A DNA stretch of 64,000 nucleotides from Synechococcus sp. CC9311 (GTDB taxonomy: Bacteria > Cyanobacteriota > Cyanobacteriia > PCC-6307 > Cyanobiaceae), in contig NC_008319.1 in the NCBI RefSeq assembly GCF_000014585.1, forward strand, positions 1,240,001 to 1,304,000, read 5' to 3'. The notes under the pieces are model-generated. The model did not search any database. It was not told the origin of the DNA and was given only the letters and a program-made list of their open reading frames with translations. Every line of letters starts with the position of its first letter. The stretch's first letter is position 1. The position numbers and the translations under genes are program-made. Of this stretch, positions 1 to 64,000 are shown piece after piece.

Positions 1-14
1 ACAATAGAAAGCCG

Positions 15-1421
15 CTAGCTGAGCGAGTCAAGAAACTGTTGCGCGTTGGAGTAATGCGTTTCCATCACGTCGGGTGCCATGCGATCAAGATTTCGAGTCA
101 TCATCGCCAATCTTGGTTGTGAACGAAAAAAGTCTTCATGACGATGAATAAAACTCCAGAACAAGCCATCCCATATCCCACACCACTCTCCGGGTTTGTA
201 GTCAGACATTTTGCGAACGTAATTTGATCCTGATAAGTAAGGTTTGCTCGTAAAGATTCCACCATCGGCAAACTGACTCATTCCATAAATATTGGGAACC
301 ATGACCCAATCGTAAGCATCCACGAATAGTTCCATAAACCAGGTGTAGATGCGAGTGGGATGGAAACCACAAAGAAGCATTATGTTTCCGAGAAGCATCA
401 AGCGCTCAATGTGATGACAATATCCAGTGTTGAGGGCGCGTTTAATTGCATCGTCAATAGGTGGAAGTCCTGTGGTCCCTTGGTAAAATGCATCTGGAAT
501 AGGCCGATCATCAAAGTTCCAAAAATTGCTGTTGCGCATCGTTACTCCATGGCGCAGATACATAGCAGCCATGAATTCACGCCAACCAATGATTTGCCTC
601 AGAAACCCTTCCAGAGAATTCAGGGGGATCTCACTCGTTTCTGCAACTGCGAGCGTTTGGTTGAGAACCTGCTGGGGAGTAAGCAGTCCGAGGTTGAGCA
701 TCGGCGTTAAAACGCTATGCCACATCACGCGGTGCTTTGAGCTGATGGCATCTTCAAAGGTTCCGAAACCAGAAAGTCTCTGTTCCAAAAAGGTGTCAAG
801 CCATTGTTTTGCTGATCGGTGATCAACGGGTAAATCAATCGATGGTTCTTCAGGAACATTGATTCCTTTGGGAAGTTTTTTACGGTTATCGGCGTCATAA
901 CTCCAACGCCCACCGACAGGAGCTCCCTGATCATCGATCAAAACCCCTAAGCGCTTGCGCTGCATTTGATAGAAATTGGCCATCATTGGTTTGCGTCGGC
1001 CATTGAAATGTTCATCCATTACTTCGGTTGGTGTCAGTAACATCGGAGTGGGCAGAACATTGAGAACGCAATGGCGCCGTTCCAAGGTGTTTCTGACTCT
1101 TTTGCTTAATAAATCATCGATTGGATTCACCAAGTAAAATGTTTTATATCCAGAATCGACTAGTTGGTTGAGAAGATCTGATGTTTGCTGATTTTGCTTG
1201 GGTGTGAGTGTAAAAACGCTAAAACCTTTTAACTCAAGATGCTTTTGATAGGCAAGCATCGATTCTTGATGCAACTGGAGCTTGCGTGGGTGGATCGTGA
1301 GCGGCCATTGAGGATCACCTCCGAGGATCAAGCCGTCTGCAATCAAGGCGATGCTTCTGTTGTCACAAATTCCGGGATGGTGTTCGAAAAGCTGATGGGG
1401 AAAAACAAGCGTGATTTCCAT
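15..1421 (-). CDS. Photolyase/cryptochrome-related protein (FeS-BCP/DPRP branch)
   Basis: 468-aa member of the deoxyribodipyrimidine photolyase-related family, the prokaryotic (6-4) photolyase / CryB-like branch, which uses light and FAD to repair UV photoproducts. Visible family signatures are the N-terminal Rossmann start (LVFPHQLF), the GGRWSYDADNRKKLPKG block near residue 170, GWREFMAAMY near 280, and HHIERLMLLGN followed by PNIYGMSQFADGG in the C-terminal FAD-binding helical domain. Unusually, the SDYCxxC...ACPFN cysteine cluster that binds 4Fe-4S in Agrobacterium PhrB is not present: the region reads SDYKPGEWCGIWDG. This suggests a cluster-less variant. It sits just downstream of uvrC and a secreted small protein on the same strand, so DNA-repair genes are grouped. 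Function as (6-4) photolyase rather than CPD repair or signalling is inferred. Confidence 0.85.
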   Translation of the reverse strand: MEITLVFPHQLFEHHPGICDNRSIALIADGLILGGDPQWPLTIHPRKLQLHQESMLAYQKHLELKGFSVFTLTPKQNQQTSDLLNQLVDSGYKTFYLVNPIDDLLSKRVRNTLERRHCVLNVLPTPMLLTPTEVMDEHFNGRRKPMMANFYQMQRKRLGVLIDDQGAPVGGRWSYDADNRKKLPKGINVPEEPSIDLPVDHRSAKQWLDTFLEQRLSGFGTFEDAISSKHRVMWHSVLTPMLNLGLLTPQQVLNQTLAVAETSEIPLNSLEGFLRQIIGWREFMAAMYLRHGVTMRNSNFWNFDDRPIPDAFYQGTTGLPPIDDAIKRALNTGYCHHIERLMLLGNIMLLCGFHPTRIYTWFMELFVDAYDWVMVPNIYGMSQFADGGIFTSKPYLSGSNYVRKMSDYKPGEWCGIWDGLFWSFIHRHEDFFRSQPRLAMMTRNLDRMAPDVMETHYSNAQQFLDSLS

Positions 1422-1427
1422 AACGTC

Positions 1428-1742
1428 TTATCCGGCTTCTCCCGCTAGTCGGCAGGCACGCCGTCCGAGCGCTGTGGCTGGGATGCGATCCACCAGTCCG
1501 CCTCGTGGGCTGAGCTGCTGGTTTCGGCAGTCCATCACGACACGCTCCCGATGCCCTTGTTGATCTTCCAGGCGCATGCGCAGTTGCCAGTGATTTTTAG
1601 CGCTGCGGGTGATCTCATCGGCGCACACCACACCCGTGCACAGGCCCGGTGCCGCCAAGGCACGATCAGGACTGATCAGAGAGATGGCGACTGCGATCAA
1701 AACAGTGAAGATCAGTTTTGTGGCTTGAAAGCAGCGTTTCAT
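1428..1742 (-). CDS. Small secreted hypothetical protein
   Basis: 104 aa. The N-terminus is a clear signal peptide: basic MKRCFQATK, a hydrophobic stretch to about residue 24, and an ALAAPG cleavage region near residue 31. The mature part is about 70 residues with three to four cysteines ([22 protein letters not shown]) that could form disulfides in the periplasm. Its ATG overlaps the uvrC stop codon by 4 bp, so it is probably translated with uvrC. I do not recognise a named family, and no function can be assigned. Confidence 0.7.
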
Positions 1743-3694
1743 GCCATGTCCTCACCTGCCATCGCCATATTGTCCTCATCCATTTCCTGTGGATGAAAAT
1801 AGGCACGGATCTGCTTCGCCAGCGAGAGACCAACTCCGGGGGCTTGATGCAGTTGGTCCACGCTGGCCAGCTGAATGGCGTCAATCGATTGAAAGTGGGC
1901 CAATAGATCACGCACGCGTTTAGGCCCTAACCCTGGAATGTCAGATAGCCGAGAGCGCTTCATCCGCTGGCCTCGCTGCTGTCGATGGAAGGTCACTGCG
2001 AAGCGATGCGCTTCATCGCGCAACCGCCGCAACAAAGACACTCCAAGTTGATCTGGTTCGCTCTCGAGGGGCTGCTTTGCTTCTGGGAGGAAAATCTCTT
2101 CTCGTTGTTTGGCCAACGAACAGACCACAAGATCCTCATGCAGATCCAGCTCGCGTAAGGCCTCCATCACTGCGGATAACTGCCCCTTGCCGCCATCAAT
2201 CATCACGACATCGGGCCAATCGTGGAGTCCATCCATGTTCAGGCTGCTACTGGATTGACGCCGAACCTGATCCAGGTCAGCGCCTTCAGCTTTAACGCGG
2301 GCCCATTTTCGAAAGCGCCTGCGCATGATTTCTGCCATGGCCATGAAGTCATCGCTGTGGCCGGCTTGAATACTGCTGCTTTGGATTTTGTAACGGCGGT
2401 AATGCTGCTTGGCAGGAAGTCCGTCAATAAAGACCACCTGTGAGGCCACAGCATCACTGCCCTGAATATGACTGATGTCATAACCCTCGATTCGTCTTGG
2501 AGGTGTAGCTAATTCAAGAAGTTGAGCGAGATCCTCATTCGCTAAGGCTTGCTGTTCCTGGCTCTGTCGAGCCCTGCCAAGTTCAAATTCAGCGTTACGC
2601 ATCACCAAATCAATCAGGTCTGCTTTTTGACGCCTTTGGGGATGCAACACCTGAACTTTGCGCTCTCTTTGTTCGCTGAGCCATTCAGCAATCAAGCGTT
2701 GTTGAGGAAGCTCGTGCTGCACTAAAACTTCTGGAGGAATCTCAACAGCATCAACCTGGCTGTAGTGCTCTTCAATCACCCGCTGAAGGATTAATCCCGC
2801 CTGTAAATCTGTTGCATCTGCCGCGAAACCAAGTCTCCCCACAAGTTTTCCAGCACGCATCTGAAACAATTGAATGGCAGCAAAATGATCGTCTTGGGCA
2901 ACAGCCAAAACATCTCTACTTACTGATGCATCCGGCAAACTCATTTTCTGATCAGCTGTTAATTGATCAATTCCTTGAAGTTGATCCCGTATTCGCGCAG
3001 CAGATTCAAAATCAAGTCTCTCGGCGTAGCGTTCCATTTGCTGGTTCAGGAGTTGCCTGAGTTCATCACTTCGCCCCTGAAACACCATCGCAACTTTGCG
3101 TAAAATTTGGTGATAATCCTCAGAGCTAACCTTCTCCTGACAAACTCCTGGACAACGGCCAATCGAATAATTAAGGCAGGTGCGATTTGGATAAAGTGGT
3201 CGTGGGCGTTGGCGTAGTGGAAAGACACGTTTTACAAGAAAGAGGGTTCTTCTCAGTAAGCCCACATCCACATAAGGTCCATAAAACCGATCAAGTGGGC
3301 TTCGAAACCTTCGACGTCTAGTAATAAAAATTCGGGGGTAGTCTTCGCTCCAGGTAATGCATAGATAGGGATATTTTTTATCGTCTTTCAGCAGCACGTT
3401 GAAGTGTGGTTGCTGGTTTTTGATGAGATTCGATTCCAGAGCAAGCGCTTCAGCCTCGCTATCCGTGACAATGAATTCGATTTCGCAGATTTGCCGCACC
3501 ATCAAGCGGATGCGTGGACTCAGGTCATGGCTGCTGCGAAAGTAGCTTCGAACCCTGCTGCGCAAGGTTTTTGATTTTCCGACGTACAGCAATCGATCGT
3601 CTGCATCGCGCATGAGATAACAGCCCGGCTCAGTGGGGATGTCTTTCAGGCGCTGTTCCAGGCGCTCCGGTTGCTCTAGCAAAGGACGCTGCAT
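1739..3694 (-). CDS. uvrC: Excinuclease ABC subunit C
   Basis: 651 aa, a normal full length for UvrC, the dual-incision nuclease of nucleotide excision repair, which acts with UvrAB on damaged DNA. Domains in order: GIY-YIG nuclease at about residues 18-100 ([20 protein letters not shown]), the UvrB-binding UVR motif near 210-245 ([20 protein letters not shown]), the RNase H-like C-terminal nuclease near 400-560 ([29 protein letters not shown]), and two helix-hairpin-helix motifs at the end ([26 protein letters not shown]). It is divergent from coaD, with 55 bp between the starts, and the small secreted protein follows with a 4-bp overlap. Confidence 0.97.
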
Positions 3695-3749
3695 GCGTTG
3701 AATCTAGAGACCCTGCGCTGCATAGGATCCGATTAGTCCTTCATGGCTG

Positions 3750-4232
3750 ATGCGCGCTCTCTACCCGGGCAGTTTTGATCCACTCACCCTTGGTCATCTC
3801 GATTTAATCGAGCGTGGTTGCTCCTTATTCGGAGAAGTGGTTGTTGCTGTTCTCCAGAACCCAGGTAAGTCTCCAGCTTTCAGCCTTGATCAACGGTTGG
3901 AGCAAATCACTCAGGCCACCTCCCATTTGCAAGGGGTCACGGTGACCAGCTTCAACGGCCTAACCGTGAACTGCGCTCGAGAACACCATGCTCAGTTGAT
4001 CCTGCGTGGATTACGAGCGATGAGTGATTTTGAATACGAACTCCAGATTGCCCATACCAATCGATCTTTGGACTCAGAATTTGAGACGATTTTTCTCAGT
4101 ACTGCAGCCCACTACAGCTTTTTGAGCAGTTCCGTTGTGAAAGAAGTGGCTCGATTTGGTGGACGTGTGGAACATATGGTTCCGGCGGTGGTGGCGGAAG
4201 ACCTCAAGAGGTTCTTTAATTCGGCTTTATAA
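3750..4232 (+). CDS. coaD: Pantetheine-phosphate adenylyltransferase
   Basis: 160 aa, the usual CoaD length. It transfers AMP from ATP to 4'-phosphopantetheine, the penultimate step of coenzyme A synthesis, in the cytosol. Seen: [19 protein letters not shown] at the N-terminus with the T/HxGH nucleotidyltransferase motif, [13 protein letters not shown] in the middle, and [13 protein letters not shown] near 130, equivalent to the ISSTxxR motif. The start is the ATG giving [11 protein letters not shown]. The coiled-coil gene follows 10 bp downstream, so the two are probably co-transcribed. Confidence 0.97.
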
Positions 4233-4242
4233 GCCAGTTGCG

Positions 4243-5193
4243 ATGAGCGAGATCCAGTTCTCCGTGCTCGACCAGCTCGATCAGCTCGAGGAAATTGTTC
4301 TCGAAGGTAGTCGCATTCCTTTTAGTGGCGGAAGGCTAGTCAATGAGCAAGATGCCGTCGAGATCCTGGATGGCGTTAGAGAGTCGCTGCCCGGGCAGGT
4401 CGCTCAAGCTGATCAGTTGCTGCAAAAGAAGGACGAATTCATCACCTCAGCGCGCAGCCAGGCTGACGAAATTGTCCAAAAAGCCCAGCTTCAGCGCGAA
4501 CAGCTTGTGAGTGCCGCTGCGGTTCGGCAGGAAGCTGAACGTCAAGTTAATGAGATGAGAGATCAAGTTCGCCAGCAGTGCGAACAGCTCCTTCAGAGTT
4601 CTCGCCAGCAGGCCGCTCAAATGGAGCACGAAATGCAGTCCAAGCAGGTCCAGCTGGAGCAGCAATATGCAACGCGTCGTCAACAGTTAGAGCAGGAGGC
4701 TCTGCAACGTCGTCAACAACTTGATCAGGAAGCTCTCGAACTCAAGCGCCAATTGGCTGAGCATCATGAGCGAAGTCGACAGCAGTCAGCTCAGGAGCTA
4801 GAGCAAATCCGCAATGAAGGGGTCAAACTCCAGAAAGAGGCTCAAACGGAAGCTGAGCGGATTCATCACGATGCACTTCAGTTCCGTCAGCAGACGCAAC
4901 AGCAGTGTGAGTCTTTGATTCAGCGCACACGTCAAGATGCAGCCTCTGTTCAAGACGGTGCCAACCGCTACGCCGAGCAAACCCTGGGCGAACTAGAGCA
5001 ACGACTTAAAGAGATGGCGCAAGTGGTTTTGGCTGGGCGCCAGGAACTCGTCAAAATTCAAATGATTCGTCCCGATAGTTCCGCAGCTGAGACAGAAGGC
5101 CCTGAAGCAAAAAATCGTCAGGGTAAAGCCGTCTCGATGAACAAAGCACGTCGCGCAGCTTCCCGTCTTAGATCGATGAAGGGCACGGGCTGA
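4243..5193 (+). CDS. Coiled-coil (DivIVA-like) hypothetical protein
   Basis: 316 aa when started at the ATG giving MSEIQFSVLDQ; upstream in-frame codons overlap coaD and look non-coding. The first about 70 residues form a compact head (DQLEEIVLEGSRIPFSGGRLVNEQDAVEILD). From about residue 70 to 260 it is almost uninterrupted Gln/Glu/Arg-rich coiled coil (RQQLEQEALQRRQQLDQEAL). A basic tail follows (NKARRAASRLRSMKG). The layout resembles DivIVA/SepF-neighbour or ATP-synthase-b-like cytoskeletal proteins of cyanobacteria, and DivIVA-like is only a structural comparison. The 3' end overlaps the convergent dacB by 26 bp. Confidence 0.8.
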   Translation: MSEIQFSVLDQLDQLEEIVLEGSRIPFSGGRLVNEQDAVEILDGVRESLPGQVAQADQLLQKKDEFITSARSQADEIVQKAQLQREQLVSAAAVRQEAERQVNEMRDQVRQQCEQLLQSSRQQAAQMEHEMQSKQVQLEQQYATRRQQLEQEALQRRQQLDQEALELKRQLAEHHERSRQQSAQELEQIRNEGVKLQKEAQTEAERIHHDALQFRQQTQQQCESLIQRTRQDAASVQDGANRYAEQTLGELEQRLKEMAQVVLAGRQELVKIQMIRPDSSAAETEGPEAKNRQGKAVSMNKARRAASRLRSMKGTG

Positions 5194-6445
5194 GGCTGTA
5201 CACGGTCCTCAAGATCTGGCCGATCGTTGCGTTGGGTCGGCTCGCACCATTTGAGATCATGCTCAAGTAGCGCGGCCCGTCGTTCGTTTGGAGAATTCCT
5301 GAAATCGAGCGCACCCCTCGGATCGTTCCTGTTTTCCCCCAAAATTTGCCTTGGATCGGTGAGCCGATGAAGTAATTGCGCAGTGTTCCTCTCTGTCCAG
5401 CAATCGCCATCGAGGCTTGGTAGTAAGAGGCGTAAGGGTGTTGATCCATCCGCATCAACAACGCAGCGATGGTCTGACTTGACACACGGTTGTTGCGCGA
5501 AAGCCCACTGCCGTCTGCAACCCTGAGCCCCTCCACGGAGATCCCTTGTTGTTGCATCCAACGATGTGCCGCCGCAGATGCCGCTCTCACATCCCATTGG
5601 TCAGCAGCTTGTCTCAGCAAGACTTCTGCCGTGAAGTTATGACTTTCAGTGTTGGCAAGGCTCATCAAGGCATGCATCGGAGCAGAGGTCTCTTCATGCA
5701 GCACGATTTGATCGTCGCTTTGTTGTGGCTGTTGGCTGTCGCGAATCGGTTGCACTTGTTGAACCTGGATGGATCCGCCGCGACGTTTAACCTCTTTCTT
5801 GAACAACGTCTCTAACCGCCTGTAGGGATCGCTCACAGCACCTCCCAGAGCGTTACTGGTTAGGGCGAGGCGAGTGATTGGGGCTCCATAGGCATAGGCG
5901 CGATCTGAGGGGTGCCAATCGTTTGGCCACCAATTTTGGCGAGGTTCTTCCTGCACCATCAAATTCACGGAACCAGCCGAGGCTCCCCGTGCTCCTCCCT
6001 GTCCCATAGCGGCCATGGCAAAACGCTGTAAACCAGCAATTCCAAGATCAGGATCTCCTTGCCCCTTGAGCTCAAGGGTGCCATCAGCCCGTTGGACTAA
6101 CTGAGTACGCAAGCGGAAATCTGGGCCTAATCGGTCGAGGGCGAAGGCCGTACTGATGAGTTTTTGGTTAGAGGCTGGAATGCGTGCCATCGCACCATTC
6201 ACGTCACCAAGCAAATCACCATTGCTGTTTACCACTGAAACGCTCCAAGACCTGGCAATGGGAGCGAGCAAGCGATTCAGAGCTTGCTGCAGAGGTGCAC
6301 AGGAGCGTCCTCTCTGCTGGAGATCGGGAAGAGGCTGGTCGGACGGCGGTGGTGGAAGGGTTAGCAGCGGAGGCTGCTCGGCCCTAGCGGGGATTGAGGC
6401 TGCAGTGCTTGACGCCAGGGTTAGGACAAGGAGAGCTGCTTTCAT
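5168..6445 (-). CDS. dacB: D-alanyl-D-alanine carboxypeptidase/endopeptidase (PBP4, peptidase S13)
   Basis: 425 aa. It trims D-Ala from, or cleaves cross-links in, peptidoglycan in the periplasm. A signal peptide is visible (MKAALLVLTLASSTAASIPARAEQ). The three penicillin-binding motifs are in order: SxxK in IPASNQKLISTAFALD near residue 92, SxN in DGSGLSRNNRVSS near 310, and KTG in FWGKTGTIRGV near 370. Its start overlaps the upstream DUF4330 gene stop by 4 bp, so it is the last gene of a minus-strand run beginning at dapF. That run also supplies meso-diaminopimelate for the same wall, which fits a cell-wall role. Confidence 0.93.
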   Translation of the reverse strand: MKAALLVLTLASSTAASIPARAEQPPLLTLPPPPSDQPLPDLQQRGRSCAPLQQALNRLLAPIARSWSVSVVNSNGDLLGDVNGAMARIPASNQKLISTAFALDRLGPDFRLRTQLVQRADGTLELKGQGDPDLGIAGLQRFAMAAMGQGGARGASAGSVNLMVQEEPRQNWWPNDWHPSDRAYAYGAPITRLALTSNALGGAVSDPYRRLETLFKKEVKRRGGSIQVQQVQPIRDSQQPQQSDDQIVLHEETSAPMHALMSLANTESHNFTAEVLLRQAADQWDVRAASAAAHRWMQQQGISVEGLRVADGSGLSRNNRVSSQTIAALLMRMDQHPYASYYQASMAIAGQRGTLRNYFIGSPIQGKFWGKTGTIRGVRSISGILQTNDGPRYLSMISNGASRPNATIGQILRTVYSLSPCPSSI

Positions 6446-6972
6446 TGCACCTTCACACCACTTACCGTTCCATTCAGGCGGTAAAGCGCACCTTCAAGTT
6501 CTACGGGTGTGCCGACTTTCAACTTGGTTCCGGCGAGAACCACCCCGGATTTTGACACCGTTGCATCACCTTGAAGTACAAAGCGAGCATTCAATGTGCC
6601 AACAGTTGCTCTGTTTGGATCGGGTGCCGTCACGACTGATCCATCGGGTTGAACCGCCGCTAGCACACGGTTGATGTCGTCGACGCGAATCAACTTGACG
6701 CTTCCGGAGGGCTGATTCCGAATGATGATGCTCGCCCGTCCTGAAGAAAGTGCTTCCTGGACCAATGCGTCAGGGTCTGCTGCACTCACACGACGGACGT
6801 CGACCATGATCTGAACGGTTTTTACCGAACCGTTCGCTTTTGCAAACGTATTAGAGAGTTTGGGACTCCAAAGCACCCCACCAACGGCCATGAGACCAAT
6901 CAGTCCAGCAGTGACATCGAGAACTGACACCCCTCGTAATCGGTCTCTTAATGCCATACCCATTCCGATCAC
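6442..6972 (-). CDS. DUF4330 family membrane-anchored protein
   Basis: 176 aa. The N-terminus is short and basic (MALRDRLRG), followed by one hydrophobic segment at about residues 18-36 (LDVTAGLIGLMAVGGVLW). The rest is a beta-rich soluble domain with valine/threonine repeats (SVVTAPDPNRATVGTLNARFVLQG). This matches the cyanobacterial DUF4330 pattern of a single N-terminal helix with an extracytoplasmic domain, and the function of that family is not known to me. The start could be either of two nearby ATGs (residues 1, 4 or 6). It is translationally linked to dacB by a 4-bp overlap. Confidence 0.8.
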   Translation of the reverse strand: MIGMGMALRDRLRGVSVLDVTAGLIGLMAVGGVLWSPKLSNTFAKANGSVKTVQIMVDVRRVSAADPDALVQEALSSGRASIIIRNQPSGSVKLIRVDDINRVLAAVQPDGSVVTAPDPNRATVGTLNARFVLQGDATVSKSGVVLAGTKLKVGTPVELEGALYRLNGTVSGVKVQ

Positions 6973-7003
6973 TTGGCCACAGTAAAAGCGATATTCAGGA
7001 ACA

Positions 7004-7705
7004 TCAACTACTTAGATCCTCGATGAAACGGTCGACTGCCCCTAATTGGCGTCCAAGACTGTCACTTTCACCATTGAGTGCCATGTCAATGGCCTCTGCG
7101 TCTGGTTTTGAGGGCATCGTTCCCAAGAACCGATAACCATCAGGATCCGCTTTAAACAGATGCCACATCTCCACTTCGGTTTGCAGGAGTGCCCCTTCAG
7201 CCAGCGGTTCTAAGTGGAAAGCAGACCGCCATATCGAGAGAAACCCTTTGCGTCTGGCCCTAGCGACACTGCCTATACCCACACCAGCGTCTTCAAGCTT
7301 TCCATTGAGAAGAACCACCGTTCCCTGCCAGCTTTTGCAGATCTGTTCGACCATCTCGTAATCACTTGGTTGCGGCCCAATGGCCAAGAGCAATCGACCT
7401 GTGATTTCGGGATCCTCGGAAAGCATTAGATCCTTGAGGGCAAAGCAGTGAGTCGCCAGTTCGCTGCTTTCTCGCTGAGCCAGGGCCGCTGACCCTGCAT
7501 CAGGCCAGCCCAACACCACGTCGTGTCCTGCATCCTCCAATGCTTTGGCTAGTCGCAAAGCTGGTTTTAAAACCCTTAGGCCTTCGAAGCGCCAGGTCAC
7601 GGTCCAGCGTCGTTGCTGACGATCGCTCAGTGCTTTCTTGAGGGAGGCGAGGGTCATCGACTCGGCCTGTACAAGATCGGCAGGAAGGGTGACGGACAAA
7701 CTCAA
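7004..7705 (-). CDS. DUF1995 family protein
   Basis: 233 aa, soluble, no signal peptide. The sequence has the DUF1995 layout: an N-terminal VTLPADLVQAESMTLASLKKAL helix, RRWTVTWRFEGLRVLKPALRLA, a central Rossmann-like part (DVVLGWPDAGSAALAQRE, LLLAIGPQPSDYEMVEQI), and a C-terminal FHLEPLAEGALLQTEVEMWHLFKADPDGYRFL. Plant relatives in this family include chloroplast proteins linked to photosystem biogenesis; I infer no specific role. It is 35 bp downstream of the cysteine desulfurase-like gene on the same strand, so it is probably in the same transcript. Confidence 0.85.
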   Translation of the reverse strand: MSLSVTLPADLVQAESMTLASLKKALSDRQQRRWTVTWRFEGLRVLKPALRLAKALEDAGHDVVLGWPDAGSAALAQRESSELATHCFALKDLMLSEDPEITGRLLLAIGPQPSDYEMVEQICKSWQGTVVLLNGKLEDAGVGIGSVARARRKGFLSIWRSAFHLEPLAEGALLQTEVEMWHLFKADPDGYRFLGTMPSKPDAEAIDMALNGESDSLGRQLGAVDRFIEDLSS

Positions 7706-7740
7706 CTCGATGGGAGTGCTGCGCGGAGAGTACCTAGATG

Positions 7741-8928
7741 TCAGGCGAGATTGTGGTTCATGCGATCAATGGCGTTTTGAATCCGATCGTTGATTTCAGT
7801 CAAGGTTGCAGGGTTAATCCAGTAGCCAAGACTGAGCCGAAGCCCCGATCGCCTCCATAAGGGATCCACGCCCATCGCTTTAAGGATGGGGCTGTCACTA
7901 TCTCGGCCGGAGGAGCATGCACTCCCACTACTGGCTGCGATTCCTTCACGATCCAGGGCTCGTACCAAGGCACGACCCGACATCGGTTGACCGTGGCGAT
8001 CGGAGACCAGCATTGAGAGATGGTGCGGTAGACGTTCCGTGGGATGCCCATTGAGACGGATTGCATCGTTTTGGCAAAGCAGGGCTAACAAGGCATCGCG
8101 CACGGAAGCGATCCCTGATCCTGATAATTCGATTTGATTCGCCTGACAAGAAGCGATGTCACGGAATGCTGCAGCCATTCCTTGAGCTAAGACCGGGCAT
8201 TCGGTGCCGGCTCGCAGGCCATTCTCCTGTTCGCCGCCGGCAAATAAGGGCTGGATCCGTTCAGCGATCTCCTGTCTGAAGAGCAACAAACCGATGCCTC
8301 TTGGACCGCCACACTTGTGTGCTGAGGCCGTTAGGAGATCAACTGGAAGCTCATTCCAATTCGGGCAACCCTGGCTCAAGACTTGGGTGGCATCGGTGTG
8401 AAACGGAATGCGCTTCGAACGACATGCCTCTCCCACGACCTGGATCGGTTGAAGCGTTCCGACTTCACTCTGACCCCAGATCAAGGAGACGATTTTGGTT
8501 GGAGCTTGCAGTAATCGATCCAGATGTTCCATTTGGATCTTTCCAAAGGCATCCACGGGCCATTCTTCAATCGTCCATCCGCATGCAACCAATTGCTGAG
8601 CAGCTGCCGCAACAGCAGGGTGTTCTACAGAAGAGATCACCAATCTGCCTGGTGACTGGGTTTTGGCGAGTCCAATCAGGGCTAGATGGGCTGACTCAGT
8701 GGCACCAGAGCAGAACAAGATGTCTGATCGGTCAGCTCCCAGGCTGTTGCTGATGGAAAGGCGCGCACGTTCGAGTGACTCAGCAGCATCACAGCCGATG
8801 CGATGAAGGCTTGAAGGATTGCCCCAACTCTCCTGTTGCGCCCTGATCATGCAAGAGATCACGCTCTCTCTTAGGGGAGCGGTGGCACACCCATCCAGAT
8901 AAAAGTAGGGGTGTTCAGGGCCTGTCAT
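7741..8928 (-). CDS. Cysteine desulfurase-family aminotransferase (NifS/IscS type)
   Basis: 395 aa using the ATG giving MTGPEHPYFYLDGCATAP; a longer in-frame start exists but lies inside dapF. A PLP enzyme of fold type I, class V, that removes sulfur from cysteine for Fe-S or other cofactor assembly. Seen: YLDGCATAPL at the start (usual YLDNAATTPL), GNPSSLHRIG, the CSGATESAHLAL phosphate-binding stretch, the PLP lysine in SAHKCGGPRGIG, and the persulfide cysteine loop SSGSACSSGRDSDSP. The start overlaps the dapF stop by 14 bp, so the two are translationally coupled. The deviations in the first motif suggest a divergent paralogue rather than the main IscS/SufS. Confidence 0.88.
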   Translation of the reverse strand: MTGPEHPYFYLDGCATAPLRESVISCMIRAQQESWGNPSSLHRIGCDAAESLERARLSISNSLGADRSDILFCSGATESAHLALIGLAKTQSPGRLVISSVEHPAVAAAAQQLVACGWTIEEWPVDAFGKIQMEHLDRLLQAPTKIVSLIWGQSEVGTLQPIQVVGEACRSKRIPFHTDATQVLSQGCPNWNELPVDLLTASAHKCGGPRGIGLLLFRQEIAERIQPLFAGGEQENGLRAGTECPVLAQGMAAAFRDIASCQANQIELSGSGIASVRDALLALLCQNDAIRLNGHPTERLPHHLSMLVSDRHGQPMSGRALVRALDREGIAASSGSACSSGRDSDSPILKAMGVDPLWRRSGLRLSLGYWINPATLTEINDRIQNAIDRMNHNLA

Positions 8929-10057
8929 CGCGCTTAAAGCGGGACAGGGTTCGCTTTTCGAGGGAATCGCCAGCAAGGTTGATCATGGCGTCAAGAGATG
9001 TTGACGACAAAAATTCTTGGACCTGCGCTTGTGCTTCATCGCGTAAGCAATCGTCAGGTTGATTGCAGTTGTCTTTGCAATCGTTCGCACAGTCCAAGCT
9101 GTTCTCGGCCTGCGTTGATGGCGTGGAGGCATCAGCGCCAGATAGCGTTGATCGTCCAACAGCTGCCGCTGTAGTGAGCTGTTCTGGTCCTGGCTGTGGC
9201 AGTAATTCAGGATTTAGAACTCCATCAAAAACTGATACGGCGGGTCCGGTCATAAAAACGGAGCCCTTGGGATCAGGCCAGCTGATCTCGAGTGGTCCGC
9301 CTGGAAGTTTCACCGTGGCCTCTGATTCCGATAAACCGAGCAGAGATGCGGCCACGAGTGTGGCGCAGGCACCCGTACCACAAGCCAGGGTTGGACCCGC
9401 TCCACGCTCCCATACACGGATCTCAAGGGTGTGCTGATCGATCACTTCTAGGAAGTGAACATTGGTTTTGGCTGGAAACAAAGAATCGACCTCCAGCGCC
9501 GATCCCCATGCGTCAAAGGGAATGGATTTGAGGTCTTGCACGGGCACAACCACATGAGGATTGCCCATCCCGACAGCCGCAAGCTGAAGGGTGCTGCCCT
9601 GGAGATCGATCTCTCCTTGTGGAAGTCCAGACCGTCCTTGCGGAAGATTTGTCGGAACTTGGTCGGAATTAAGGAATGGCTTCCCCATATCAACTCGTAT
9701 CTGTCCGTCTTCACACAGTTCAGGGACGATGACGCCTGCCATGGTTTCCGTTCTCCAGGTCCGTCCTGGCTGATCACCATCGCTATCAGCCAGAAAACGG
9801 GCTAAGCAGCGAATGCCATTGCCACACATCTCTGCTTCGCTTCCATCCGCATTGAAAATCCGCATCCTCAGTTCTTCGCCATGCTCTGGAGGCAGGGCCA
9901 AAATCAAGCCATCGCCTCCGATCCCAAAGCGCCGATCACAGAGCTGGCGCACCCAATTTGGATCTGGTTCTGCGATGTTGAGGGGAAGTTGCCCAGCACG
10001 ACCTTCCAACAGTACGAAGTCATTGCCTAAACCCTGATACTTGCTGAATTGCAACAT
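8915..10057 (-). CDS. dapF: Diaminopimelate epimerase with Cys-rich C-terminal tail
   Basis: 380 aa. It converts LL- to meso-diaminopimelate for lysine and peptidoglycan synthesis. The core (about residues 1-280) has GLGNDFVLLEG, the first catalytic cysteine in AEMCGNGIRC and the second in LACGTGACATLVAASLLG. After FMTGPAVSVFDGVL, where most DapF proteins end, about 100 further residues follow. They are Pro/Thr/Ser-rich, then contain four cysteines spaced CX3CX3CX5C at about 323-337, then a helical end. The start is set at MLQFSKYQGLG, which lies inside the direct repeat bounding the inserted element; an in-frame ATG 54 bp upstream, inside the element, could add 18 residues. It overlaps the desulfurase-like gene by 14 bp. 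Confidence 0.93.
   Translation of the reverse strand: MLQFSKYQGLGNDFVLLEGRAGQLPLNIAEPDPNWVRQLCDRRFGIGGDGLILALPPEHGEELRMRIFNADGSEAEMCGNGIRCLARFLADSDGDQPGRTWRTETMAGVIVPELCEDGQIRVDMGKPFLNSDQVPTNLPQGRSGLPQGEIDLQGSTLQLAAVGMGNPHVVVPVQDLKSIPFDAWGSALEVDSLFPAKTNVHFLEVIDQHTLEIRVWERGAGPTLACGTGACATLVAASLLGLSESEATVKLPGGPLEISWPDPKGSVFMTGPAVSVFDGVLNPELLPQPGPEQLTTAAAVGRSTLSGADASTPSTQAENSLDCANDCKDNCNQPDDCLRDEAQAQVQEFLSSTSLDAMINLAGDSLEKRTLSRFKRDDRP
10040..10057. repeat. Candidate attachment site, left (within the dapF start)
   Basis: Sequence cttgctgaattgcaacat. On the minus strand it reads ATG-TTG-CAA-TTC-AGC-AAG, the first six codons of dapF. It matches 13548-13565 at 17 of 18 positions; the one difference is a synonymous Leu codon (TTG versus CTG). 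TTGC and GCAA flank a 6-bp spacer. Similarity stops abruptly at the start-codon end; on the other side only scattered bases match. Confidence 0.65.
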
Positions 10058-10470
10058 CTCCTCAATCTCTTGTCTGAAACTGGTTTGCTTGAAAGGCGCC
10101 AAGGCCAGCATCTATGCCCATTACGATTCGTTAAAAGTGATATTTGATCATCATATTCGACTCTAGTGCTTAACAATCCCAGCCCTTAGAGGATCGTTTA
10201 CAAGGCTCTCTACTTCTAGTCGTGTTTCTGCTGAAGAGGCTAAGGCTCGCCTCAAAGCCTTGCAGCCACTTCTCAGGCCTGTCAAACGCCGCAGTCATGC
10301 TGAAAAAATCAGCGCCAAACATGGAAGAGGATTTAGAAGAATTAGGTCTTTACTCTTACGACTCCTTGGCTGGGCTTGTTGAGAATTTTTTATGGAGTCA
10401 AGCACCGAGCATTTACGTCTAATAGTTAGGCATCATTAGGTTCCTATAATGATCTGTCTGCAGTAATTCA
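10058..10470. other. Left end of element: no confident gene, possible relic reading frames
   Basis: About 410 bp upstream of dapF inside the element. Two overlapping plus-strand frames look partly protein-like. One runs 10167-10382 without any ATG, GTG or TTG near its beginning and encodes a basic stretch (VSAEEAKARLKALQPLL, then AEKISAKHGRGFRRIR). The other, 10222-10422, ends in an acidic stretch (MEEDLEELGLYSYDS). Together they may be the remains of one frameshifted gene. The region must also contain the present dapF promoter. Purine-rich sequence GATTGAGGAG lies directly before the dapF ATG on the minus strand. Confidence 0.3.
10445..10450 (+). promoter_or_regulatory. Candidate -10 element
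   Basis: A perfect TATAAT sits 20 bp upstream of the ATG of the 74-aa gene, in an AT-rich stretch. No clear -35 hexamer is visible at the usual spacing, which is common for cyanobacterial promoters. The short distance to the ATG would give a leader of roughly 10-14 nt. Confidence 0.4.
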
Positions 10471-10695
10471 ATGGAGTTCCACGGATCTTTGCTTCAGCTA
10501 AAGGCTGCTGTTGAAAAACTTGGTGTGCCTTGTCATTGGGAGCACCGACACGATTTCGAATCTGCTTTTTTTGACGACGAGGTCAGTAACCTCAAATTGA
10601 ATTGGTGGCCTTCCACAGGCGTAATCCAAATGGTTGGTGACCCAGAAGTACGAGAGGAAATGTGGAATCGCCTACTAAAGGCTTTAGATCTCTGA
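10471..10695 (+). CDS. Small hypothetical protein
   Basis: 74 aa, soluble, with balanced charge and no signal or membrane segment: MEFHGSLLQLKAAVEKLG, then a segment rich in Trp/Asp/Glu (LNWWPSTGVIQMVGDPE) and a helical end (REEMWNRLLKAL). A TATAAT box lies just upstream. I do not recognise a family. It lies inside the inserted element, but its regular codon use suggests a real gene rather than a chance frame. Confidence 0.6.
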   Translation: MEFHGSLLQLKAAVEKLGVPCHWEHRHDFESAFFDDEVSNLKLNWWPSTGVIQMVGDPEVREEMWNRLLKALDL

Positions 10696-11512
10696 TGCTC
10701 CCCCTCGTCGCTGGCTCTTAAACGCCAACTTCCTCCTTATCGCCAGCTCGCATCAGACAATCCTCAAGAGGAAAGACGGTGTGGCAAGGCTGCTGAAGTA
10801 GTTAAGTAAAGCAATGTCTTTCATGCTTTTCTTTTGGTCAGTGCTCCTCGAAGGATTGGCGCGTGTTGTTTTGTGGATGTTGATTGATTTATACGCGATC
10901 TAAACAGTTCGTCTAAGCCCAGACAATCAGGACGAGGAAGGTGCTGATCGTAAATGACACAACAGACCCCAGGAAGTTTAATACGTATTTCCCTAGAAGT
11001 AGGTTATGTATCAGCGTTAGGTTCTGGTTTTGGAAGATTGCTTTCACACATCACTCTTAAAAAGATAACTAAGGATCATGTTGGCGGTGCTGCGAGGGAG
11101 TCTTACTCAGGCTTAACTCCCTTGAACCAAGTTTTACCGCTGTTTTGATTGTTTCTGGCTCGGAGCGTTTCCTACACAGAGACCACAAAGATCTAGAGGG
11201 AGAGGTTGACTCGCGCGCCCGATTGATGGCTCACAGTTTGCTTGAGTTGATCAAGGGATGGGAGCCGCTTGTACTGATCACGCGGGTGTCGTACATGTTC
11301 AATAGCTTGGATGATCAGCAAGATCTGCATAACTGTTTTGAGCGGATCAGTGGATCTAGGAAGGATGCCAAGAGCGTTGGTCAGGTTGGATTGAGCTTCG
11401 TCTCATCATTTTCTCAGATTTCTCATCGGTCTCTCAGCTCATTATCAGGCCTCTTTAGGCAAAGATTAATTGAAGTGCGCTTAATTATAAACGATCAATC
11501 GTTTACACGACG
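10696..11512. other. Region without a confident gene inside the element
   Basis: About 800 bp between the 74-aa gene and the DUF1651 gene. Two plus-strand frames are open. One, 10954-11148, would encode 64 aa (MTQQTPGSLIRISLEVG). The other, 11145-11555, would encode 136 aa but needs a TTG start and overlaps the DUF1651 gene. Neither has a recognisable motif, and I do not call them genes. I see no RNA gene or convincing terminator here. Confidence 0.4.
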
Positions 11513-11740
11513 ATGGACGGATGGCTTCAGGACTCTCAAAAGTATTGGTCAGTGAGATTTTATAGTGACCCAAACATCATAAATGACGATGCACGCGTTC
11601 TTGTGGATCATGGTCGAGAGATGCCCTATGGACAGCCTGCTCTTCTTTTGTCACGCCGATATATGAGGTACGAGGACGCTGTAAGTCTCTGGAAACATCT
11701 TTTACGTGGTGGTTGGGAAGAGACAAATGCTATTTGGTGA
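11513..11740 (+). CDS. DUF1651 family protein
   Basis: 75 aa. The pattern is that of DUF1651, a small family of marine picocyanobacteria: GWLQDSQKYWSVRFYSDP at the start, VDHGREMPYGQPALLLSRR in the middle (usual xDxGxxxPxGxPxLLKxRR), and a helix EDAVSLWKHLLRGGWE followed by a terminal W. Function is unknown; members often occur in genomic islands and in several copies per genome, which fits its position in the inserted element. Confidence 0.8.
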   Translation: MDGWLQDSQKYWSVRFYSDPNIINDDARVLVDHGREMPYGQPALLLSRRYMRYEDAVSLWKHLLRGGWEETNAIW

Positions 11741-11854
11741 GGCTCGCTTATAGATTTAGCTGATTTCGCAAAAAGATCCTGATTTTGAATAAATAACCCA
11801 CAGTCCATTGTTGTTGTCAGTGTCTTCGTTTAATAGTTTTTAGTTAGTAGTTCT

Positions 11855-13063
11855 TTATTCCAACTGGTCCAAAGTTCTTCTCATCGTGTCCAAATCAACT
11901 GAGCCATAGATACCAGAGATGCTTGTATTGCTTGGACTGTGGCCAAATAACTTACGAATGGCCCTCTCATTCAGATTCTTCGTGCTCAGACACGATGCTG
12001 CCCAGTCACGTGTTGCTTTGGGTGACACGCCGATGATGTCACTCCAATGCATTCCTTCCGCCCAACGCGCTCTGTTTGGGTTGTAAGCCCAAGGGAATAT
12101 CAAGCCAGAGTGATCCATAGAGAGCTCGCTTTCAATGCGAAGGATCTCCATCAGCTTGTGATGGATCGGGATAGTTCTCTGTCTGAATTCGTTCTTCAGG
12201 GGCCTTGTCTCATGCCCCTTGAAGCTGATTGTTCCCTGGTTCAGGTCAATGTCTTCCCATCGGAGTCCTGCTGCTTCTGAGGCATGACTGCCTGTCCATC
12301 TGAGTACATGCCAGAGCAGTTGATGGTGCTTCGGCAGGTTCTGCCATCTTTCATCGGCTTGGTCCAGTCTCACCACCTGCTTCACCACGGCCTTGCCCCT
12401 GACCCTTTTGGTCAAGCCTTCAATCGGATTGCTGTTGATCCAGCCCTCATCCACGGCCACATTGAACAAGCCAGAGAGATACCTAAGGCGTGTCTTGGTG
12501 GTGCTGGCTGCTGTGGTCGTTAGTAGGTGATGCCTGTAGCTCAGAGCGTCATCTCTGGTTAGTGCCGTAATGAATTGCTTTTGGCAGTGCTCCATCAGCT
12601 TTCCCAAATGCCTTTCCCACTCCTTTTTTGTGGATGGTGCAGGGCTCTTCATCAGGGTTGCGAGGGTTAGAAGGTCATCAGGTGTCTTGGGCGGCTTGCA
12701 GGTCCCCTCCAGGTCTTTTTCAGGTCGGCCGGGGAATTCTTGTTGGTAGCGAGGGGTGATGGTGCCTAGGTCATCAGGGAACAGGCCCCTCCACGGCACT
12801 ACTGACAGAAGCTTCTGGTCTGGCGTTTCCTGCTGGCCTTTGGCCTCCCTGATGAGCTGATCGGTCTCCTCAAGGAACACGAGAGCGTTTCTCTTTGCCT
12901 CACCCAGTGTTTTGCCCGCCTTGCGTCGCCATGTCGAGCACCCGATGGCGCCTCTGAGCTTTGGAGGGACAGATCGGATGAAATACCAGCCATCCCTGCC
13001 TTTCCTTCGGGTGATGTAGCGAGGGTTAGAGGAAGTGGTCTTAGGCAAGGACCAGTCCCCCAT
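11855..13063 (-). CDS. Tyrosine recombinase (phage-type integrase), first catalytic Arg replaced
   Basis: 402 aa. The N-terminal part (to about 190) contains a SAM-like core-binding region (ALTRDDALSYRHHLLTT, SLSGLFNVAV-like LRYLSGLFNVAVDEGWI, NPIEGL). The C-terminal catalytic domain shows WTGSHASEAAGLRWEDIDL (box I), a lysine in RPLKNEFRQRTIPI, KATRDWAAS (box II, H/KxxR), LFGHSPSNTS, and the nucleophile tyrosine in GIYGSVD. In box I the usual TGxRxxE has His instead of Arg, so activity is uncertain. It is the presumed integrase of the surrounding element and lies about 0.5 kb from the right repeat. Its start overlaps the upstream SAP-like gene by 23 bp. Confidence 0.9.
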   Translation of the reverse strand: MGDWSLPKTTSSNPRYITRRKGRDGWYFIRSVPPKLRGAIGCSTWRRKAGKTLGEAKRNALVFLEETDQLIREAKGQQETPDQKLLSVVPWRGLFPDDLGTITPRYQQEFPGRPEKDLEGTCKPPKTPDDLLTLATLMKSPAPSTKKEWERHLGKLMEHCQKQFITALTRDDALSYRHHLLTTTAASTTKTRLRYLSGLFNVAVDEGWINSNPIEGLTKRVRGKAVVKQVVRLDQADERWQNLPKHHQLLWHVLRWTGSHASEAAGLRWEDIDLNQGTISFKGHETRPLKNEFRQRTIPIHHKLMEILRIESELSMDHSGLIFPWAYNPNRARWAEGMHWSDIIGVSPKATRDWAASCLSTKNLNERAIRKLFGHSPSNTSISGIYGSVDLDTMRRTLDQLE

Positions 13064-13391
13064 TCTCTTTTTGATGTAAAGCCAGTTGGATTAGATCTGC
13101 TTTTCTGTGACGATTGGGACTAACTCCCGCAGCCGCTTGGAGCTGCTTGATGGTCAGATCACTGAGACCCGCATGTGACCGATGTACACATGTAGTGGCA
13201 GATTTGGTGTACATAATCTTGCCAACCCCCACATGTAGTGCTGCTGATGGTTGTGGCGTTGTTCCTGATGTCGTTGATGATTTTGGTTGTGATTGGTGAT
13301 GACCTCTTAGCTCGTTAATCACCCAGCAGCTGGCCTTCAAGAGCTTGATGAGAGCCGCGATGAAGAGCTCTATTGGCTGGACCCTGTTCAT
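13041..13391 (-). CDS. Small SAP-like DNA-binding candidate upstream of the integrase
   Basis: 116 aa from the ATG giving MNRVQPIELF; a TTG 27 bp upstream is an alternative. The C-terminus (about residues 75-110) reads GLSDLTIKQLQAAAGVSPN followed by RHRKADLIQLALHQ, the leucine/glycine/lysine spacing of SAP or Rho-N-like helix-extended-helix DNA-binding motifs. The middle is low-complexity (Pro/Ser/Thr, Gln). It is directly upstream of and overlapping the integrase on the same strand, the position of an excisionase or accessory factor. That role is inference, and the gene contains the two 11-bp direct repeats. Confidence 0.55.
   Translation of the reverse strand: MNRVQPIELFIAALIKLLKASCWVINELRGHHQSQPKSSTTSGTTPQPSAALHVGVGKIMYTKSATTCVHRSHAGLSDLTIKQLQAAAGVSPNRHRKADLIQLALHQKENGGLVLA
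13187..13240. repeat. Pair of 11-bp direct repeats (cacatgtagtg)
   Basis: The same 11 bases occur at 13187-13197 and 13230-13240, 43 bp apart start to start, 310-360 bp from the right attachment site. A related tgtaca/gtgtaca sequence lies nearby. Spacing of about four helical turns near an integrase gene is compatible with arm-type binding sites, but the repeats lie within the SAP-like reading frame. Confidence 0.45.
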
Positions 13392-13547
13392 CGTTGAGCG
13401 GGTTGCGTCGGGACTCAATGCTTTGGGTGTTGGATCAACCGGCGCTGCTCTGGCTGCCCTGTGCCTTTGACAAGATTCTATGCCCAGTTGTTGGTCAATG
13501 GCAAATATTCAAGCGTGATCAAGCCTCTCGTGTCTTATGCTCCGAAT

Positions 13548-13565
13548 CTTGCTGAATTGCAGCAT
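13548..13565. repeat. Candidate attachment site, right (relic dapF start)
   Basis: Sequence cttgctgaattgcagcat, 17 of 18 identical to 10040-10057. On the minus strand it begins an 18-codon open frame (MLQFSKIRSIRHERLDHA, stop at 13509-13511) that keeps the first six codons of dapF and then runs into the element. The 25 bp between it and the hfq ATG would be the original dapF upstream region, including an AGAGAGG purine stretch on the minus strand. Confidence 0.65.
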
Positions 13566-13590
13566 GAAATGTCCGACGCCTCTCTGATCT

Positions 13591-13821
13591 ATGGAGCCAA
13601 GTTCCTTTGATCCGAGCTTGCCCAGCATTCGCTTGCTGCAGACATGGATTCGTGAAAAGAAAATTCTTAGTCTTGAATTATCCGAGGGACGTCGGCTGAT
13701 TGGAGTGCTGATCTGGCAAGACCAACATTGTTTGGCGCTGCAACCCTCTGATTCTGATGACCCGGTTTTGATCAGTCGTTCCGCCATGCTGCTGGTCCGG
13801 CCTTTGCCCCGAGGCCTTTGA
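13591..13821 (+). CDS. hfq: Cyanobacterial-type Hfq (Sm-like protein)
   Basis: 76 aa. The layout follows cyanobacterial Hfq: FDPSLPSIRLLQTWIREKK (N-terminal helix), LSLELSEGRRLIGVLIWQDQHCLALQ (Sm1, with the IRWQD-like IWQD), and SRSAMLLVRPLPRG (Sm2). It lacks the canonical KH/YKHA residues of enterobacterial Hfq. That is known of the cyanobacterial branch, which acts in motility and pilus binding in Synechocystis rather than clearly in RNA pairing. It lies just outside the right attachment site and is followed by leuS. Confidence 0.85.
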   Translation: MEPSSFDPSLPSIRLLQTWIREKKILSLELSEGRRLIGVLIWQDQHCLALQPSDSDDPVLISRSAMLLVRPLPRGL

Positions 13822-13863
13822 AAACAGCATTTGTGTCACGATCTGTCCAAATGGTCCTTTGCC

Positions 13864-16467
13864 GTGACGGCTTTCTCGTCCCCATCCTCCAACGCAGCCT
13901 CTTCGGCCACTGATCGCTATCAACCCCTTGCGCTCGAAGAGAGATGGCAAGCGCTTTGGAAGGAACAGCGTCTCTATGAAACGCAGGACCCGAAGCCAGG
14001 CCAGCGAGCCTTTTATGCGTTGTCGATGTTTCCTTATCCCTCGGGAACGCTTCATATGGGCCATGTCCGTAATTACGTGATTACGGATGTGATTGCACGG
14101 GTGCAACGGATGCGGGGTGATGCAGTGCTTCATCCCATGGGGTGGGATGCCTTTGGTTTACCCGCTGAAAATGCCGCAATCGAACGGAAGATCGAACCAG
14201 GTGTTTGGACAGACAGCAATATTGCTCAGATGCGAGGCCAGTTGGGTCGCCTGGGGTTATCGATCGATTGGGATCGCGAAGTAGCAACGTGCCATAGCGA
14301 TTACTACCGTTGGACGCAATGGCTGTTCCTGGAACTGCATGCCGGCGGACTTGCCTATCAAAAAGATGCCACTGTCAATTGGGATCCCGTTGATCAAACG
14401 GTGCTCGCAAATGAGCAAGTGGATGCGGATGGTCGCTCCTGGCGTTCTGGAGCGTTGGTGGAAAAACGGGACTTGCGCCAATGGTTTTTACGCATCACGG
14501 ATTACGCCGATGCCCTACTTGATGATCTCGATCAACTTCAGGGCTGGCCTGAACGTGTCCGCACAATGCAAGCCAATTGGATTGGCCGTTCCATTGGTGC
14601 GGAGATCGATTTCCAAGTGGAAGCCCATCCAGGCACTTCAATCACCGTTTTCACAACGCGACCAGACACATTGTTTGGAGTGAGCTATCTAGTTTTAGCT
14701 CCTGATCATGCCCTTGTTGATCAACTCACCACAAGTGAAGAACGCATTTCGGTGACTGCATTCAGGGATCTCATGGCTGAACTGAGTCAAGATGAGCGAA
14801 CGTCTGATGATCAACCAAAACGAGGAGTTCCTACAGGTGCTGTTGCTATCAATCCAGCCAATGGGAAATCGATTCCCATCTGGATTGCTGACTATGTGCT
14901 GGCCGATTACGGAACAGGCGCTGTCATGGGTGTACCAGCCCATGACGTTCGAGATTTCTCATTCGCTCGACAACATGAATTACCTGTTCAAAGAGTGATT
15001 GAAGTTTCAGGTACCAATGAACATGTTAATGACGGTGAAGCCTGGGCAGGACCAGGCACCCTGATTCATAGTGCTGGCTTCAGTGGTTTAAGCAATGATG
15101 AGGCTAAAACTGCGATTACCAATCATGGGGCCGAAAACGGTTGGGCTCGGGCTAAGCGTCAATACAGACTTCGAGATTGGCTGATCTCTAGGCAAAGATA
15201 TTGGGGGTGTCCAATTCCAATCATTCATTGTGATGATTGTGGGGCTGTTCCGGTTCCCCGCGATCAGCTTCCTGTGGAATTGCCAACTGGAATTGATCTG
15301 AAAGGAGCTGGAGGATCACCACTCGCTCGTGCGGAGGATTGGGTCAGTGTCACCTGTCCTAAATGTGGAAAACCAGCTCGGCGTGAGACCGACACGATGG
15401 ACACCTTTATGTGTTCATCGTGGTATTACCTTCGATTTGCCGATCCTCATAATCGAGATCTTCCATTTAATGCAACTTCTGTGAATCGCTGGTTGCCGGT
15501 AAAGCAGTATGTGGGGGGAATTGAACATGCAATTCTTCACTTATTGTATGCGCGTTTTTTTACTAAGGCATTAAATGATCGTGATTTACTGCAAACAAAG
15601 GAACCCTTTGAACGTTTGCTAACGCAAGGCATGGTGCAGGGCACCACCTACCGCAATCCAAGAACTGGTCGTTATATCTCCCCGGCGGCGGTCAAAGACG
15701 AATCCAATCCCCTCGATCCGGATGATGGTGGACCGTTAGAAGTTTTGTTTGAAAAAATGTCCAAGTCGAAGCACAACGGTGTGGATCCTGCCGCTGTGAT
15801 CGATCGTTATGGCGCCGATACTGCTCGGATGTTCATTCTTTTCAAAGCGCCTCCTGAAAAGGATTTGGAATGGGATGACGCTGATGTAGAGGGCCAATTC
15901 CGTTTCTTGCAGCGTCTTTGGCGTTTGGTTGATTCGGAGGTCAACCATGACGGAGTCTCCCCTGCAACGGGCGAATCAGACAGTGACATTCGTCGTGCTG
16001 TGCATCAGGCCATTAAGGCCGTTAGCGAGGATCTCAGCGATGACTTTCAGTTCAACACAGCGATTTCAGAGCTGATGAAGCTCAGCAACTCCCTTTCCTC
16101 TGGCTTGGCGCAAGCCTCGCCTGGCGTTCGGCAGGAAGCGATGTCAGCTCTTGTGCGCTTATTGGCGCCATTTGCACCGCATCTGGCCGAGGAGTTTTGG
16201 CAACGACTCGGCGGTGAAGACAGTGTTCACTGTCAGCCATGGCCTGACCATGACCCAGAGGCCTTGGTCTTGGCGTCCATTGAAGTGGTAATTCAGGTCA
16301 AAGGAAAGGTACGGGGATCGATGTCCGTAGCCGCTGACTGCAGCAAGGAAGAACTAGAGAGGTTGGCTCTTGCCAGTGATGTGGCCCAACGCTGGCTTGA
16401 AGGCAAGCCCCCTAGACGAGTGATTGTGGTTCCAGGAAAGCTCGTCAACCTGGTGCCGAGCTCCTAA
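13864..16467 (+). CDS. leuS: Leucyl-tRNA synthetase
   Basis: 867 aa from a GTG giving [10 protein letters not shown]; a TTG at 13831 would add 11 residues. It charges tRNA-Leu with leucine. Class I motifs: HMGH in [14 protein letters not shown] near residue 50, KMSKS in [11 protein letters not shown] near 645. The CP1 editing domain includes [19 protein letters not shown] and [16 protein letters not shown] zinc-type insertion is visible in [13 protein letters not shown] and [18 protein letters not shown]. The C-terminal anticodon region ends with [10 protein letters not shown]-type residues ([13 protein letters not shown]). It is probably co-transcribed with hfq, whose stop is 42 bp upstream. 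Confidence 0.97.
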
Positions 16468-16471
16468 CCGT

Positions 16472-18070
16472 TCAGCCTTTGCTGAAGCGCATTGATGCTG
16501 GATGATCCCAGCTTCCCTGTGCCACGTATCCACGATTGTTGCCAGTGAGATGCCGCAGGATCCAGAAAATGGCCTCATCGGTGCCTGACCCAATGGCCTT
16601 TTGGATTTCCACGGCAGATCTGGACACTCCGTCGGAAAGGACCTCCTCCACTTGTTTTTGCAAATTGAGAATGGCAGCAGCGGCTTTTTTGCCCGCTTCG
16701 ACTCCTGGCTGGTGATAGGCATTCACATTGACCAATTCTCCGTATAAACCAACGGCCCGCTCAAACAAGGCGATCAGCGCTCCGAGACGGCGTGCATCAA
16801 AGCTACGCATGCTGATACTCAAGCTTTGACGACCTCCTTCCGTAAGCGCTGAGCGCGTTCCTTGCAGGAACCCATCAAGGAAGTCTCCAGGGCGTTCCCC
16901 TTCGATCGAAGGGATGTCATCCACATCACGCAGAACTTCGATGAACGTCACGAAGAAATTGTCGATGCCGTCACGCAGTTGCTGGACGTACGCGTGTTGG
17001 TCGGTTGATCCCTTATTTCCATAGACCGCGATGCCTTGATGCACTTCCTTGCCATCGCGATCAAGGTGTTTGCCGAGTGATTCCATCACCAGCTGTTGGA
17101 GATACCGACTGAAGACCTCGAGACGATCTCGGTAAGGGAGCACGACCATGTCGCGTTTGCCTTTGCCTTCACCAGCGGCATACCAGGCTGCTGCCATCAA
17201 AGCTGATGGATTGCGACGCACATCTGGACAGCGAGTGGCTTCGTCCATTTGGGCGGCCCCGGCCAAGAACCCACGGATATCGCAACCAATCAAGGCACCA
17301 GGAAGTAAACCCACAGCACTCGTGATGCTGGTGCGACCACCAATCCAGTCGAACATGTCGAAACGCTGGAGCCAGTTCTCTTTTTCGGCTTGCTGATCGA
17401 GCTTGCTGCCCGCCATGGTGACAACGACCGCCTGCTTTGCCCAACTGCCTCCGTGAGCTTCAAGACGATGTCTTGCCTGTTCCATGCCGAGGTGGGGCTC
17501 GGGTGTCCCCCCCGATTTGCTTACCGTGATTACCAATGTTGTACGGAGACGATCACCGAGGCCTGCAAGAACCCGGCTCATGCCATTGGGGTCCACGTTG
17601 TCGAAAAAGTGGAACGGAAGGCCTACTTGATGGTCCTGAAGAGCGCGAACCATGAGTAGAGGTCCAAGGGCACTGCCTCCGATCCCGATCCAAAGAACAT
17701 CCGTAAAAGGTTGTCCGTTTGGAGCCTGAATGGATCCAGCAAGAATTGACTTGCCAAATTCATCGATGGCGTCGATTTCAGCAGAGATGCTTGCCCCAAC
17801 CTGTTGATCGGGCGCTAACTGCGGCTGACGTAACCAATAGTGTCCAACCTGGCGTTGCTCATCTGCGTTTGCGATCGCACCTCCCTCTAAGTCCTCCATC
17901 GCCTTGAAAGCTTGTTCAAGTCGGGGAGTGAGCGTCTCGAGAGCAGAACTGTTGAGATGCATCCGACTGACATCGAGCCAAAGGCCGAGATCGTCGTGAT
18001 ACCAAAGCAAATCGCAAAAGCGTTGCCACTGGGTCTGGCTATCAATGGCGCTGAAATCCGGGAAGCTCAT
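16472..18070 (-). CDS. pgi: Glucose-6-phosphate isomerase
   Basis: 532 aa, normal length. It interconverts glucose-6-phosphate and fructose-6-phosphate, linking glycolysis, the Calvin cycle and glycogen metabolism. Seen: the sugar-phosphate-binding stretch VITVSKSGGTPEPHLG, FDWIGGRTSITSAVGLL, and the PGI signature region GNKGSTDQHAYVQQLRDG. The end runs convergently to leuS with only 4 bp between stop codons. Confidence 0.97.
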   Translation of the reverse strand: MSFPDFSAIDSQTQWQRFCDLLWYHDDLGLWLDVSRMHLNSSALETLTPRLEQAFKAMEDLEGGAIANADEQRQVGHYWLRQPQLAPDQQVGASISAEIDAIDEFGKSILAGSIQAPNGQPFTDVLWIGIGGSALGPLLMVRALQDHQVGLPFHFFDNVDPNGMSRVLAGLGDRLRTTLVITVSKSGGTPEPHLGMEQARHRLEAHGGSWAKQAVVVTMAGSKLDQQAEKENWLQRFDMFDWIGGRTSITSAVGLLPGALIGCDIRGFLAGAAQMDEATRCPDVRRNPSALMAAAWYAAGEGKGKRDMVVLPYRDRLEVFSRYLQQLVMESLGKHLDRDGKEVHQGIAVYGNKGSTDQHAYVQQLRDGIDNFFVTFIEVLRDVDDIPSIEGERPGDFLDGFLQGTRSALTEGGRQSLSISMRSFDARRLGALIALFERAVGLYGELVNVNAYHQPGVEAGKKAAAAILNLQKQVEEVLSDGVSRSAVEIQKAIGSGTDEAIFWILRHLTGNNRGYVAQGSWDHPASMRFSKG

Positions 18071-18175
18071 CTCTTGCGGAGAACCTTCGTCACCGAACCT
18101 ATCCGTGATTGTCCGAGATGCCCACGAATTGGAATATCGCGGTTATTCTCTCGGCGGAAACGTTGACTGTGTTTT

Positions 18176-18952
18176 GTGAGTCTTTTTGGACGTCAGGTTG
18201 TTGCCATAGCGGGAGTTCTGGGCTTCATCTGTTTGTCCGTTGCTCACCTTCGCAGCACCGCGCAACTGCCATCGATCGATGCTGAGATCCAGACGCAGCC
18301 CATCCAGAGAGATCCGAGTGTCTTCAGCCCAGAAGAACTATTTCTGTTGCAGCGCCGTTTTGGTGTGCATGGGCCGCAGACTCGACTTGCTCAGTTGTTC
18401 ACCCGAGGTATGGATCAATTCCAGCCTCTGCGAACCCAAACAGTCAATCGACTTCAAGCACTAAAGCCAGTCATCAAAAGGGAGTCGCGACGCTATCGGG
18501 TGAACCCGATGCTGGTGACAGCGATCTTGTTTGATGAAATCCAGCATTCAAAGCCCGGAGAGGATCTTCCATTTGTTGTGCATTCAGGTTTTGTGTCAAC
18601 TCACGGCCCTGCCCAGCTTGGAATTAGTGAATTAATTCATCAAGGTCGTCTTCCGTTGCATCCATCAAAATCAGAAATCGCTGAAGCCAGAAATCTTTTA
18701 ATGAATCCTGAAGCTAATGTTGAGTTACTTGCGGCAAAAATTGCTCGACTTAAAAGTGAATTAGGACTATCTCCTGATCAAGTACTAATTGCGAGTCGTT
18801 CGTATGTTGATGCTAAAGCGATCGCAACTTTGGCTTATCTCCATAACGGAAAACTTGATTATCCAAGGCGCGTCTTGCGATACATGCAAGACACTGAGTT
18901 ACATGGCTTGATCTTCTCGGAGCATCGTCCCACCACTCAACTGTTGGTTTAA
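18176..18952 (+). CDS. DUF1402-like protein, lysozyme/transglycosylase-like fold
   Basis: 258 aa from a GTG start. The N-terminal hydrophobic segment (residues 7-25, VVAIAGVLGFICLSVAHL) is a signal or anchor. The mature part includes IKRESRRYRVNPMLVTAILFDEIQHSKPGEDLP, which resembles the ...NP.L..AI...E helix of lytic transglycosylases with a catalytic-like Glu, then GPAQLGISELI and an all-helical C-terminus. This fits a DUF1402 or lysozyme-superfamily assignment. Peptidoglycan cleavage is an inference. Divergent from pgi, convergent with the amidase gene. Confidence 0.6.
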   Translation: MSLFGRQVVAIAGVLGFICLSVAHLRSTAQLPSIDAEIQTQPIQRDPSVFSPEELFLLQRRFGVHGPQTRLAQLFTRGMDQFQPLRTQTVNRLQALKPVIKRESRRYRVNPMLVTAILFDEIQHSKPGEDLPFVVHSGFVSTHGPAQLGISELIHQGRLPLHPSKSEIAEARNLLMNPEANVELLAAKIARLKSELGLSPDQVLIASRSYVDAKAIATLAYLHNGKLDYPRRVLRYMQDTELHGLIFSEHRPTTQLLV

Positions 18953-19010
18953 GGGTTGATTCTATGGGGTTGACAGTCTCTTAACACATGACAAAATCTA
19001 TGCTGATTCG

Positions 19011-19931
19011 CTAGGGGCATAGAACTTCTAAGGCAGCTAAACGTGTTTGCAGTTGATCCCAATCAAAACTTCTTGGATCGCCACGCTCTCCACCAAGATC
19101 AACATGCCGATGGGTCGTAATCGCCGCTGGAGTAAATCCAAAACGATCGATCCAGTCTTTGAGTACAAGCGCTAATGAATCATATTGTGCTGTTGAGTAT
19201 CCGCTATGCGTCGATCTGCTATTACTGCCATCTCGAGGTGTTTCCAAACTTAGGTGAAGCGCAAAATTATTGACTGACCCCCTTATTTTTGCATTCGTTA
19301 CGGCCCACTCACCAAGAAAAGCCGAATAGCCCGCTCCATAGGCGCGCTTGAGTGGATCCACAAGGTCAACGATCTTCCCATCGAGACCAATCACCGTGTG
19401 ATAACTCACTTGATCTGCATCTCTGGGATGGGGAGTCATAAAGGTATTCACAGCTGATTGAAGCGAGTACACCGTTTCATGGAGTACAACGACGCGTGGA
19501 TCAGGATTGAGAGTTGCTCCCCAGGGATTAATCCTGAAGCGTTCTCCAAAATTAGAAGGATCAGTCGCTACGGACACTCTTCGTTGCTGGAGTGTGCGTT
19601 GTTGATCATCAAGCCGGTTTTTGACCTTCGCGTCAAAGCCTGAACATTGTTTGGCTAGAGGTGAAGACCAGGAAATCGCCCTGGGGGGTTGCGGTTGGCT
19701 GGATGGCTGAGCTTTTTGACGTTCTCGTTTCGCCTCGCTGCCTACTTCATCAAGTAGATCGAGCAGCGATGGACTGCTGGCTTTAAGCGCACCACTTTGA
19801 TCATTGCTCAACCAGGCCAGAGCACCGATGCCAAGAACCAGAGTGCCACTACAAAGAATCAGAGTCGCACCACGATGGAATAGGTGAGACTGCACTCGCT
19901 TCCAGATTTCAGTCACACGATTGAAAACCAT
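19011..19931 (-). CDS. N-acetylmuramoyl-L-alanine amidase (Amidase_2 type)
   Basis: 306 aa. One N-terminal transmembrane segment (residues 22-42, ATLILCSGTLVLGIGALAW) anchors a periplasmic domain. The amidase_2/PGRP zinc ligands are visible: His in VVVLHETVYS, His in ITTHRHVDLGG, and Asp in GERGDPRSFDW. YHTVIGLDGKIVDLVDP and the H-to-L NFALHLSLET strand also match the fold. It cleaves the amide bond between muramic acid and the stem peptide. The start overlaps the end of the M61 peptidase gene by 19 bp. Confidence 0.88.
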   Translation of the reverse strand: MVFNRVTEIWKRVQSHLFHRGATLILCSGTLVLGIGALAWLSNDQSGALKASSPSLLDLLDEVGSEAKRERQKAQPSSQPQPPRAISWSSPLAKQCSGFDAKVKNRLDDQQRTLQQRRVSVATDPSNFGERFRINPWGATLNPDPRVVVLHETVYSLQSAVNTFMTPHPRDADQVSYHTVIGLDGKIVDLVDPLKRAYGAGYSAFLGEWAVTNAKIRGSVNNFALHLSLETPRDGSNSRSTHSGYSTAQYDSLALVLKDWIDRFGFTPAAITTHRHVDLGGERGDPRSFDWDQLQTRLAALEVLCP

Positions 19932-21610
19932 CGATCACGTAATTCTTTTTGTGATGACGATGCACCAGGGTCCCAGGTGATCTCCCAGTGCTCAACAATT
20001 GGATCCTTTTTCTTCAGGATTGTCGAGCTGAGACGGCCGCGACGTGCATAAAGGACAGGAATCTGTTCGGGGCCTTGAAGAAGTGCTTGCCAATGCTCAA
20101 GACCTCTGAGACGCCAGTCATGAGCGCCGACCACCTCATCACCTGGTACGAGACCTGCTTGTTCGGCAGGACCACCAGGGCTCACTTTATTGATCAACAC
20201 ACGACCTTTTTGCTTAGAAAGTTGCATCCCAACGTCTGCATGCTGCGAGTGAATCGGAACGGCCATCAAGCCAAGGGCATTCAAGCTGTCGTGAATTGGA
20301 GCCACCATCGTTGTTTCAAGCCAGGTTGGTAAAACCTCAGCTAGTGCCTTGTTGCGAACAGCCACGGCCTGGATTAGATCTTTTGGTTCATATCCCTTGC
20401 CATGACGTCCCAAGCTCTGCCAAAGATTTCGAACGACATAGGAGAGTGCCGAACCGGCCTGCCTTAGTTGAACATCAAGGCAGAATGAAATAACAGTCCC
20501 GAGCCGGTAATAACTGATCTGGGTCAAAGAGTTGGCGGGGGTTTGCTTATAGAGCCTTAGCCATGCTTCTCTTGAACTATCAGCCAAGGATTGGATCTTG
20601 TATCCAGGATTAAGGAGTACATGAGAAATGTCTTTGCCTAAATCCTCAAGGAAAGTTTGCCGATCAGATTTAGATGCTAAGAGAGACAGAGTGAGATCAA
20701 AATAGCTGGTTACCCCTTCTGCAAACCAGAGTCCATCGCTGATTTCAGCCTTGTCGTATCGATAGGGTACGTAGGCACCGGGCCGTAACCTACGTACATT
20801 CCATTGGTGAAAGTATTCATGCCCAATTAATTGTAAAAGTTGTCGATAACCATCTTTTTTAGTTAGAGCTTCCCAGGAAAATTGAAGTACTGACGCGTGA
20901 TCATGCTCAAGACCGCCATAGCCTTGATCGAGAAGCTGAATCACTAATTGATAGCGATCTCCAGCCGGTGGTGGGGTTCCCATCAACGTGCAAGCGGCTT
21001 CACACATCGCCTCAATATCGGCTTGAAATGTCGGTGGCCACCCCATCGGTGGTTCGCCAATCGTTAGTAATTCATGGTGATGCCCACAAACTTTGAAAGG
21101 GCGTGAATGAAAGGGACCGGCGTGGATGGGTGTATCGACGAGATGGTCAAAGTCTTTTGCTTCAAAGCCATCGTCAACACGTGGCAGAGGTAAGTGTTCT
21201 AACCATCCGGTCGGTAAAGTTAGATGGAGAAGATGCGGATTCCATCGCTCTCCATTAATCAGCATGACCACTGCCGGCAGGCACAGAGATGCGAAATCTG
21301 GATCTAAGTGATTGGTGCGCACCGTGAGTTGGCGGGCTTCCAGCGTGTAGGTCAAGCAAACCGGGTCGAGGTCTTCTAGTTCTGCTTCCCAGCACGAAGG
21401 TGCAACTCGCTTGGCGCTTATGACACGACCTGATTGTTGAAACCGAAGACTATGAAGATGCTGTGCATGGTCACGCACCGTGTACGACCCAGGAGTCCAT
21501 ACGGGCATCAACCACGATTGATGAAAGACACGAGGTTTCCACTCGAGTTTCACTCTGAGTTGCTGACGAGCAGGCTCACAGAGATCGATCGAAATCCTGA
21601 CGCGATCCAT
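19913..21610 (-). CDS. M61 family metallopeptidase with PDZ domain
   Basis: 565 aa from an ATG that shares a base with the preceding stop codon (TGATG). M61 glycyl-aminopeptidase family: an N-terminal beta-sandwich (HQSWLMPVWTPGSYTVRDHAQHL), then the zinc site HEYFHQWNVRRLRPGAY (HExxH) with the downstream Glu in LWFAEGVTSYF. A PDZ domain lies near the C-terminus (INKVSPGGPAEQAGLVPGDEV). No signal peptide is evident, so a cytosolic location is likely. Third gene of a minus-strand run with the DUF1257 protein and the amidase. Confidence 0.93.
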   Translation of the reverse strand: MDRVRISIDLCEPARQQLRVKLEWKPRVFHQSWLMPVWTPGSYTVRDHAQHLHSLRFQQSGRVISAKRVAPSCWEAELEDLDPVCLTYTLEARQLTVRTNHLDPDFASLCLPAVVMLINGERWNPHLLHLTLPTGWLEHLPLPRVDDGFEAKDFDHLVDTPIHAGPFHSRPFKVCGHHHELLTIGEPPMGWPPTFQADIEAMCEAACTLMGTPPPAGDRYQLVIQLLDQGYGGLEHDHASVLQFSWEALTKKDGYRQLLQLIGHEYFHQWNVRRLRPGAYVPYRYDKAEISDGLWFAEGVTSYFDLTLSLLASKSDRQTFLEDLGKDISHVLLNPGYKIQSLADSSREAWLRLYKQTPANSLTQISYYRLGTVISFCLDVQLRQAGSALSYVVRNLWQSLGRHGKGYEPKDLIQAVAVRNKALAEVLPTWLETTMVAPIHDSLNALGLMAVPIHSQHADVGMQLSKQKGRVLINKVSPGGPAEQAGLVPGDEVVGAHDWRLRGLEHWQALLQGPEQIPVLYARRGRLSSTILKKKDPIVEHWEITWDPGASSSQKELRDRWFSIV

Positions 21611-21981
21611 CAACAAATGGCTCGCTCAGCTCCCTGCTGGTCTTTCGTTGAAACGGAAGGACTCAAGTTGGTTTCGTCTGCGGAGCGCAGGGCTGACCTC
21701 AGGGCGTAGGCCCGCAAAATAGTTTTTAGATGCGTTTTATGTCCTTTGGAATCTTTGGTTTGACCAAGGTCCAGCATCAACACCAACGATCCATCGACAT
21801 CGCGCTTCCAGCCCATTTGCAGCCCGCTGCAATCTGTGGCTACTAATTCAGCTGAATAAATATCCTGGCCAAACGTTTTGATCAGCCCTGGTCGCTGTAC
21901 GAGATAGTTCTCTGCCAACAGAGTTTCCTCAAGAAGCTCGAGGTCCGTGATGACGGTTGGCAGGATGGTCAGATGGGACAT
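21610..21981 (-). CDS. DUF1257 family protein (Ycf35-like)
   Basis: 123 aa from the ATG giving MSHLTILPTVITDLELLEETL. It resembles the plastid/cyanobacterial Ycf35 (DUF1257) family, whose members begin MSHF/L...T.I.D...L...L and have alternating beta strands (AELVATDCSGLQMGWKRD, LVLMLDLGQ). The C-terminal about 40 residues (SALRSADETNLSPSVSTKDQQ) are divergent and Ser/Gln-rich. Function is unknown. Its start is 9 bp from the chosen purN start on the opposite strand; the longest purN frame would overlap it. Confidence 0.7.
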   Translation of the reverse strand: MSHLTILPTVITDLELLEETLLAENYLVQRPGLIKTFGQDIYSAELVATDCSGLQMGWKRDVDGSLVLMLDLGQTKDSKGHKTHLKTILRAYALRSALRSADETNLSPSVSTKDQQGAERAIC

Positions 21982-21990
21982 GAGCACATG

Positions 21991-22701
21991 ATGCCCGCGC
22001 GTACGAACCTTAGCCACTGTGTTGATGATTCTCTCGATTCAGGTCTCGAGCTGATTTCCCCATTGATTCAGCATTGGCCTCACTTTGAACCACCGCTGCG
22101 TCTCGGAGTGATGGCCTCTGGCAATGGAAGCAATTTCGAGGCGATCCAAGACTCGATTTCTGCCAACGCGCTGCATGCCGACATTCACCTCCTAGTGGTC
22201 AACAACCAAGGTTGTGGCGCTGAAGAGAGAGCACAACGTCTCGATATCCCTTGCCAATTATTGGATCATCGACAGTTTGAGACGAGAGAAAGTCTCGATC
22301 ACGCACTTGTTAAGGCTTTCCTTGAGGCCGATGTGGAACTGATCGTGATGGCTGGCTGGATGCGGATTGTCACTCCAGTGTTGATTGAAGCCTTCCCAAA
22401 CAGATTGCTCAATATCCACCCATCCCTTCTGCCCAGCTTCAAAGGTCTCGATGCGGTTGGGCAAGCTCTCCAAGCGTCGGTACGGATCAGTGGTTGCACT
22501 GCTCATCTGGTGCAGGCTGATGTGGATACCGGACCGGTCATTGCCCAAGCGGCTGTTCCAGTATTTCAGGACGACAGTCGAGCTTCCCTGGCCCAACGCA
22601 TTCAATCTCAGGAACATCGGATTCTGCCCTGGGCTATCGCTCTTGCAGGATTGAATTGGCGCCAGGCCGCCGAGAAACTTCCCAGCGAAGCTCAGGGATA
22701 G
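21991..22701 (+). CDS. purN: Phosphoribosylglycinamide formyltransferase
   Basis: 236 aa with the ATG at 21991; ATGs at 21973 and 21988 are alternatives and the true start is uncertain. It transfers a formyl group from 10-formyl-THF to GAR in purine synthesis. Core motifs: LGVMASGNGSNFEAI (phosphate loop), MAGWMRIVTPVLI, the catalytic region NIHPSLLPSFKGLDAVGQAL, and GCTAHLVQADVDTGPVIAQ with the catalytic Asp. About 40 residues before the core are unusual for the family. The 3' end overlaps convergent argC by 10 bp. Confidence 0.93.
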   Translation: MPARTNLSHCVDDSLDSGLELISPLIQHWPHFEPPLRLGVMASGNGSNFEAIQDSISANALHADIHLLVVNNQGCGAEERAQRLDIPCQLLDHRQFETRESLDHALVKAFLEADVELIVMAGWMRIVTPVLIEAFPNRLLNIHPSLLPSFKGLDAVGQALQASVRISGCTAHLVQADVDTGPVIAQAAVPVFQDDSRASLAQRIQSQEHRILPWAIALAGLNWRQAAEKLPSEAQG

Positions 22702-23756
22702 AAGGGAACTAGCGGTAAACCTGTTTCACCCGGCAGACCTGCCATGAGATTGAGACATTGAAAGGCTTGTGCGGCCTGTCCTTTCATCAAGTTGTCCACA
22801 GCGCTCATCAAGACAAGCCGTCCGGTTCGGTTGTCGACTTGCACGGATAAAAAGGCCCGGTTGGTGTGTTTGGCCCATTTGGTTGCTGGGTAGGTGCCAA
22901 CAGGTAACACCGTGACGCAGGCGTGATGGCGGTAAAAACTATCGAGAACAGTGGTGCAGTCTTCGGCCGTTAGTCCAGGGTCCCGCAATCTGGCGTACAC
23001 CGTTGACAGCAGCCCGCGAACCATTGGAACCAGATGCGGTGTGAACTGCAACTGGATGCCACATCCTGCAACCTCACTGGCCATCTGTTCAATTTCTGAG
23101 GTGTGGCGATGGCCTACAACGCCGTAAGGACAGATCGATTCAGAGGCCTCCGCCAACAGAAGATGTTCTTTCGCAGCGCGTCCACCACCGGATGTGCCCG
23201 TCTTTGCATCGATGATCACACCGTCTTGTTCGATCAACCCTTGCTTGAGGAAGGGCAACAAAGGCAGCAAGCTCGCGGTGGGAAAACAGCCAGGTGCGGC
23301 AACCAATCGTGCTGTTGCGATGGCGGAAGCATTCCACTCAGGCAATCCGTAGACCGCCTCCATACACAGGTCAGTATCCGTGCGCTTGCAAGAGAGAGAC
23401 TCCTGGGCATAGACCCTCGCCCACTGATCGAGCGAGCGGTAGCGGTAATCAGCGGAGAGATCAACGACCCGAACACCACGTTCAAGAAGTCCAGGAACCA
23501 GTCCACTCGCCAGTCCATTGGGAAGGCTGAGCAGAGCTACATCAGCGCACTCGGCAATTCTGGTGGGGTCAGGACTCTCCACAAGGGGATCATCCGGAAG
23601 GGGCAAAAACGGGCAGAGCTCACTCCAGCGTTTGCCAGCACTGCGTTCTCCGCCGAGCAGGCTGATCTCAAATTCGGGATGGGACTGCAACAGCCTCAGG
23701 CTTTGCAAGCCCCCATAACCGGATGCTCCGATGACCGCAACTCGTTTGATCGCCAT
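22692..23756 (-). CDS. argC: N-acetyl-gamma-glutamyl-phosphate reductase
   Basis: 354 aa. It reduces N-acetylglutamyl phosphate with NADPH in arginine synthesis. Seen: an N-terminal Rossmann motif (VAVIGASGYGGLQSLRLL), VDLSADYRYR, the catalytic cysteine in AAPGCFPTASLLPL, the DAKTGTSGGGRAAKE stretch, and FTPHLVPMVRGLLSTVYA. Divergent from ribBA and convergent with purN. Confidence 0.96.
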   Translation of the reverse strand: MAIKRVAVIGASGYGGLQSLRLLQSHPEFEISLLGGERSAGKRWSELCPFLPLPDDPLVESPDPTRIAECADVALLSLPNGLASGLVPGLLERGVRVVDLSADYRYRSLDQWARVYAQESLSCKRTDTDLCMEAVYGLPEWNASAIATARLVAAPGCFPTASLLPLLPFLKQGLIEQDGVIIDAKTGTSGGGRAAKEHLLLAEASESICPYGVVGHRHTSEIEQMASEVAGCGIQLQFTPHLVPMVRGLLSTVYARLRDPGLTAEDCTTVLDSFYRHHACVTVLPVGTYPATKWAKHTNRAFLSVQVDNRTGRLVLMSAVDNLMKGQAAQAFQCLNLMAGLPGETGLPLVPFYP

Positions 23757-23857
23757 GAACTGAGCGAAATGATCGGCTGATCGTACTGGCGTCGATCATG
23801 ATGAGAGCTTGTTGGATACCTAGAACGCTGAGCCATTCAGCCGTAGCTTCCGAGAGC

Positions 23858-25468
23858 ATGGATCCGATCTTTGACTCCATCCCCGATGCCCTCAACGCCA
23901 TCCGTAATGGCGAGTGCGTTGTTGTCGTCGATGACGAACGCCGTGAAAACGAAGGAGATTTGATTTGCGCTTCGCAGTTTGCGACGCCAGAGCAGATCAA
24001 TTTCATGGCCAAAGAGGCTCGCGGTTTGATCTGTCTTGCGATCGAAGGAGATCGTCTCGATGCTCTCGACCTCCCTTTGATGGTTGATCGCAACACCGAT
24101 GAAAATCAAACGGCGTTCACGGTGAGTATTGATGCCGGGCCTGAGCATGGCGTTTCGACTGGAATTTCAGCGGAGGACCGCTCTCGCACGATTCAGGTTG
24201 TGCTTCAGGCTGATGCCAAGCCATCCGATCTAAGGCGTCCAGGGCATGTGTTTCCCCTGAGGGCCCGTTCTGGAGGCGTGCTCAAGCGTGCTGGACATAC
24301 AGAAGCAGCGGTGGATCTCGCTCAGCTCGCCGGACTTATTCCATCGGGGGTGATTTGCGAAATTCAGAACTCCGATGGGTCGATGGCACGCCTGCCAGAA
24401 CTCCAGAACTACTCCAAACAATTTGGCTTAAGGCTCATCAGCATTGCTGACCTCATCAGCTATCGACTTCAGAACGAACGTTTTGTTCGTCGTCATGCTC
24501 AGTGTGTGATGCCCAGTCGGTTTGGACAGTTCCAAGCGATCGGATTCCGCAATGAACTGGACAACAGTGAGCATGTTGCCCTCGTGAAAGGTGTCCCCGG
24601 GCAATTGCAAGAACCTGTGTTGGTTCGGATGCATTCAGAGTGCCTGACAGGGGATTCTTTTGGTTCGCTTCGTTGTGACTGTGGGCCACAACTTGAAGCC
24701 GCGCTGTCTCAAATTGAGCAAGAAGGTGAAGGTGTTGTTGTTTATTTGAAGCAAGAGGGACGTGGCATTGGTCTGATCAATAAGTTGAAGGCTTACAGCC
24801 TCCAAGATGGAGGCCTTGACACCGTTGAAGCAAACGAGAAGCTGGGATTTGGAGCCGATCTACGAAATTATGGAGTTGGAGCGCAGATCCTTGGTGATCT
24901 TGGTATTCATCGCTTAAGACTCCTGACCAATAACCCACGCAAAATTGCAGGACTCGGTGGTTATGGCTTGGAAGTGGTGAGCAGAGTCCCACTAATCATT
25001 AATCCAGGTGACCATAATGCCAACTATTTAGCTACAAAGAGAGACAAACTAGGACACTTGTTTAATGAGTATAATGCCGCTGAAATTGCAACTTTGGCCT
25101 GGGATTGTGGCGAAGAATTTATCGCTAAACTCCCAGATCTTTTGCATAGGGCTGAGGCGTTAGCCGTCAAATCTAGTCTTACCTTGCAGGCAGAACAAAC
25201 ACCAAGACTCCTTGCTCTTTGGGAACGTCCTCAATTTGTGTGGACTGTTTCTGGCGAGACTTCCGCGATTGAGCTGTTTCTCAAGACGTTGGCGTCTTGG
25301 ACAGAAACAAAAAGGCTTGGTTTCTTGAAAACGGCGAAAGCGGAACAACGTCTCCATCCTTCATTGCAACTCAATCGGGAAGAAAGGGACTTGGCTTCTC
25401 TTTTGAGTGACAAAAAAAACAGCTGGTCAGACGAATCTGACCAGCCGATTTTGATTCACTGGTCCTAA
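23858..25468 (+). CDS. ribBA: Bifunctional RibBA: DHBP synthase / GTP cyclohydrolase II
   Basis: 536 aa from the ATG giving [12 protein letters not shown]; an in-frame ATG 60 bp upstream overlaps the promoter area. It makes both riboflavin precursors. RibB domain (residues about 1-205): [18 protein letters not shown] and the [12 protein letters not shown] stretch. RibA domain (about 210-405): [20 protein letters not shown] with the zinc cysteines, and [17 protein letters not shown]. About 125 further residues ([14 protein letters not shown] to ILIHWS) extend beyond standard RibBA. The last coding bases form the terminator hairpin that serves the convergent cyclophilin gene. Confidence 0.96.
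25411..25445 (-). terminator. Rho-independent terminator for the cyclophilin gene, inside ribBA
   Basis: Perfect 10-bp stem (gctggtcaga / tctgaccagc, 25422-25445) with a CGAA loop, followed on the minus strand by TGTTTTTTTTG from the A-run at 25412-25419. It is correctly oriented for minus-strand transcripts from the cyclophilin gene, which ends 28 bp upstream. It is wholly within the ribBA coding region, encoding the residues around [12 protein letters not shown]. Confidence 0.8.
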
Positions 25469-25472
25469 CGGA

Positions 25473-25913
25473 TTAGTCGGTCACCGTGACGCTTTCAATA
25501 CGGCTGCCGTTTTTTAAGGCAAGAACAACATCCATGTCACCGGTTTGTCCAAATACGGTATGAACACCATCGAGATGGGGCTGAGCTTCATGAACGATGA
25601 AGAACTGGCTTCCGCCTGTGTTCTTACCGGCATGAGCCATCGAAAGAATGCCAGGAGCATGCTTCCGGCTGTTGATTTCGCAATTAATGGTGTAGCCAGG
25701 ACCGCCTGTTCCAGGCATTCCTTTGGCACCCTCACGGCTGTTGGGGCATCCACCCTGTGCCATAAAACCATCGATGACGCGATGGAAAGCAAGACCGTCG
25801 TAGAAACCTTCTCGAGCGAGCTTCACAAAATTGGCGACGGTGTTCGGAGCATCTTGATCGAACATTTCCAGCTTGATCTGGCCGGCATCCGTTTTCATCA
25901 GGACTGTCGTCAA
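25473..25913 (-). CDS. Cyclophilin-type peptidyl-prolyl isomerase
   Basis: 146 aa using a TTG that yields [18 protein letters not shown], the length and start expected of the cyanobacterial cytosolic PpiB. It catalyses cis-trans isomerisation at proline. Motifs: [43 protein letters not shown] and [10 protein letters not shown]. An in-frame ATG at 25994 would add WTWFKKGR plus a hydrophobic stretch resembling a signal peptide, giving 173 aa and overlapping the divergent mtnP start by 10 bp. Which form is made cannot be settled from sequence alone. Confidence 0.9.
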
Positions 25914-25984
25914 GGCACCAAAGGCAAAAACGGATCTTAGGCAAGCGAGCAAGATGAGTGTCAATACGCGCCCTTTTTTAAACC

Positions 25985-26902
25985 ATGTCCACACTCCATT
26001 CTTCCCTCCAAGACGCGCGAGTTGGTGTGATTGGAGGAAGTGGTTTGTATGCGATCGAAGGACTCGAATCCGTTGAGGAGGTCACCTTGGACACTCCATT
26101 CGGCGTTCCTTCTGATTGTTTGAGAGTTGGCCAGCTGAATGGAGTTGAGGTGGTGTTTCTTGCCCGTCATGGACGCTCGCACCACCTGCTTCCTAGCGAA
26201 GTTCCCTATCGGGCAAATATTTGGGCCATGAGGTCCTTAGGGGTGCGCTGGTTGATCTCGGTTTCCGCCGTGGGATCTCTTCAGGAACATCTGCGCCCTC
26301 GAGACATGGTTGTCCCCAATCAGTTCATCGACAGAACGATGCAGAGGCCCCAATCCTTTTTTGGAGATGGCTGCGTTGCCCATGTCAGTTTGGCGGATCC
26401 GTTTTGCGAGAGATTGAGTGATCTGCTTGCATCCGCAGCCACTACCGAGATGCCTTCGGGGCATCGCCTGCATCGTGGTGGTACCTATCTGTGCATGGAA
26501 GGTCCGGCTTTCTCGACAAGAGCTGAAAGTGAGCTGTACCGCAAGTGGGGTTGCGATGTGATTGGCATGACAAATCACACCGAAGCTCGTTTAGCAAGAG
26601 AAGCTGAAATCGCCTATGCCTCCCTCAGCATGGTCACTGATTTTGATTGCTGGCATACCGAGCACGACGCTGTGACCGTTGAAATGATCATTGGCAACCT
26701 CAAGGCCAATGCCGCTGCCACGGGGCCAATCCTCTTCGCCCTCATGGAGAAATTAGGCGGTGAACGTCCTTCTTCACCGGCTCATCACGCCCTCAAGGAT
26801 GCCTTGATGACGCCTCCAGATGCCGTTCCTCAGGCAATCAGGCATCGCCTGGATTTATTCACAAGTGCCTATTGGGGGCCTGCGACTGCTCAATCTCACT
26901 GA
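25985..26902 (+). CDS. mtnP: S-methyl-5'-thioadenosine phosphorylase
   Basis: 305 aa. It phosphorolyses methylthioadenosine to adenine and methylthioribose-1-phosphate in methionine salvage. PNP/MTAP family 2 motifs: [70 protein letters not shown], and [14 protein letters not shown]. The NH/T purine-site residues favour MTAP over inosine phosphorylase, but family 2 substrate choice is not certain. The end overlaps convergent murQ by 7 bp. Confidence 0.93.
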
Positions 26903-27831
26903 GCGGTTGCATTCAGGGTGATTCCGATCGAACCAAGGGCTGCGCGTAGGTTGCCGTCATGATTATCCAGCAGGGTATGGGCGTCTTGAAGATCCATGGA
27001 TCCAGCCGCCATCACCAGAGCCCTTTTGACCGATCCCTGTGCCTCCGTCAGCAATGGAAGCCCCTGCTCACGAGATAAACCAACGAGATCGGTCAAAATT
27101 CTCAGGGAGCGGTCGACAAGCTTGCTGTTGCTGGCAGCGACATCAACCATGCGGTTCCCGTAGACCTTTCCCAACTTCACCATCACCCCGGTGGAAAGGA
27201 TATTGAGTGCCATTTTTGTGGCTGTTCCCGCCTTCAAACGCGTTGATCCTGTCAGTAGTTCTGGTCCTGTGTTCAAGCGGATGTCCAGGTGGCAAGGCAT
27301 GGGTGCCTGTTCTGCGGGTACGCAGGCCATAGCGATAGCCAAAGCATCCAAATCAACGGCGTATTGCAGTGCACCACGTACATAAGGTGTGGTGCCACCA
27401 GCGGCAATGCCAACCAAACAATCGTCTGCGCCGAATTGAAGTCCTTTGAGGTCGTCAACTCCAGCCGTCTCTAGATCCTCAAGTCCCTCTGAACTGCGCA
27501 GAAGGGCCGGAGCACCTCCGGCCAAAACACCCTGTACCAATTCTGGTGGGCTGCAAAAGGTAGGCGGACATTCAGCAGCATCCAAAACACCAAGACGGCC
27601 GGAGGTTCCTGCTCCAATGTAAAAAAGGCGCCCGCCTTTGCTTAAACGCAATGCCACAGCATCGATTGCCGCACTGAGAGCTTCTGAAGCACCTTCAACA
27701 GCTAATTGAGGTCTGCGATCCTCATCGATGAATAGCTTCACCAGATCGTCTGTGGACAAAACGTCCAAATCAACGCTGCGGGGGTTGGACTGCTCTGTTG
27801 TGAGGTAGCCCCGATTTTCGGAGGGATTCAC
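26896..27831 (-). CDS. murQ: N-acetylmuramic acid 6-phosphate etherase
   Basis: 311 aa from a GTG that overlaps the DUF3110 stop (GTGA). It cleaves the lactyl ether of MurNAc-6-P to GlcNAc-6-P in peptidoglycan recycling. Seen: TEQSNPRSVDLDVLSTDDLVKL, the SIS-domain phosphate loop FYIGAGTSGRLGVLDAAECPPTF, the GIAAGGTTPYVRGAL site, and KAGTATKMALNILST. The presence of two wall hydrolases within 9 kb is consistent with a recycling route, but no MurNAc kinase (anmK) is seen in this window. Confidence 0.95.
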   Translation of the reverse strand: MNPSENRGYLTTEQSNPRSVDLDVLSTDDLVKLFIDEDRRPQLAVEGASEALSAAIDAVALRLSKGGRLFYIGAGTSGRLGVLDAAECPPTFCSPPELVQGVLAGGAPALLRSSEGLEDLETAGVDDLKGLQFGADDCLVGIAAGGTTPYVRGALQYAVDLDALAIAMACVPAEQAPMPCHLDIRLNTGPELLTGSTRLKAGTATKMALNILSTGVMVKLGKVYGNRMVDVAASNSKLVDRSLRILTDLVGLSREQGLPLLTEAQGSVKRALVMAAGSMDLQDAHTLLDNHDGNLRAALGSIGITLNATAQ

Positions 27832-28229
27832 AGCAAACCTTCCAGGCGACGGCGGACATCATCCAGACCATCGCTTGCGCTTGATGGTTGAACGCTATCC
27901 ACCGATTGATTTTCTGTTTGCCAATTGCTGACGTCTCGATTGGAACTTGGAGGAGCCAGCATCAGGCGCTCATCATCTGTTTTGGGAACAAAACCTGCTT
28001 CGACAAGTCGCGCTTCATACCCGGCTTCTTTGCAGAACAGCTCCACTTCGTGTTGATCGAGAGCTTCTACGGTTGGTGTTGGGAAATCCTGAGCCTCTAG
28101 CAGGCCTGCATATCGTTCGGCGTCGTCGCAGTTTTCAAACATCAAAACCACAGTTTGGCCAGACAACTCAAGGGAATGGATGCCCTCACTGTCCTGACCG
28201 GCGTCGTAAAGAAGGACGTGAACGAGCAT
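27828..28229 (-). CDS. DUF3110 family protein
   Basis: 133 aa. The N-terminal domain (VHVLLYDAGQDSEGIHSLEL, VVLMFENCDDAERYAGLLEAQDFP, EVELFCKEAGYEARLVEAG) matches DUF3110, a cyanobacterial/plant family of ferredoxin-like fold with unknown function. The last about 45 residues are Ser/Gln-rich and probably disordered, with a short terminal helix (LDDVRRRLEGL). It precedes murQ with a 4-bp overlap and follows the J-domain gene on the same strand. Confidence 0.83.
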   Translation of the reverse strand: MLVHVLLYDAGQDSEGIHSLELSGQTVVLMFENCDDAERYAGLLEAQDFPTPTVEALDQHEVELFCKEAGYEARLVEAGFVPKTDDERLMLAPPSSNRDVSNWQTENQSVDSVQPSSASDGLDDVRRRLEGLL

Positions 28230-28273
28230 GGGTTGTTTGAGGTCGATTTCAGTCTCTCATCGAAGGTCATGGA

Positions 28274-29182
28274 TTAGATCCGACCTTGGTCCAAACTCAG
28301 TTCCTGAAGCCTCTGGTAAAGCGCTTGTTCGTCATCGTTCAATTGGGCAGGAATCACGATGACCACCTCCACCAGTTGATCTCCTTGTCGGTCGTTCCAG
28401 GCCAGGCCGCGTTCTCTTAATCGCAACAGACGACCACTCGATGAACCTGGAGGTACTTGAAGGGTGACGGATCCCGACAGCGTTGGAACATCTACCGCGC
28501 ACCCAAGGGCCGCATCCGGAGGAAACAGTTCCAAGCGGTAAAGCACGCGCAATCCATCAATGCGAAGCCCCTCAGCGGTCACCACTTGCAGCTGTAAAAA
28601 ATGATCACGTCCGCCAGGTGCGACTCCCTCCAAACGAAGGCGCCAACCATCCCCTGCGAATGGAGGCGTCTCAACTTCGATCACCGTTCCATCGGCAAGC
28701 TCCAAATTCACAGCCGTACCGTGAAGGGCTTGGTCAGGGGTCAAGACAACCGTTGTTTCAAGATTGTCTTGAGAGCGAACAGGCGGAGGTGGTTGGGGAG
28801 ATGGAGTTGGTCTGTCCTCGGATTGTGCTTGATCCTCCTCGTAAATGGGTTCAGCCCGATCAGGCTCTGAAGGATTACCAATGCCCAGAACAACAGCTAG
28901 ATACTCCTCGAAATCTGGGAATCCTGAAGCAAATGGGTCTTTGCTACTGCTGCGACCGGTGCGACGTCTCTCCCATGCGTCACGCCTGTCGTGATCACTG
29001 AGGACGGCATAGGCCTCATTGACAAGTTTGAAGCGCTCTTCAGCCTGGCGATCGTTCCCGTTGAGATCAGGGTGCCAGCGCCTTGCCTCACGCCTGAAAG
29101 CTCTCTTCAGCGCGTCTCCGTCACTTCCTGGATTGAGACCTAGGAGGGCCCAATAATCGGGCTCAGCGATAGAAGTCATCAT
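28274..29182 (-). CDS. J-domain co-chaperone (type II DnaJ)
   Basis: 302 aa from the ATG at 29182; one base triplet later or a start 27 bp earlier are possible. J domain at the N-terminus (YWALLGLNPGSDGDALKRAF, HPD in RWHPDLNGNDRQ, EAYAVLSDHDRRDAW). A Pro/Glu/Asp-rich linker follows (about 95-150), then two beta-sandwich client-binding domains (LTPDQALHGTAVNLELADG, LEGVAPGGRDHFLQLQV). The Cys-rich zinc finger of type I DnaJ is absent. It overlaps the dnaK stop by about 20 bp, so it is the partner of that DnaK. Confidence 0.9.
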   Translation of the reverse strand: MMTSIAEPDYWALLGLNPGSDGDALKRAFRREARRWHPDLNGNDRQAEERFKLVNEAYAVLSDHDRRDAWERRRTGRSSSKDPFASGFPDFEEYLAVVLGIGNPSEPDRAEPIYEEDQAQSEDRPTPSPQPPPPVRSQDNLETTVVLTPDQALHGTAVNLELADGTVIEVETPPFAGDGWRLRLEGVAPGGRDHFLQLQVVTAEGLRIDGLRVLYRLELFPPDAALGCAVDVPTLSGSVTLQVPPGSSSGRLLRLRERGLAWNDRQGDQLVEVVIVIPAQLNDDEQALYQRLQELSLDQGRI

Positions 29183-31157
29183 CCCAGGGGTCGATTCCGC
29201 GACGTCCACTTCTTATTCGTTCGTCGGAACGACTATTACCCGTGGACCAGGGGTCATCGTCCCAATCGTCGTCTGCGAAGAGTTCGTCTTTTAACGTCCC
29301 GAGCGTGCTGCGAATGCCCTGTAGTGGACCTGCATCGCTGCTTCGTTCTGCAGAAAGGCGTCTGTTTAAACCGAAGAGAGCTTCTTGAAGGCCGCTAACG
29401 CCCATCTCTAATTGCTGAGGATCATTCTGCTCAAGAAGATCTTGGACATCTCGCATCGCCATTTCAACAGCTCTCTGCTGTCGTTCAGCGCCATATGGAC
29501 CAAGCTCTAGAGCGGCATCGCGCAGACGTCGCTCCGCTTGCGCCACCAAAGTCAGGGCTGAATTACGCCGCTCAATCGCCGCACGCCTGCGTCGGTCTTC
29601 ATCTGAGCGAGCTTCCGCTTCGGCTAGTAGTGCTTTTAATTCGTCTTCGTTGAGATTCGATCCACCTTGGATCGTGACGGATTGTTTGCGACCCGTGGTG
29701 CGATCGGTTGCACTGACCTGAAGGATTCCGTTGGCATCAATATCAAAAGCAACCTGAATTTGCGGGACACCACGGGGAGCAGGAGGAATACCTGATAAGC
29801 GGAAACGGCCTAAAGACTTGTTGTCTTGCGCCATTTGGCGCTCACCCTGCCAAACGTGAATTTCCACAGATGATTGATTGGCACCAGAGGTGCTGAACAC
29901 ATCGGATTGACGCACTGGAATAGGTGTATTCCGTGGAATCAAAACCTTCATGAGTCCACCCACAGTTTCCAAACCAAGGGACAGGGGTGTGACGTCATTG
30001 AGCAGAAGATCTCTCAGCTCTCCGGTAATGATTCCGGCCTGTACGGCTGCACCTACAGCCACCACCTCATCGGGATTGACGGATTGACAGGGGTCATGGG
30101 GAATCAACGTCCTCACGAGCTGCATCACCATGGGCATCCGCGTGCTGCCACCCACAAGCACAACATCGTCAATATCTTCCGCAAGCCAGCCTGAGTCACG
30201 AAGAGCAGCCTGAACAGGCGTTAGCAGTCGATCAAGAAGATCAGGGCAGAGCCCTTCAAATGTTTTGCGATCGAGGGAGGTCTCGATGTGAAGGGGGCCT
30301 TCTTCACCGGTCGCGATGAAAGGAAGTGAAATGGGTGTTGTTGAAACGCCTGAGAGCTCTTGTTTGGCTTTTTCAGCCGCTTCAGTGAGACGTTGAAGCG
30401 CTTGACGATCCCTGCGCAGATCAATTTGGTGTTGCTGGAGAAAAGACTCCGCAAGCCAATCAACGATGAGTTGATCAAAGTCATTACCACCAAGCTGGGT
30501 GTCACCATTTGTGGCCTTGACATCGAACACACCGTTGGCGATTCGGAGAAGTGAGACATCGAAGGTGCCTCCACCTAGATCGAAGACAAGAACACGACGA
30601 ACTGCACTGCGATCAAAGCCGTAGGCGAGGGCTGCAGCCGTGGGCTCATTGAGAATTCGCTCAATCGACAAGCCGGCGAGACGTCCCGCGTCTCGAGTGG
30701 CCTGGCGCTGGGCATCATTGAAGTAGGCCGGAACCGTGAGAACGGCTGCGTCTACCGTTTCGCCTAAATAGGTGCTCGCATCATCAACAAGTTTGCGCAA
30801 GATGCTTGAGACAAGCTCTTCCGGGGCATATTCACGTTCTGTTTGAGGGCATGCCACACGAACGTTTCCCTGGTTGTTCGCACTCACGGTGTAGGGAACG
30901 GTGAGCGTGTTGTCGTCTAGCTCATCCCAAGCGCGTCCCACGAACCGCTTGAGGTTTGAAAAAGTGTTGCGAGGATTCAGGACGAGCTGGCGCCTTGCGG
31001 GCTGCCCAACCAGCAGCTCATCCTCTTTGGTGTAGCCCACAACTGATGGAGTTGTCCTAGTTCCTTCCGCGTTGGCAATCACCACCGGTCGACCCGCTTC
31101 AAGCACGGCGACAACGGAGTTCGTGGTTCCCAGGTCGATTCCGACGATCCGGCCCAT
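29163..31157 (-). CDS. dnaK: Hsp70 chaperone DnaK (DnaK3-like)
   Basis: 664 aa. ATP-driven chaperone. Nucleotide-binding domain: [46 protein letters not shown]. Substrate domain: [15 protein letters not shown] and [17 protein letters not shown]. The C-terminus is a helical lid followed by an acidic, Asp/Trp-rich tail ([14 protein letters not shown] ... [11 protein letters not shown]), unlike the EEVD-like end of housekeeping DnaK2. The tail and the J-protein partner gene point to the DnaK3 type, which in cyanobacteria is tied to membranes; this sub-type is inferred. Divergent from pstC. Confidence 0.95.
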
Positions 31158-31299
31158 AACCGCGCATTTGGTGTCTCCAAGCTAACGGGCCAAACTCCAA
31201 TCACCAAGCTCCTATGTAGAGGAATCCTGTGGTGTTCTTTCTCATCCCTGTCAAACAGCAGGCGCACGGGTACGGTTTGGAAATCTGTCTGCCTGCAGA

Positions 31300-32247
31300 G
31301 TGACCGATTTCAAGGCTCAATACCTGCTTCGAAGCAGACCACCAGCGGAAAAGTTGGTGGATGGCAGTTTTAAGAAGCTGGTGGTGGTCATGGCCTCCAT
31401 GGTTGCGCTGATTCTCATCTCAATCCTTGTGGTGGTGTTTTGGGGATCTTTGGAGTCCATGGGACGGTACGGACTGAAGTTTTTGGTCACGTCCAACTGG
31501 AACCCTGTTGATGATGAATACGGTGCCTTTACAGCAATCTATGGAACACTTGTGACCTCTTTGTTGGCACTTGTTATTGCTGTTCCTTTGGGAGTTGGTA
31601 CTGCAATATTCATTACAGAAAACATTATTCCACTCAAGATCAGAAATACTATTGGCTTGATGGTGGAGCTACTAGCCGCCATTCCCTCTGTGGTTTTAGG
31701 GTTGTGGGCGATCTTTATTTTAGAGCCATTTATTCGACCATTTCTCATGTTCCTTTATGAGGATTTTGGCTGGATACCCCTCTTTAGTACTGAACCATTG
31801 GGACCAGGCATAGCACCAGCAATTTTAATTCTTGTTGTGATGATTTTACCCATCATTACTGCCATTGCCCGTGATTCATTAAACCAAGTACCGATTCAAC
31901 TACGCCAGGCAGCGTATGGCGTTGGGGCGACGCGCTGGGGAGCCATTCTGAATGTCATTTTGCCTGCGGCTGTATCAGGAATTGTTGGTGGAGTGATGCT
32001 TGCCCTCGGGAGAGCTATGGGGGAAACAATGGCGGTCACAATGATTATCGGAAACTCTAATGTTTTTAGCTGGTCATTACTAGCTCCAGGAAATACTATT
32101 TCAGCCATGCTGGCGAACCAGTTTGGTGAAGCAGATGTAGGGCAACTCTCTTCGCTGATGTATGCAGCTTTTGTTTTGATGGTGCTGACTTTAATCGTTA
32201 ACATCTTGGCTCAATGGCTCGTAAAACGTTTGAGTCTTAAGTACTGA
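31300..32247 (+). CDS. pstC: Phosphate ABC transporter permease PstC
   Basis: 315 aa from a GTG. Six predicted membrane segments from about residue 30 (VVVMASMVALILISILVVVFW) to the end. Permease features: an EAA-like loop (IQLRQAAYGVGATRWGAI) and GRAMGETMAVTMIIGNS, matching PstC. First gene of pstC-pstA-pstB, which imports inorganic phosphate through the inner membrane. No pstS gene is in the window and I found no obvious repeated Pho-box octamers in the 142-bp gap to divergent dnaK. Confidence 0.95.
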   Translation: MTDFKAQYLLRSRPPAEKLVDGSFKKLVVVMASMVALILISILVVVFWGSLESMGRYGLKFLVTSNWNPVDDEYGAFTAIYGTLVTSLLALVIAVPLGVGTAIFITENIIPLKIRNTIGLMVELLAAIPSVVLGLWAIFILEPFIRPFLMFLYEDFGWIPLFSTEPLGPGIAPAILILVVMILPIITAIARDSLNQVPIQLRQAAYGVGATRWGAILNVILPAAVSGIVGGVMLALGRAMGETMAVTMIIGNSNVFSWSLLAPGNTISAMLANQFGEADVGQLSSLMYAAFVLMVLTLIVNILAQWLVKRLSLKY

Positions 32248-32250
32248 TCC

Positions 32251-33153
32251 ATGAAGTATCCCTCAATCGCTAGGTCGGCAGAAGGAATCCCTGACCTGAA
32301 CTATAAAAGCTGGAGAAAGCGCAATATCAGTAGTCGTCTTTTATCTGTGTTGGCTGGTTTTTTTGCCATATTGGCTGTGTTGCCACTTATAGCTGTTCTT
32401 GTTTATATTCTAATAAAGGGAGTAGCAAGTTTAAATCTTGATCTATTCACAAAGCTTCCTCCGCCTCCAGGCGGTGAAGGCGGAGGTGTCGGCAATGCAA
32501 TTATTGGAAGTATTGTTGTCACATCTATTGCCACAATGCTTGCAATTCCCATTGGTGTTGGCGGTGGAATTTACTTAGCGGAATACTCTACCGGTCGCAG
32601 ATTTTCTCAGTTTATTAGATTTGGAACCAACGTACTTGCTGGAGTTCCATCGATTATTGCTGGTGTTTTTGTTTATGGAGTTATTGTTTCCACTCGAATC
32701 CTCTTTGGCCATACATTCAGTGCTATCGCTGGAGGAGCCGCTCTCTCTGTCTTGATGCTTCCCACTGTGGTCAAGACAACCGATGAAGGCTTGAAACTCG
32801 TCTCCAACGACCTAAGGCGTGCAGCTTTCGGAGTCGGCGCCTCTCAGTTCGTGACCGTTAGCCAAATCACTCTCCCTAAGGCTTTCACCCCAATTGCAAC
32901 TGGAGTTGTGTTATCGATTGCTAGAGCGGCTGGTGAAACTGCACCTTTGATTTTTACCGCACTTTTTTCACCATTTTGGCCGAATGGGATCTTCGAACCA
33001 ATTGCAACTTTATCCGTCTTAATTTACAATTTTTCCGCTCAGCCTTATGAGGTTCAAAACCAACTCGCCTGGGCAGCCTCCTTTATTCTTGTTGTGTTCA
33101 TTCTTGTACTCAACTTGCTAGCTCGTTGGCTAGGGAGGATAGCCAGTCAATGA
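32251..33153 (+). CDS. pstA: Phosphate ABC transporter permease PstA
   Basis: 300 aa, six membrane segments. It pairs with PstC. Seen: KLPPPPGGEGGGVGNAIIGS (the conserved PstA loop), the GLKLVSNDLRRAAFGVGAS cytoplasmic coupling loop and RAAGETAPLIFTALFS. It begins 3 bp after pstC and ends 58 bp before pstB. Confidence 0.96.
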   Translation: MKYPSIARSAEGIPDLNYKSWRKRNISSRLLSVLAGFFAILAVLPLIAVLVYILIKGVASLNLDLFTKLPPPPGGEGGGVGNAIIGSIVVTSIATMLAIPIGVGGGIYLAEYSTGRRFSQFIRFGTNVLAGVPSIIAGVFVYGVIVSTRILFGHTFSAIAGGAALSVLMLPTVVKTTDEGLKLVSNDLRRAAFGVGASQFVTVSQITLPKAFTPIATGVVLSIARAAGETAPLIFTALFSPFWPNGIFEPIATLSVLIYNFSAQPYEVQNQLAWAASFILVVFILVLNLLARWLGRIASQ

Positions 33154-33211
33154 CATGCACGATTAACAACGTTAAACCACTCAATTTGCAGACACAACAT
33201 CCTTCCTATCT

Positions 33212-34030
33212 ATGACCGCTACATCTTCCTCTGAATCACCCGATCCCAATGTTGACGTTTGCGTATCTATTCAAAATGCAACCATTAGCTATGGTGATTT
33301 TGAGGCAGTAAAAAATGTATATTGTGATATTCCTAGAGGGCAAGTTACAGCTTTTATTGGACCTTCAGGCTGTGGTAAATCGACAATATTACGTGCCTTA
33401 AATCGGATGAATGACTTGATTGAGGGATGTTCTCTTAAAGGGAGAATTCTTTTTGATGGTGCGGATTTATATGCTCCTGAAGTTGATCCTGTGGAAGTTC
33501 GGCGTCGCATAGGAATGGTTTTTCAACAACCAAATCCATTTCCCAAGAGCATCTATGAAAACATAGCGTTTGGTGCTCGTATCAATGGCTATAACGGCGA
33601 TATGGATGAATTAGTTGAGCGATCACTTCGTCAAGCAGCAATATGGGATGAATGTAAAGATAAACTCAATGAAAGCGGAAATTCATTATCAGGAGGTCAA
33701 CAACAGCGCCTTTGTATTGCACGCACCATAGCAATTGAGCCTGAAGTGATCTTGATGGATGAACCATGTTCTGCACTCGATCCAATCTCAACTTTGAAGA
33801 TTGAGGAAACCATCCATGAGCTTAAAAAAAGTTTCACTATCGTGATCGTCACTCACAACATGCAGCAAGCTGTACGTGTGAGTGATATGACAGCATTCTT
33901 TAATGCTGAGGCTGTAGACGGGGAATCAGGAAAAGTGGGATATCTCGTGGAATTTAATGATACAGATAAGATCTTCAACGCTCCCTCACAACAGGCTACC
34001 CAGGATTACGTTTCCGGTCGCTTTGGCTAG
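33212..34030 (+). CDS. pstB: Phosphate ABC transporter ATPase PstB
   Basis: 272 aa. Walker A in [22 protein letters not shown]-loop [13 protein letters not shown], signature [16 protein letters not shown] and Walker [14 protein letters not shown], all characteristic of PstB. It powers phosphate uptake by PstCA. The C-terminal extension ([19 protein letters not shown]) is usual for the family. Last gene of the operon. Confidence 0.97.
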
Positions 34031-34342
34031 TTGAATCATCAAACATTTCTGTTCTTTCCAACTTAGTGCTGTCTCAGATTCAATGGATTCAATCCCCAAA
34101 AACTTACTCTGGAGATCCACTTCTCATCATTATAATATCTTGTTCGTTGTTAAAACTTTTAAGAATTAAGATTTGACGTTAGTATGATTTACCTAGTTAA
34201 TGATCTTTGATGGTTTTTGAGATGCTTATTTTTATCTGATTGATTCGCTCAGTGTGTTCCGTCTGTCGTTCTCGTCTTGATGGCTTTCTCAACAATTCAC
34301 TTCTTACTGACGACCCACATTCCATGGATGTATTGATTCCAA
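34031..34342. other. AT-rich intergenic region
   Basis: About 310 bp between pstB and the tRNA-Ser terminator. It is noticeably AT-rich, with stretches such as ttattataatatc and gttaaaacttttaagaattaag. I see no open frame with protein-like composition, no tRNA and no strong hairpin with a U-tract. Confidence 0.5.
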
Positions 34343-34370
34343 TAAAAAACCCCTCGCAAAGCAAGGGGTT
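34343..34370 (-). terminator. Terminator after tRNA-Ser
   Basis: On the minus strand AACCCCTTGC-TTT-GCGAGGGGTT (one weak G-T/A-C position) is followed by TTTTATT. The 10-bp GC-rich stem with a T-run lies about 13 bp beyond the 3' end of tRNA-Ser and is in the right orientation for it. Confidence 0.85.
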
Positions 34371-34382
34371 GAGGAGCTTGAA

Positions 34383-34469
34383 CGGAGAGGGAGGGATTCG
34401 AACCCTCGATAGAGTTGCCCCTATACAGCATTTCCAGTGCTGCGCCTTCGACCACTCGGCCACCTCTCC
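34383..34469 (-). tRNA. tRNA-Ser (GGA)
   Basis: 87-nt class II tRNA. The acceptor stem GGAGAGG pairs with CCTCTCC, discriminator G. The D-arm has GGCCGAGTGGTCGAAGGC. The anticodon loop CTGGAAA is closed by CAGCA/TGCTG and gives anticodon GGA, reading UCC/UCU. A long variable arm (ATAGGGGCAACTCTAT) is typical of Ser, and the T-arm has GGTTCGAATCC. CCA is not encoded. Confidence 0.97.
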
Positions 34470-34515
34470 AGTGGCTGAAGTGAGAATGTAGCAGGGCGTT
34501 TCCTGAGGGCCTGAT

Positions 34516-34884
34516 ATGAGACCAAAGCACACAGTCACAATTCACTGGCTACAGGCTGGACGAACGATCACCCATCAGGTTCCTGAGGGGGAGTACATCC
34601 TCCAAAGCTTCGAGCAGCAGGGAGATCCGCTTCCTTTCTCCTGTCGTAATGGTTGCTGTACGTCCTGCGCGGTAAAAATTAAAAAGGGAAACCTTGATCA
34701 AGCTGAGGCCATGGGACTCTCAAAAGAACTCAGGCAACAGGGTTATGGATTGCTTTGCGTTGCCAGAGCGATGGGGCCTCTAGAAGCAGTCACACAAGAT
34801 GAAGATGAGGTTTATGAGCTTCAATTCGGCCGTCATTTTGGTCGCGGCCGTGTTCGTCCCGGCATTCCACTGGAGGAAGAGTGA
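34516..34884 (+). CDS. 2Fe-2S plant-type ferredoxin
   Basis: 122 aa. Electron carrier with the ferredoxin fold. Cluster ligands: CRNGCCTSC (CX4CX2C) near residues 45-53 and the fourth cysteine in GLLCVARA near 86. Compared with PetF (about 98 aa) it has an extra C-terminal tail (FGRHFGRGRVRPGIPLEEE), so it is one of the minor plant-type ferredoxins rather than PetF. Its stop shares a base with the ATG of the next gene (TGATG), so the two are coupled. Confidence 0.92.
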   Translation: MRPKHTVTIHWLQAGRTITHQVPEGEYILQSFEQQGDPLPFSCRNGCCTSCAVKIKKGNLDQAEAMGLSKELRQQGYGLLCVARAMGPLEAVTQDEDEVYELQFGRHFGRGRVRPGIPLEEE

Positions 34885-35750
34885 TGTCATCAGCGCTTGA
34901 TTGCCGGCAAGTTGCCAGCGATGCTCAACTTGACGATTCCTGCCAGCAAGAGCTTGCAGAGCTTGCTCGCACTGCTGCAAATCTCGGTGCGGCCGTGCTG
35001 ATGCAGCATTACGGCCGCCTCAGCAGTATCAAAAGCAAGGGCCGCGTTGGCGATTTGGTCACGAATGCCGATGTAGCCGCTGAACAGGTGGTTCTCGACT
35101 ATTTGAGAGAGAACACTCCCTCGATTGCGATCCTTGCCGAAGAATCCGGCCCCAGTGGGACTCCCAGTTCCCTGTGTTGGTGCGTCGATCCCCTCGATGG
35201 AACAACAAATTTTGCTCATGGTTATCCCTTCTTCGCTACCTCAGTGGGCTTGATCTGGAAGGGGAAACCACTACTGGGCTCGGTGGCAGTGCCCTTCCTT
35301 AACGAGACCTATTGGTGTTCCCCTCACCAAGGCAGCTTTGTGAACGACAAATCCATTCAGGTGAGTGATTGCTGCACATTGCAAGACAGCCTTCTTGTCA
35401 CAGGATTTGCCTACGACAGGCATGAGCGGATCGATAACAATTACGCCGAGTTTTGTTGGTTAACCCATCGTTGTCGTGGTGTTCGTCGGGGGGGAGCCGC
35501 TGCCGTTGATCTTGCTTTTGTTGCATCAGGACGACTAGATGGCTACTGGGAGCGTGGTTTGGCGCCATGGGACCTCGCCGCAGGTGCCGCTTTGGTGGCT
35601 TGTGCGGGTGGTTGTGTTGGTGATTACAAAGACACCCCATTTGATGTTGATGAGGGCAGGATTCTCGCGACCTCACCCGGGCTTCATCTACCCCTAAAAA
35701 AGGAGTTGACTAGCGTTACCGCCTTTGAACCCAAGCTTTATGGGGCTTGA
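34884..35750 (+). CDS. Inositol monophosphatase family protein
   Basis: 288 aa. Mg2+-dependent, Li+-sensitive sugar/inositol phosphatase fold. Motifs: VTNADVAAEQVVLDYL, EESG (metal ligand Glu), CVDPLDGTTNFAHGYPFFATS (metal ligands DPLD with GT), and the C-terminal WERGLAPWDLAAGAALV with the catalytic-site Asp. Substrate may be inositol-P, histidinol-P or another sugar phosphate. hisZ follows 47 bp downstream; a histidinol-phosphatase role is therefore possible but unproven. Confidence 0.92.
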   Translation: MSSALDCRQVASDAQLDDSCQQELAELARTAANLGAAVLMQHYGRLSSIKSKGRVGDLVTNADVAAEQVVLDYLRENTPSIAILAEESGPSGTPSSLCWCVDPLDGTTNFAHGYPFFATSVGLIWKGKPLLGSVAVPFLNETYWCSPHQGSFVNDKSIQVSDCCTLQDSLLVTGFAYDRHERIDNNYAEFCWLTHRCRGVRRGGAAAVDLAFVASGRLDGYWERGLAPWDLAAGAALVACAGGCVGDYKDTPFDVDEGRILATSPGLHLPLKKELTSVTAFEPKLYGA

Positions 35751-35797
35751 GGTTCGACAGTCATAAGATCGTTGTTCGTGATTCGTTGACTAGCTGG

Positions 35798-36976
35798 ATG
35801 GCCCTGCAACCCGCCACGGGCGCTCGAGATCTGAATCCGAAGCAAGTCCAACAAAATCAGTATTTGAGGGAACAGTTGGCGACGGTCTATCGCCACTGGG
35901 GATATGACGAAGTATCGCCACCACAGGTGGAACGGCTCGACACACTCATTGCAGGTGGTGCAATTGCAAGCCATGACGTGGTTCGACTTGTGGCTGATGA
36001 CCCGCTCGGTCTCAGGCCAGAGATGACAGCATCGATTGCTAGAGCTGCCTCTACAAGACTCAAAGATCGACCGCGTCCGCTACGGCTCTGTGCCTGCGGA
36101 ACCATTTTCGAAAGCCGAACTGCAGAAGAAGGGGGATTGTGCATTGAAGAGAAACTGCACAGTGGTGTTGAACTTTTCGGAGTTAAAGATCTTGCAGCAG
36201 AACTTGAACTCTTAACTCTGCTCTTAGAGGCCATGAATGCTCTCTCGCTGCTCGGCGAGCATCAGCCACAACTTTTGATTGGCCATACGTCTTTGATGGA
36301 ATTGGTCTTGGCCCCATTTGAGCAACCGATTCGGGAAGAAATCCGCAGTTGCTTAATCCAATACGACCGACTTGGGCTAGAAGCCATGGGGCTTGAAGCA
36401 GCAGATCTCAACCGGTTGGTGAACCTTCTCGATTGTCGTGGCACACCCATGACAATCCTTGAACTGTTGGGAGAAAGCTTTGGCTCACAACCCGTTTTGA
36501 CTGCCCTGAAACGATTGTTTGTGCATCTCAGTCCACTTGCTGAAAAACAATCTCTCGCACTTCAATTGGATCCAACCTTTCACCCTCATCATCAGCTCTA
36601 CGACGGTTTGGTTTTCCAACTGGTTTGTCAGGGGGTTTCAGCTCCAGTGGTGATTGCCCGTGGAGGGCGTTACGACGGCTTGGTAGAGCGATGTGGTGAA
36701 AGCGAGGTAAATGCTGGTGGTGTGGGATTTAGTTTCTGTCTCGACGATATTCGTGACCTTCCTGGCTCTAATACTGAGGATGTGAAAGTAGATTCCCGAA
36801 TTTTAATTTGCTGGAGCGATGACTCAAGCCTTGAAAAGGCGTTGCTAAAACAGACGCATTGGCATGCTCAAGGGAATATCGCTCAATGTGATCTCAAGTC
36901 TTGTCGCAATCGTCAAGAAGCCGAGAAGCGTCTCCAGTCATCGGGATGCAACACCATGGACTGGCTCTCTGATTAG
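35798..36976 (+). CDS. hisZ: ATP phosphoribosyltransferase regulatory subunit
   Basis: 392 aa from the ATG giving MALQPATGARDLNPKQV; a TTG 51 bp upstream is less likely. HisRS-like fold without the aminoacylation activity; it partners short-form HisG at the first step of histidine synthesis. Seen: VYRHWGYDEVSPPQVERLDTL, LRPEMTASIARAASTRLKD (motif 2 region), and ARGGRYDGLVERCGESEVNAGGVGFSF. The C-terminal about 60 residues are divergent from HisRS and lack its anticodon domain, consistent with HisZ. Confidence 0.93.
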   Translation: MALQPATGARDLNPKQVQQNQYLREQLATVYRHWGYDEVSPPQVERLDTLIAGGAIASHDVVRLVADDPLGLRPEMTASIARAASTRLKDRPRPLRLCACGTIFESRTAEEGGLCIEEKLHSGVELFGVKDLAAELELLTLLLEAMNALSLLGEHQPQLLIGHTSLMELVLAPFEQPIREEIRSCLIQYDRLGLEAMGLEAADLNRLVNLLDCRGTPMTILELLGESFGSQPVLTALKRLFVHLSPLAEKQSLALQLDPTFHPHHQLYDGLVFQLVCQGVSAPVVIARGGRYDGLVERCGESEVNAGGVGFSFCLDDIRDLPGSNTEDVKVDSRILICWSDDSSLEKALLKQTHWHAQGNIAQCDLKSCRNRQEAEKRLQSSGCNTMDWLSD

Positions 36977-37002
36977 ATTGCTCAAGATAGAGATCAAAAG
37001 CT

Positions 37003-37227
37003 ATGGCACACACAATCGTCACTGACATCTGCGAAGGCGTTGCTGACTGTGTCGATGCTTGTCCAGTTGCCTGCATCAAACCAGGAAGTGGAGCAAACAA
37101 AAAGGGAACAGATTTTTATTGGATTGATTTTGATACCTGTATTGACTGTGGCATTTGCCTGCAGGTTTGTCCTGTAGCTAACGCCATCGTTCCTGAGGAG
37201 CGAGCAGACCTTCAATCGGGTGGCTGA
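37003..37227 (+). CDS. Bacterial-type ferredoxin, two clusters (3Fe/4Fe)
   Basis: 74 aa. The second motif CIDCGICLQVCP (CX2CX2CX3CP) binds one 4Fe-4S cluster with the cysteine of PVACI. The other site has cysteines at about 10, 16 and 20 (ICEGVADCVDACP) and lacks the second Cys of the usual CxxC, so a 3Fe-4S or unusual 4Fe-4S cluster is likely. Similar sequences (VCEGVADCVDACPVACI) are common in cyanobacteria. Electron partner unknown. Confidence 0.93.
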   Translation: MAHTIVTDICEGVADCVDACPVACIKPGSGANKKGTDFYWIDFDTCIDCGICLQVCPVANAIVPEERADLQSGG

Positions 37228-37370
37228 AGTGTATCGATCTCATGATAAGAGAATTTCGCACATCTCTTTATCAAGCCTGAACTCTGACTAAGAGGTTCGG
37301 AGAACCCCCTGATTCCGCCGTTGTGCCGCGATGGGGTCCATCCCTAAAGTCGAGCTTTATCGTTGGTGTT

Positions 37371-39275
37371 ATGGCGGTGTTGGACGAGCAGGGTCAAATT
37401 CAGATCCACACCGAGAATATTTTCCCAATCATTAAAAAGGCTGTCTACTCCGGCCATGAGGTGTTCCTTAGGGAGTTGGTCAGTAATGGTGTAGATGCAA
37501 TCAGCAAGCGGAGAATGGCCGCTATGGCCGGTGACTGCAGCGAAGGAGACGATGGCACAATCAAAATCCATATAGACCGTGAGGCCAAAACTCTTACTAT
37601 TTCCGACAACGGAATTGGTATGTCGGCAGATGAGGTTAAACGCTATATCAATCAAGTTGCTTTTTCTAGCGCTGAAGATTTTCTCGAGAAATACAAGCAA
37701 GAAGACGATGCCATCATCGGCCACTTTGGTTTAGGTTTTTATTCGAGTTTTATGGTTGCGGAGCGCGTTGAACTGCTCACTAAATCTGCCAAGCCCGACC
37801 AGGAAGCGGTGCGTTGGACCTGCGATGGATCTCCCAATTTTAATCTGACTGCTGCAGAGCGCACCGACGCAGGAACCGATGTGATTCTGCATCTCATGGA
37901 GGAGGAGTTGGAATATATAGAGCCAGCCAGGATAAAAACACTTATTAATACGTACTGCGATTTTATGTCAGTACCTGTGCAACTTGAAGGGGAAACTATT
38001 AACAAAATGGTAGCTCCATGGCGCAAAAGTGCTAGAGAGCTATCAGATCAAGATTACATTGATCTTTACAACTATCTTTATCCTTTTCAGGGTGATCCCT
38101 TGCTTTGGGTTCATTTAAACACTGATTATCCCTACAATTTACAAGGTATTCTCTTCTTTCCCAAGCAAGCTGGAAGAGCTGACTGGGAGAAAGGAGAGAT
38201 TAAACTCTACTGCAACCAAGTTTTTGTTAGCGATTCTATAAAAGAGGTAGTTCCCCGCTATCTCCTCCCACTAAGGGGCGTCATTGATTCGCCTGATATA
38301 CCTTTAAATGTAAGCAGAAGTGCACTTCAAACTGATCGACGCGTGCGCTCCATAGGCAATTTTGTTGCCAAGAAAGTTTCTGATAGGCTTCGCAGTCTTA
38401 AAAAGGAGGATCCACGAGCCTATGCAGAAGCATGGGAGTCCCTTGCACCGTTCGTAAAAATCGGAGCAATGGAAGATGACAAATTTGCTGAACAAGTTGA
38501 AGAACTTGTGATGTTTGCCACAAGTGCACCTGCCTCTAGTACAGATGAAACTGATCCAATTCGAGGGAACGAGCGGGACTTTACAACCCTTGAAGGCTAC
38601 AGGGGCCGTCTGACTAGCGATGAAAAAATAATTTTGTATTGCACAGACGAAGCGTCACAATCAGCAGCGCTTAATTTATGGACTTCACAGGAACGAGAAG
38701 TGTTATACGCCGACACAGTAATTGATAGTCAATTCATTCCGTGGCTTGAATCTCGCCACGAAGAACTAAAGTTTCAACGTGTTGATGCTGAGTTGGATTC
38801 GTCGCTCAAGGAAGAAACACCTGAGCTGAGTGATGGAGACGGAGAAACAAAAAGTGAAAGCTTGCGCAAATTGATAAAAAAGGCTCTTTCAAACGAAAAA
38901 GTAACGGTTCAAGTGCAAGCTCTCAAATCTGGCTCGCAAGGCCCTGCAGCACTCATTTTGCTTCCTGAGCAAATGCGTCGGATGAATGACATCGGCGCAT
39001 TGATGGATCAGCGACTGCCCGGTTTGCCTGACTATCACGTGTTGCTCGTCAATCAAAAGCATCCACTTGTGGAGGGTCTTCTCAAACTTCAGGCCGGTGG
39101 CGTCATTGTTGGCGATGCTGATCAATCGCCGAGTGAAATGCTTGCACGAGACCTGGCTCAACATTTGTACGAAACAGCAAAGCTGTCTGTGGGAGGACTT
39201 GATCCAAAAGAGCTTGCAAATTTCCAGACCAATAATTTGCAACTCATGTCTCGCCTGATGGAACGAGGAGTCTGA
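37371..39275 (+). CDS. htpG: Hsp90 chaperone HtpG
   Basis: 634 aa from the ATG giving MAVLDEQGQIQIHTENIF. GHKL ATPase domain: VFLRELVSNGVDAISKRR (usual LRELISNASDA), ISDNGIGMSADEV, and GHFGLGFYSSFMVA. The middle domain contains GVIDSPDIPLNVSRSALQ. A C-terminal dimerisation domain follows. In cyanobacteria HtpG is needed for heat, light and oxidative stress tolerance. The gene is followed by rpmB 61 bp downstream. Confidence 0.97.
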   Translation: MAVLDEQGQIQIHTENIFPIIKKAVYSGHEVFLRELVSNGVDAISKRRMAAMAGDCSEGDDGTIKIHIDREAKTLTISDNGIGMSADEVKRYINQVAFSSAEDFLEKYKQEDDAIIGHFGLGFYSSFMVAERVELLTKSAKPDQEAVRWTCDGSPNFNLTAAERTDAGTDVILHLMEEELEYIEPARIKTLINTYCDFMSVPVQLEGETINKMVAPWRKSARELSDQDYIDLYNYLYPFQGDPLLWVHLNTDYPYNLQGILFFPKQAGRADWEKGEIKLYCNQVFVSDSIKEVVPRYLLPLRGVIDSPDIPLNVSRSALQTDRRVRSIGNFVAKKVSDRLRSLKKEDPRAYAEAWESLAPFVKIGAMEDDKFAEQVEELVMFATSAPASSTDETDPIRGNERDFTTLEGYRGRLTSDEKIILYCTDEASQSAALNLWTSQEREVLYADTVIDSQFIPWLESRHEELKFQRVDAELDSSLKEETPELSDGDGETKSESLRKLIKKALSNEKVTVQVQALKSGSQGPAALILLPEQMRRMNDIGALMDQRLPGLPDYHVLLVNQKHPLVEGLLKLQAGGVIVGDADQSPSEMLARDLAQHLYETAKLSVGGLDPKELANFQTNNLQLMSRLMERGV

Positions 39276-39336
39276 GCAGACACTTTGCTAATATTTCCTT
39301 TCGGCCATTGGCCATCGCTTTCTTCAGGACGCAGTT

Positions 39337-39573
39337 ATGTCACGGGTGTGTCAGCTCACAGGAACTCGCGCCAACAACGGCATGGCTGTGAGCCACTCGC
39401 ATATACGTACCAAAAAGCTGCAGCAGGCCAACCTGCAGCAGCGCCGTCTGTGGTGGGCTGAAGGGAAGCGTTGGATCAATCTGCGGATTACAACTCGTGC
39501 TCTGAAGACCATTCAAAAGAAAGGGTTGGGTGCTTATGCACGCTCCTTGGGAATTAACCTCGCAAAACTCTGA
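39337..39573 (+). CDS. rpmB: 50S ribosomal protein L28
   Basis: 78 aa, normal length. [23 protein letters not shown] at the N-terminus and [29 protein letters not shown] are diagnostic. Single-gene unit after htpG. Confidence 0.98.
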
Positions 39574-39607
39574 GCGTCTCTAGAGTTTTCGAACTAACAA
39601 CAGTTCC

Positions 39608-40159
39608 ATGAACAGACGATCCCTACTCCAGACAGCTGTTCTGGGAGCAGGGATTTTTTTATTGGCTCCCACCCGTGTCCATGCACTGGGCGGTCAATCA
39701 CCTGAGATTGGAATCAAAGCGCCTGACTTTGACCTTCCTGGTTTTAGCAGTGTCAATCCTGATCAGAAACACTGGAGTTTGACCGGTCTGCAAGGTCGCT
39801 GGTTGGTGGTTTATTTTTATCCGAGGGATTTCACTTCTGGTTGCACGATCGAAGCTCACGGCTTTCAGGACTCATTGTCTGCCTTTAATAAGAGTGGGGC
39901 AGAGGTTGTTGCTATTAGTGCAGATTCAGTCAGCGACCACGAATCGTTTTGTAGCTCTGAGGAACTCAAGTTTCCATTGCTCTCCGATCCTGATGGTCTG
40001 GTGAGCAAGGCCTATGGATCTTGGATGGCGCCTTACTCGATGAGGCATACGTTTCTCATCGATCCAGAATCGGTCGTTCAGGCTGTTTGGACAGGAGTGC
40101 GCCCAGTTGGTCATGCCAAAGAGGTACTCAACCGACTCAACGATTTACAAACGAGTTGA
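39608..40159 (+). CDS. Peroxiredoxin (PrxQ/BCP-like), exported
   Basis: 183 aa. The N-terminus MNRRSLLQTAVLGAGIFLLAP is twin-arginine-like with a hydrophobic stretch and ends near VHALG, so export to the periplasm or lumen is likely. The AhpC/TSA fold has the peroxidatic cysteine in YPRDFTSGCTIEAHGF. The CTxxAC resolving cysteine of many PrxQ proteins is replaced (C-T-I-E-A-H); another cysteine in HESFCSSEEL may serve instead. It reduces peroxides using thiol donors. It precedes the osmolyte operon with a 68-bp gap. Confidence 0.88.
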   Translation: MNRRSLLQTAVLGAGIFLLAPTRVHALGGQSPEIGIKAPDFDLPGFSSVNPDQKHWSLTGLQGRWLVVYFYPRDFTSGCTIEAHGFQDSLSAFNKSGAEVVAISADSVSDHESFCSSEELKFPLLSDPDGLVSKAYGSWMAPYSMRHTFLIDPESVVQAVWTGVRPVGHAKEVLNRLNDLQTS

Positions 40160-40192
40160 GCTCGCTGCGCGTGTTAGAGATGGGGGGTTGAC

Positions 40193-40212
40193 CATGGCTC
40201 TGTAGAGCCATG
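40193..40212. promoter_or_regulatory. Perfect inverted repeat before the ggpS ribosome-binding site
   Basis: catggctctgtagagccatg: 8-bp stem (catggctc/gagccatg) with a TGTA loop, 15 bp before the ggpS ATG and directly adjoining the purine-rich gagaggtg Shine-Dalgarno-like sequence. There is no U-tract, so it is not a terminator of the upstream gene. Possible roles are a protein operator or a translational hairpin of the salt-induced ggpS mRNA. Confidence 0.6.
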
Positions 40213-40227
40213 AAAGAGAGGTGAAGC

Positions 40228-41712
40228 ATGGCGGTCACAAAGGGACAAAGTCCTTTCATTCTTCTGTACCATCGCACGCCATTTGATGAAGGGAGAGATG
40301 AAAAGGGCAACAGGATTTGGTGCGATCAGAAAAGTCCAAATGGAATTATCCCGACCTTAAGAAATTTATTTCGAACCCGGGAAAACGGTACTTGGATAGC
40401 CTGGAGGAAAGTTGACAAAGTAGAAGATGCGAATGATGAGAACATTCCAATGTCTAATCCGAAACCCTTTACCCTATGCAGAATCCCACTAGAAGAAGAT
40501 CAAATCTCTAGCTTTTATCATGTAACTTCCAAGGAATCATTCTGGCCAATCTTACATACTTTCCCTACACATTTTAATGTAAACAACGCAGATTGGAGTA
40601 TTTTTGAAGAAGTTAATTATAGGTTTGCCAAAGCTGCATGTCATCAGGCAGCTGAATCAGCTACCGTTTGGGTACATGATTATAACTTGTGGCTTGTTCC
40701 TGGTTATATCAGGGAATTAAGGCCTGACCTAAAGATTGCTTTTTTCCATCACACACCATTTCCAGGAAATGATGTTTTTGCTATTTTGCCATGGCGTGAA
40801 CAGATTCTCGAAAGCCTATTATGTTGCGATGTTGTTGGATTCCATATTCCGCGTTATACCGAAAACTTTGCTCGTGCAGCCAACTGTCTATTAGGTGCTA
40901 AAAAGGGATCAAAGCAACCTGTTAACTCTCGCTTTGTTTCTACTGGATCGGCATTAACTGAACCATCGGAGACCCCCTGTTTACATTACAAGGGACGTAA
41001 AATTCAGCTGTTATCGTCTCCGGTGGGAACATCACCAGATGTGATCCAAGAACTTGCAGCACGGGCTGATGTTCAAGAGTTAGCAGATAAAATTGATGAT
41101 GATACTAAGAAAGGTAGAAAGCTAATTCTTTCTGCGAGTCGTGTTGACTACACGAAGGGTAATGAAGAACTTTTACTTGCATTTGAACGTCTACTGGAAC
41201 GTCGACCCGATTGGCATGGAAAAGTGGTGCTCATGCTTGCTTGTGTTGCAGCTGCAAGCGGCATGAAAATCTACGAAGACACGCAACGAACCATCGAAGA
41301 GACCGCTGGGCGTATCAATGGCCGATTTAGCTTGATTGATTGGGTTCCTATCCGTTTTTCTACACGACGCATTCCTTACGAAGAAATGGTTGCATGGTTC
41401 ACACGCTCAGATATCTGTTGGATTACACCACTTCGAGATGGATTAAATTTGGTTGCTAAAGAATATGCAGCTGCACGTAAGGATCGAGGCGGGGCTTTAG
41501 TGCTTTCTGAGTTTACGGGTGCCTCAGTTGTGCTTGATGGAGCAATTTTGACCAATCCGTATTCTCATCGTCAGATGGATGAAGCAATTGAACGAGCACT
41601 AGAAATGCCTAAAGATGAACAAATTAAACGTATGAGCCGCATGAGCAGTGCTGTAGAGAGTTTTACAGTGAGTGATTGGGTTCGTGAACAGATGGATGCA
41701 TTAGAGGCTTGA
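40228..41712 (+). CDS. ggpS: Glucosylglycerol-phosphate synthase
   Basis: 494 aa, GT20 family (trehalose-6-P synthase-like). It joins ADP-glucose and glycerol-3-phosphate in synthesis of the compatible solute glucosylglycerol. Seen: ILLYHRTPFDEGRDEKG at the N-terminus (typical of GgpS), VHDYNLWLVPGYIRELRPDL, FFHHTPFPGNDVFAILPWR, and the C-terminal GLNLVAKEYAAARKDRGGALVLSEF. The following four genes encode the matching ABC importer, so the unit is ggpS-ggtBCDA. Cyanobacterial GgpS is induced and activated by high salt. Confidence 0.96.
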   Translation: MAVTKGQSPFILLYHRTPFDEGRDEKGNRIWCDQKSPNGIIPTLRNLFRTRENGTWIAWRKVDKVEDANDENIPMSNPKPFTLCRIPLEEDQISSFYHVTSKESFWPILHTFPTHFNVNNADWSIFEEVNYRFAKAACHQAAESATVWVHDYNLWLVPGYIRELRPDLKIAFFHHTPFPGNDVFAILPWREQILESLLCCDVVGFHIPRYTENFARAANCLLGAKKGSKQPVNSRFVSTGSALTEPSETPCLHYKGRKIQLLSSPVGTSPDVIQELAARADVQELADKIDDDTKKGRKLILSASRVDYTKGNEELLLAFERLLERRPDWHGKVVLMLACVAAASGMKIYEDTQRTIEETAGRINGRFSLIDWVPIRFSTRRIPYEEMVAWFTRSDICWITPLRDGLNLVAKEYAAARKDRGGALVLSEFTGASVVLDGAILTNPYSHRQMDEAIERALEMPKDEQIKRMSRMSSAVESFTVSDWVREQMDALEA

Positions 41713-41726
41713 ATCTACGACACGCT

Positions 41727-42998
41727 ATGAAAAAAATAACATTCATTCAAAAGGTCGTAGTTTCGTTGTTAATTTTGATCATTTCATTGTCTGGTATTAG
41801 CTTTTATCGCGCTCAGGTGATTGAATCAGTATCTATATTGATGCCTGCCCCATTTGCAGATTCCACTCAAGAGCTGGTTAAACAATTTAATCGTGAAAAT
41901 CGTGGAAAAATACGGCTGAAGGTAATTCGAGGTCCATTAGCAACAGATGCAATGTCTGATTTAGCAATCAGTAGCTTGCTTTTAGGTAGCACTCCATTTG
42001 ATGGTTTGCTTATGGATGTTACATGGCTACCTAAATATGCGGAGGCGGGTTGGTTGGAGCCACTTGAGTCATTTTTTGATGACGTTGATGTGTCTTTACT
42101 CGCACCTGGGGCACGTGAGGGGAACAACTTTAACAATCACTTATACCGTTGGCCACTTGTGGCTGATATGGGCTTGCTCTATTGGAGGACTGATTTAATG
42201 GATCTTCCCCCAAAGACTCCAGAAGAACTGGTTTCAATTAGTAAGACTCTACAGAAAGAAAATAGAGTGGATTGGGGATACGTATGGCAAGGACGACAAT
42301 ATGAAGGTCTGAGTTGTGTTTATCTAGAAATGATCGAAGGATTTGGTGGATATTGGTTAAACACCAGTAACAATCATATTGGCTTGGACCAGGTACCTGG
42401 TGTTGAAGCAGCCTCTTGGTTGAAATCGTTAATTACAGAGGGTGTTAGCCCTCAGGCTGTTACCAACTTTGCAGAACAAGAGGCTTTGCAAAGTTTCAGA
42501 GCAGGGGATTCAGCTTTTATGCGAAATTGGCCCTATGCCTGGGCTGATTTACAAAAAGCAGATAGCTCAGTTAAGGGGAATGTAGGGGTGACGACTATGG
42601 TCGCTAAGCCTGGCTTTTCGACAGCTACATTAGGAAGCTGGGGACTTACAGTCATGAAGAACTCTAATCATATTGACTCAACAATTAAGGCAATACGCTT
42701 TCTAACGAACGAAGATTCACAAAAATTTCTCTTCCTTGATTATGGATATACTCCAACGATGAATAGTGTTATTGATGACACAGATCTATTCTTGCAAGCA
42801 CCAATTATACGCGAGCTTGGTCTTGCTTTAAATGTAACTAAGCCAAGACCTGAGACCCCACTCTATGCCCAAATAAGCGATGTTCTACAACGACAGCTAA
42901 GTACTGTAATAACAACCCAACAGCTCCCTAAAGCCGGAATGATTCGTGCCACTGATAACACTGAACAGATTTTAATTTCTGCAGGAGTTGAACCATGA
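41727..42998 (+). CDS. ggtB: Glucosylglycerol ABC transporter, substrate-binding protein
   Basis: 423 aa from the ATG giving MKKITFIQKVV. N-terminal signal/anchor (residues 5-27). Solute-binding protein family 1 (maltose/trehalose type): ILMPAPFADSTQELVKQFNREN, PFDGLLMDVTWLPKYAEAGWLEPL, LGSWGLTVMKNS. It delivers glucosylglycerol, and in related systems sucrose or trehalose, to GgtCD. It follows ggpS by 14 bp and overlaps ggtC by 4 bp. Confidence 0.9.
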   Translation: MKKITFIQKVVVSLLILIISLSGISFYRAQVIESVSILMPAPFADSTQELVKQFNRENRGKIRLKVIRGPLATDAMSDLAISSLLLGSTPFDGLLMDVTWLPKYAEAGWLEPLESFFDDVDVSLLAPGAREGNNFNNHLYRWPLVADMGLLYWRTDLMDLPPKTPEELVSISKTLQKENRVDWGYVWQGRQYEGLSCVYLEMIEGFGGYWLNTSNNHIGLDQVPGVEAASWLKSLITEGVSPQAVTNFAEQEALQSFRAGDSAFMRNWPYAWADLQKADSSVKGNVGVTTMVAKPGFSTATLGSWGLTVMKNSNHIDSTIKAIRFLTNEDSQKFLFLDYGYTPTMNSVIDDTDLFLQAPIIRELGLALNVTKPRPETPLYAQISDVLQRQLSTVITTQQLPKAGMIRATDNTEQILISAGVEP

Positions 42999-43870
42999 TT
43001 GGGCTGTTATTAATACCATCGTTTCTTTTGCTTATTGTCGTTTTTGTTGTACCGTTAATTCGCTATTCATGGTTAAGTTTCCATGCTGATTCTGTCGTCA
43101 CAGGATTAATAGCTATACCTAATAACGGAGCAAATTGGTTCAGATTAGCTCAAGATGAAAGGTATTGGCAGGCCCTAAGCCAGACATTTCGATTCTCTGG
43201 AGTATCGGTTAGCTTAGAATTACTTCTGGCGTTGATCATTGCACTTCTTCTAGATCAACGTTGGCGAGGACGTGATGTAGTTCGTGCCATAGCTCTTATT
43301 CCATGGGCTTTGCCGACAACAGTTATGGCGCTTGGTTGGCGATGGATTTTTAATACACCCTTTGGCCCAATAGATCACTTTACAAATTTACTCGGCCTTG
43401 GATCACTGAATATTCTTGGTGAGCCCAGCATGGCTTGGTTGGCAACAGTATTAGCCGATGTCTGGAAAACAACTCCCTTCGCTGCACTGATTCTCGTTGC
43501 AGGTCTTCAATCAATTCCTTCTGATCTTTATGAGGCAATTGAGCTTGAAGGTGCTAACTCAATGACTTGTCTAAGGCGCATCACACTTCCTTTGCTACGT
43601 CCCTATATTCTGTTGGCAATGTTGTTTCGATTGGCACAAGCTTTTGGTGTATTTGATTTGATTCAGGTCTTAACAGGTGGAGGTCCGGCTGGTAGCACTG
43701 AGAGCATTGCTTTATATGCTTATTTGAATGCTCTTAGATTTTTGGATTTTGGATATAGTTCTACGATTATAATTAGTAGCTTTATTGTAATCTGCTTCGT
43801 TTGCTTAGTTGCTTGGTTTTTTGTCAAGTTTTTCTTTCCGCAGCAGTCTTTTGTTAGACCTGGAGCCTAA
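42995..43870 (+). CDS. ggtC: Glucosylglycerol ABC transporter permease
   Basis: 291 aa, six membrane segments. MalF-type permease: LIPSFLLLIVVFVVPLIRYSWLSF at the start and an EAA loop (ALTRSIELEGA-like YEAIELEGANSMTCLRRITLPLL). Second component of the importer that recovers leaked glucosylglycerol. 4-bp overlap with ggtB; ggtD follows after 2 bp. Confidence 0.92.
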   Translation: MIGLLLIPSFLLLIVVFVVPLIRYSWLSFHADSVVTGLIAIPNNGANWFRLAQDERYWQALSQTFRFSGVSVSLELLLALIIALLLDQRWRGRDVVRAIALIPWALPTTVMALGWRWIFNTPFGPIDHFTNLLGLGSLNILGEPSMAWLATVLADVWKTTPFAALILVAGLQSIPSDLYEAIELEGANSMTCLRRITLPLLRPYILLAMLFRLAQAFGVFDLIQVLTGGGPAGSTESIALYAYLNALRFLDFGYSSTIIISSFIVICFVCLVAWFFVKFFFPQQSFVRPGA

Positions 43871-43872
43871 TC

Positions 43873-44685
43873 ATGAATAAACGATATTTAATAGCATTGC
43901 TTTTAATCTGGTCTCTAGGGCCATTGCTTTGGCAAATTTATACTTCATTCAGCACAGACCAAGCTCTTGTTCAACCTTTTGCACCTATTGGTCAACGCTG
44001 GACATTAATTCATTATCGAAGTGTACTAACTGCCAATCCTCCTTTTTGGCTTTATTTGTTTAACAGTCTCATTGTTGGATTTGTTTCTACTGTTCTTTGT
44101 CTCATCTTAGCAATACCTGCATCTTATGCACTAAATCTAATCCCAAAAAGATTGGCTTGGTTTAGTCGACTATCTCTAGCCGGTGCTGCTTTATTTCCTT
44201 ATGTATTGCTATTTTTAGCACTATTGGAGATTGCTCGAGATTTTAATTTAGGCAATAATTTATTGGCGTTAAGCATTCCTTACGCAGCACTTTCCCAGCC
44301 TCTAGCCATCCTTTTGCTTAGTAGTGCTTTTGATAATATTCCCAATGAATTAGAGGATGCAGCAAGACTTGAAGGTCTTGGCCTTTGGCAGCGTCTTCGT
44401 TGGGTTCTAATTCCACTAATTGCACCCGCAACTGCTAGTACTGCAATATTAGTATTTCTATTTTGTTGGAATGAGTATCCGATTGCATTAACCTGGATCA
44501 GTGACACTAATAAATTGACATTGCCTGTAGCCATGGCAAGAATTGCTGGCTCATCAGTTTTTGCTATCCCTTTTGGTGCGTATGCTGCAGCAACTGTTCT
44601 TGGTTCAATCCCCTTGGTGCTGCTTGTGTTGATTTTTCAAAAACCAATTGTGTCTGGTCTAACTAGCGGAGCTGTAAAGGGATGA
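43873..44685 (+). CDS. ggtD: Glucosylglycerol ABC transporter permease
   Basis: 270 aa, six membrane segments, MalG-type. EAA loop: ELEDAARLEGLGLWQRLRWVLIPL. It forms the channel with GgtC. 4-bp overlap with ggtA downstream. Confidence 0.93.
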   Translation: MNKRYLIALLLIWSLGPLLWQIYTSFSTDQALVQPFAPIGQRWTLIHYRSVLTANPPFWLYLFNSLIVGFVSTVLCLILAIPASYALNLIPKRLAWFSRLSLAGAALFPYVLLFLALLEIARDFNLGNNLLALSIPYAALSQPLAILLLSSAFDNIPNELEDAARLEGLGLWQRLRWVLIPLIAPATASTAILVFLFCWNEYPIALTWISDTNKLTLPVAMARIAGSSVFAIPFGAYAAATVLGSIPLVLLVLIFQKPIVSGLTSGAVKG

Positions 44686-45653
44686 CTCTTCAAATTCAAG
44701 ATTTAGGACGCCGTGTTGGCCAACAATGGATTGTTAGGCATTTAAATCTTCAAGTTAATGACGGAGAATGTGTTGCATTAGTGGGTCCTTCTGGCTGTGG
44801 CAAGAGTAGTACTCTGAGGCTAATTGCCGGCCTTGATCAAGTTTCTGAAGGTGAGATTATTCTCAATCAGACGAGCGTTACGCATGCCAAAGCGGCTCAG
44901 AGAGCTGTTGGAATGGTTTTTCAAAGCTATGCCTTGCTTCCTCATTTGAGTGTATTTGCAAATTTGGAACTTGGTCTTCGCGTACGCGGAGTTCCTCCTT
45001 TAGAGCGCAAACAGCGGATTCAAGCCATGCTTGATCTTGTTCAACTGCAAGACCGTGCAAATGTGTTGCCGGCACAGTTATCTGGAGGTCAAAGACAAAG
45101 GGTGGCATTGGCTAGAGCTTTGCTGCGTGATCCTGACGTGTACTTGCTCGATGAGCCCATGAGCAATTTAGATGCCCAACTTCGTGAAGAGTTACGGCCA
45201 GAACTTCGTCGTCTTGTGCTGGATCGGAATAAACCAGTCATCCATGTGACTCATGACCAGCACGAGGCGATGGCGATGGCTGACCGTATTGCTGTTTTGC
45301 ATTCTGGCCATATCCAACAGGTTGCAACTCCTGCTGAGCTCTATCATCGTCCCGAAACTTTGTTTATTGCCAAGTTTATTGGTAGACCTCAGATTAATTG
45401 TCTGAGACCCAATAATGGTGTTATTTGTGCTATTCGTCCTGAGTCTCTCTTCTTTGTCAAGGATGGAATTCCTTGCAAATTAATGTCTCGCGAATGGCTT
45501 GGTAGTTCTCAGCTTCTTTACCTTGATTCCCCTCAAGGCCCCTTGAGATTATCTTGTTCCACCACTGTAGACATTCCTGAGTCTCTCCATGTTTCATGGA
45601 ATCCTTCTGATGAGCATCATTTTGATGCAGCAAGTGGAAATCGCCTTCACTAA
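44682..45653 (+). CDS. ggtA: Glucosylglycerol ABC transporter ATPase
   Basis: 323 aa. MalK-type ATPase: Walker [20 protein letters not shown]-loop GMVFQSYALLPHLSV, signature LSGGQRQRVALARALLRDP, Walker B VYLLDEPMSNLDA. The C-terminal OB-type domain is short (about 80 residues after IGRPQINCLR). Part of the osmolyte operon here; in Synechocystis ggtA is separate from ggtBCD. Confidence 0.94.
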   Translation: MTLQIQDLGRRVGQQWIVRHLNLQVNDGECVALVGPSGCGKSSTLRLIAGLDQVSEGEIILNQTSVTHAKAAQRAVGMVFQSYALLPHLSVFANLELGLRVRGVPPLERKQRIQAMLDLVQLQDRANVLPAQLSGGQRQRVALARALLRDPDVYLLDEPMSNLDAQLREELRPELRRLVLDRNKPVIHVTHDQHEAMAMADRIAVLHSGHIQQVATPAELYHRPETLFIAKFIGRPQINCLRPNNGVICAIRPESLFFVKDGIPCKLMSREWLGSSQLLYLDSPQGPLRLSCSTTVDIPESLHVSWNPSDEHHFDAASGNRLH

Positions 45654-45720
45654 TCCGTTCGTTTGCTGATTGGTTTTTGTTTAAATTTTTAGCTATGTCT
45701 TTTCTTGTCAGTACAGTTCT

Positions 45721-46800
45721 TTAATTCAACTTCTCTAGGTTCGATCTGAGTGCTCGCTCATGTTCGTAGGATTGTTCACGAATGTTTTGAAGGTGTAGCT
45801 TTGATGGAGGATGTGACATGCACTCACTCCAACTTGCTAACATTATTTCCAGTCTTGGTAATTTTGCCAAATCAAACCATGGAACATCTGCAGTTTTTGC
45901 TGCTGCTTCTACTTTTGGGTCATAGCTGAGTGCTGTAGAAGGGCATTGACTGACTATTGCAAGAATGAGTGCATGTAATCGCATTGCAATAACTAGACTT
46001 GCTTCTTTAAAGACGCTCTGAGAATGCTCTATACTTTCTGCGAGAACAGTCGTTGATCTTACGGCGAGCCTGTCTGGTACCAATCCCTTTTCATTCAATG
46101 TATGTAGCAGGTTGGAATCTTGATTGGTATGAAATGCGAACCAAGTTACTTGCTTGCCAGTTTTTTTACTGAGTTGATCAACGCCTTGTAGTAACACTGA
46201 CCAATCGCTAGTTGTTAACAAGTTGGTTGGGCGCCAACACAACACAATATTTCCTCCTCCTTGATGCTCACTCATTTGATGAGTCCAGACTGGATCCGGA
46301 GCTACTAACATCGATGTTTTAATTCCCAGTCGCTTGGCTAGTTGCATTGATGCAGTATCTCTCCAGGTAATAGACGTCGCACCATTCAGCACCAGGCCCA
46401 CGAGATATCGGCTCCACGCATGCCTAAGTGGGCCGAGTCCCTGTCCCCATAACAGCACCGGTTTGCGCTTCACTTGCGCTACCACGATCAAAACAATGTA
46501 ATAAATAAGGCTTCGAAAACTTGTGCTGTCTTGGAGCAGGCTCCCACCTCCAAGTACCACCGCCTGCACCTGCTTGATGCTCTTTAGGACAGTCTTCAAC
46601 GACCTCCTGTTCACCACCAATGCACCTGGAACAATCATTTGAACTGCTGCTTTGTCATTGGCCGTTATCAGGGGTTGCCATCCTTGAGGCAACTGTTTGT
46701 TCAACACCTCAAGAAGGGCGTCATCTCCCAGGTTGTGTTCTCCGTAATAGCCACAAAGGAGAATCCGCCTCGGCGATGAAGACGAAGCCAGGCCAGACAT
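45721..46800 (-). CDS. csaB: Polysaccharide pyruvyl transferase (CsaB)
   Basis: 359 aa. It adds pyruvate ketals to a cell-wall polysaccharide, which in other bacteria anchors SLH-domain proteins. Seen: RILLCGYYGEHNLGDDALLEVL (N-terminal), VVLGGGSLLQDSTSFRSLIYY, LLWGQGLGPLRHAWSR and SITWRDTASMQLAKRLG. The start is the ATG giving MSGLASSSS. Convergent with ggtA and divergent from the DUF2499 gene. Confidence 0.9.
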   Translation of the reverse strand: MSGLASSSSPRRILLCGYYGEHNLGDDALLEVLNKQLPQGWQPLITANDKAAVQMIVPGALVVNRRSLKTVLKSIKQVQAVVLGGGSLLQDSTSFRSLIYYIVLIVVAQVKRKPVLLWGQGLGPLRHAWSRYLVGLVLNGATSITWRDTASMQLAKRLGIKTSMLVAPDPVWTHQMSEHQGGGNIVLCWRPTNLLTTSDWSVLLQGVDQLSKKTGKQVTWFAFHTNQDSNLLHTLNEKGLVPDRLAVRSTTVLAESIEHSQSVFKEASLVIAMRLHALILAIVSQCPSTALSYDPKVEAAAKTADVPWFDLAKLPRLEIMLASWSECMSHPPSKLHLQNIREQSYEHERALRSNLEKLN

Positions 46801-46872
46801 TCAGAGCACCAAGGGTCCATTCATTATCCGCGCTTAGGGCGCGTACGTTGGTGAAACGCTCGGTTGTGAAGC

Positions 46873-47175
46873 ATGCATGCTCTTTCGCTTGGCACATGGT
46901 GGATCCATGTGGCGTCTGTTTTTGAGTGGTTGTTGGCGATGGTCTTGATCGCTCAGCACGGTTCGAAACGTTCTCAAACGAGCATGATCTGGCTCTCTGC
47001 AGCCATGATTCCTGCCTTGATCAGTGCCATGGCTGCCTGCACTTGGCACTTGTATGACAACACCGAGAGCCTTCGTTGGCTCGTGACTCTGCAAGCCAGT
47101 ACCACCCTGCTTGGAAATGTCACGTTGGCCATTGCTGCTTGGAATTTGCAACGCGACGCCATGGTGAAGGGATGA
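46873..47175 (+). CDS. DUF2499 family membrane protein
   Basis: 100 aa, three membrane segments (HVASVFEWLLAMVLIAQHG, MIWLSAAMIPALISAMAACTWHL, LQASTTLLGNVTLAIAAW). LGTWWIHVASVFEWLLAM and AACTWHLYDN match DUF2499, a cyanobacterial/plastid family of unknown function usually paired with DUF3593, as here. It overlaps the DUF3593 gene by 4 bp. Confidence 0.88.
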   Translation: MHALSLGTWWIHVASVFEWLLAMVLIAQHGSKRSQTSMIWLSAAMIPALISAMAACTWHLYDNTESLRWLVTLQASTTLLGNVTLAIAAWNLQRDAMVKG

Positions 47176-47501
47176 CCTCAACCTTTGATCCAGCGCCCCT
47201 CTTTGCCCTCTCGTTGCTTCCCTATTTGGTGTTTCTGTTTCACCTTGGCCGAAGCAGGCAACTGCCAAAATTGACCGTTCTTGGGTTTCAGCTCACACTC
47301 TTGTTTGTCGCTGTCACAATTGCTGCCGCGGTGTTTGCTCTCGTTCGATACGACGCTGAATTGGTAGCTGTGGATTGGCTTCACGGAGGTGCTGAAGCTT
47401 TTCTTACCTTGAGCAATGCCTGCATTGTTGCCGGGCTGCTTCGATCAAAGCCGCAAGAGCCAGTGAATAACTCTTACGAGGAGGAGATCTTGGGGCGTTG
47501 A
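47172..47501 (+). CDS. DUF3593 family membrane protein
   Basis: 109 aa from the ATG giving MTSTFDPAPLFALSLLPYLVF. Three membrane segments. FALSLLPYLVFLFHLGRS and GGAEAFLTLSNACIVAGLLR are typical of DUF3593. The pair DUF2499-DUF3593 is conserved in oxygenic phototrophs and is likely to act as one complex in thylakoid or plasma membrane, which is inference. psaK follows 33 bp downstream. Confidence 0.88.
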   Translation: MTSTFDPAPLFALSLLPYLVFLFHLGRSRQLPKLTVLGFQLTLLFVAVTIAAAVFALVRYDAELVAVDWLHGGAEAFLTLSNACIVAGLLRSKPQEPVNNSYEEEILGR

Positions 47502-47534
47502 AATCGGAAGATGAGGTGTCGCTCGTTGCTTTGC

Positions 47535-47792
47535 ATGTTTACTCCTCTTCTGGCTGTAGCTCCAGCCACTCTTTCCTGGTCACCCAAGGTTGCCCTCGTG
47601 ATGGTGGTCTGCAACATCATTGCCATCGGGATTGGCAAAGCCACGATTAAGCATCAAGACGTGGGTCTCAAATTGCCTGGCGCTAATTTCTTTGGCGGTA
47701 TGAGTCACGGCAGCATGCTCGCCACCACGAGCCTGGGGCACATCATTGGATTTGGTGCGATTCAGGGACTCGCAGCCAGAGGCGTTCTTTAA
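47535..47792 (+). CDS. psaK: Photosystem I subunit PsaK
   Basis: 85 aa from the ATG giving MFTPLLAVAPATLSWSPKVAL; a start 24 bp earlier is less likely. Two membrane segments around a charged loop (GKATIKHQDVGLKLPG), then ANFFGGMSHGSMLATTSLGHIIGFG, the PsaK signature. Peripheral PSI subunit X, involved in light-harvesting attachment and state transitions. Confidence 0.93.
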   Translation: MFTPLLAVAPATLSWSPKVALVMVVCNIIAIGIGKATIKHQDVGLKLPGANFFGGMSHGSMLATTSLGHIIGFGAIQGLAARGVL

Positions 47793-47812
47793 ATTTCCCT
47801 CGATGCATGATT

Positions 47813-47878
47813 TCAGCTGATGCTGCATTGCTGCATCAGCTGATTCAAGCTCAACCAGCTGATGAAACTTCAGCTGGT
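47813..47878. repeat. Cluster of CAGCTG-containing hairpins between psaK and dxs
   Basis: Hairpin 1: tcagctgatg (47813-47822) pairs with catcagctga (47834-47843). Hairpin 2: accagctga (47854-47862) pairs with tcagctggt (47870-47878), within the last dxs codons. The core cagctg occurs four times in 66 bp. Neither hairpin has a T-run, so they are not standard intrinsic terminators, although they lie between convergent genes. Confidence 0.55.
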
Positions 47879-49794
47879 GCTTTCTCCTCGAGTGTGAGGG
47901 ATCCAGATGTTGACAGCAGAAAATGCTGCTTGATTCGCACTGCCATTTGATCCGGCGTCAACCCCAGGGCTTCAAAACTTTGCTGGGGAGTTGCGTGATC
48001 CACCAGCCGATCAGGAATGCCAATGCGAAGCATGGGAATCGCTAACCCTTTCTCCTGGAGCGATTCAAGAACAGCTGAGCCGAAGCCGCCAGCTAAAGCT
48101 CCCTCTTCCATCGTGACAATCTTGCCGATTTGCTTCGCCATGGGATGAATGAGTGCTTCATCCAGCGGCCGTAAATATCGGGCATTTATTACAGCAACCT
48201 CTACGCCAACTGCTGCTAAACATTTCGCCGTAGCCATTGCCTTCGGCACCATGGCTCCATAAGCAACGATTAAGACATCATTTCCTTCGCGTACAACTTC
48301 ACCACAGCCAATGGGGAGTGCCTCCCAGCCTTCCTCCATCAATGGCACACCTTCACCAGGGCCGCGAGGAATTCTCAGAGCTGTGGGTCCATCATGGTTG
48401 AGGCAAGTCACCAGCATTCTTTGAAGCTCCGCCTCATCTTTGGGTGCCATCACGGTGAAATTGGGAATCGCACGCATGTAGCTGATGTCGTATTGCCCTT
48501 GGTGGGTTGGGCCATCAGCTCCGACAATTCCTGCCCGATCCAAAACAAAAGTCACTGGCAGTTTTTGAATCCCTACATCGTGGATGAGCTGATCAAAGGC
48601 TCTCTGTAAAAACGTGCTGTAGATCGCCACCACAGGTCTAAGTCCATCGCAGGCCATGCCAGCAGACAGGGTGACGGCATGCTGCTCAGCAATGCCAACG
48701 TCGATGTATTGGTCTGGAAGTGCTTTTTGCAGGATATCCAGACCAGTACCAGTCGCCATGGCGGCTGTAATCCCAACAACTTTTGGATTCTGTTCGCAGA
48801 GTTTGACAAGGGTTTGTCCAAATACCTTGCTGTAGCTCGGTGGTTTTGGCGTTTTGCTAGGCCTCGCTTTACCTGTACTGAGGTTGAAAGCTGACTGTGC
48901 GTGGTAACCGACTTGATCTGCTTCTGCGTAGGGATACCCCTTTCCTTTTTTTGTAACAACATGAACCATCACAGGACCACCCACGCGATGAGCGGATTGG
49001 AAGGTTCGAGTCATTTCAGCAATGTCATGGCCGTCGATCGGACCCATGTAGGTGAATCCAAGTTCTTCAAAGACGGCACCAACTTTGGGAACAGCGAGGC
49101 GGCGCATGCTCTCCTTAAGACGATTCAGCTCTGGTGGTATTTCGCCCCCCATGAAGGGGAGATTGCGCACGCTTTCCTCAACGCTTCCAGATAAAAATTG
49201 AAGAGGCGGGCTCAATCGCATCCGGTTGAGATAGGTCGACAGAGCACCAACTGGTGGAGAAATCGACATGTCGTTGTCGTTTAAAACAACGAGAAGTGGA
49301 GTGGATGGCAGATGACCGGCATGGTTGATCGCCTCTAAGGCCATGCCACCGGTAAGGGCCCCATCACCAATCACTGCAACGCATTTGTAATCAAGACCTT
49401 GCCGATCACGAGCTATTGCCATCCCCAAAGCTGCCGAGATGGATGTGCTGGCGTGCCCTGCACCGAAATGATCAAAACGACTTTCCGTTCTCTTGAGATA
49501 TCCGGCAACTCCTCCCTGCTGACGCAGGGAGTCGAAGCTTCCATAGCGTCCAGTAATCAATTTGTGTGGATAGGCCTGATGACCCACGTCCCAGACCACC
49601 TTGTCTCGATCAAGATCAAGCGTTTGGTACAGGGCCAGAGTTAATTCAACGACGCCTAATCCAGGCCCGAGATGGCCGCCACTATTGGACACCACTTCCA
49701 AATGGCGTTCACGAATTTGCTTGGCAACAGCCTCAAGCTGCGTCTCTGACAGCCCGTGCAGCTGATTGGGATGGGTTAATTCGCTCAGATGCAT
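47851..49794 (-). CDS. dxs: 1-deoxy-D-xylulose-5-phosphate synthase
   Basis: 647 aa from the ATG giving [16 protein letters not shown]. It makes DXP from pyruvate and glyceraldehyde-3-phosphate with TPP, the first MEP-pathway step to isoprenoids, carotenoids and chlorophyll side chains. Seen: [38 protein letters not shown], the TPP motif [20 protein letters not shown]...NDNDMS, and [16 protein letters not shown] with [15 protein letters not shown]. Divergent from ilvA. Confidence 0.97.
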
Positions 49795-49873
49795 ACCCAT
49801 CCCCAGACCGATTCAGTCAATCTACGGGCCCCACCGACCCTTCGCGATCTTGAGTGGTTGTCAGACTGCAGTG

Positions 49874-51400
49874 ATGGATCATTATTTGCCGAGGATCCTG
49901 CGCGCCCGTGTCTATGACGTGGCCCGGGAAACCCCTTTAGAACTGGCCAACAATTTGAGCCGAAGGCTGAACAACAGCGTTTTGTTGAAACGGGAAGATC
50001 TTCAACCCGTTTTTTCTTTCAAACTGCGTGGTGCCTACAACCGCATGGCTCAACTCTCAGAGGCTGAGCTGAAACTCGGGGTCATCGCATCTAGTGCTGG
50101 AAATCATGCCCAAGGTGTGGCCCTCAGCGCCTCCCATCTCGGCTGTAGAGCTGTGATCGTGATGCCAGTCACAACCCCTGGCGTGAAAGTTGACGCTGTG
50201 CGCCAGCTTGGAGCAGAGGTGGTGCTTCATGGTGAGACCTACGACGAGGCCTACGCCGAAGCAAGGTCACGCAGCGAAGCGGAGCAACTTTGCTTTATCC
50301 ATCCATTTGACGATCCTGAAGTGATCGCTGGACAGGGCACAGTGGGCATGGAAATCCTGCGCCAGTGCCATCAGCCACCCGACGCGATTTACGTGGCCGT
50401 TGGCGGTGGTGGTTTGATCGGCGGAATCGCCGTTTACGTGAAGAGTCTCTGGCCTGACGTTCAAATCATTGGCGTTGAACCCCACGATGCTGCCGCGATG
50501 ACCTTGTCCTTAGAGGCAGGTGAGCGCATCCGTTTGCCGCAGGTTGGGCTGTTTGCGGACGGAGTGGCTGTGCGTGAGGTAGGTGAGCACACTTTTGAAC
50601 TAGCCCAAAAGTATGTCGATGACATCGTGACCGTTAGTACCGATGAAATCTGTGCAGCCATAAAAGATGTTTTTGAAGACACCCGTTCGATTCTTGAACC
50701 GGCAGGTGCCCTTGCGATTGCAGGCCTCAAAGCTGATGTGAGCCGAAGGTCGCTCCAGAATCAAAATCTTGTAGCTGTGGCCTGTGGCGCCAACATCAAT
50801 TTCGCGCGTCTGCGCTTCGTTGCTGAACGTGCCGAGCTGGGTGAAGAACGCGAAGCGATGCTCGCTGTAGAGATTCCAGAACGTCCGGGGAGTCTTCGCT
50901 CCCTCTGTGAATTACTTGCAGACCGCAGCCTTACTGAATTTTCTTATCGAATGGGGGCTGGTGATCAGGCTCACATCTTTATGGGTGTTCAGGTGAGCGG
51001 GCCCGACGACAGAGCAACATTGATTGGCCATCTCAAGACGCATGGATATGCGTGTCTTGATCTGAGTGACGATGAACTTTCCAAGGTGCATCTCCGGCAC
51101 ATGGTTGGTGGTCGGCTACCTGAGAGTTCGATCGCTAGCAATGTTCAGGAGCTTCTGTATCGGTTCGAATTTCCAGAGCGTCCAGGTGCCTTAATGCGCT
51201 TCGTCACGGCCTTGCATCGCGACTGGAGCATCAGCATTTTCCACTACAGAAATCATGGCGCCGATGTGGGTCGGATTGTGGTGGGTGTTCTTGTAAGTAC
51301 GGATGATCTAAAAGAATGGCAATCCTTCCTGCGCGAACTTGGGTACAGCAGCTGGGAGGAGACAAGTAATCCCGCCTACCAACTATTTCTTGGTGGATGA
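49874..51400 (+). CDS. ilvA: Threonine ammonia-lyase, biosynthetic
   Basis: 508 aa from the ATG giving MDHYLPRILRARVYDV. PLP enzyme converting threonine to 2-oxobutanoate for isoleucine synthesis. PLP lysine in VFSFKLRGAYNRMAQL, glycine loop VAVGGGGLIGGIAVYVKS. Two C-terminal ACT-like regulatory domains (VEIPERPGSLRSLCELLA at about 340, FEFPERPGALMRFVTALH at about 430) indicate feedback control by isoleucine, the long IlvA form. Confidence 0.96.
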   Translation: MDHYLPRILRARVYDVARETPLELANNLSRRLNNSVLLKREDLQPVFSFKLRGAYNRMAQLSEAELKLGVIASSAGNHAQGVALSASHLGCRAVIVMPVTTPGVKVDAVRQLGAEVVLHGETYDEAYAEARSRSEAEQLCFIHPFDDPEVIAGQGTVGMEILRQCHQPPDAIYVAVGGGGLIGGIAVYVKSLWPDVQIIGVEPHDAAAMTLSLEAGERIRLPQVGLFADGVAVREVGEHTFELAQKYVDDIVTVSTDEICAAIKDVFEDTRSILEPAGALAIAGLKADVSRRSLQNQNLVAVACGANINFARLRFVAERAELGEEREAMLAVEIPERPGSLRSLCELLADRSLTEFSYRMGAGDQAHIFMGVQVSGPDDRATLIGHLKTHGYACLDLSDDELSKVHLRHMVGGRLPESSIASNVQELLYRFEFPERPGALMRFVTALHRDWSISIFHYRNHGADVGRIVVGVLVSTDDLKEWQSFLRELGYSSWEETSNPAYQLFLGG

Positions 51401-51460
51401 TGAATGAATGGCTAAAACCTGCACCAGCGTTACGTTGTAAGCGGTTCAAAAGGGGAGGTA

Positions 51461-51991
51461 ATGGCACAAGGATTGGAGCCAAGCAATTTGTCGGAGTTCA
51501 AACTCTCTCTTCCAGCTCGCTTGGAGGCCATCCTCTACCTGAAAGGAAAAGCACTCTCCACTTCGGAACTGGCCGAGCTGGCGAACGCCAGTGAAAAAGA
51601 AGCTGAGCAGGGCTTGCTCGCATTGGTCGCTGGATACGCCCAAAGGGATACGGCCTTGGAAATTTGTGAAAACAGTGGTCGCTACAGCCTTCAGCTTCGG
51701 GCTGGACTTGGCGAACTGGTGCGTAATCTTTTGCCGGTCAATCTCTCCACAGCAACGCTCAGAACGCTTGCCACGATTGCTCTGAAACGTCGAATCCTTC
51801 AGTCAGAGCTCGTTGAATTACGGGGCTCAGGCGCTTACGACCACATCAAAGAGCTGCTTAGTCAGAACTTCATTGAACGCAAACGCCAAAGCGAGGGGCG
51901 TTCTTATTGGCTCAGCCTTTCTGAAAAGTTTCACCGCACATTTTCTGTGCTTCCTGATGGAGGGATCTCAGAACCAGATCAGGGTGCATAA
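51461..51991 (+). CDS. scpB: Segregation and condensation protein B
   Basis: 176 aa. Winged-helix kleisin partner that works with SMC and ScpA in chromosome organisation. Seen: LPARLEAILYLKGKALSTSELAEL, LSTATLRTLATIALKRRILQSEL (usual LS.AALETLAIIAY.QPI.R.EI) and the second wing IERKRQSEGRSYWLSLSEKF. YggT follows 33 bp downstream. Confidence 0.93.
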   Translation: MAQGLEPSNLSEFKLSLPARLEAILYLKGKALSTSELAELANASEKEAEQGLLALVAGYAQRDTALEICENSGRYSLQLRAGLGELVRNLLPVNLSTATLRTLATIALKRRILQSELVELRGSGAYDHIKELLSQNFIERKRQSEGRSYWLSLSEKFHRTFSVLPDGGISEPDQGA

Positions 51992-52024
51992 AGTTCATTC
52001 ATTACTCACGCTTGAGAAGCAACG

Positions 52025-52327
52025 ATGGATTTGAGTTTTGTTTCCACCTTTCTGCAGATCATTGCCCAGACCCTGCAGATTTATTCCTTTGTCCTGATCG
52101 TCCGAGTCCTGCTCACCTGGTTCCCCAATGTGGATATGGGAAACCCTGTGCTCAGCACAGTGAGTTCGATCACTGACCCTTATCTCAATGCCTTTCGCGG
52201 CCTGATCCCCCCACTAGGTGGCCTTGATCTATCAGCCATTCTCGCGTTTATTGCCCTGAGCTTGATGCAGCAGCTCCTGGTATCAGCCAGCTATGCGTTT
52301 GCTGGTGGATTTGCCAACTACGGCTAA
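52025..52327 (+). CDS. YggT family membrane protein
   Basis: 100 aa, two membrane segments (LQIIAQTLQIYSFVLIVRVLLTWF and ILAFIALSLMQQLLVSASYAF). The LLTWFPNVDMGNPVLSTVSSITDPYLNAFRGLIPP stretch between them is the YggT/Ycf19 signature. In cyanobacteria and plastids the family is linked to cell or plastid division and nucleoid distribution; here that is by homology only. Confidence 0.93.
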   Translation: MDLSFVSTFLQIIAQTLQIYSFVLIVRVLLTWFPNVDMGNPVLSTVSSITDPYLNAFRGLIPPLGGLDLSAILAFIALSLMQQLLVSASYAFAGGFANYG

Positions 52328-52348
52328 GGGAGACAACGGCCAAGGATC

Positions 52349-52702
52349 TCAGCGGTGATCTCCGCTTCCTTTCAATTGCCCACGAGCTGATCGGTCTCGC
52401 AGTTTCTGGAGGTTTTGGTTGGCCACATCCTCCAGGTCATAGCCCAGTTCGCTGGAGAGTTGAGCCACGTACCAGAGCACATCACCAAGCTCCAGGGCAA
52501 TCTCAGCTCGCACTTCATCATCAAAGAGTCCGGCTCGATCGCGCAGCACCTTCTTCACTTTGTCTGCGACTTCCCCCGCCTCACCACTCAAGCCCAGAGT
52601 TGGATAGATGGGATTGTTGCCAGCATCTGGGTAAAGAGCCGTCTGCCTTGCAGCGGCCTGATAGGCATTCAGGTCCATACGAATCATGTTGAAGGGAGTC
52701 AT
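52349..52702 (-). CDS. MazG-like nucleotide pyrophosphohydrolase
   Basis: 117 aa from the ATG giving MTPFNMIRMDLNAYQ; starts at MDLNAYQ or further upstream are possible. Single MazG-fold domain: LGLSGEAGEVADKVKKVLRD (ExxE metal motif) and IALELGDVLWYVAQLSSELGYDL (ELGD motif). It probably hydrolyses nucleoside triphosphates such as damaged or non-canonical ones; substrate unknown. Divergent from pyk with about 65 bp between starts. Confidence 0.88.
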   Translation of the reverse strand: MTPFNMIRMDLNAYQAAARQTALYPDAGNNPIYPTLGLSGEAGEVADKVKKVLRDRAGLFDDEVRAEIALELGDVLWYVAQLSSELGYDLEDVANQNLQKLRDRSARGQLKGSGDHR

Positions 52703-52767
52703 CATCCAACAAGTTTTCGTGTCCAAAAGGGCAAGACGGTAGATTCCGCAAGCTTCAAGACCTGTGG

Positions 52768-54552
52768 ATGGCCCAGATCGATCTAACCCGTAGAACCAAG
52801 ATCGTGGCCACCATCGGGCCCGCAACGGAAAGTCCTGAACGGATCCGTGAACTCATCCAAGCCGGAGCGACCACGTTTCGACTGAATTTCTCCCATGGAG
52901 ATCACAGCGAGCATGCTGAAAGAATCGCCACGATTCGGCAGGTGGCCCACGAATTGGGAGCCCACATCGGCATTCTTCAGGATTTACAGGGTCCGAAGAT
53001 CCGCTTAGGCCGCTTCGAAGAAGGTCCGATCACGCTCGCCAAAGGTGATCAATTCGCACTCACGGCTAAGCAGGTGCGATGCAACCAGACGGTTGCAACT
53101 GTCACCTACGACAAGCTGGCCGAAGAAGTGACTGCTGGCAGTCGCATCCTTCTTGATGACGGCCGCGTCGAGATGAAAGTTGAGCGTGTGGATGGAGTCG
53201 ATCAGACCCTTCACTGCTCGGTCACGGTTCCTGGCGTGCTGTCCAATAACAAGGGGGTGAATTTCCCCGATGTGCAGCTCTCTGTGAGAGCGCTCACCAC
53301 AAAAGATCGTCAAGATCTGGCTTTTGGTCTTCAGCAGGGTGTGGACTGGGTAGCGCTGAGCTTCGTGCGCAATCCCTCTGACATGCAGGAGATCAGAGAA
53401 CTGATTCGGAAGCACGGATACAGCACTCCCGTCGTTGCAAAAATCGAAAAGTTCGAGGCGATCGATCAAATCGACGCGATTTTGCCGCTTTGTGATGGCG
53501 TGATGGTGGCACGAGGTGATCTGGGGGTGGAAATGCCTGCAGAAGAAGTCCCTCTTCTTCAAAAAGATCTGATCCACAAAGCCAACAGCCTTGGGATTCC
53601 GATCATCACGGCGACCCAGATGCTCGATTCCATGGCCTCGAGCCCTAGGCCTACTCGTGCTGAGGTCAGTGACGTTGCCAACGCCATCCTTGATGGCACT
53701 GATGCGGTCATGCTGTCCAACGAGACCGCTGTTGGTGACTTTCCTGTTGAGGCTGTTGAAACGATGGCCACGATCGCCAGACGGATCGAGCGGGATTACC
53801 CACAACGGCCAATTGACACCCATCTGCCGAGCACGATCCCGAATGCGATTAGTGGGGCCGTGAGCAGCATTGCTCGGCAACTCAACGCAGCGGCAATCCT
53901 GCCGTTAACAAAAAGCGGTGCTACCGCCCATAACGTCAGTAAGTTCCGGCCGTCCACTCCGATACTTGCGATTACCAGCGAGGTCAACGTGGCGCGCAAG
54001 CTTCAGTTGGTTTGGGGTGTGACACCACTGCTAATAGAAACTCAGAAGAGCACCACCGCCACCTTCACGTTGGCAATGGCTTACGCCCAAGAGATCGGTG
54101 TGGTCAAAGACGGTGATCTTTGCGTGCAAACGGCAGGAACGCTCGCTGGAATTAGTGGTTCTACTGACCTGATCAAAGTCGGGATCGTGAGTGCTGTGCT
54201 CGGCCGAGGTACGGGCTTTGGCAGTGGCTCAGTCAGTGGAAAGGTTCGAATTGCGATTTCGGCTAGTGATTGCGCCCGACTTGAACCAGGAGACATTCTT
54301 GTGGCTCGGGATACGTCAGCCGACTACCTCGACGGAATTCGCGACGCTGCTGCCGTTATCACAGAACAACCAGGGGAGGATTCACACGCTGCTGTCATCG
54401 CCAAACGCTTGGGTGTTCCCGTGATTACTGGGGTAGTCAATGCCACACAGGATCTCAGAGAAGGCGAAGTTGTGACCTTGCATGTGAAAGATGGTGTGGT
54501 TCATCGGGGAACCGGCAGCAACTTGGCGATGAAATTAGACACCATGCTCTGA
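52768..54552 (+). CDS. pyk: Pyruvate kinase with C-terminal PEP-utiliser domain
   Basis: 594 aa, longer than the about 470-aa classic enzyme. N-terminal TIM barrel: RRTKIVATIGPATESPERI, the catalytic signature VVAKIEKFEAIDQIDAIL, MVARGDLGVEMPAEEVPLLQK, and ITATQMLDSMASSPRPTRAEVSDVANA. From about residue 490 a swivelling PEP-utiliser-type domain follows (GDILVARDTSADYLDGIRDAA, TEQPGEDSHAAVIAKRLGVPVITG), with the His position of PEP synthase present. Such extended forms occur in cyanobacteria and Bacilli. It makes pyruvate and ATP from PEP. Confidence 0.96.
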   Translation: MAQIDLTRRTKIVATIGPATESPERIRELIQAGATTFRLNFSHGDHSEHAERIATIRQVAHELGAHIGILQDLQGPKIRLGRFEEGPITLAKGDQFALTAKQVRCNQTVATVTYDKLAEEVTAGSRILLDDGRVEMKVERVDGVDQTLHCSVTVPGVLSNNKGVNFPDVQLSVRALTTKDRQDLAFGLQQGVDWVALSFVRNPSDMQEIRELIRKHGYSTPVVAKIEKFEAIDQIDAILPLCDGVMVARGDLGVEMPAEEVPLLQKDLIHKANSLGIPIITATQMLDSMASSPRPTRAEVSDVANAILDGTDAVMLSNETAVGDFPVEAVETMATIARRIERDYPQRPIDTHLPSTIPNAISGAVSSIARQLNAAAILPLTKSGATAHNVSKFRPSTPILAITSEVNVARKLQLVWGVTPLLIETQKSTTATFTLAMAYAQEIGVVKDGDLCVQTAGTLAGISGSTDLIKVGIVSAVLGRGTGFGSGSVSGKVRIAISASDCARLEPGDILVARDTSADYLDGIRDAAAVITEQPGEDSHAAVIAKRLGVPVITGVVNATQDLREGEVVTLHVKDGVVHRGTGSNLAMKLDTML

Positions 54553-54570
54553 GTTTGGTCCCAATAGGAC

Positions 54571-55800
54571 ATGGCCAGCAAGCTGCCTCTCGCCGACACC
54601 GTCGGCATGGCTCTCAGCACACTTAAGGCGAATCGGTTACGCAGTTTGCTCACGATGCTGGGCATCGTGATTGGAAATGCCTCAGTCATCACGCTGGTTG
54701 GTGTAGGTCGAGGTGCCCAAAATTTGGCGGAGGACCAGCTCAGCAGTCTTGGTGCCAACGTTTTGTTTGTGGTTCCTGGAAGCAATGACACACGAAGGCA
54801 AGGGGTTGCATTTCCGCGCACCTTGGTTCTGGACGATGCCACTGCCATTGCGGCACAAGTGCCAAGTGTGAAACGTGTTGCTCCACAAATCTCTGCGAAT
54901 GAAGTGGTTCAGGCTGGAGCGAGGAGTACAAGCGCCTCGATTTCAGGTGTCACGCCGGCCTTTTTACCCGTGCGAAGTTTTGAGGTTGCCCGTGGTCGAT
55001 TCATCAGTTCTGAGGATGAACAGAGTGCGAAGACCGTTGTGGTGATTGGTCCAGATCTTCGGGACAAGCTCTTCCCATCAGGTGCAGCAGTTGGGCAAAG
55101 TATCCGGATCAGAGACCAACGTTTCAATGTGATTGGCGTGATGGAGCCCAAAGGAGCGGTCTTTGGTTCAAACCAAGATGAAAACGCCTATATCCCACTC
55201 ACAACAATGGTGAGCCGTCTCACTGGCCGGGATCCAACCTATGGAGTGAGTCTCAGCTTTATCAGTGTTGAAGCTAAGGATGAGCAAAGCACCGGGCCAG
55301 CCAAGTTTCAGATCACCAACTTGCTGAGACAACGGCATCGCATTTTGCGGAAGGACGATTTTGCCGTCAGATCCCAGAAAGATGCCCTCACCATCGTGGG
55401 AACGATTACAGGCGGCCTAACGCTGATGCTTGGTGCGATTGGAGGCGTTTCGCTGCTCGTAGGAGGCATCGGAATCATGAACATCATGTTGGTATCAGTG
55501 AGTGAACGCACGGAAGAAATCGGCTTACGCAAGGCATTGGGTGCACGTAGTTCCGATGTTCTTCGACAGTTTTTGGTTGAAAGTCTTGTTTTGGCGAGCA
55601 TCGGTGGAGTCATTGGAACTGCCGTTGGGCTGGGCACTGTGACAGCGGTTGCCTTCTTTTCGCCCTTACCGGCAGCGATTGGCGCCTCCACAATTTTGGT
55701 CACGGTGGGGCTGTCTGGATCTATCGGTCTGTTTTTCGGAGTTGTACCTGCCAGGCGTGCAGCGATGCTCGATCCGATCGTTGCATTAAGAAGCCTCTAA
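54571..55800 (+). CDS. MacB/FtsX-type ABC transporter permease
   Basis: 409 aa. One N-terminal membrane segment (TMLGIVIGNASVITLVGVG), a large periplasmic MacB_PCD-type domain (about 45-265), then three C-terminal segments with the FtsX core (GTITGGLTLMLGAIGGVSLLVGGIGIMNIMLVSVSERTEEIGLRKALGA). The partner ATPase is not adjacent. Likely export of a lipid, peptide or small molecule; substrate unknown. ftsH begins 68 bp downstream. Confidence 0.9.
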   Translation: MASKLPLADTVGMALSTLKANRLRSLLTMLGIVIGNASVITLVGVGRGAQNLAEDQLSSLGANVLFVVPGSNDTRRQGVAFPRTLVLDDATAIAAQVPSVKRVAPQISANEVVQAGARSTSASISGVTPAFLPVRSFEVARGRFISSEDEQSAKTVVVIGPDLRDKLFPSGAAVGQSIRIRDQRFNVIGVMEPKGAVFGSNQDENAYIPLTTMVSRLTGRDPTYGVSLSFISVEAKDEQSTGPAKFQITNLLRQRHRILRKDDFAVRSQKDALTIVGTITGGLTLMLGAIGGVSLLVGGIGIMNIMLVSVSERTEEIGLRKALGARSSDVLRQFLVESLVLASIGGVIGTAVGLGTVTAVAFFSPLPAAIGASTILVTVGLSGSIGLFFGVVPARRAAMLDPIVALRSL

Positions 55801-55868
55801 ATCACCTTGCCCACAAACAGCGGTTTAGGTAAGGAAACTCTTACAGTCTTGAGACTCACGATGAATCC

Positions 55869-57800
55869 ATGAATCAACGCTGGCGTCAGATAGCCCTTTG
55901 GATTCTTCCCATAGGCGTCGCGTTGCTGCTGATTTGGCAGCTTGTTGGAAGCGGAGCTCTCAATAACCTTCGTAGTAGTAATGCCCCCCCTAGCGCTGGC
56001 ACAACCGTTGCTCCACGCAACGCTGCAGTTGCTCGAATGAGCTACGGCCGATTCTTGGATTACGTGGCAGCGGGTCGTGTCACGGCAGTAGATATCTATG
56101 ACGGTGGCCGTAACGCGGTTGTAGAAGCTGTTGATCCTGATCTTGATAATCGTGTTCAAAGACTTCGTGTTGACCTCCCTGGCTTGGCTCCTGAGCTGAT
56201 CAACACCCTTAAAGATGAGGGCATCAGTTTCGACATTCATCCACCAAAAACAGCTCCCCCTGCCCTTGGAATTCTTGGAAATCTTCTGTTCCCTCTACTG
56301 CTGATCGGATCATTGATCTTTTTGGCTCGTCGGTCTAATTCGATGCCGGGTGGTCCTGGACAAGCCATGCAATTCGGTAAGACCAAAGCACGTTTTGCAG
56401 TAGAAGCCGATACCGGTGTCAAATTTGATGATGTTGCCGGTGTTAGTGAAGCCAAGCAAGATCTGGAAGAAGTTGTCACCTTTTTGAAGCAGCCAGAGCG
56501 CTTTACTTCCGTTGGCGCTCAAATTCCCAAGGGTGTTTTGCTAGTAGGCCCCCCAGGAACAGGCAAAACCCTTCTGGCTAAAGCCATTGCTGGAGAAGCT
56601 GGTGTTCCTTTCTTCTCCCTTTCTGGTTCTGAATTCGTTGAAATGTTTGTGGGTGTTGGAGCTAGCCGTGTCCGAGATTTGTTCAAACGTGCCAAGGAAA
56701 ATAGTCCTTGTTTGATTTTTATCGATGAAATTGATGCTGTAGGGCGTCAACGTGGCGCAGGGATTGGTGGTGGAAATGATGAGCGTGAACAAACGCTCAA
56801 TCAGTTGCTCACCGAAATGGATGGTTTTGAAGGAAACAGTGGAATCATTATTCTTGCAGCGACTAACAGGCCTGACGTTCTTGACTCCGCTCTGATGCGG
56901 CCAGGTCGTTTTGATCGTCAAGTCACCGTTGATGCTCCTGATATCAAAGGGCGTCTTTCAATCCTTGAAGTTCACTCCAGAAATAAAAAGCTTGACGAAC
57001 AGCTCACACTTGACAGCATTGCGAGAAGAACCCCTGGCTTTACAGGTGCAGATCTTGCCAATCTATTGAACGAAGCGGCGATCCTTACAGCACGACGTCG
57101 CAAGGAGAGTATCGGAATTTCAGAAATCGATGATGCCGTGGATCGCATCATTGCTGGTATGGAAGGTCATCCCCTCACTGATGGGCGAAGCAAGCGATTA
57201 ATTGCTTATCACGAGGTTGGTCATGCCTTAGTTGGCACCCTCGTCAAAGATCATGATCCGGTTCAAAAGGTCACGTTGATTCCACGTGGACAGGCTCAGG
57301 GCTTGACCTGGTTCTCACCTGACGAAGAGCAGATGCTCGTCTCTCGTGCCCAACTGAAAGCTCGAATTATGGGTGCCTTGGGTGGTCGCGCTGCCGAGGA
57401 TGTTGTCTTCGGTCATTCCGAAGTCACAACTGGTGCTGGTGGTGACATCCAAATGGTGGCCTCGATGGCCCGTCAGATGGTGACACAATTTGGTATGAGC
57501 CAATTGGGTCCAATGGCTCTTGAGGGCGGCAGCCAGGAAGTTTTCCTTGGACGCGATTTGATGACGCGTAGCGATGTTTCCGATGCCATCTCCAAACAGA
57601 TTGATGAGCAAGTCAGATTGATCGTGATGAAGTGCTACGAGGAAACCGTTGCACTCGTTGGTCAACATCGCCAAGCCATGGACAAATTGGTAGAGCAATT
57701 GATTGAGCAGGAAACGATGGACGGTGATGAGTTCCGTGTTGTCGTTGCTGAATTTGCTGAAATCCCTGAGAAGGAGCGTTTCTCTCCCCTGTTGGCTTAA
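55869..57800 (+). CDS. ftsH: ATP-dependent zinc metalloprotease FtsH
   Basis: 643 aa. Membrane segments at about 7-28 and 135-155 flank a lumenal/periplasmic domain. AAA+ module: Walker [20 protein letters not shown], Walker [17 protein letters not shown], the pore motif in [42 protein letters not shown]41 protease site [11 protein letters not shown] (HExxH) with the downstream Asp in [10 protein letters not shown]. In cyanobacteria FtsH complexes degrade damaged thylakoid proteins such as D1; which of the paralogues this is was not determined. Confidence 0.97.
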
Positions 57801-57806
57801 AACAAA

Positions 57807-57836
57807 AAGACCAAGCTTCTTACACAGCCTGGTCTT
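57807..57836. terminator. Hairpin after ftsH
   Basis: aagaccaagc (57807-57816) pairs with gcctggtctt (57827-57836) at 9 of 10 positions, 7 bp after the ftsH stop. No T-run follows, so it is a stabilising 3' stem or weak terminator, ahead of the strong terminator at 57856. Confidence 0.45.
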
Positions 57837-57855
57837 CAATCAAATTCAAATAATC

Positions 57856-57889
57856 AAAAAAAAGACCCTTTGAAAAGGGTCTTTTTTTA
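57856..57889. terminator. Bidirectional terminator between ftsH and clpP
   Basis: aaaaaaaagaccctt-ttgaa-aagggtctttttttat: a stem of AGACCCTT/AAGGGTCT extended by an A-run/T-run pairing. It works in both directions, ending ftsH on the plus strand and clpP on the minus strand. The clpP stop codon (57887-57889) is part of the T-run side. Confidence 0.88.
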
Positions 57890-58477
57890 TACCGAACGGA
57901 CAGGGCTTTTATCGATGACATTGTCGATTAAGCCATACTCCATAGCCTGCTGTGGAGACATGAAAAAATCCCGGTCAGTGTCGGCTTGGATTTTATCTAG
58001 AGGTTGTCCAGTGCGATCAGCCAATTCATGATTCAAACGATCCTTGAGGAACAAAATTTCGTCGGCTTGGATTCGAATATCACTGGCCTGACCACTTGCT
58101 CCACCCAGGGGTTGATGAATCATGATCCGAGAATGCTGCAAACTGCTGCGCTTACCTTTCGCGCCAGCACAGAGCAGGAATGCGCCCATGCTTGCGGCAA
58201 GGCCCACACAGACGGTATGAACATCCGGCTTGATGTGCTGCATGGTGTCAAAGATCCCAAGCCCGTCGTATACAGAGCCACCTGGAGAATTCACATATAG
58301 GAAGATCTCTTTTTCGGGATCTTCCGCTTCCAGAAAAAGAAGCTGAGCAACGATTCGATTGGCAGAATCGCTGGTGACCGGCTCACCCAAGAAAATGATT
58401 CGCTCCCTTAAGAGACGAGAATAAATATCAAAAGCCCTTTCACCTCGTCCTGATTCCTCGATCACGATCGGGATCAT
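57887..58477 (-). CDS. clpP: ATP-dependent Clp protease proteolytic subunit
   Basis: 196 aa from the ATG giving [17 protein letters not shown]. Serine protease: catalytic Ser in [16 protein letters not shown], His in [11 protein letters not shown], Asp in [21 protein letters not shown]. It forms the proteolytic barrel driven by ClpC/ClpX; clpS, the ClpC adaptor, lies 2.5 kb away. One of several clpP paralogues normal in cyanobacteria. Divergent from thf1, with 81 bp between the chosen starts. Confidence 0.96.
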
Positions 58478-58558
58478 GTTGCATAGCATCAGTTAGAACA
58501 ATCCTAACGGCGGCAGCAGCGGCGCTATGGTCTTGATTCAAAGTTGGGTGGATGGACC

Positions 58559-59302
58559 TTGACGGATCAACGGACGATCGCTGACAGCAAGCGCGCCTTC
58601 CATAAATCTTTTCCTTACGTGATTCCGTCTCTCTACAGGAGAACGGCTGACGAGCTGTTGGTTGAACTGCATCTTCTCAGTCATCAACAGCATTTCAAGA
58701 GCGACGCTTTGTTTGCTGTTGGATTGCGTCAAGTTTTTATGGCGTTCACTCAGGGCTACAAGCCTGAAACACACCTCGATGAGCTCTATGCGGCCATTTG
58801 CACATGCAATGGGTTTGAACCGGAAGCTTTGAAACAGCTCGCCGAGGGATCAACCTCAGCTGTTTCAGGACACACAATCAATGAAGTGCGTGAATGGCTT
58901 TCCAATCGCGGGGCTGGGGCTCCTGAGCCTTTGGCGTCTGGCATCTCAAGTGTTGGCGGAGAGTCATTTCACTACTCGCGACTGATGGCTGTGGGCTTGT
59001 TGAGCCTGCTCTCATCCGCTCAAGGTGGTGAACCATCCAATCCTGACGAACTCAAAAAACTCGCCCATGAAATTGGTGAGCAACTCGGATTGTCCAAGCC
59101 TCGCCTGGACAAGGACCTCAGCCTGTACACATCCAATCTTGAAAAGATGGCTCAGGCTGTGGAACTGATTGAAGAAACCTTGGCAGCAGAACGTCGCAAA
59201 CGGGATCGTCAGGCGGCTGATTCTCAACCCGGAGATTCAAAAACACCTGAAGCTCAATCTGAGTCTCCAGATGATTTAGCTGCGGAAGAGAGCACTAATT
59301 GA
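58559..59302 (+). CDS. thf1: Thylakoid formation protein Thf1/Psb29
   Basis: 247 aa from a TTG giving MTDQRTIADSKRAFH, the usual family start; a TTG 15 bp upstream is open too. All-helical protein that supports photosystem II assembly/repair and FtsH stability. Seen: FPYVIPSLYRRTADELLVELHLLSHQ, FKSDALFAVGLRQVFMAFTQGY, and FHYSRLMAVGLLSLLSSA. The C-terminus is a Glu/Arg coiled coil then a disordered acidic tail. The 3' end overlaps the convergent DUF3352 gene by 49 bp. Closeness to ftsH fits a shared role. Confidence 0.93.
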   Translation: MTDQRTIADSKRAFHKSFPYVIPSLYRRTADELLVELHLLSHQQHFKSDALFAVGLRQVFMAFTQGYKPETHLDELYAAICTCNGFEPEALKQLAEGSTSAVSGHTINEVREWLSNRGAGAPEPLASGISSVGGESFHYSRLMAVGLLSLLSSAQGGEPSNPDELKKLAHEIGEQLGLSKPRLDKDLSLYTSNLEKMAQAVELIEETLAAERRKRDRQAADSQPGDSKTPEAQSESPDDLAAEESTN

Positions 59303-60699
59303 CCCTTGATCTCCCACCAAGCTTGTTGGCCTGAATCCTTCAGGTTGATCGAAGCCATCGCCGGTTTGATTTGAAGGTGTAGGGAATCGGCCTGCTTCAG
59401 AAGTGCAGGCCACGATCCATTCATCAGACCAAGCGACACGAGTTTTCGAGGACGTGCATTCAGCTTCAGCGCTGCAAATGATGACGCTGGGAGCACTTGA
59501 TAAAACGGTTTTGTGTCAGGAAGAGTGGCTAGTCCTGCACTCAGGAGAGTGGGCTTCTGGGGTTGTTGCAACCAACGCCACCCACCCACAATCTTGTTTT
59601 GATCATCACGCTTATCCTTCCAAATCACGACATCAGCTTTTTTTGATTTGTCTTCAGCTGGAGTAGAGCGTTGATAGCCACGCTCCTCTAAGCGGCTGCT
59701 CACCCGATTAAGGACTGATGTCCAAGCGGCTGCACCACCAGGCAACGGTGCCTGAAATTGAAGCCCAGCTCTGTAGGCCCCTTTGGCTTGCTTTTGGAGT
59801 CGCAGAGAAAACGGTGAGAGTGCAAGCCTCGATCGAATCGATTGATTCAGTCCGTACTGAGATTCCAAGGGCTCTTGGATGATTTGACGACTCAACAGTG
59901 TGCCGAGTATCAAATCAACACGAGCTCCATGAACTTCTAAAAGGCTGTCCTGATCAAAGTTTGCTGGCTTTTGATGATCAGATACTGAAAATTCCCAGCC
60001 ACGTTTGGGTTGTGATGCGGCAAGAGCTAGAGAGCGATTACCAACGTATCCGCCCCAATGAAGAGTATTTCCATTGAGACGCAGTGCAAGACACCCATGA
60101 CTTCCTTGTTGAAGCAACGGAGCTGTTGTTCCGCTAATTGCTGCGAGTGCATCACTCGTCCAAAACACTGCTGGAGCGTTAGCAAGACGCTGCATACAAC
60201 GTCTTTGAAGGGATGTTGGTTGAGCAGGACGTTCGGAGTGACGCTGAAGTCTTTGAATGAGTTGTTGACGATGCAGCTCATCGGAGCCGAGCAAGGTCAA
60301 TCCCAAAACCTGGTGTTTGCGGAGATTTTTGGTGTCAGCGGCAAGAAGTTGATCGGGAAGAATCAAATAGGCGTCACCATCTTCTGACCAACCCTGCCAC
60401 CAAATCGATCGCCCCTGCCGTTTCCATAAGTTGCCAGCTCGAACCAGACCGAGACGTTGGTTCCAAAGCTTGGGTGCTGGGCGATTCGAATCTCCATAAA
60501 AAGACTGAATCAAGCTGAATGCCCCTGAGACGCGACTTAGCGATGCAGGGGTTCCATCGTCTTGATGCAATGGATGATTAAGAGTGACCCCGATCAGACC
60601 GCCCAATAAAACAGTGCCTAAACCCAGCGTCGTGACAGGAAGGGACTGAACGAGAGATCGGTAGGTGGAGATCTTAAGGAGTGAATCAACTGCGGTCAC
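59254..60699 (-). CDS. DUF3352 family membrane-anchored protein
   Basis: 481 aa from a GTG (MTAVDSLLKIS). One N-terminal membrane segment (residues 20-40, VTTLGLGTVLLGGLIGVTL), then a large beta-rich extracytoplasmic domain with the DUF3352 pattern (PNAPVFWTSDALAAISG-like ANAPAVFWTSD, LLPASSFAALKLNAR). Function unknown. Third gene of a tight minus-strand unit with petN and a 49-aa membrane protein; its start overlaps that gene by 14 bp. Confidence 0.82.
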   Translation of the reverse strand: MTAVDSLLKISTYRSLVQSLPVTTLGLGTVLLGGLIGVTLNHPLHQDDGTPASLSRVSGAFSLIQSFYGDSNRPAPKLWNQRLGLVRAGNLWKRQGRSIWWQGWSEDGDAYLILPDQLLAADTKNLRKHQVLGLTLLGSDELHRQQLIQRLQRHSERPAQPTSLQRRCMQRLANAPAVFWTSDALAAISGTTAPLLQQGSHGCLALRLNGNTLHWGGYVGNRSLALAASQPKRGWEFSVSDHQKPANFDQDSLLEVHGARVDLILGTLLSRQIIQEPLESQYGLNQSIRSRLALSPFSLRLQKQAKGAYRAGLQFQAPLPGGAAAWTSVLNRVSSRLEERGYQRSTPAEDKSKKADVVIWKDKRDDQNKIVGGWRWLQQPQKPTLLSAGLATLPDTKPFYQVLPASSFAALKLNARPRKLVSLGLMNGSWPALLKQADSLHLQIKPAMASINLKDSGQQAWWEIKGQLVLSSAAKSSGDSD

Positions 60700-60835
60700 G
60701 AGAACGCCTGCGACGACGATCTTTCCACTCGATGGTGGAGAGGTAAACGACTACTACGCTGACAAAGACCAAAAGAACCGCAGCGGTCATCGCCAATCCC
60801 TGACTGACGATGGGAGCTTGCAGTGCTTCGTTCAC
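60686..60835 (-). CDS. Small single-span membrane protein, coupled to petN
   Basis: 49 aa from a GTG: MNEALQAPIVSQGLAMTAAV, hydrophobic VLLVFVSVVVVYL, then a highly basic end (EWKDRRRRRSRDRS). It starts one base after the petN stop (TAAaGTG) with no Shine-Dalgarno sequence of its own, and its stop overlaps the DUF3352 start by 14 bp. Topology of one helix with positive C-terminus inside is typical of small photosystem or cytochrome subunits. I do not recognise a name. Confidence 0.75.
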   Translation of the reverse strand: MNEALQAPIVSQGLAMTAAVLLVFVSVVVVYLSTIEWKDRRRRRSRDRS

Positions 60836-60836
60836 T

Positions 60837-60938
60837 TTAGAAATTCAGGGTGCCATCACCGTTGCGGCCCCAGACCACCATCGCAATCGAGAAACTGAAG
60901 ACAGCAGCAAGGGATGCCCAGGCAATCGTGAACAGCAT
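60837..60938 (-). CDS. petN: Cytochrome b6-f complex subunit PetN
   Basis: 33 aa: [19 protein letters not shown], then [14 protein letters not shown]. One membrane helix. The [22 protein letters not shown] pattern is diagnostic of PetN, a small subunit needed for assembly and stability of the b6f complex. First gene of the minus-strand unit, divergent from clpS with a 73-bp gap. Confidence 0.95.
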
Positions 60939-61011
60939 TGAAATAACGCTTGAATGCTGAGAGTTTACCTAGGTTCCCCTCCGGAACTGACTGGTTGATT
61001 CATTACTTCTT

Positions 61012-61308
61012 ATGACCATGGCAACTCCTGGAACCGCGAGCGTCCTTCAGCCGGAACGCACAACCCTGCGTTACCCAAATGCCAGAGTCATCGTTCTCAA
61101 CGATGACGTGAATACGTTTGAACACGTCGTTGAGTGTTTATGCAAAATCATTCCTGGGATGAATAGCGATAAGGCTTGGACCCTTGCCCATCAAATCGAT
61201 GGAGAAGGTGCTGCAGAAGTGTGGGCAGGCCCCCTAGAGCCCGCAGAGCTCTACCACCAACAACTCAGTAGCGAGGGACTCACGATGGCTCCGTTGGAAC
61301 GCAATTAA
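61012..61308 (+). CDS. clpS: ATP-dependent Clp protease adaptor ClpS
   Basis: 98 aa; the second ATG (residue 3) is an alternative start. N-degron adaptor that hands substrates to ClpC. Seen: ARVIVLNDDVNTFEHVVECLCKIIPGM (usual Y.VIL.NDD..T.E.V...L) and AEVWAGPLEPAELYHQQLSSEGL. It is followed 5 bp downstream by the PucC carrier. Confidence 0.95.
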   Translation: MTMATPGTASVLQPERTTLRYPNARVIVLNDDVNTFEHVVECLCKIIPGMNSDKAWTLAHQIDGEGAAEVWAGPLEPAELYHQQLSSEGLTMAPLERN

Positions 61309-61313
61309 CGCCG

Positions 61314-62714
61314 ATGGCCGCTTCCATTCAGATGAACGAGGTTCAAGGTCTTCGCTGGCCAACCTTGCTCCGCCTAAGTCTTTTCCAGGCTTGTCTTGGA
61401 ATCCTCGCGGTGCTTTTCACTGGGACCTTTAATCGGATTCTGATTACAGAACTCGCCTTTCCTGCGTTGCTGGCCGGTGGTGGTTTGGGATTTGAGCAAC
61501 TTGTTTCACCGGCACGGGTGTTGTTTGGCCATCTCAGTGACTCCCATCCCTTAATGGGCAAATATCGGACGCCCTATGTTCTGCTCGGAACAAGTGCCAT
61601 CTGTCTATTGGCGATTTTAAGTGTTCCCGTTAGTTTTAAAGTAAAGGAAGCCCTAGACAGCGGTTCGCCAATGATCGCTGCTGCTGGAATTGCTGCATTT
61701 TGTGGGTTATTTGCACTCTACGGATTGGGGACTTCGTTAGCAAGCACCTCCTATTTAGCCCTCGTCATTGATCGCACAACAGAAGAACAAAGGCCACGAT
61801 GCATCGGTGTGATTTGGGCGATGCTCACCATAGGAATCATCGTTGGAGCGATTGCCATAAGTCTTGCTGTCAGCTCCATCGACGGCATTTCCGATCCCGT
61901 GATTCTTCAGAGCTGGCTGCAGAAGTTCATGATTTCGATTACCTCGATCGTGATGGTGTTGACCATTATTTCGACCTGGGGGGTGGAAAAGCCAACAGCA
62001 TCTGGAACGGTACGACCAATCCAGGATTTGATCACACTTCAAGATGCGTGGGGCGTAGTCACATCAAGCCGCCAAATTGTGATCTTTTTTGGATTTTTAG
62101 TCTTATTTACTCTCGGATTATTTTTACAGGATCCAATTCTGGAAAGTTTTGGTGCTGAGGTCTTTGGGATGCCTGTGTCTAAAACCACTTTGCTCAATGC
62201 TTGGTGGGGATCAGGAACACTGGTGGGTTTGCTTCTAGCGGGCTGGTTCATCACACCACAACTTGGAAAGTTGGCAACTGCCCGTTTGGGTTGCTTGATG
62301 GTGATGGGTTCTCTGTTCCTATTGGTAATCAGTGGTTGGCAGCAAGCATCAGGACTTCTCCCCGTCGTCATGGTGTTGTTTGGCTTAGCGGCAGGCGTAG
62401 GCACCAACAGCGCACTGACCTTGATGCTTGATCTCACACTGCCAGCGATGGCAGGAACTTTTGTAGGAATTTGGGGATTAGCGCAAGCTCTCTCACGAGG
62501 TATGGGCAAGGTCGTGGGTGGTGGGCTGCTTGATCTGGGTCGTCAGCTACTCCCAAACGCTGGTCCTATGGCTGGTTACGGCTTGGTTTTTTCGATCGAA
62601 ATTCTTGTTATGGCAGGCGCTTTGATTGTTCTTAATCAGCTCAGCGTCGGTCAATTCAGAGAAACCACAACGCAACGACTTGAGACTGTGATGATGGCCG
62701 AAATCGACGGTTGA
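61314..62714 (+). CDS. PucC family carrier (BCD/PucC MFS)
   Basis: 466 aa, about 12 membrane segments. N-terminus LRLSLFQACLGILAVLFTGTFNRILITELAFPALLAGGG, then SPARVLFGHLSDSHPLMGKYRTPYVLLG, matching the PucC/BCD family of (bacterio)chlorophyll-delivery major-facilitator proteins; also VGTNSALTLMLDLTLPAMAGTFVG. In cyanobacteria the role is likely chlorophyll or pigment delivery to photosystems. The end is convergent with the 75-aa gene at 62716. Confidence 0.92.
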   Translation: MAASIQMNEVQGLRWPTLLRLSLFQACLGILAVLFTGTFNRILITELAFPALLAGGGLGFEQLVSPARVLFGHLSDSHPLMGKYRTPYVLLGTSAICLLAILSVPVSFKVKEALDSGSPMIAAAGIAAFCGLFALYGLGTSLASTSYLALVIDRTTEEQRPRCIGVIWAMLTIGIIVGAIAISLAVSSIDGISDPVILQSWLQKFMISITSIVMVLTIISTWGVEKPTASGTVRPIQDLITLQDAWGVVTSSRQIVIFFGFLVLFTLGLFLQDPILESFGAEVFGMPVSKTTLLNAWWGSGTLVGLLLAGWFITPQLGKLATARLGCLMVMGSLFLLVISGWQQASGLLPVVMVLFGLAAGVGTNSALTLMLDLTLPAMAGTFVGIWGLAQALSRGMGKVVGGGLLDLGRQLLPNAGPMAGYGLVFSIEILVMAGALIVLNQLSVGQFRETTTQRLETVMMAEIDG

Positions 62715-62715
62715 A

Positions 62716-62943
62716 TCAAGCGGCAGGTTTACGGGTATAGCGGGTTAGAGATAAAAGAGCTTTTGTACGTAACCGTTGAGTTTGAGCAGCAAAGACGTAC
62801 CGAATCACTTTTCCAGGACAAAGAGCGAGCCCCCGCACTTCATCGCCATGCACCTCTGCCGTGAGGATCTTGGTTTTTGGGCCCATTCGAGATGTCAACG
62901 GACCTGAGACCTCAGTTCTGAGGGAATCGACAGATCGGAGCAT
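62716..62943 (-). CDS. Small hypothetical protein
   Basis: 75 aa from the ATG giving MLRSVDSLRTEVSGPLT; a TTG 9 bp upstream is open. Basic (many Arg/Lys), no membrane segment: RMGPKTKILTAEVHGDEVRGLALCPGKVIRYVF, then QTQRLRTKALLSLTRYTRKPAA. Its stop is one base from the convergent PucC gene. Unrecognised family. Confidence 0.55.
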   Translation of the reverse strand: MLRSVDSLRTEVSGPLTSRMGPKTKILTAEVHGDEVRGLALCPGKVIRYVFAAQTQRLRTKALLSLTRYTRKPAA

Positions 62944-63016
62944 GGCTCGCAAGCAACACTTACCTGATCTCTAGCCAGAGTGGCTAACTTAAACAAGCTT
63001 TACTGTTGAACCCCTA

Positions 63017-63301
63017 GTGGGCCGTCTTGTCATTACGCACAGCACCTACGTAAAAGGGCTGATCCCCTGGCTCAAGGTTTTGGCGAATGACCCACAGATC
63101 CAGACCATCACTCCAGGAGTGATTGCAAGGGTCAAGGGACGTTGCCCAGACTTGACGCTGAGGCCATCGGTCCCAATCCGAGGTGGGTTCAAGTTGATGG
63201 CACGCCGTGGCAGGAGTGCACAGGAGGTTTTTGTTATCACATCTTTAGAAAAATCAGACTTAATGGAACGATTGGCCAGCTCCAAATCTTCAATTTTATA
63301 A
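63017..63301 (+). CDS. DUF2103 family protein
   Basis: 94 aa from a GTG giving MGRLVITHSTYVKGLIPWL. The start GRLVITHSTYV.GLIP.L is the signature of DUF2103, a predicted metal-binding family in cyanobacteria and archaea. The rest forms beta-alpha units (IQTITPGVIARVKGRCPD, LRPSVPIRGGFKLMARRG, VFVITSLEKSDL). Function unknown. Confidence 0.8.
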   Translation: MGRLVITHSTYVKGLIPWLKVLANDPQIQTITPGVIARVKGRCPDLTLRPSVPIRGGFKLMARRGRSAQEVFVITSLEKSDLMERLASSKSSIL

Positions 63302-63393
63302 ACGCTAAAAGCAATAACACTTCGATATGAAACGCTAAACTTTGACAAGTGGAACATTAGTGCCTAGAAGCTACACTGCTATAATCAATAAAA

Positions 63394-63582
63394 ATGAAAC
63401 AACGGAAAGCAGGTCAAATTGTTTTAGCCATTGTCGCCCTCTTTACTCTTTTCGGGATTTCGAATAATGTTAGCATTCCCGCCAAAGATCGTGAAGACAG
63501 AAAAGAACATATTATAGCATTAGTAATGATTGGAGGAGTCGCAACTGCGGCATTGGTAAAATCAATGATAGAAGATAAATAG
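63394..63582 (+). CDS. Small two-helix membrane protein
   Basis: 62 aa: MKQRKAGQIVLAIVALFTLF with one membrane segment, a charged loop (PAKDREDRKEH), and a second segment (IIALVMIGGVATAALV) ending KSMIEDK. Low GC and AT-rich surroundings (63302-63393 and 63583-63712 hold no gene I can support). Unrecognised; the topology resembles short holin- or toxin-like proteins but nothing else supports that. Confidence 0.5.
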   Translation: MKQRKAGQIVLAIVALFTLFGISNNVSIPAKDREDRKEHIIALVMIGGVATAALVKSMIEDK

Positions 63583-63712
63583 ACATTTTCGCCAAAATAG
63601 ATATTTCAACTTCTTTGCGCTCTAGGCTTTTATGGCACTTTTGTTATTGGGTTCGCCGGGTTTACTTTGCTACGCAGCACAGAGCTCTTTTAAGACGCAG
63701 TAGAGTCTTAAA

Positions 63713-63925
63713 ATGAAAAAATTACGGCTGCCCTTAACTCTTCCTGTTTTGGTACTGATGATCTCCTGTTCTTCGGAGGATGAGGAACAGAGAATTAGGA
63801 GCACCTGTGCTCTTAGAAATGCCGGACAATTAACAGCTACGGAAGCAATAGAGAAGTTGGATAAACAAAATTTACCGGAACAAGGTTTTGAAATCGACGA
63901 GTTCTGCGAATCCTATATAAACTAA
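63713..63925 (+). CDS. Small lipoprotein
   Basis: 70 aa. MKKLRLPLTLPVLVLMISC is a lipoprotein signal peptide with a lipobox ending at Cys19 (LMISC|SS). The mature part is acidic (SSEDEEQRIRSTC) with a helical segment (LTATEAIEKLDKQN) and two further cysteines (STCALR, EFCESY) that could pair. No named family recognised. AT-rich flanks. Confidence 0.6.
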   Translation: MKKLRLPLTLPVLVLMISCSSEDEEQRIRSTCALRNAGQLTATEAIEKLDKQNLPEQGFEIDEFCESYIN

Positions 63926-64000
63926 ATAACGAAAAAGCCATTGCTGATAATCTCTTCAATATCGTTCCACTCACAATATTGTAATTGCAAAGATACTCAT

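Follow-up and report, generated by a model that had tools for sequence, protein, structure and literature searches.

The stretch of DNA analysed here, referred to as the window, comprises 64,000 nt of the genome of Synechococcus sp. CC9311. Between dapF and an Hfq-related gene it carries an integrative element with two cargo genes and a gene for a tyrosine recombinase that has His at the position of the first catalytic Arg (Arg I) (Table 1). The integrase is present in one copy in its genome and scores 38.3 bits with the Pfam profile Phage_integrase (PF00589), above the cut-off of 27.1. Another integrase of the same genome (L210, at about 2117 kb of G000:C1) is apparently split between two frames, one of 306 codons and one of 264.

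Table 1. Features of the dapF locus, in window coordinates.
Feature	Position	Strand	Basis
dapF, target gene	8915..10057	-	ORF; name assigned from sequence features
Attachment-site copy at dapF start (first 18 nt of gene)	10040..10057	.	Repeat; single copy in relatives
Integrative element between both copies, about 3.5 kb	10058..13547	.	Absent in six close relatives
74-aa cargo gene matching no family; strong conservation in G101	10471..10695	+	97% identity; dN 0.017, dS 0.51
Cargo gene with DUF1651	11513..11740	+	Pfam, 78 bits
Integrase (tyrosine recombinase, 402 aa, His at Arg I position)	11855..13063	-	ORF, Pfam, model fold similar to Tn1549 Int and an archaeal Xer
Tyr386 codon, nucleophile	11906..11908	-	Alignment; low model confidence, pLDDT about 60 for 381-390
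His375 codon	11939..11941	-	Alignment
Arg352 codon (Arg II)	12008..12010	-	Alignment
Lys349 codon, replaces usual His of HxxR	12017..12019	-	Alignment
Arg294 codon AGA, candidate compensating residue	12182..12184	-	Arg in 9/9 His enzymes, Ser in 17/17 nearest Arg enzymes; role inferred
Lys290 codon, beta-hairpin Lys	12194..12196	-	Alignment
His260 codon CAT, in place of Arg I	12284..12286	-	Aligned with box I Arg of XerD
Attachment-site copy, hfq-like gene side, bases same as empty site in relatives	13548..13565	.	Repeat
Hfq-related gene, far side of insertion	13591..13821	+	Pfam Hfq_1, 75 bits

The two attachment-site copies are identical at 17 of 18 positions. In six close relatives (L049-L054), whose dapF genes are 87-89% identical, dapF and the hfq-like gene stand 27 bp apart with one copy of the repeat between them. 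Since the relatives hold a single copy at this place, the repeats are more than a chance resemblance, and the two repeats mentioned in the first-pass annotation are real. With direct repeats at both ends, one of them inside the target gene, and an empty site in six relatives, the locus has the features of a site-specific integrative element. A 2 kb gap separates dapF and the hfq-like gene in a further genome (G295; L123:5912-7990), which has an element-type attachment copy at dapF and no integrase match; this locus is probably a remnant. Upstream of the integrase, an ORF of 125 aa (13041-13418) was considered as an excisionase and rejected: it has no convincing family match and its dN is about equal to its dS (0.296 and 0.30) in the comparison with G101, which makes a real gene improbable. 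The 74-aa cargo gene showed strong selection in the same comparison.

In tyrosine recombinases, Arg I contacts the scissile phosphate. Box I of the integrase reads TGSHASE, which had been read at first sight as a His where the Arg of TGxRxxE belongs. Alignment supports that reading: phmmer and a profile of nine relatives each aligned His260 with the XerD Arg of box I, and in the profile the corresponding Arg of archaeal XerA and of P2 integrase stood in the same column. Alignment to these solved structures rules out a misplaced His260 and puts no other Arg at the box I position. The remaining catalytic residues are present, as the first-pass annotation had stated, with Tyr386 as nucleophile, Lys290 on the hairpin, Arg352 as Arg II and His375 as the second His. 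The His of HxxR is absent, with Lys349 in its place, a feature common to many relatives. Judged by its sequence, the integrase is homologous to the tyrosine recombinase superfamily (PF00589) and lies outside the canonical pentad, as a variant member.

An AlphaFold2 model of the integrase, built from 67 alignment rows, had a mean pLDDT of 78.2. Ten-residue blocks of the catalytic domain scored 76-97, except for about 60 around Tyr386. Comparison with Tn1549 Int gave Z 16.9 and an rmsd of 2.9 over 250 residues, and the catalytic-domain fold is present. The match to archaeal Xer gave Z 17.8 with an rmsd of 9.8, indicating that the domains are placed differently. The N-terminal part is predicted to form three strands and one helix, the layout described for arm-binding domains (PMC8138268).

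Of 400 genomes belonging to the family, 31 contained a match at E 1e-10. The clade as defined here comprises nine intact members, the window's integrase included, from three genera and with 36-77% identity to the window's protein. The first-pass annotation had proposed following the residue through close homologues from different elements, where a majority with Arg would point to an isolated change. His260 was found in all nine, which rules out a private mutation. Tyr386, Lys290, Lys349 and His375 were likewise kept in all nine, and Arg352 in eight. More distant picocyanobacterial integrases had Arg at this position without exception: in a tree of 34 aligned sequences, a weakly supported branch (65/45) separated the nine with His from the other 25, all of which had Arg. 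Fragments, broken copies and weaker matches were kept out of the tree, in which the G198 row is a partial frame of 301 aa. Six of the weaker matches (G109 not among them) were read separately, and all had Arg in box I. The same was true of all 69 aligned viral integrases (80 of 388 loci were kept and 70 taken for alignment, one of which was dropped for a stop). In the reading that we favour, His has occupied the Arg I position from the divergence of the subfamily onward.

Searches with the nine-row profile recovered no member beyond family f1 in 386 genomes of phylum samples (10 of them matching; samples, not all genomes), and no further intact member near the clade scores in 34 genomes of genus g5, the single genome of g54 or 399 genomes of the order. 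Phage and plasmid records gave nine matches each, with identities that stayed below 60% and less than 80% of the protein covered in every case. The element DNA had no match among phages, scans of IMG/VR with the integrase family found no relative, and a scan of genome contigs found one distant locus.

Broken copies of the family occur in several genomes. Position 260 could be read in four of them and was His in three and Tyr in one. The broken copy in G285 (L040:353-1558) carries His260 to Tyr, Arg294 to Ser and Tyr386 to Phe changes in addition to stops. One His-type integrase with an open frame (G225; L033:8301-9530) has His at Arg II as well, in the motif KATH. This suggests that activity may have been lost in some members, or that the active site is drifting as a whole; the G225 enzyme itself may be inactive or a further departure.

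To compare the two groups of enzymes, we listed catalytic-domain positions at which all nine His enzymes share a residue that few of the 17 nearest Arg enzymes have: 243, 250, 260, 262, 274, 294, 323, 340 and 350. At position 294, four residues after the catalytic Lys290, all nine His enzymes had gained Arg, and all 17 nearest Arg enzymes had Ser. The model places Arg294 in a short turn linking Lys290 to the strand that follows, from which it may reach the scissile phosphate. It is plausible, though short of probable, that Arg294 is a compensating residue. A working lineage, one not known to be related to IntDOT, could then have exchanged Arg I for His while the guanidinium moved to Arg294 on the hairpin beside Lys290, a scenario that we put forward tentatively. 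Arg294 is not peculiar to His enzymes: the column held Ser in 40 of the 69 viral integrases, Gly in 9, Lys in 8, Arg in 4 and other residues in 8, and the four with Arg have a normal Arg I. On the tree, the changes to His260 and Arg294 form one event on the branch with 65/45 support, and the pairing is not replicated.

An active enzyme in which Arg294 has no special part is a serious possibility, and one that we would stop short of calling probable. His260 alone might suffice, in line with Cre R173H, which shows limited recombination with no compensating change (PMC4499138) and is listed among mutants that all have reduced recombination (PMC4457865). Alternatively, Arg287 might help; it is invariant in the nine His enzymes and is also present in the aligned Arg enzymes. 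Against this reading, Arg294 is fixed throughout the clade and missing from the nearest Arg enzymes, and the three broken copies readable at this position have Ser, His and Lys instead.

Evidence of movement came from the places where His integrases were found. There are five kinds of target: the start of dapF, and sites just past genes that we take, from their sequence, to be glyS (the first copy in G216), glnA (G277), one resembling yajQ (G054) and one resembling marC (G319). Integrases at the four targets other than dapF begin 44 to 98 bp beyond the 3' end of a gene. Those of G101, G225 and G256, together with the broken G285 copy, are bounded by leuS on one side and by dapF or the hfq-like gene on the other (the G256 contig ends before dapF). 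In all nine cases the integrase gene is within about 500 bp of the attachment site or the target-gene end.

Direct repeats were present at four of the five targets, matching at 16/16 positions near the glyS end, 20/22 at the glnA end and 24/26 where the yajQ-like gene ends; no repeat was found within about 9 kb at the marC-like target in G319. The second element of G216 shows the same split between its copies as the window, the copy on the dapF side having A where the other has G, and its integrase is only 40% identical. Empty sites were found in relatives at dapF, glnA and glyS. The right flank of the G277 element is continuous with glnA over 1519 bp in G301 (94.4%) and G322 (95.8%), and at glyS ten relatives continue from the attachment core over about 1.5 kb, the best being G249 at 96%. 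As the events in G277 and G216 postdate the split from relatives that are 94-96% identical in the flank, we read them as recent action of a His integrase, which either inserted the element or removed it precisely from the relatives. The G277 element (L036:8666-8687 and 15434-15455) replaces the last glnA codons with synonymous ones, and the end of the protein is kept.

The window and G101 share segments of the element. The integrase dN/dS between these two genomes was 0.31, a sign of purifying selection since their split; the catalytic part gave 0.26 and the remainder of the protein 0.35. Of 15 pairs for which dN/dS was calculated, one had an infinite dS. The integrase dS of 0.46 compares with 0.43 for dapF, 0.34 for leuS and 0.51 for the 74-aa cargo gene. 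Values for the hfq-like gene (0.27) and the DUF1651 gene (0.70) come from short genes and scatter, and a leuS comparison with L052, being out of frame, was left out. Most simply, both genomes inherited a single insertion. The window's copy has been in place for long and may move rarely. In neutral simulations of one lineage, the integrase frame acquired a mean of 8.2 stops and stayed free of stops in 1 of 2000 runs; with the lower leuS rate, the mean was 6.6 and 4 of 2000 runs were stop-free.

Selection on the gene fits a role in binding as well as one in catalysis, and it is the kept nucleophile and the insertions that separate the two. SroF and MrpR are phage repressors with the recombinase fold that have lost catalysis, and they appear among the fold matches to the integrase model (ranks 23, 24 and 49). 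Retention of the protein as a DNA-binding regulator of this kind is nevertheless very improbable, given the conservation of Tyr386, Lys290, Lys349, His375 and, with one exception, Arg352, the switching of targets by the elements and the closeness of the integrase gene to the site of insertion.

It is likewise very unlikely that the His substitution killed the enzyme and left the element a fossil, the first of two options that the first-pass annotation had offered. The literature gives grounds for considering it: Arg I is described as nearly invariant, and even Lys at this position is reported to abolish recombination in Cre (R173K; PMC4499138) and serves as the inactive control in Tn1549 Int (R225K; PMC5871717). 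The broken copies in several genomes also speak for it. The low dN/dS and a frame that has stayed open over a dS of 0.46 are evidence against a fossil, as are the sharing of the residue by nine intact proteins and the insertions or precise losses that followed recent splits, with empty sites marking them. That the elements were moved in trans by an ordinary Arg I recombinase merits very little credence, since the His integrase gene adjoins the attachment site or target end in every case and is itself under selection, even though the window's genome has two other Phage_integrase matches, each of which retains the box I Arg.

The second of the two options, an active subfamily whose catalysis is altered, fits best and is supported as a sequence class. 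If an Arg elsewhere compensates, possibly Arg294, the chemistry departs less from the usual than it seems to. From sequence comparison, the subfamily is very probably catalytically competent as an active variant, and the account as a whole, an integrase of a small element belonging to a competent subfamily with His for Arg I, is likely to be the best explanation. In the mechanism we propose, the integrase would recombine the attachment site of the element with the first 18 nt of dapF. Tyr386 would cleave, with Lys290, Lys349, Arg352 and His375 presumably in their usual roles. The charge-stabilising task of Arg I would be divided between His260 and a relocated Arg, for which Arg294, on the hairpin beside Lys290, is the most likely candidate.

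Departures at box I have been described in other tyrosine recombinases. A survey reports CTnDOT-type enzymes that lack the box I Arg, with another Arg downstream taking over, and IntDes enzymes in which it is shifted (PMC8138268). The IntCTnDOT subgroup (integrases of CTnDOT, ERL and Tn5520) thus resembles the His clade in lacking this Arg, but it belongs to Bacteroidetes and the passages of the survey on this subgroup describe no uniform His; the likeness is one of description. In the IntDes subgroup, from Desulfovibrio, the box I Arg is displaced, shifted and not replaced by His, and the first His is Tyr (PMC8138268).

The nearest enzymes by sequence are the picocyanobacterial Arg I integrases (G217, G198, G131, G112 and others), which have the same domain order and, in most, the KxxR box, but combine Arg260 with Ser294 in all 17 of the nearest. 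SSV1-type archaeal integrases share the Lys for the His of HxxR, in the pattern R...KxxR...Y, and differ in that Arg I is present in the consensus given for them (PMC8371274). The dusA-associated integrases are also tyrosine integrases with a target site at the 5' end of a protein-coding gene, though the target gene is another one (PMC4482086). In literature searches covering open-licence PMC papers, we noticed no uniform His at Arg I of a natural clade.

A natural His subfamily beside evidently inserted elements would show how the active site of a tyrosine recombinase can be rewired. Filters based on the TGxRxxE motif would miss working integrases, and the islands that go with them, in abundant marine cyanobacteria.
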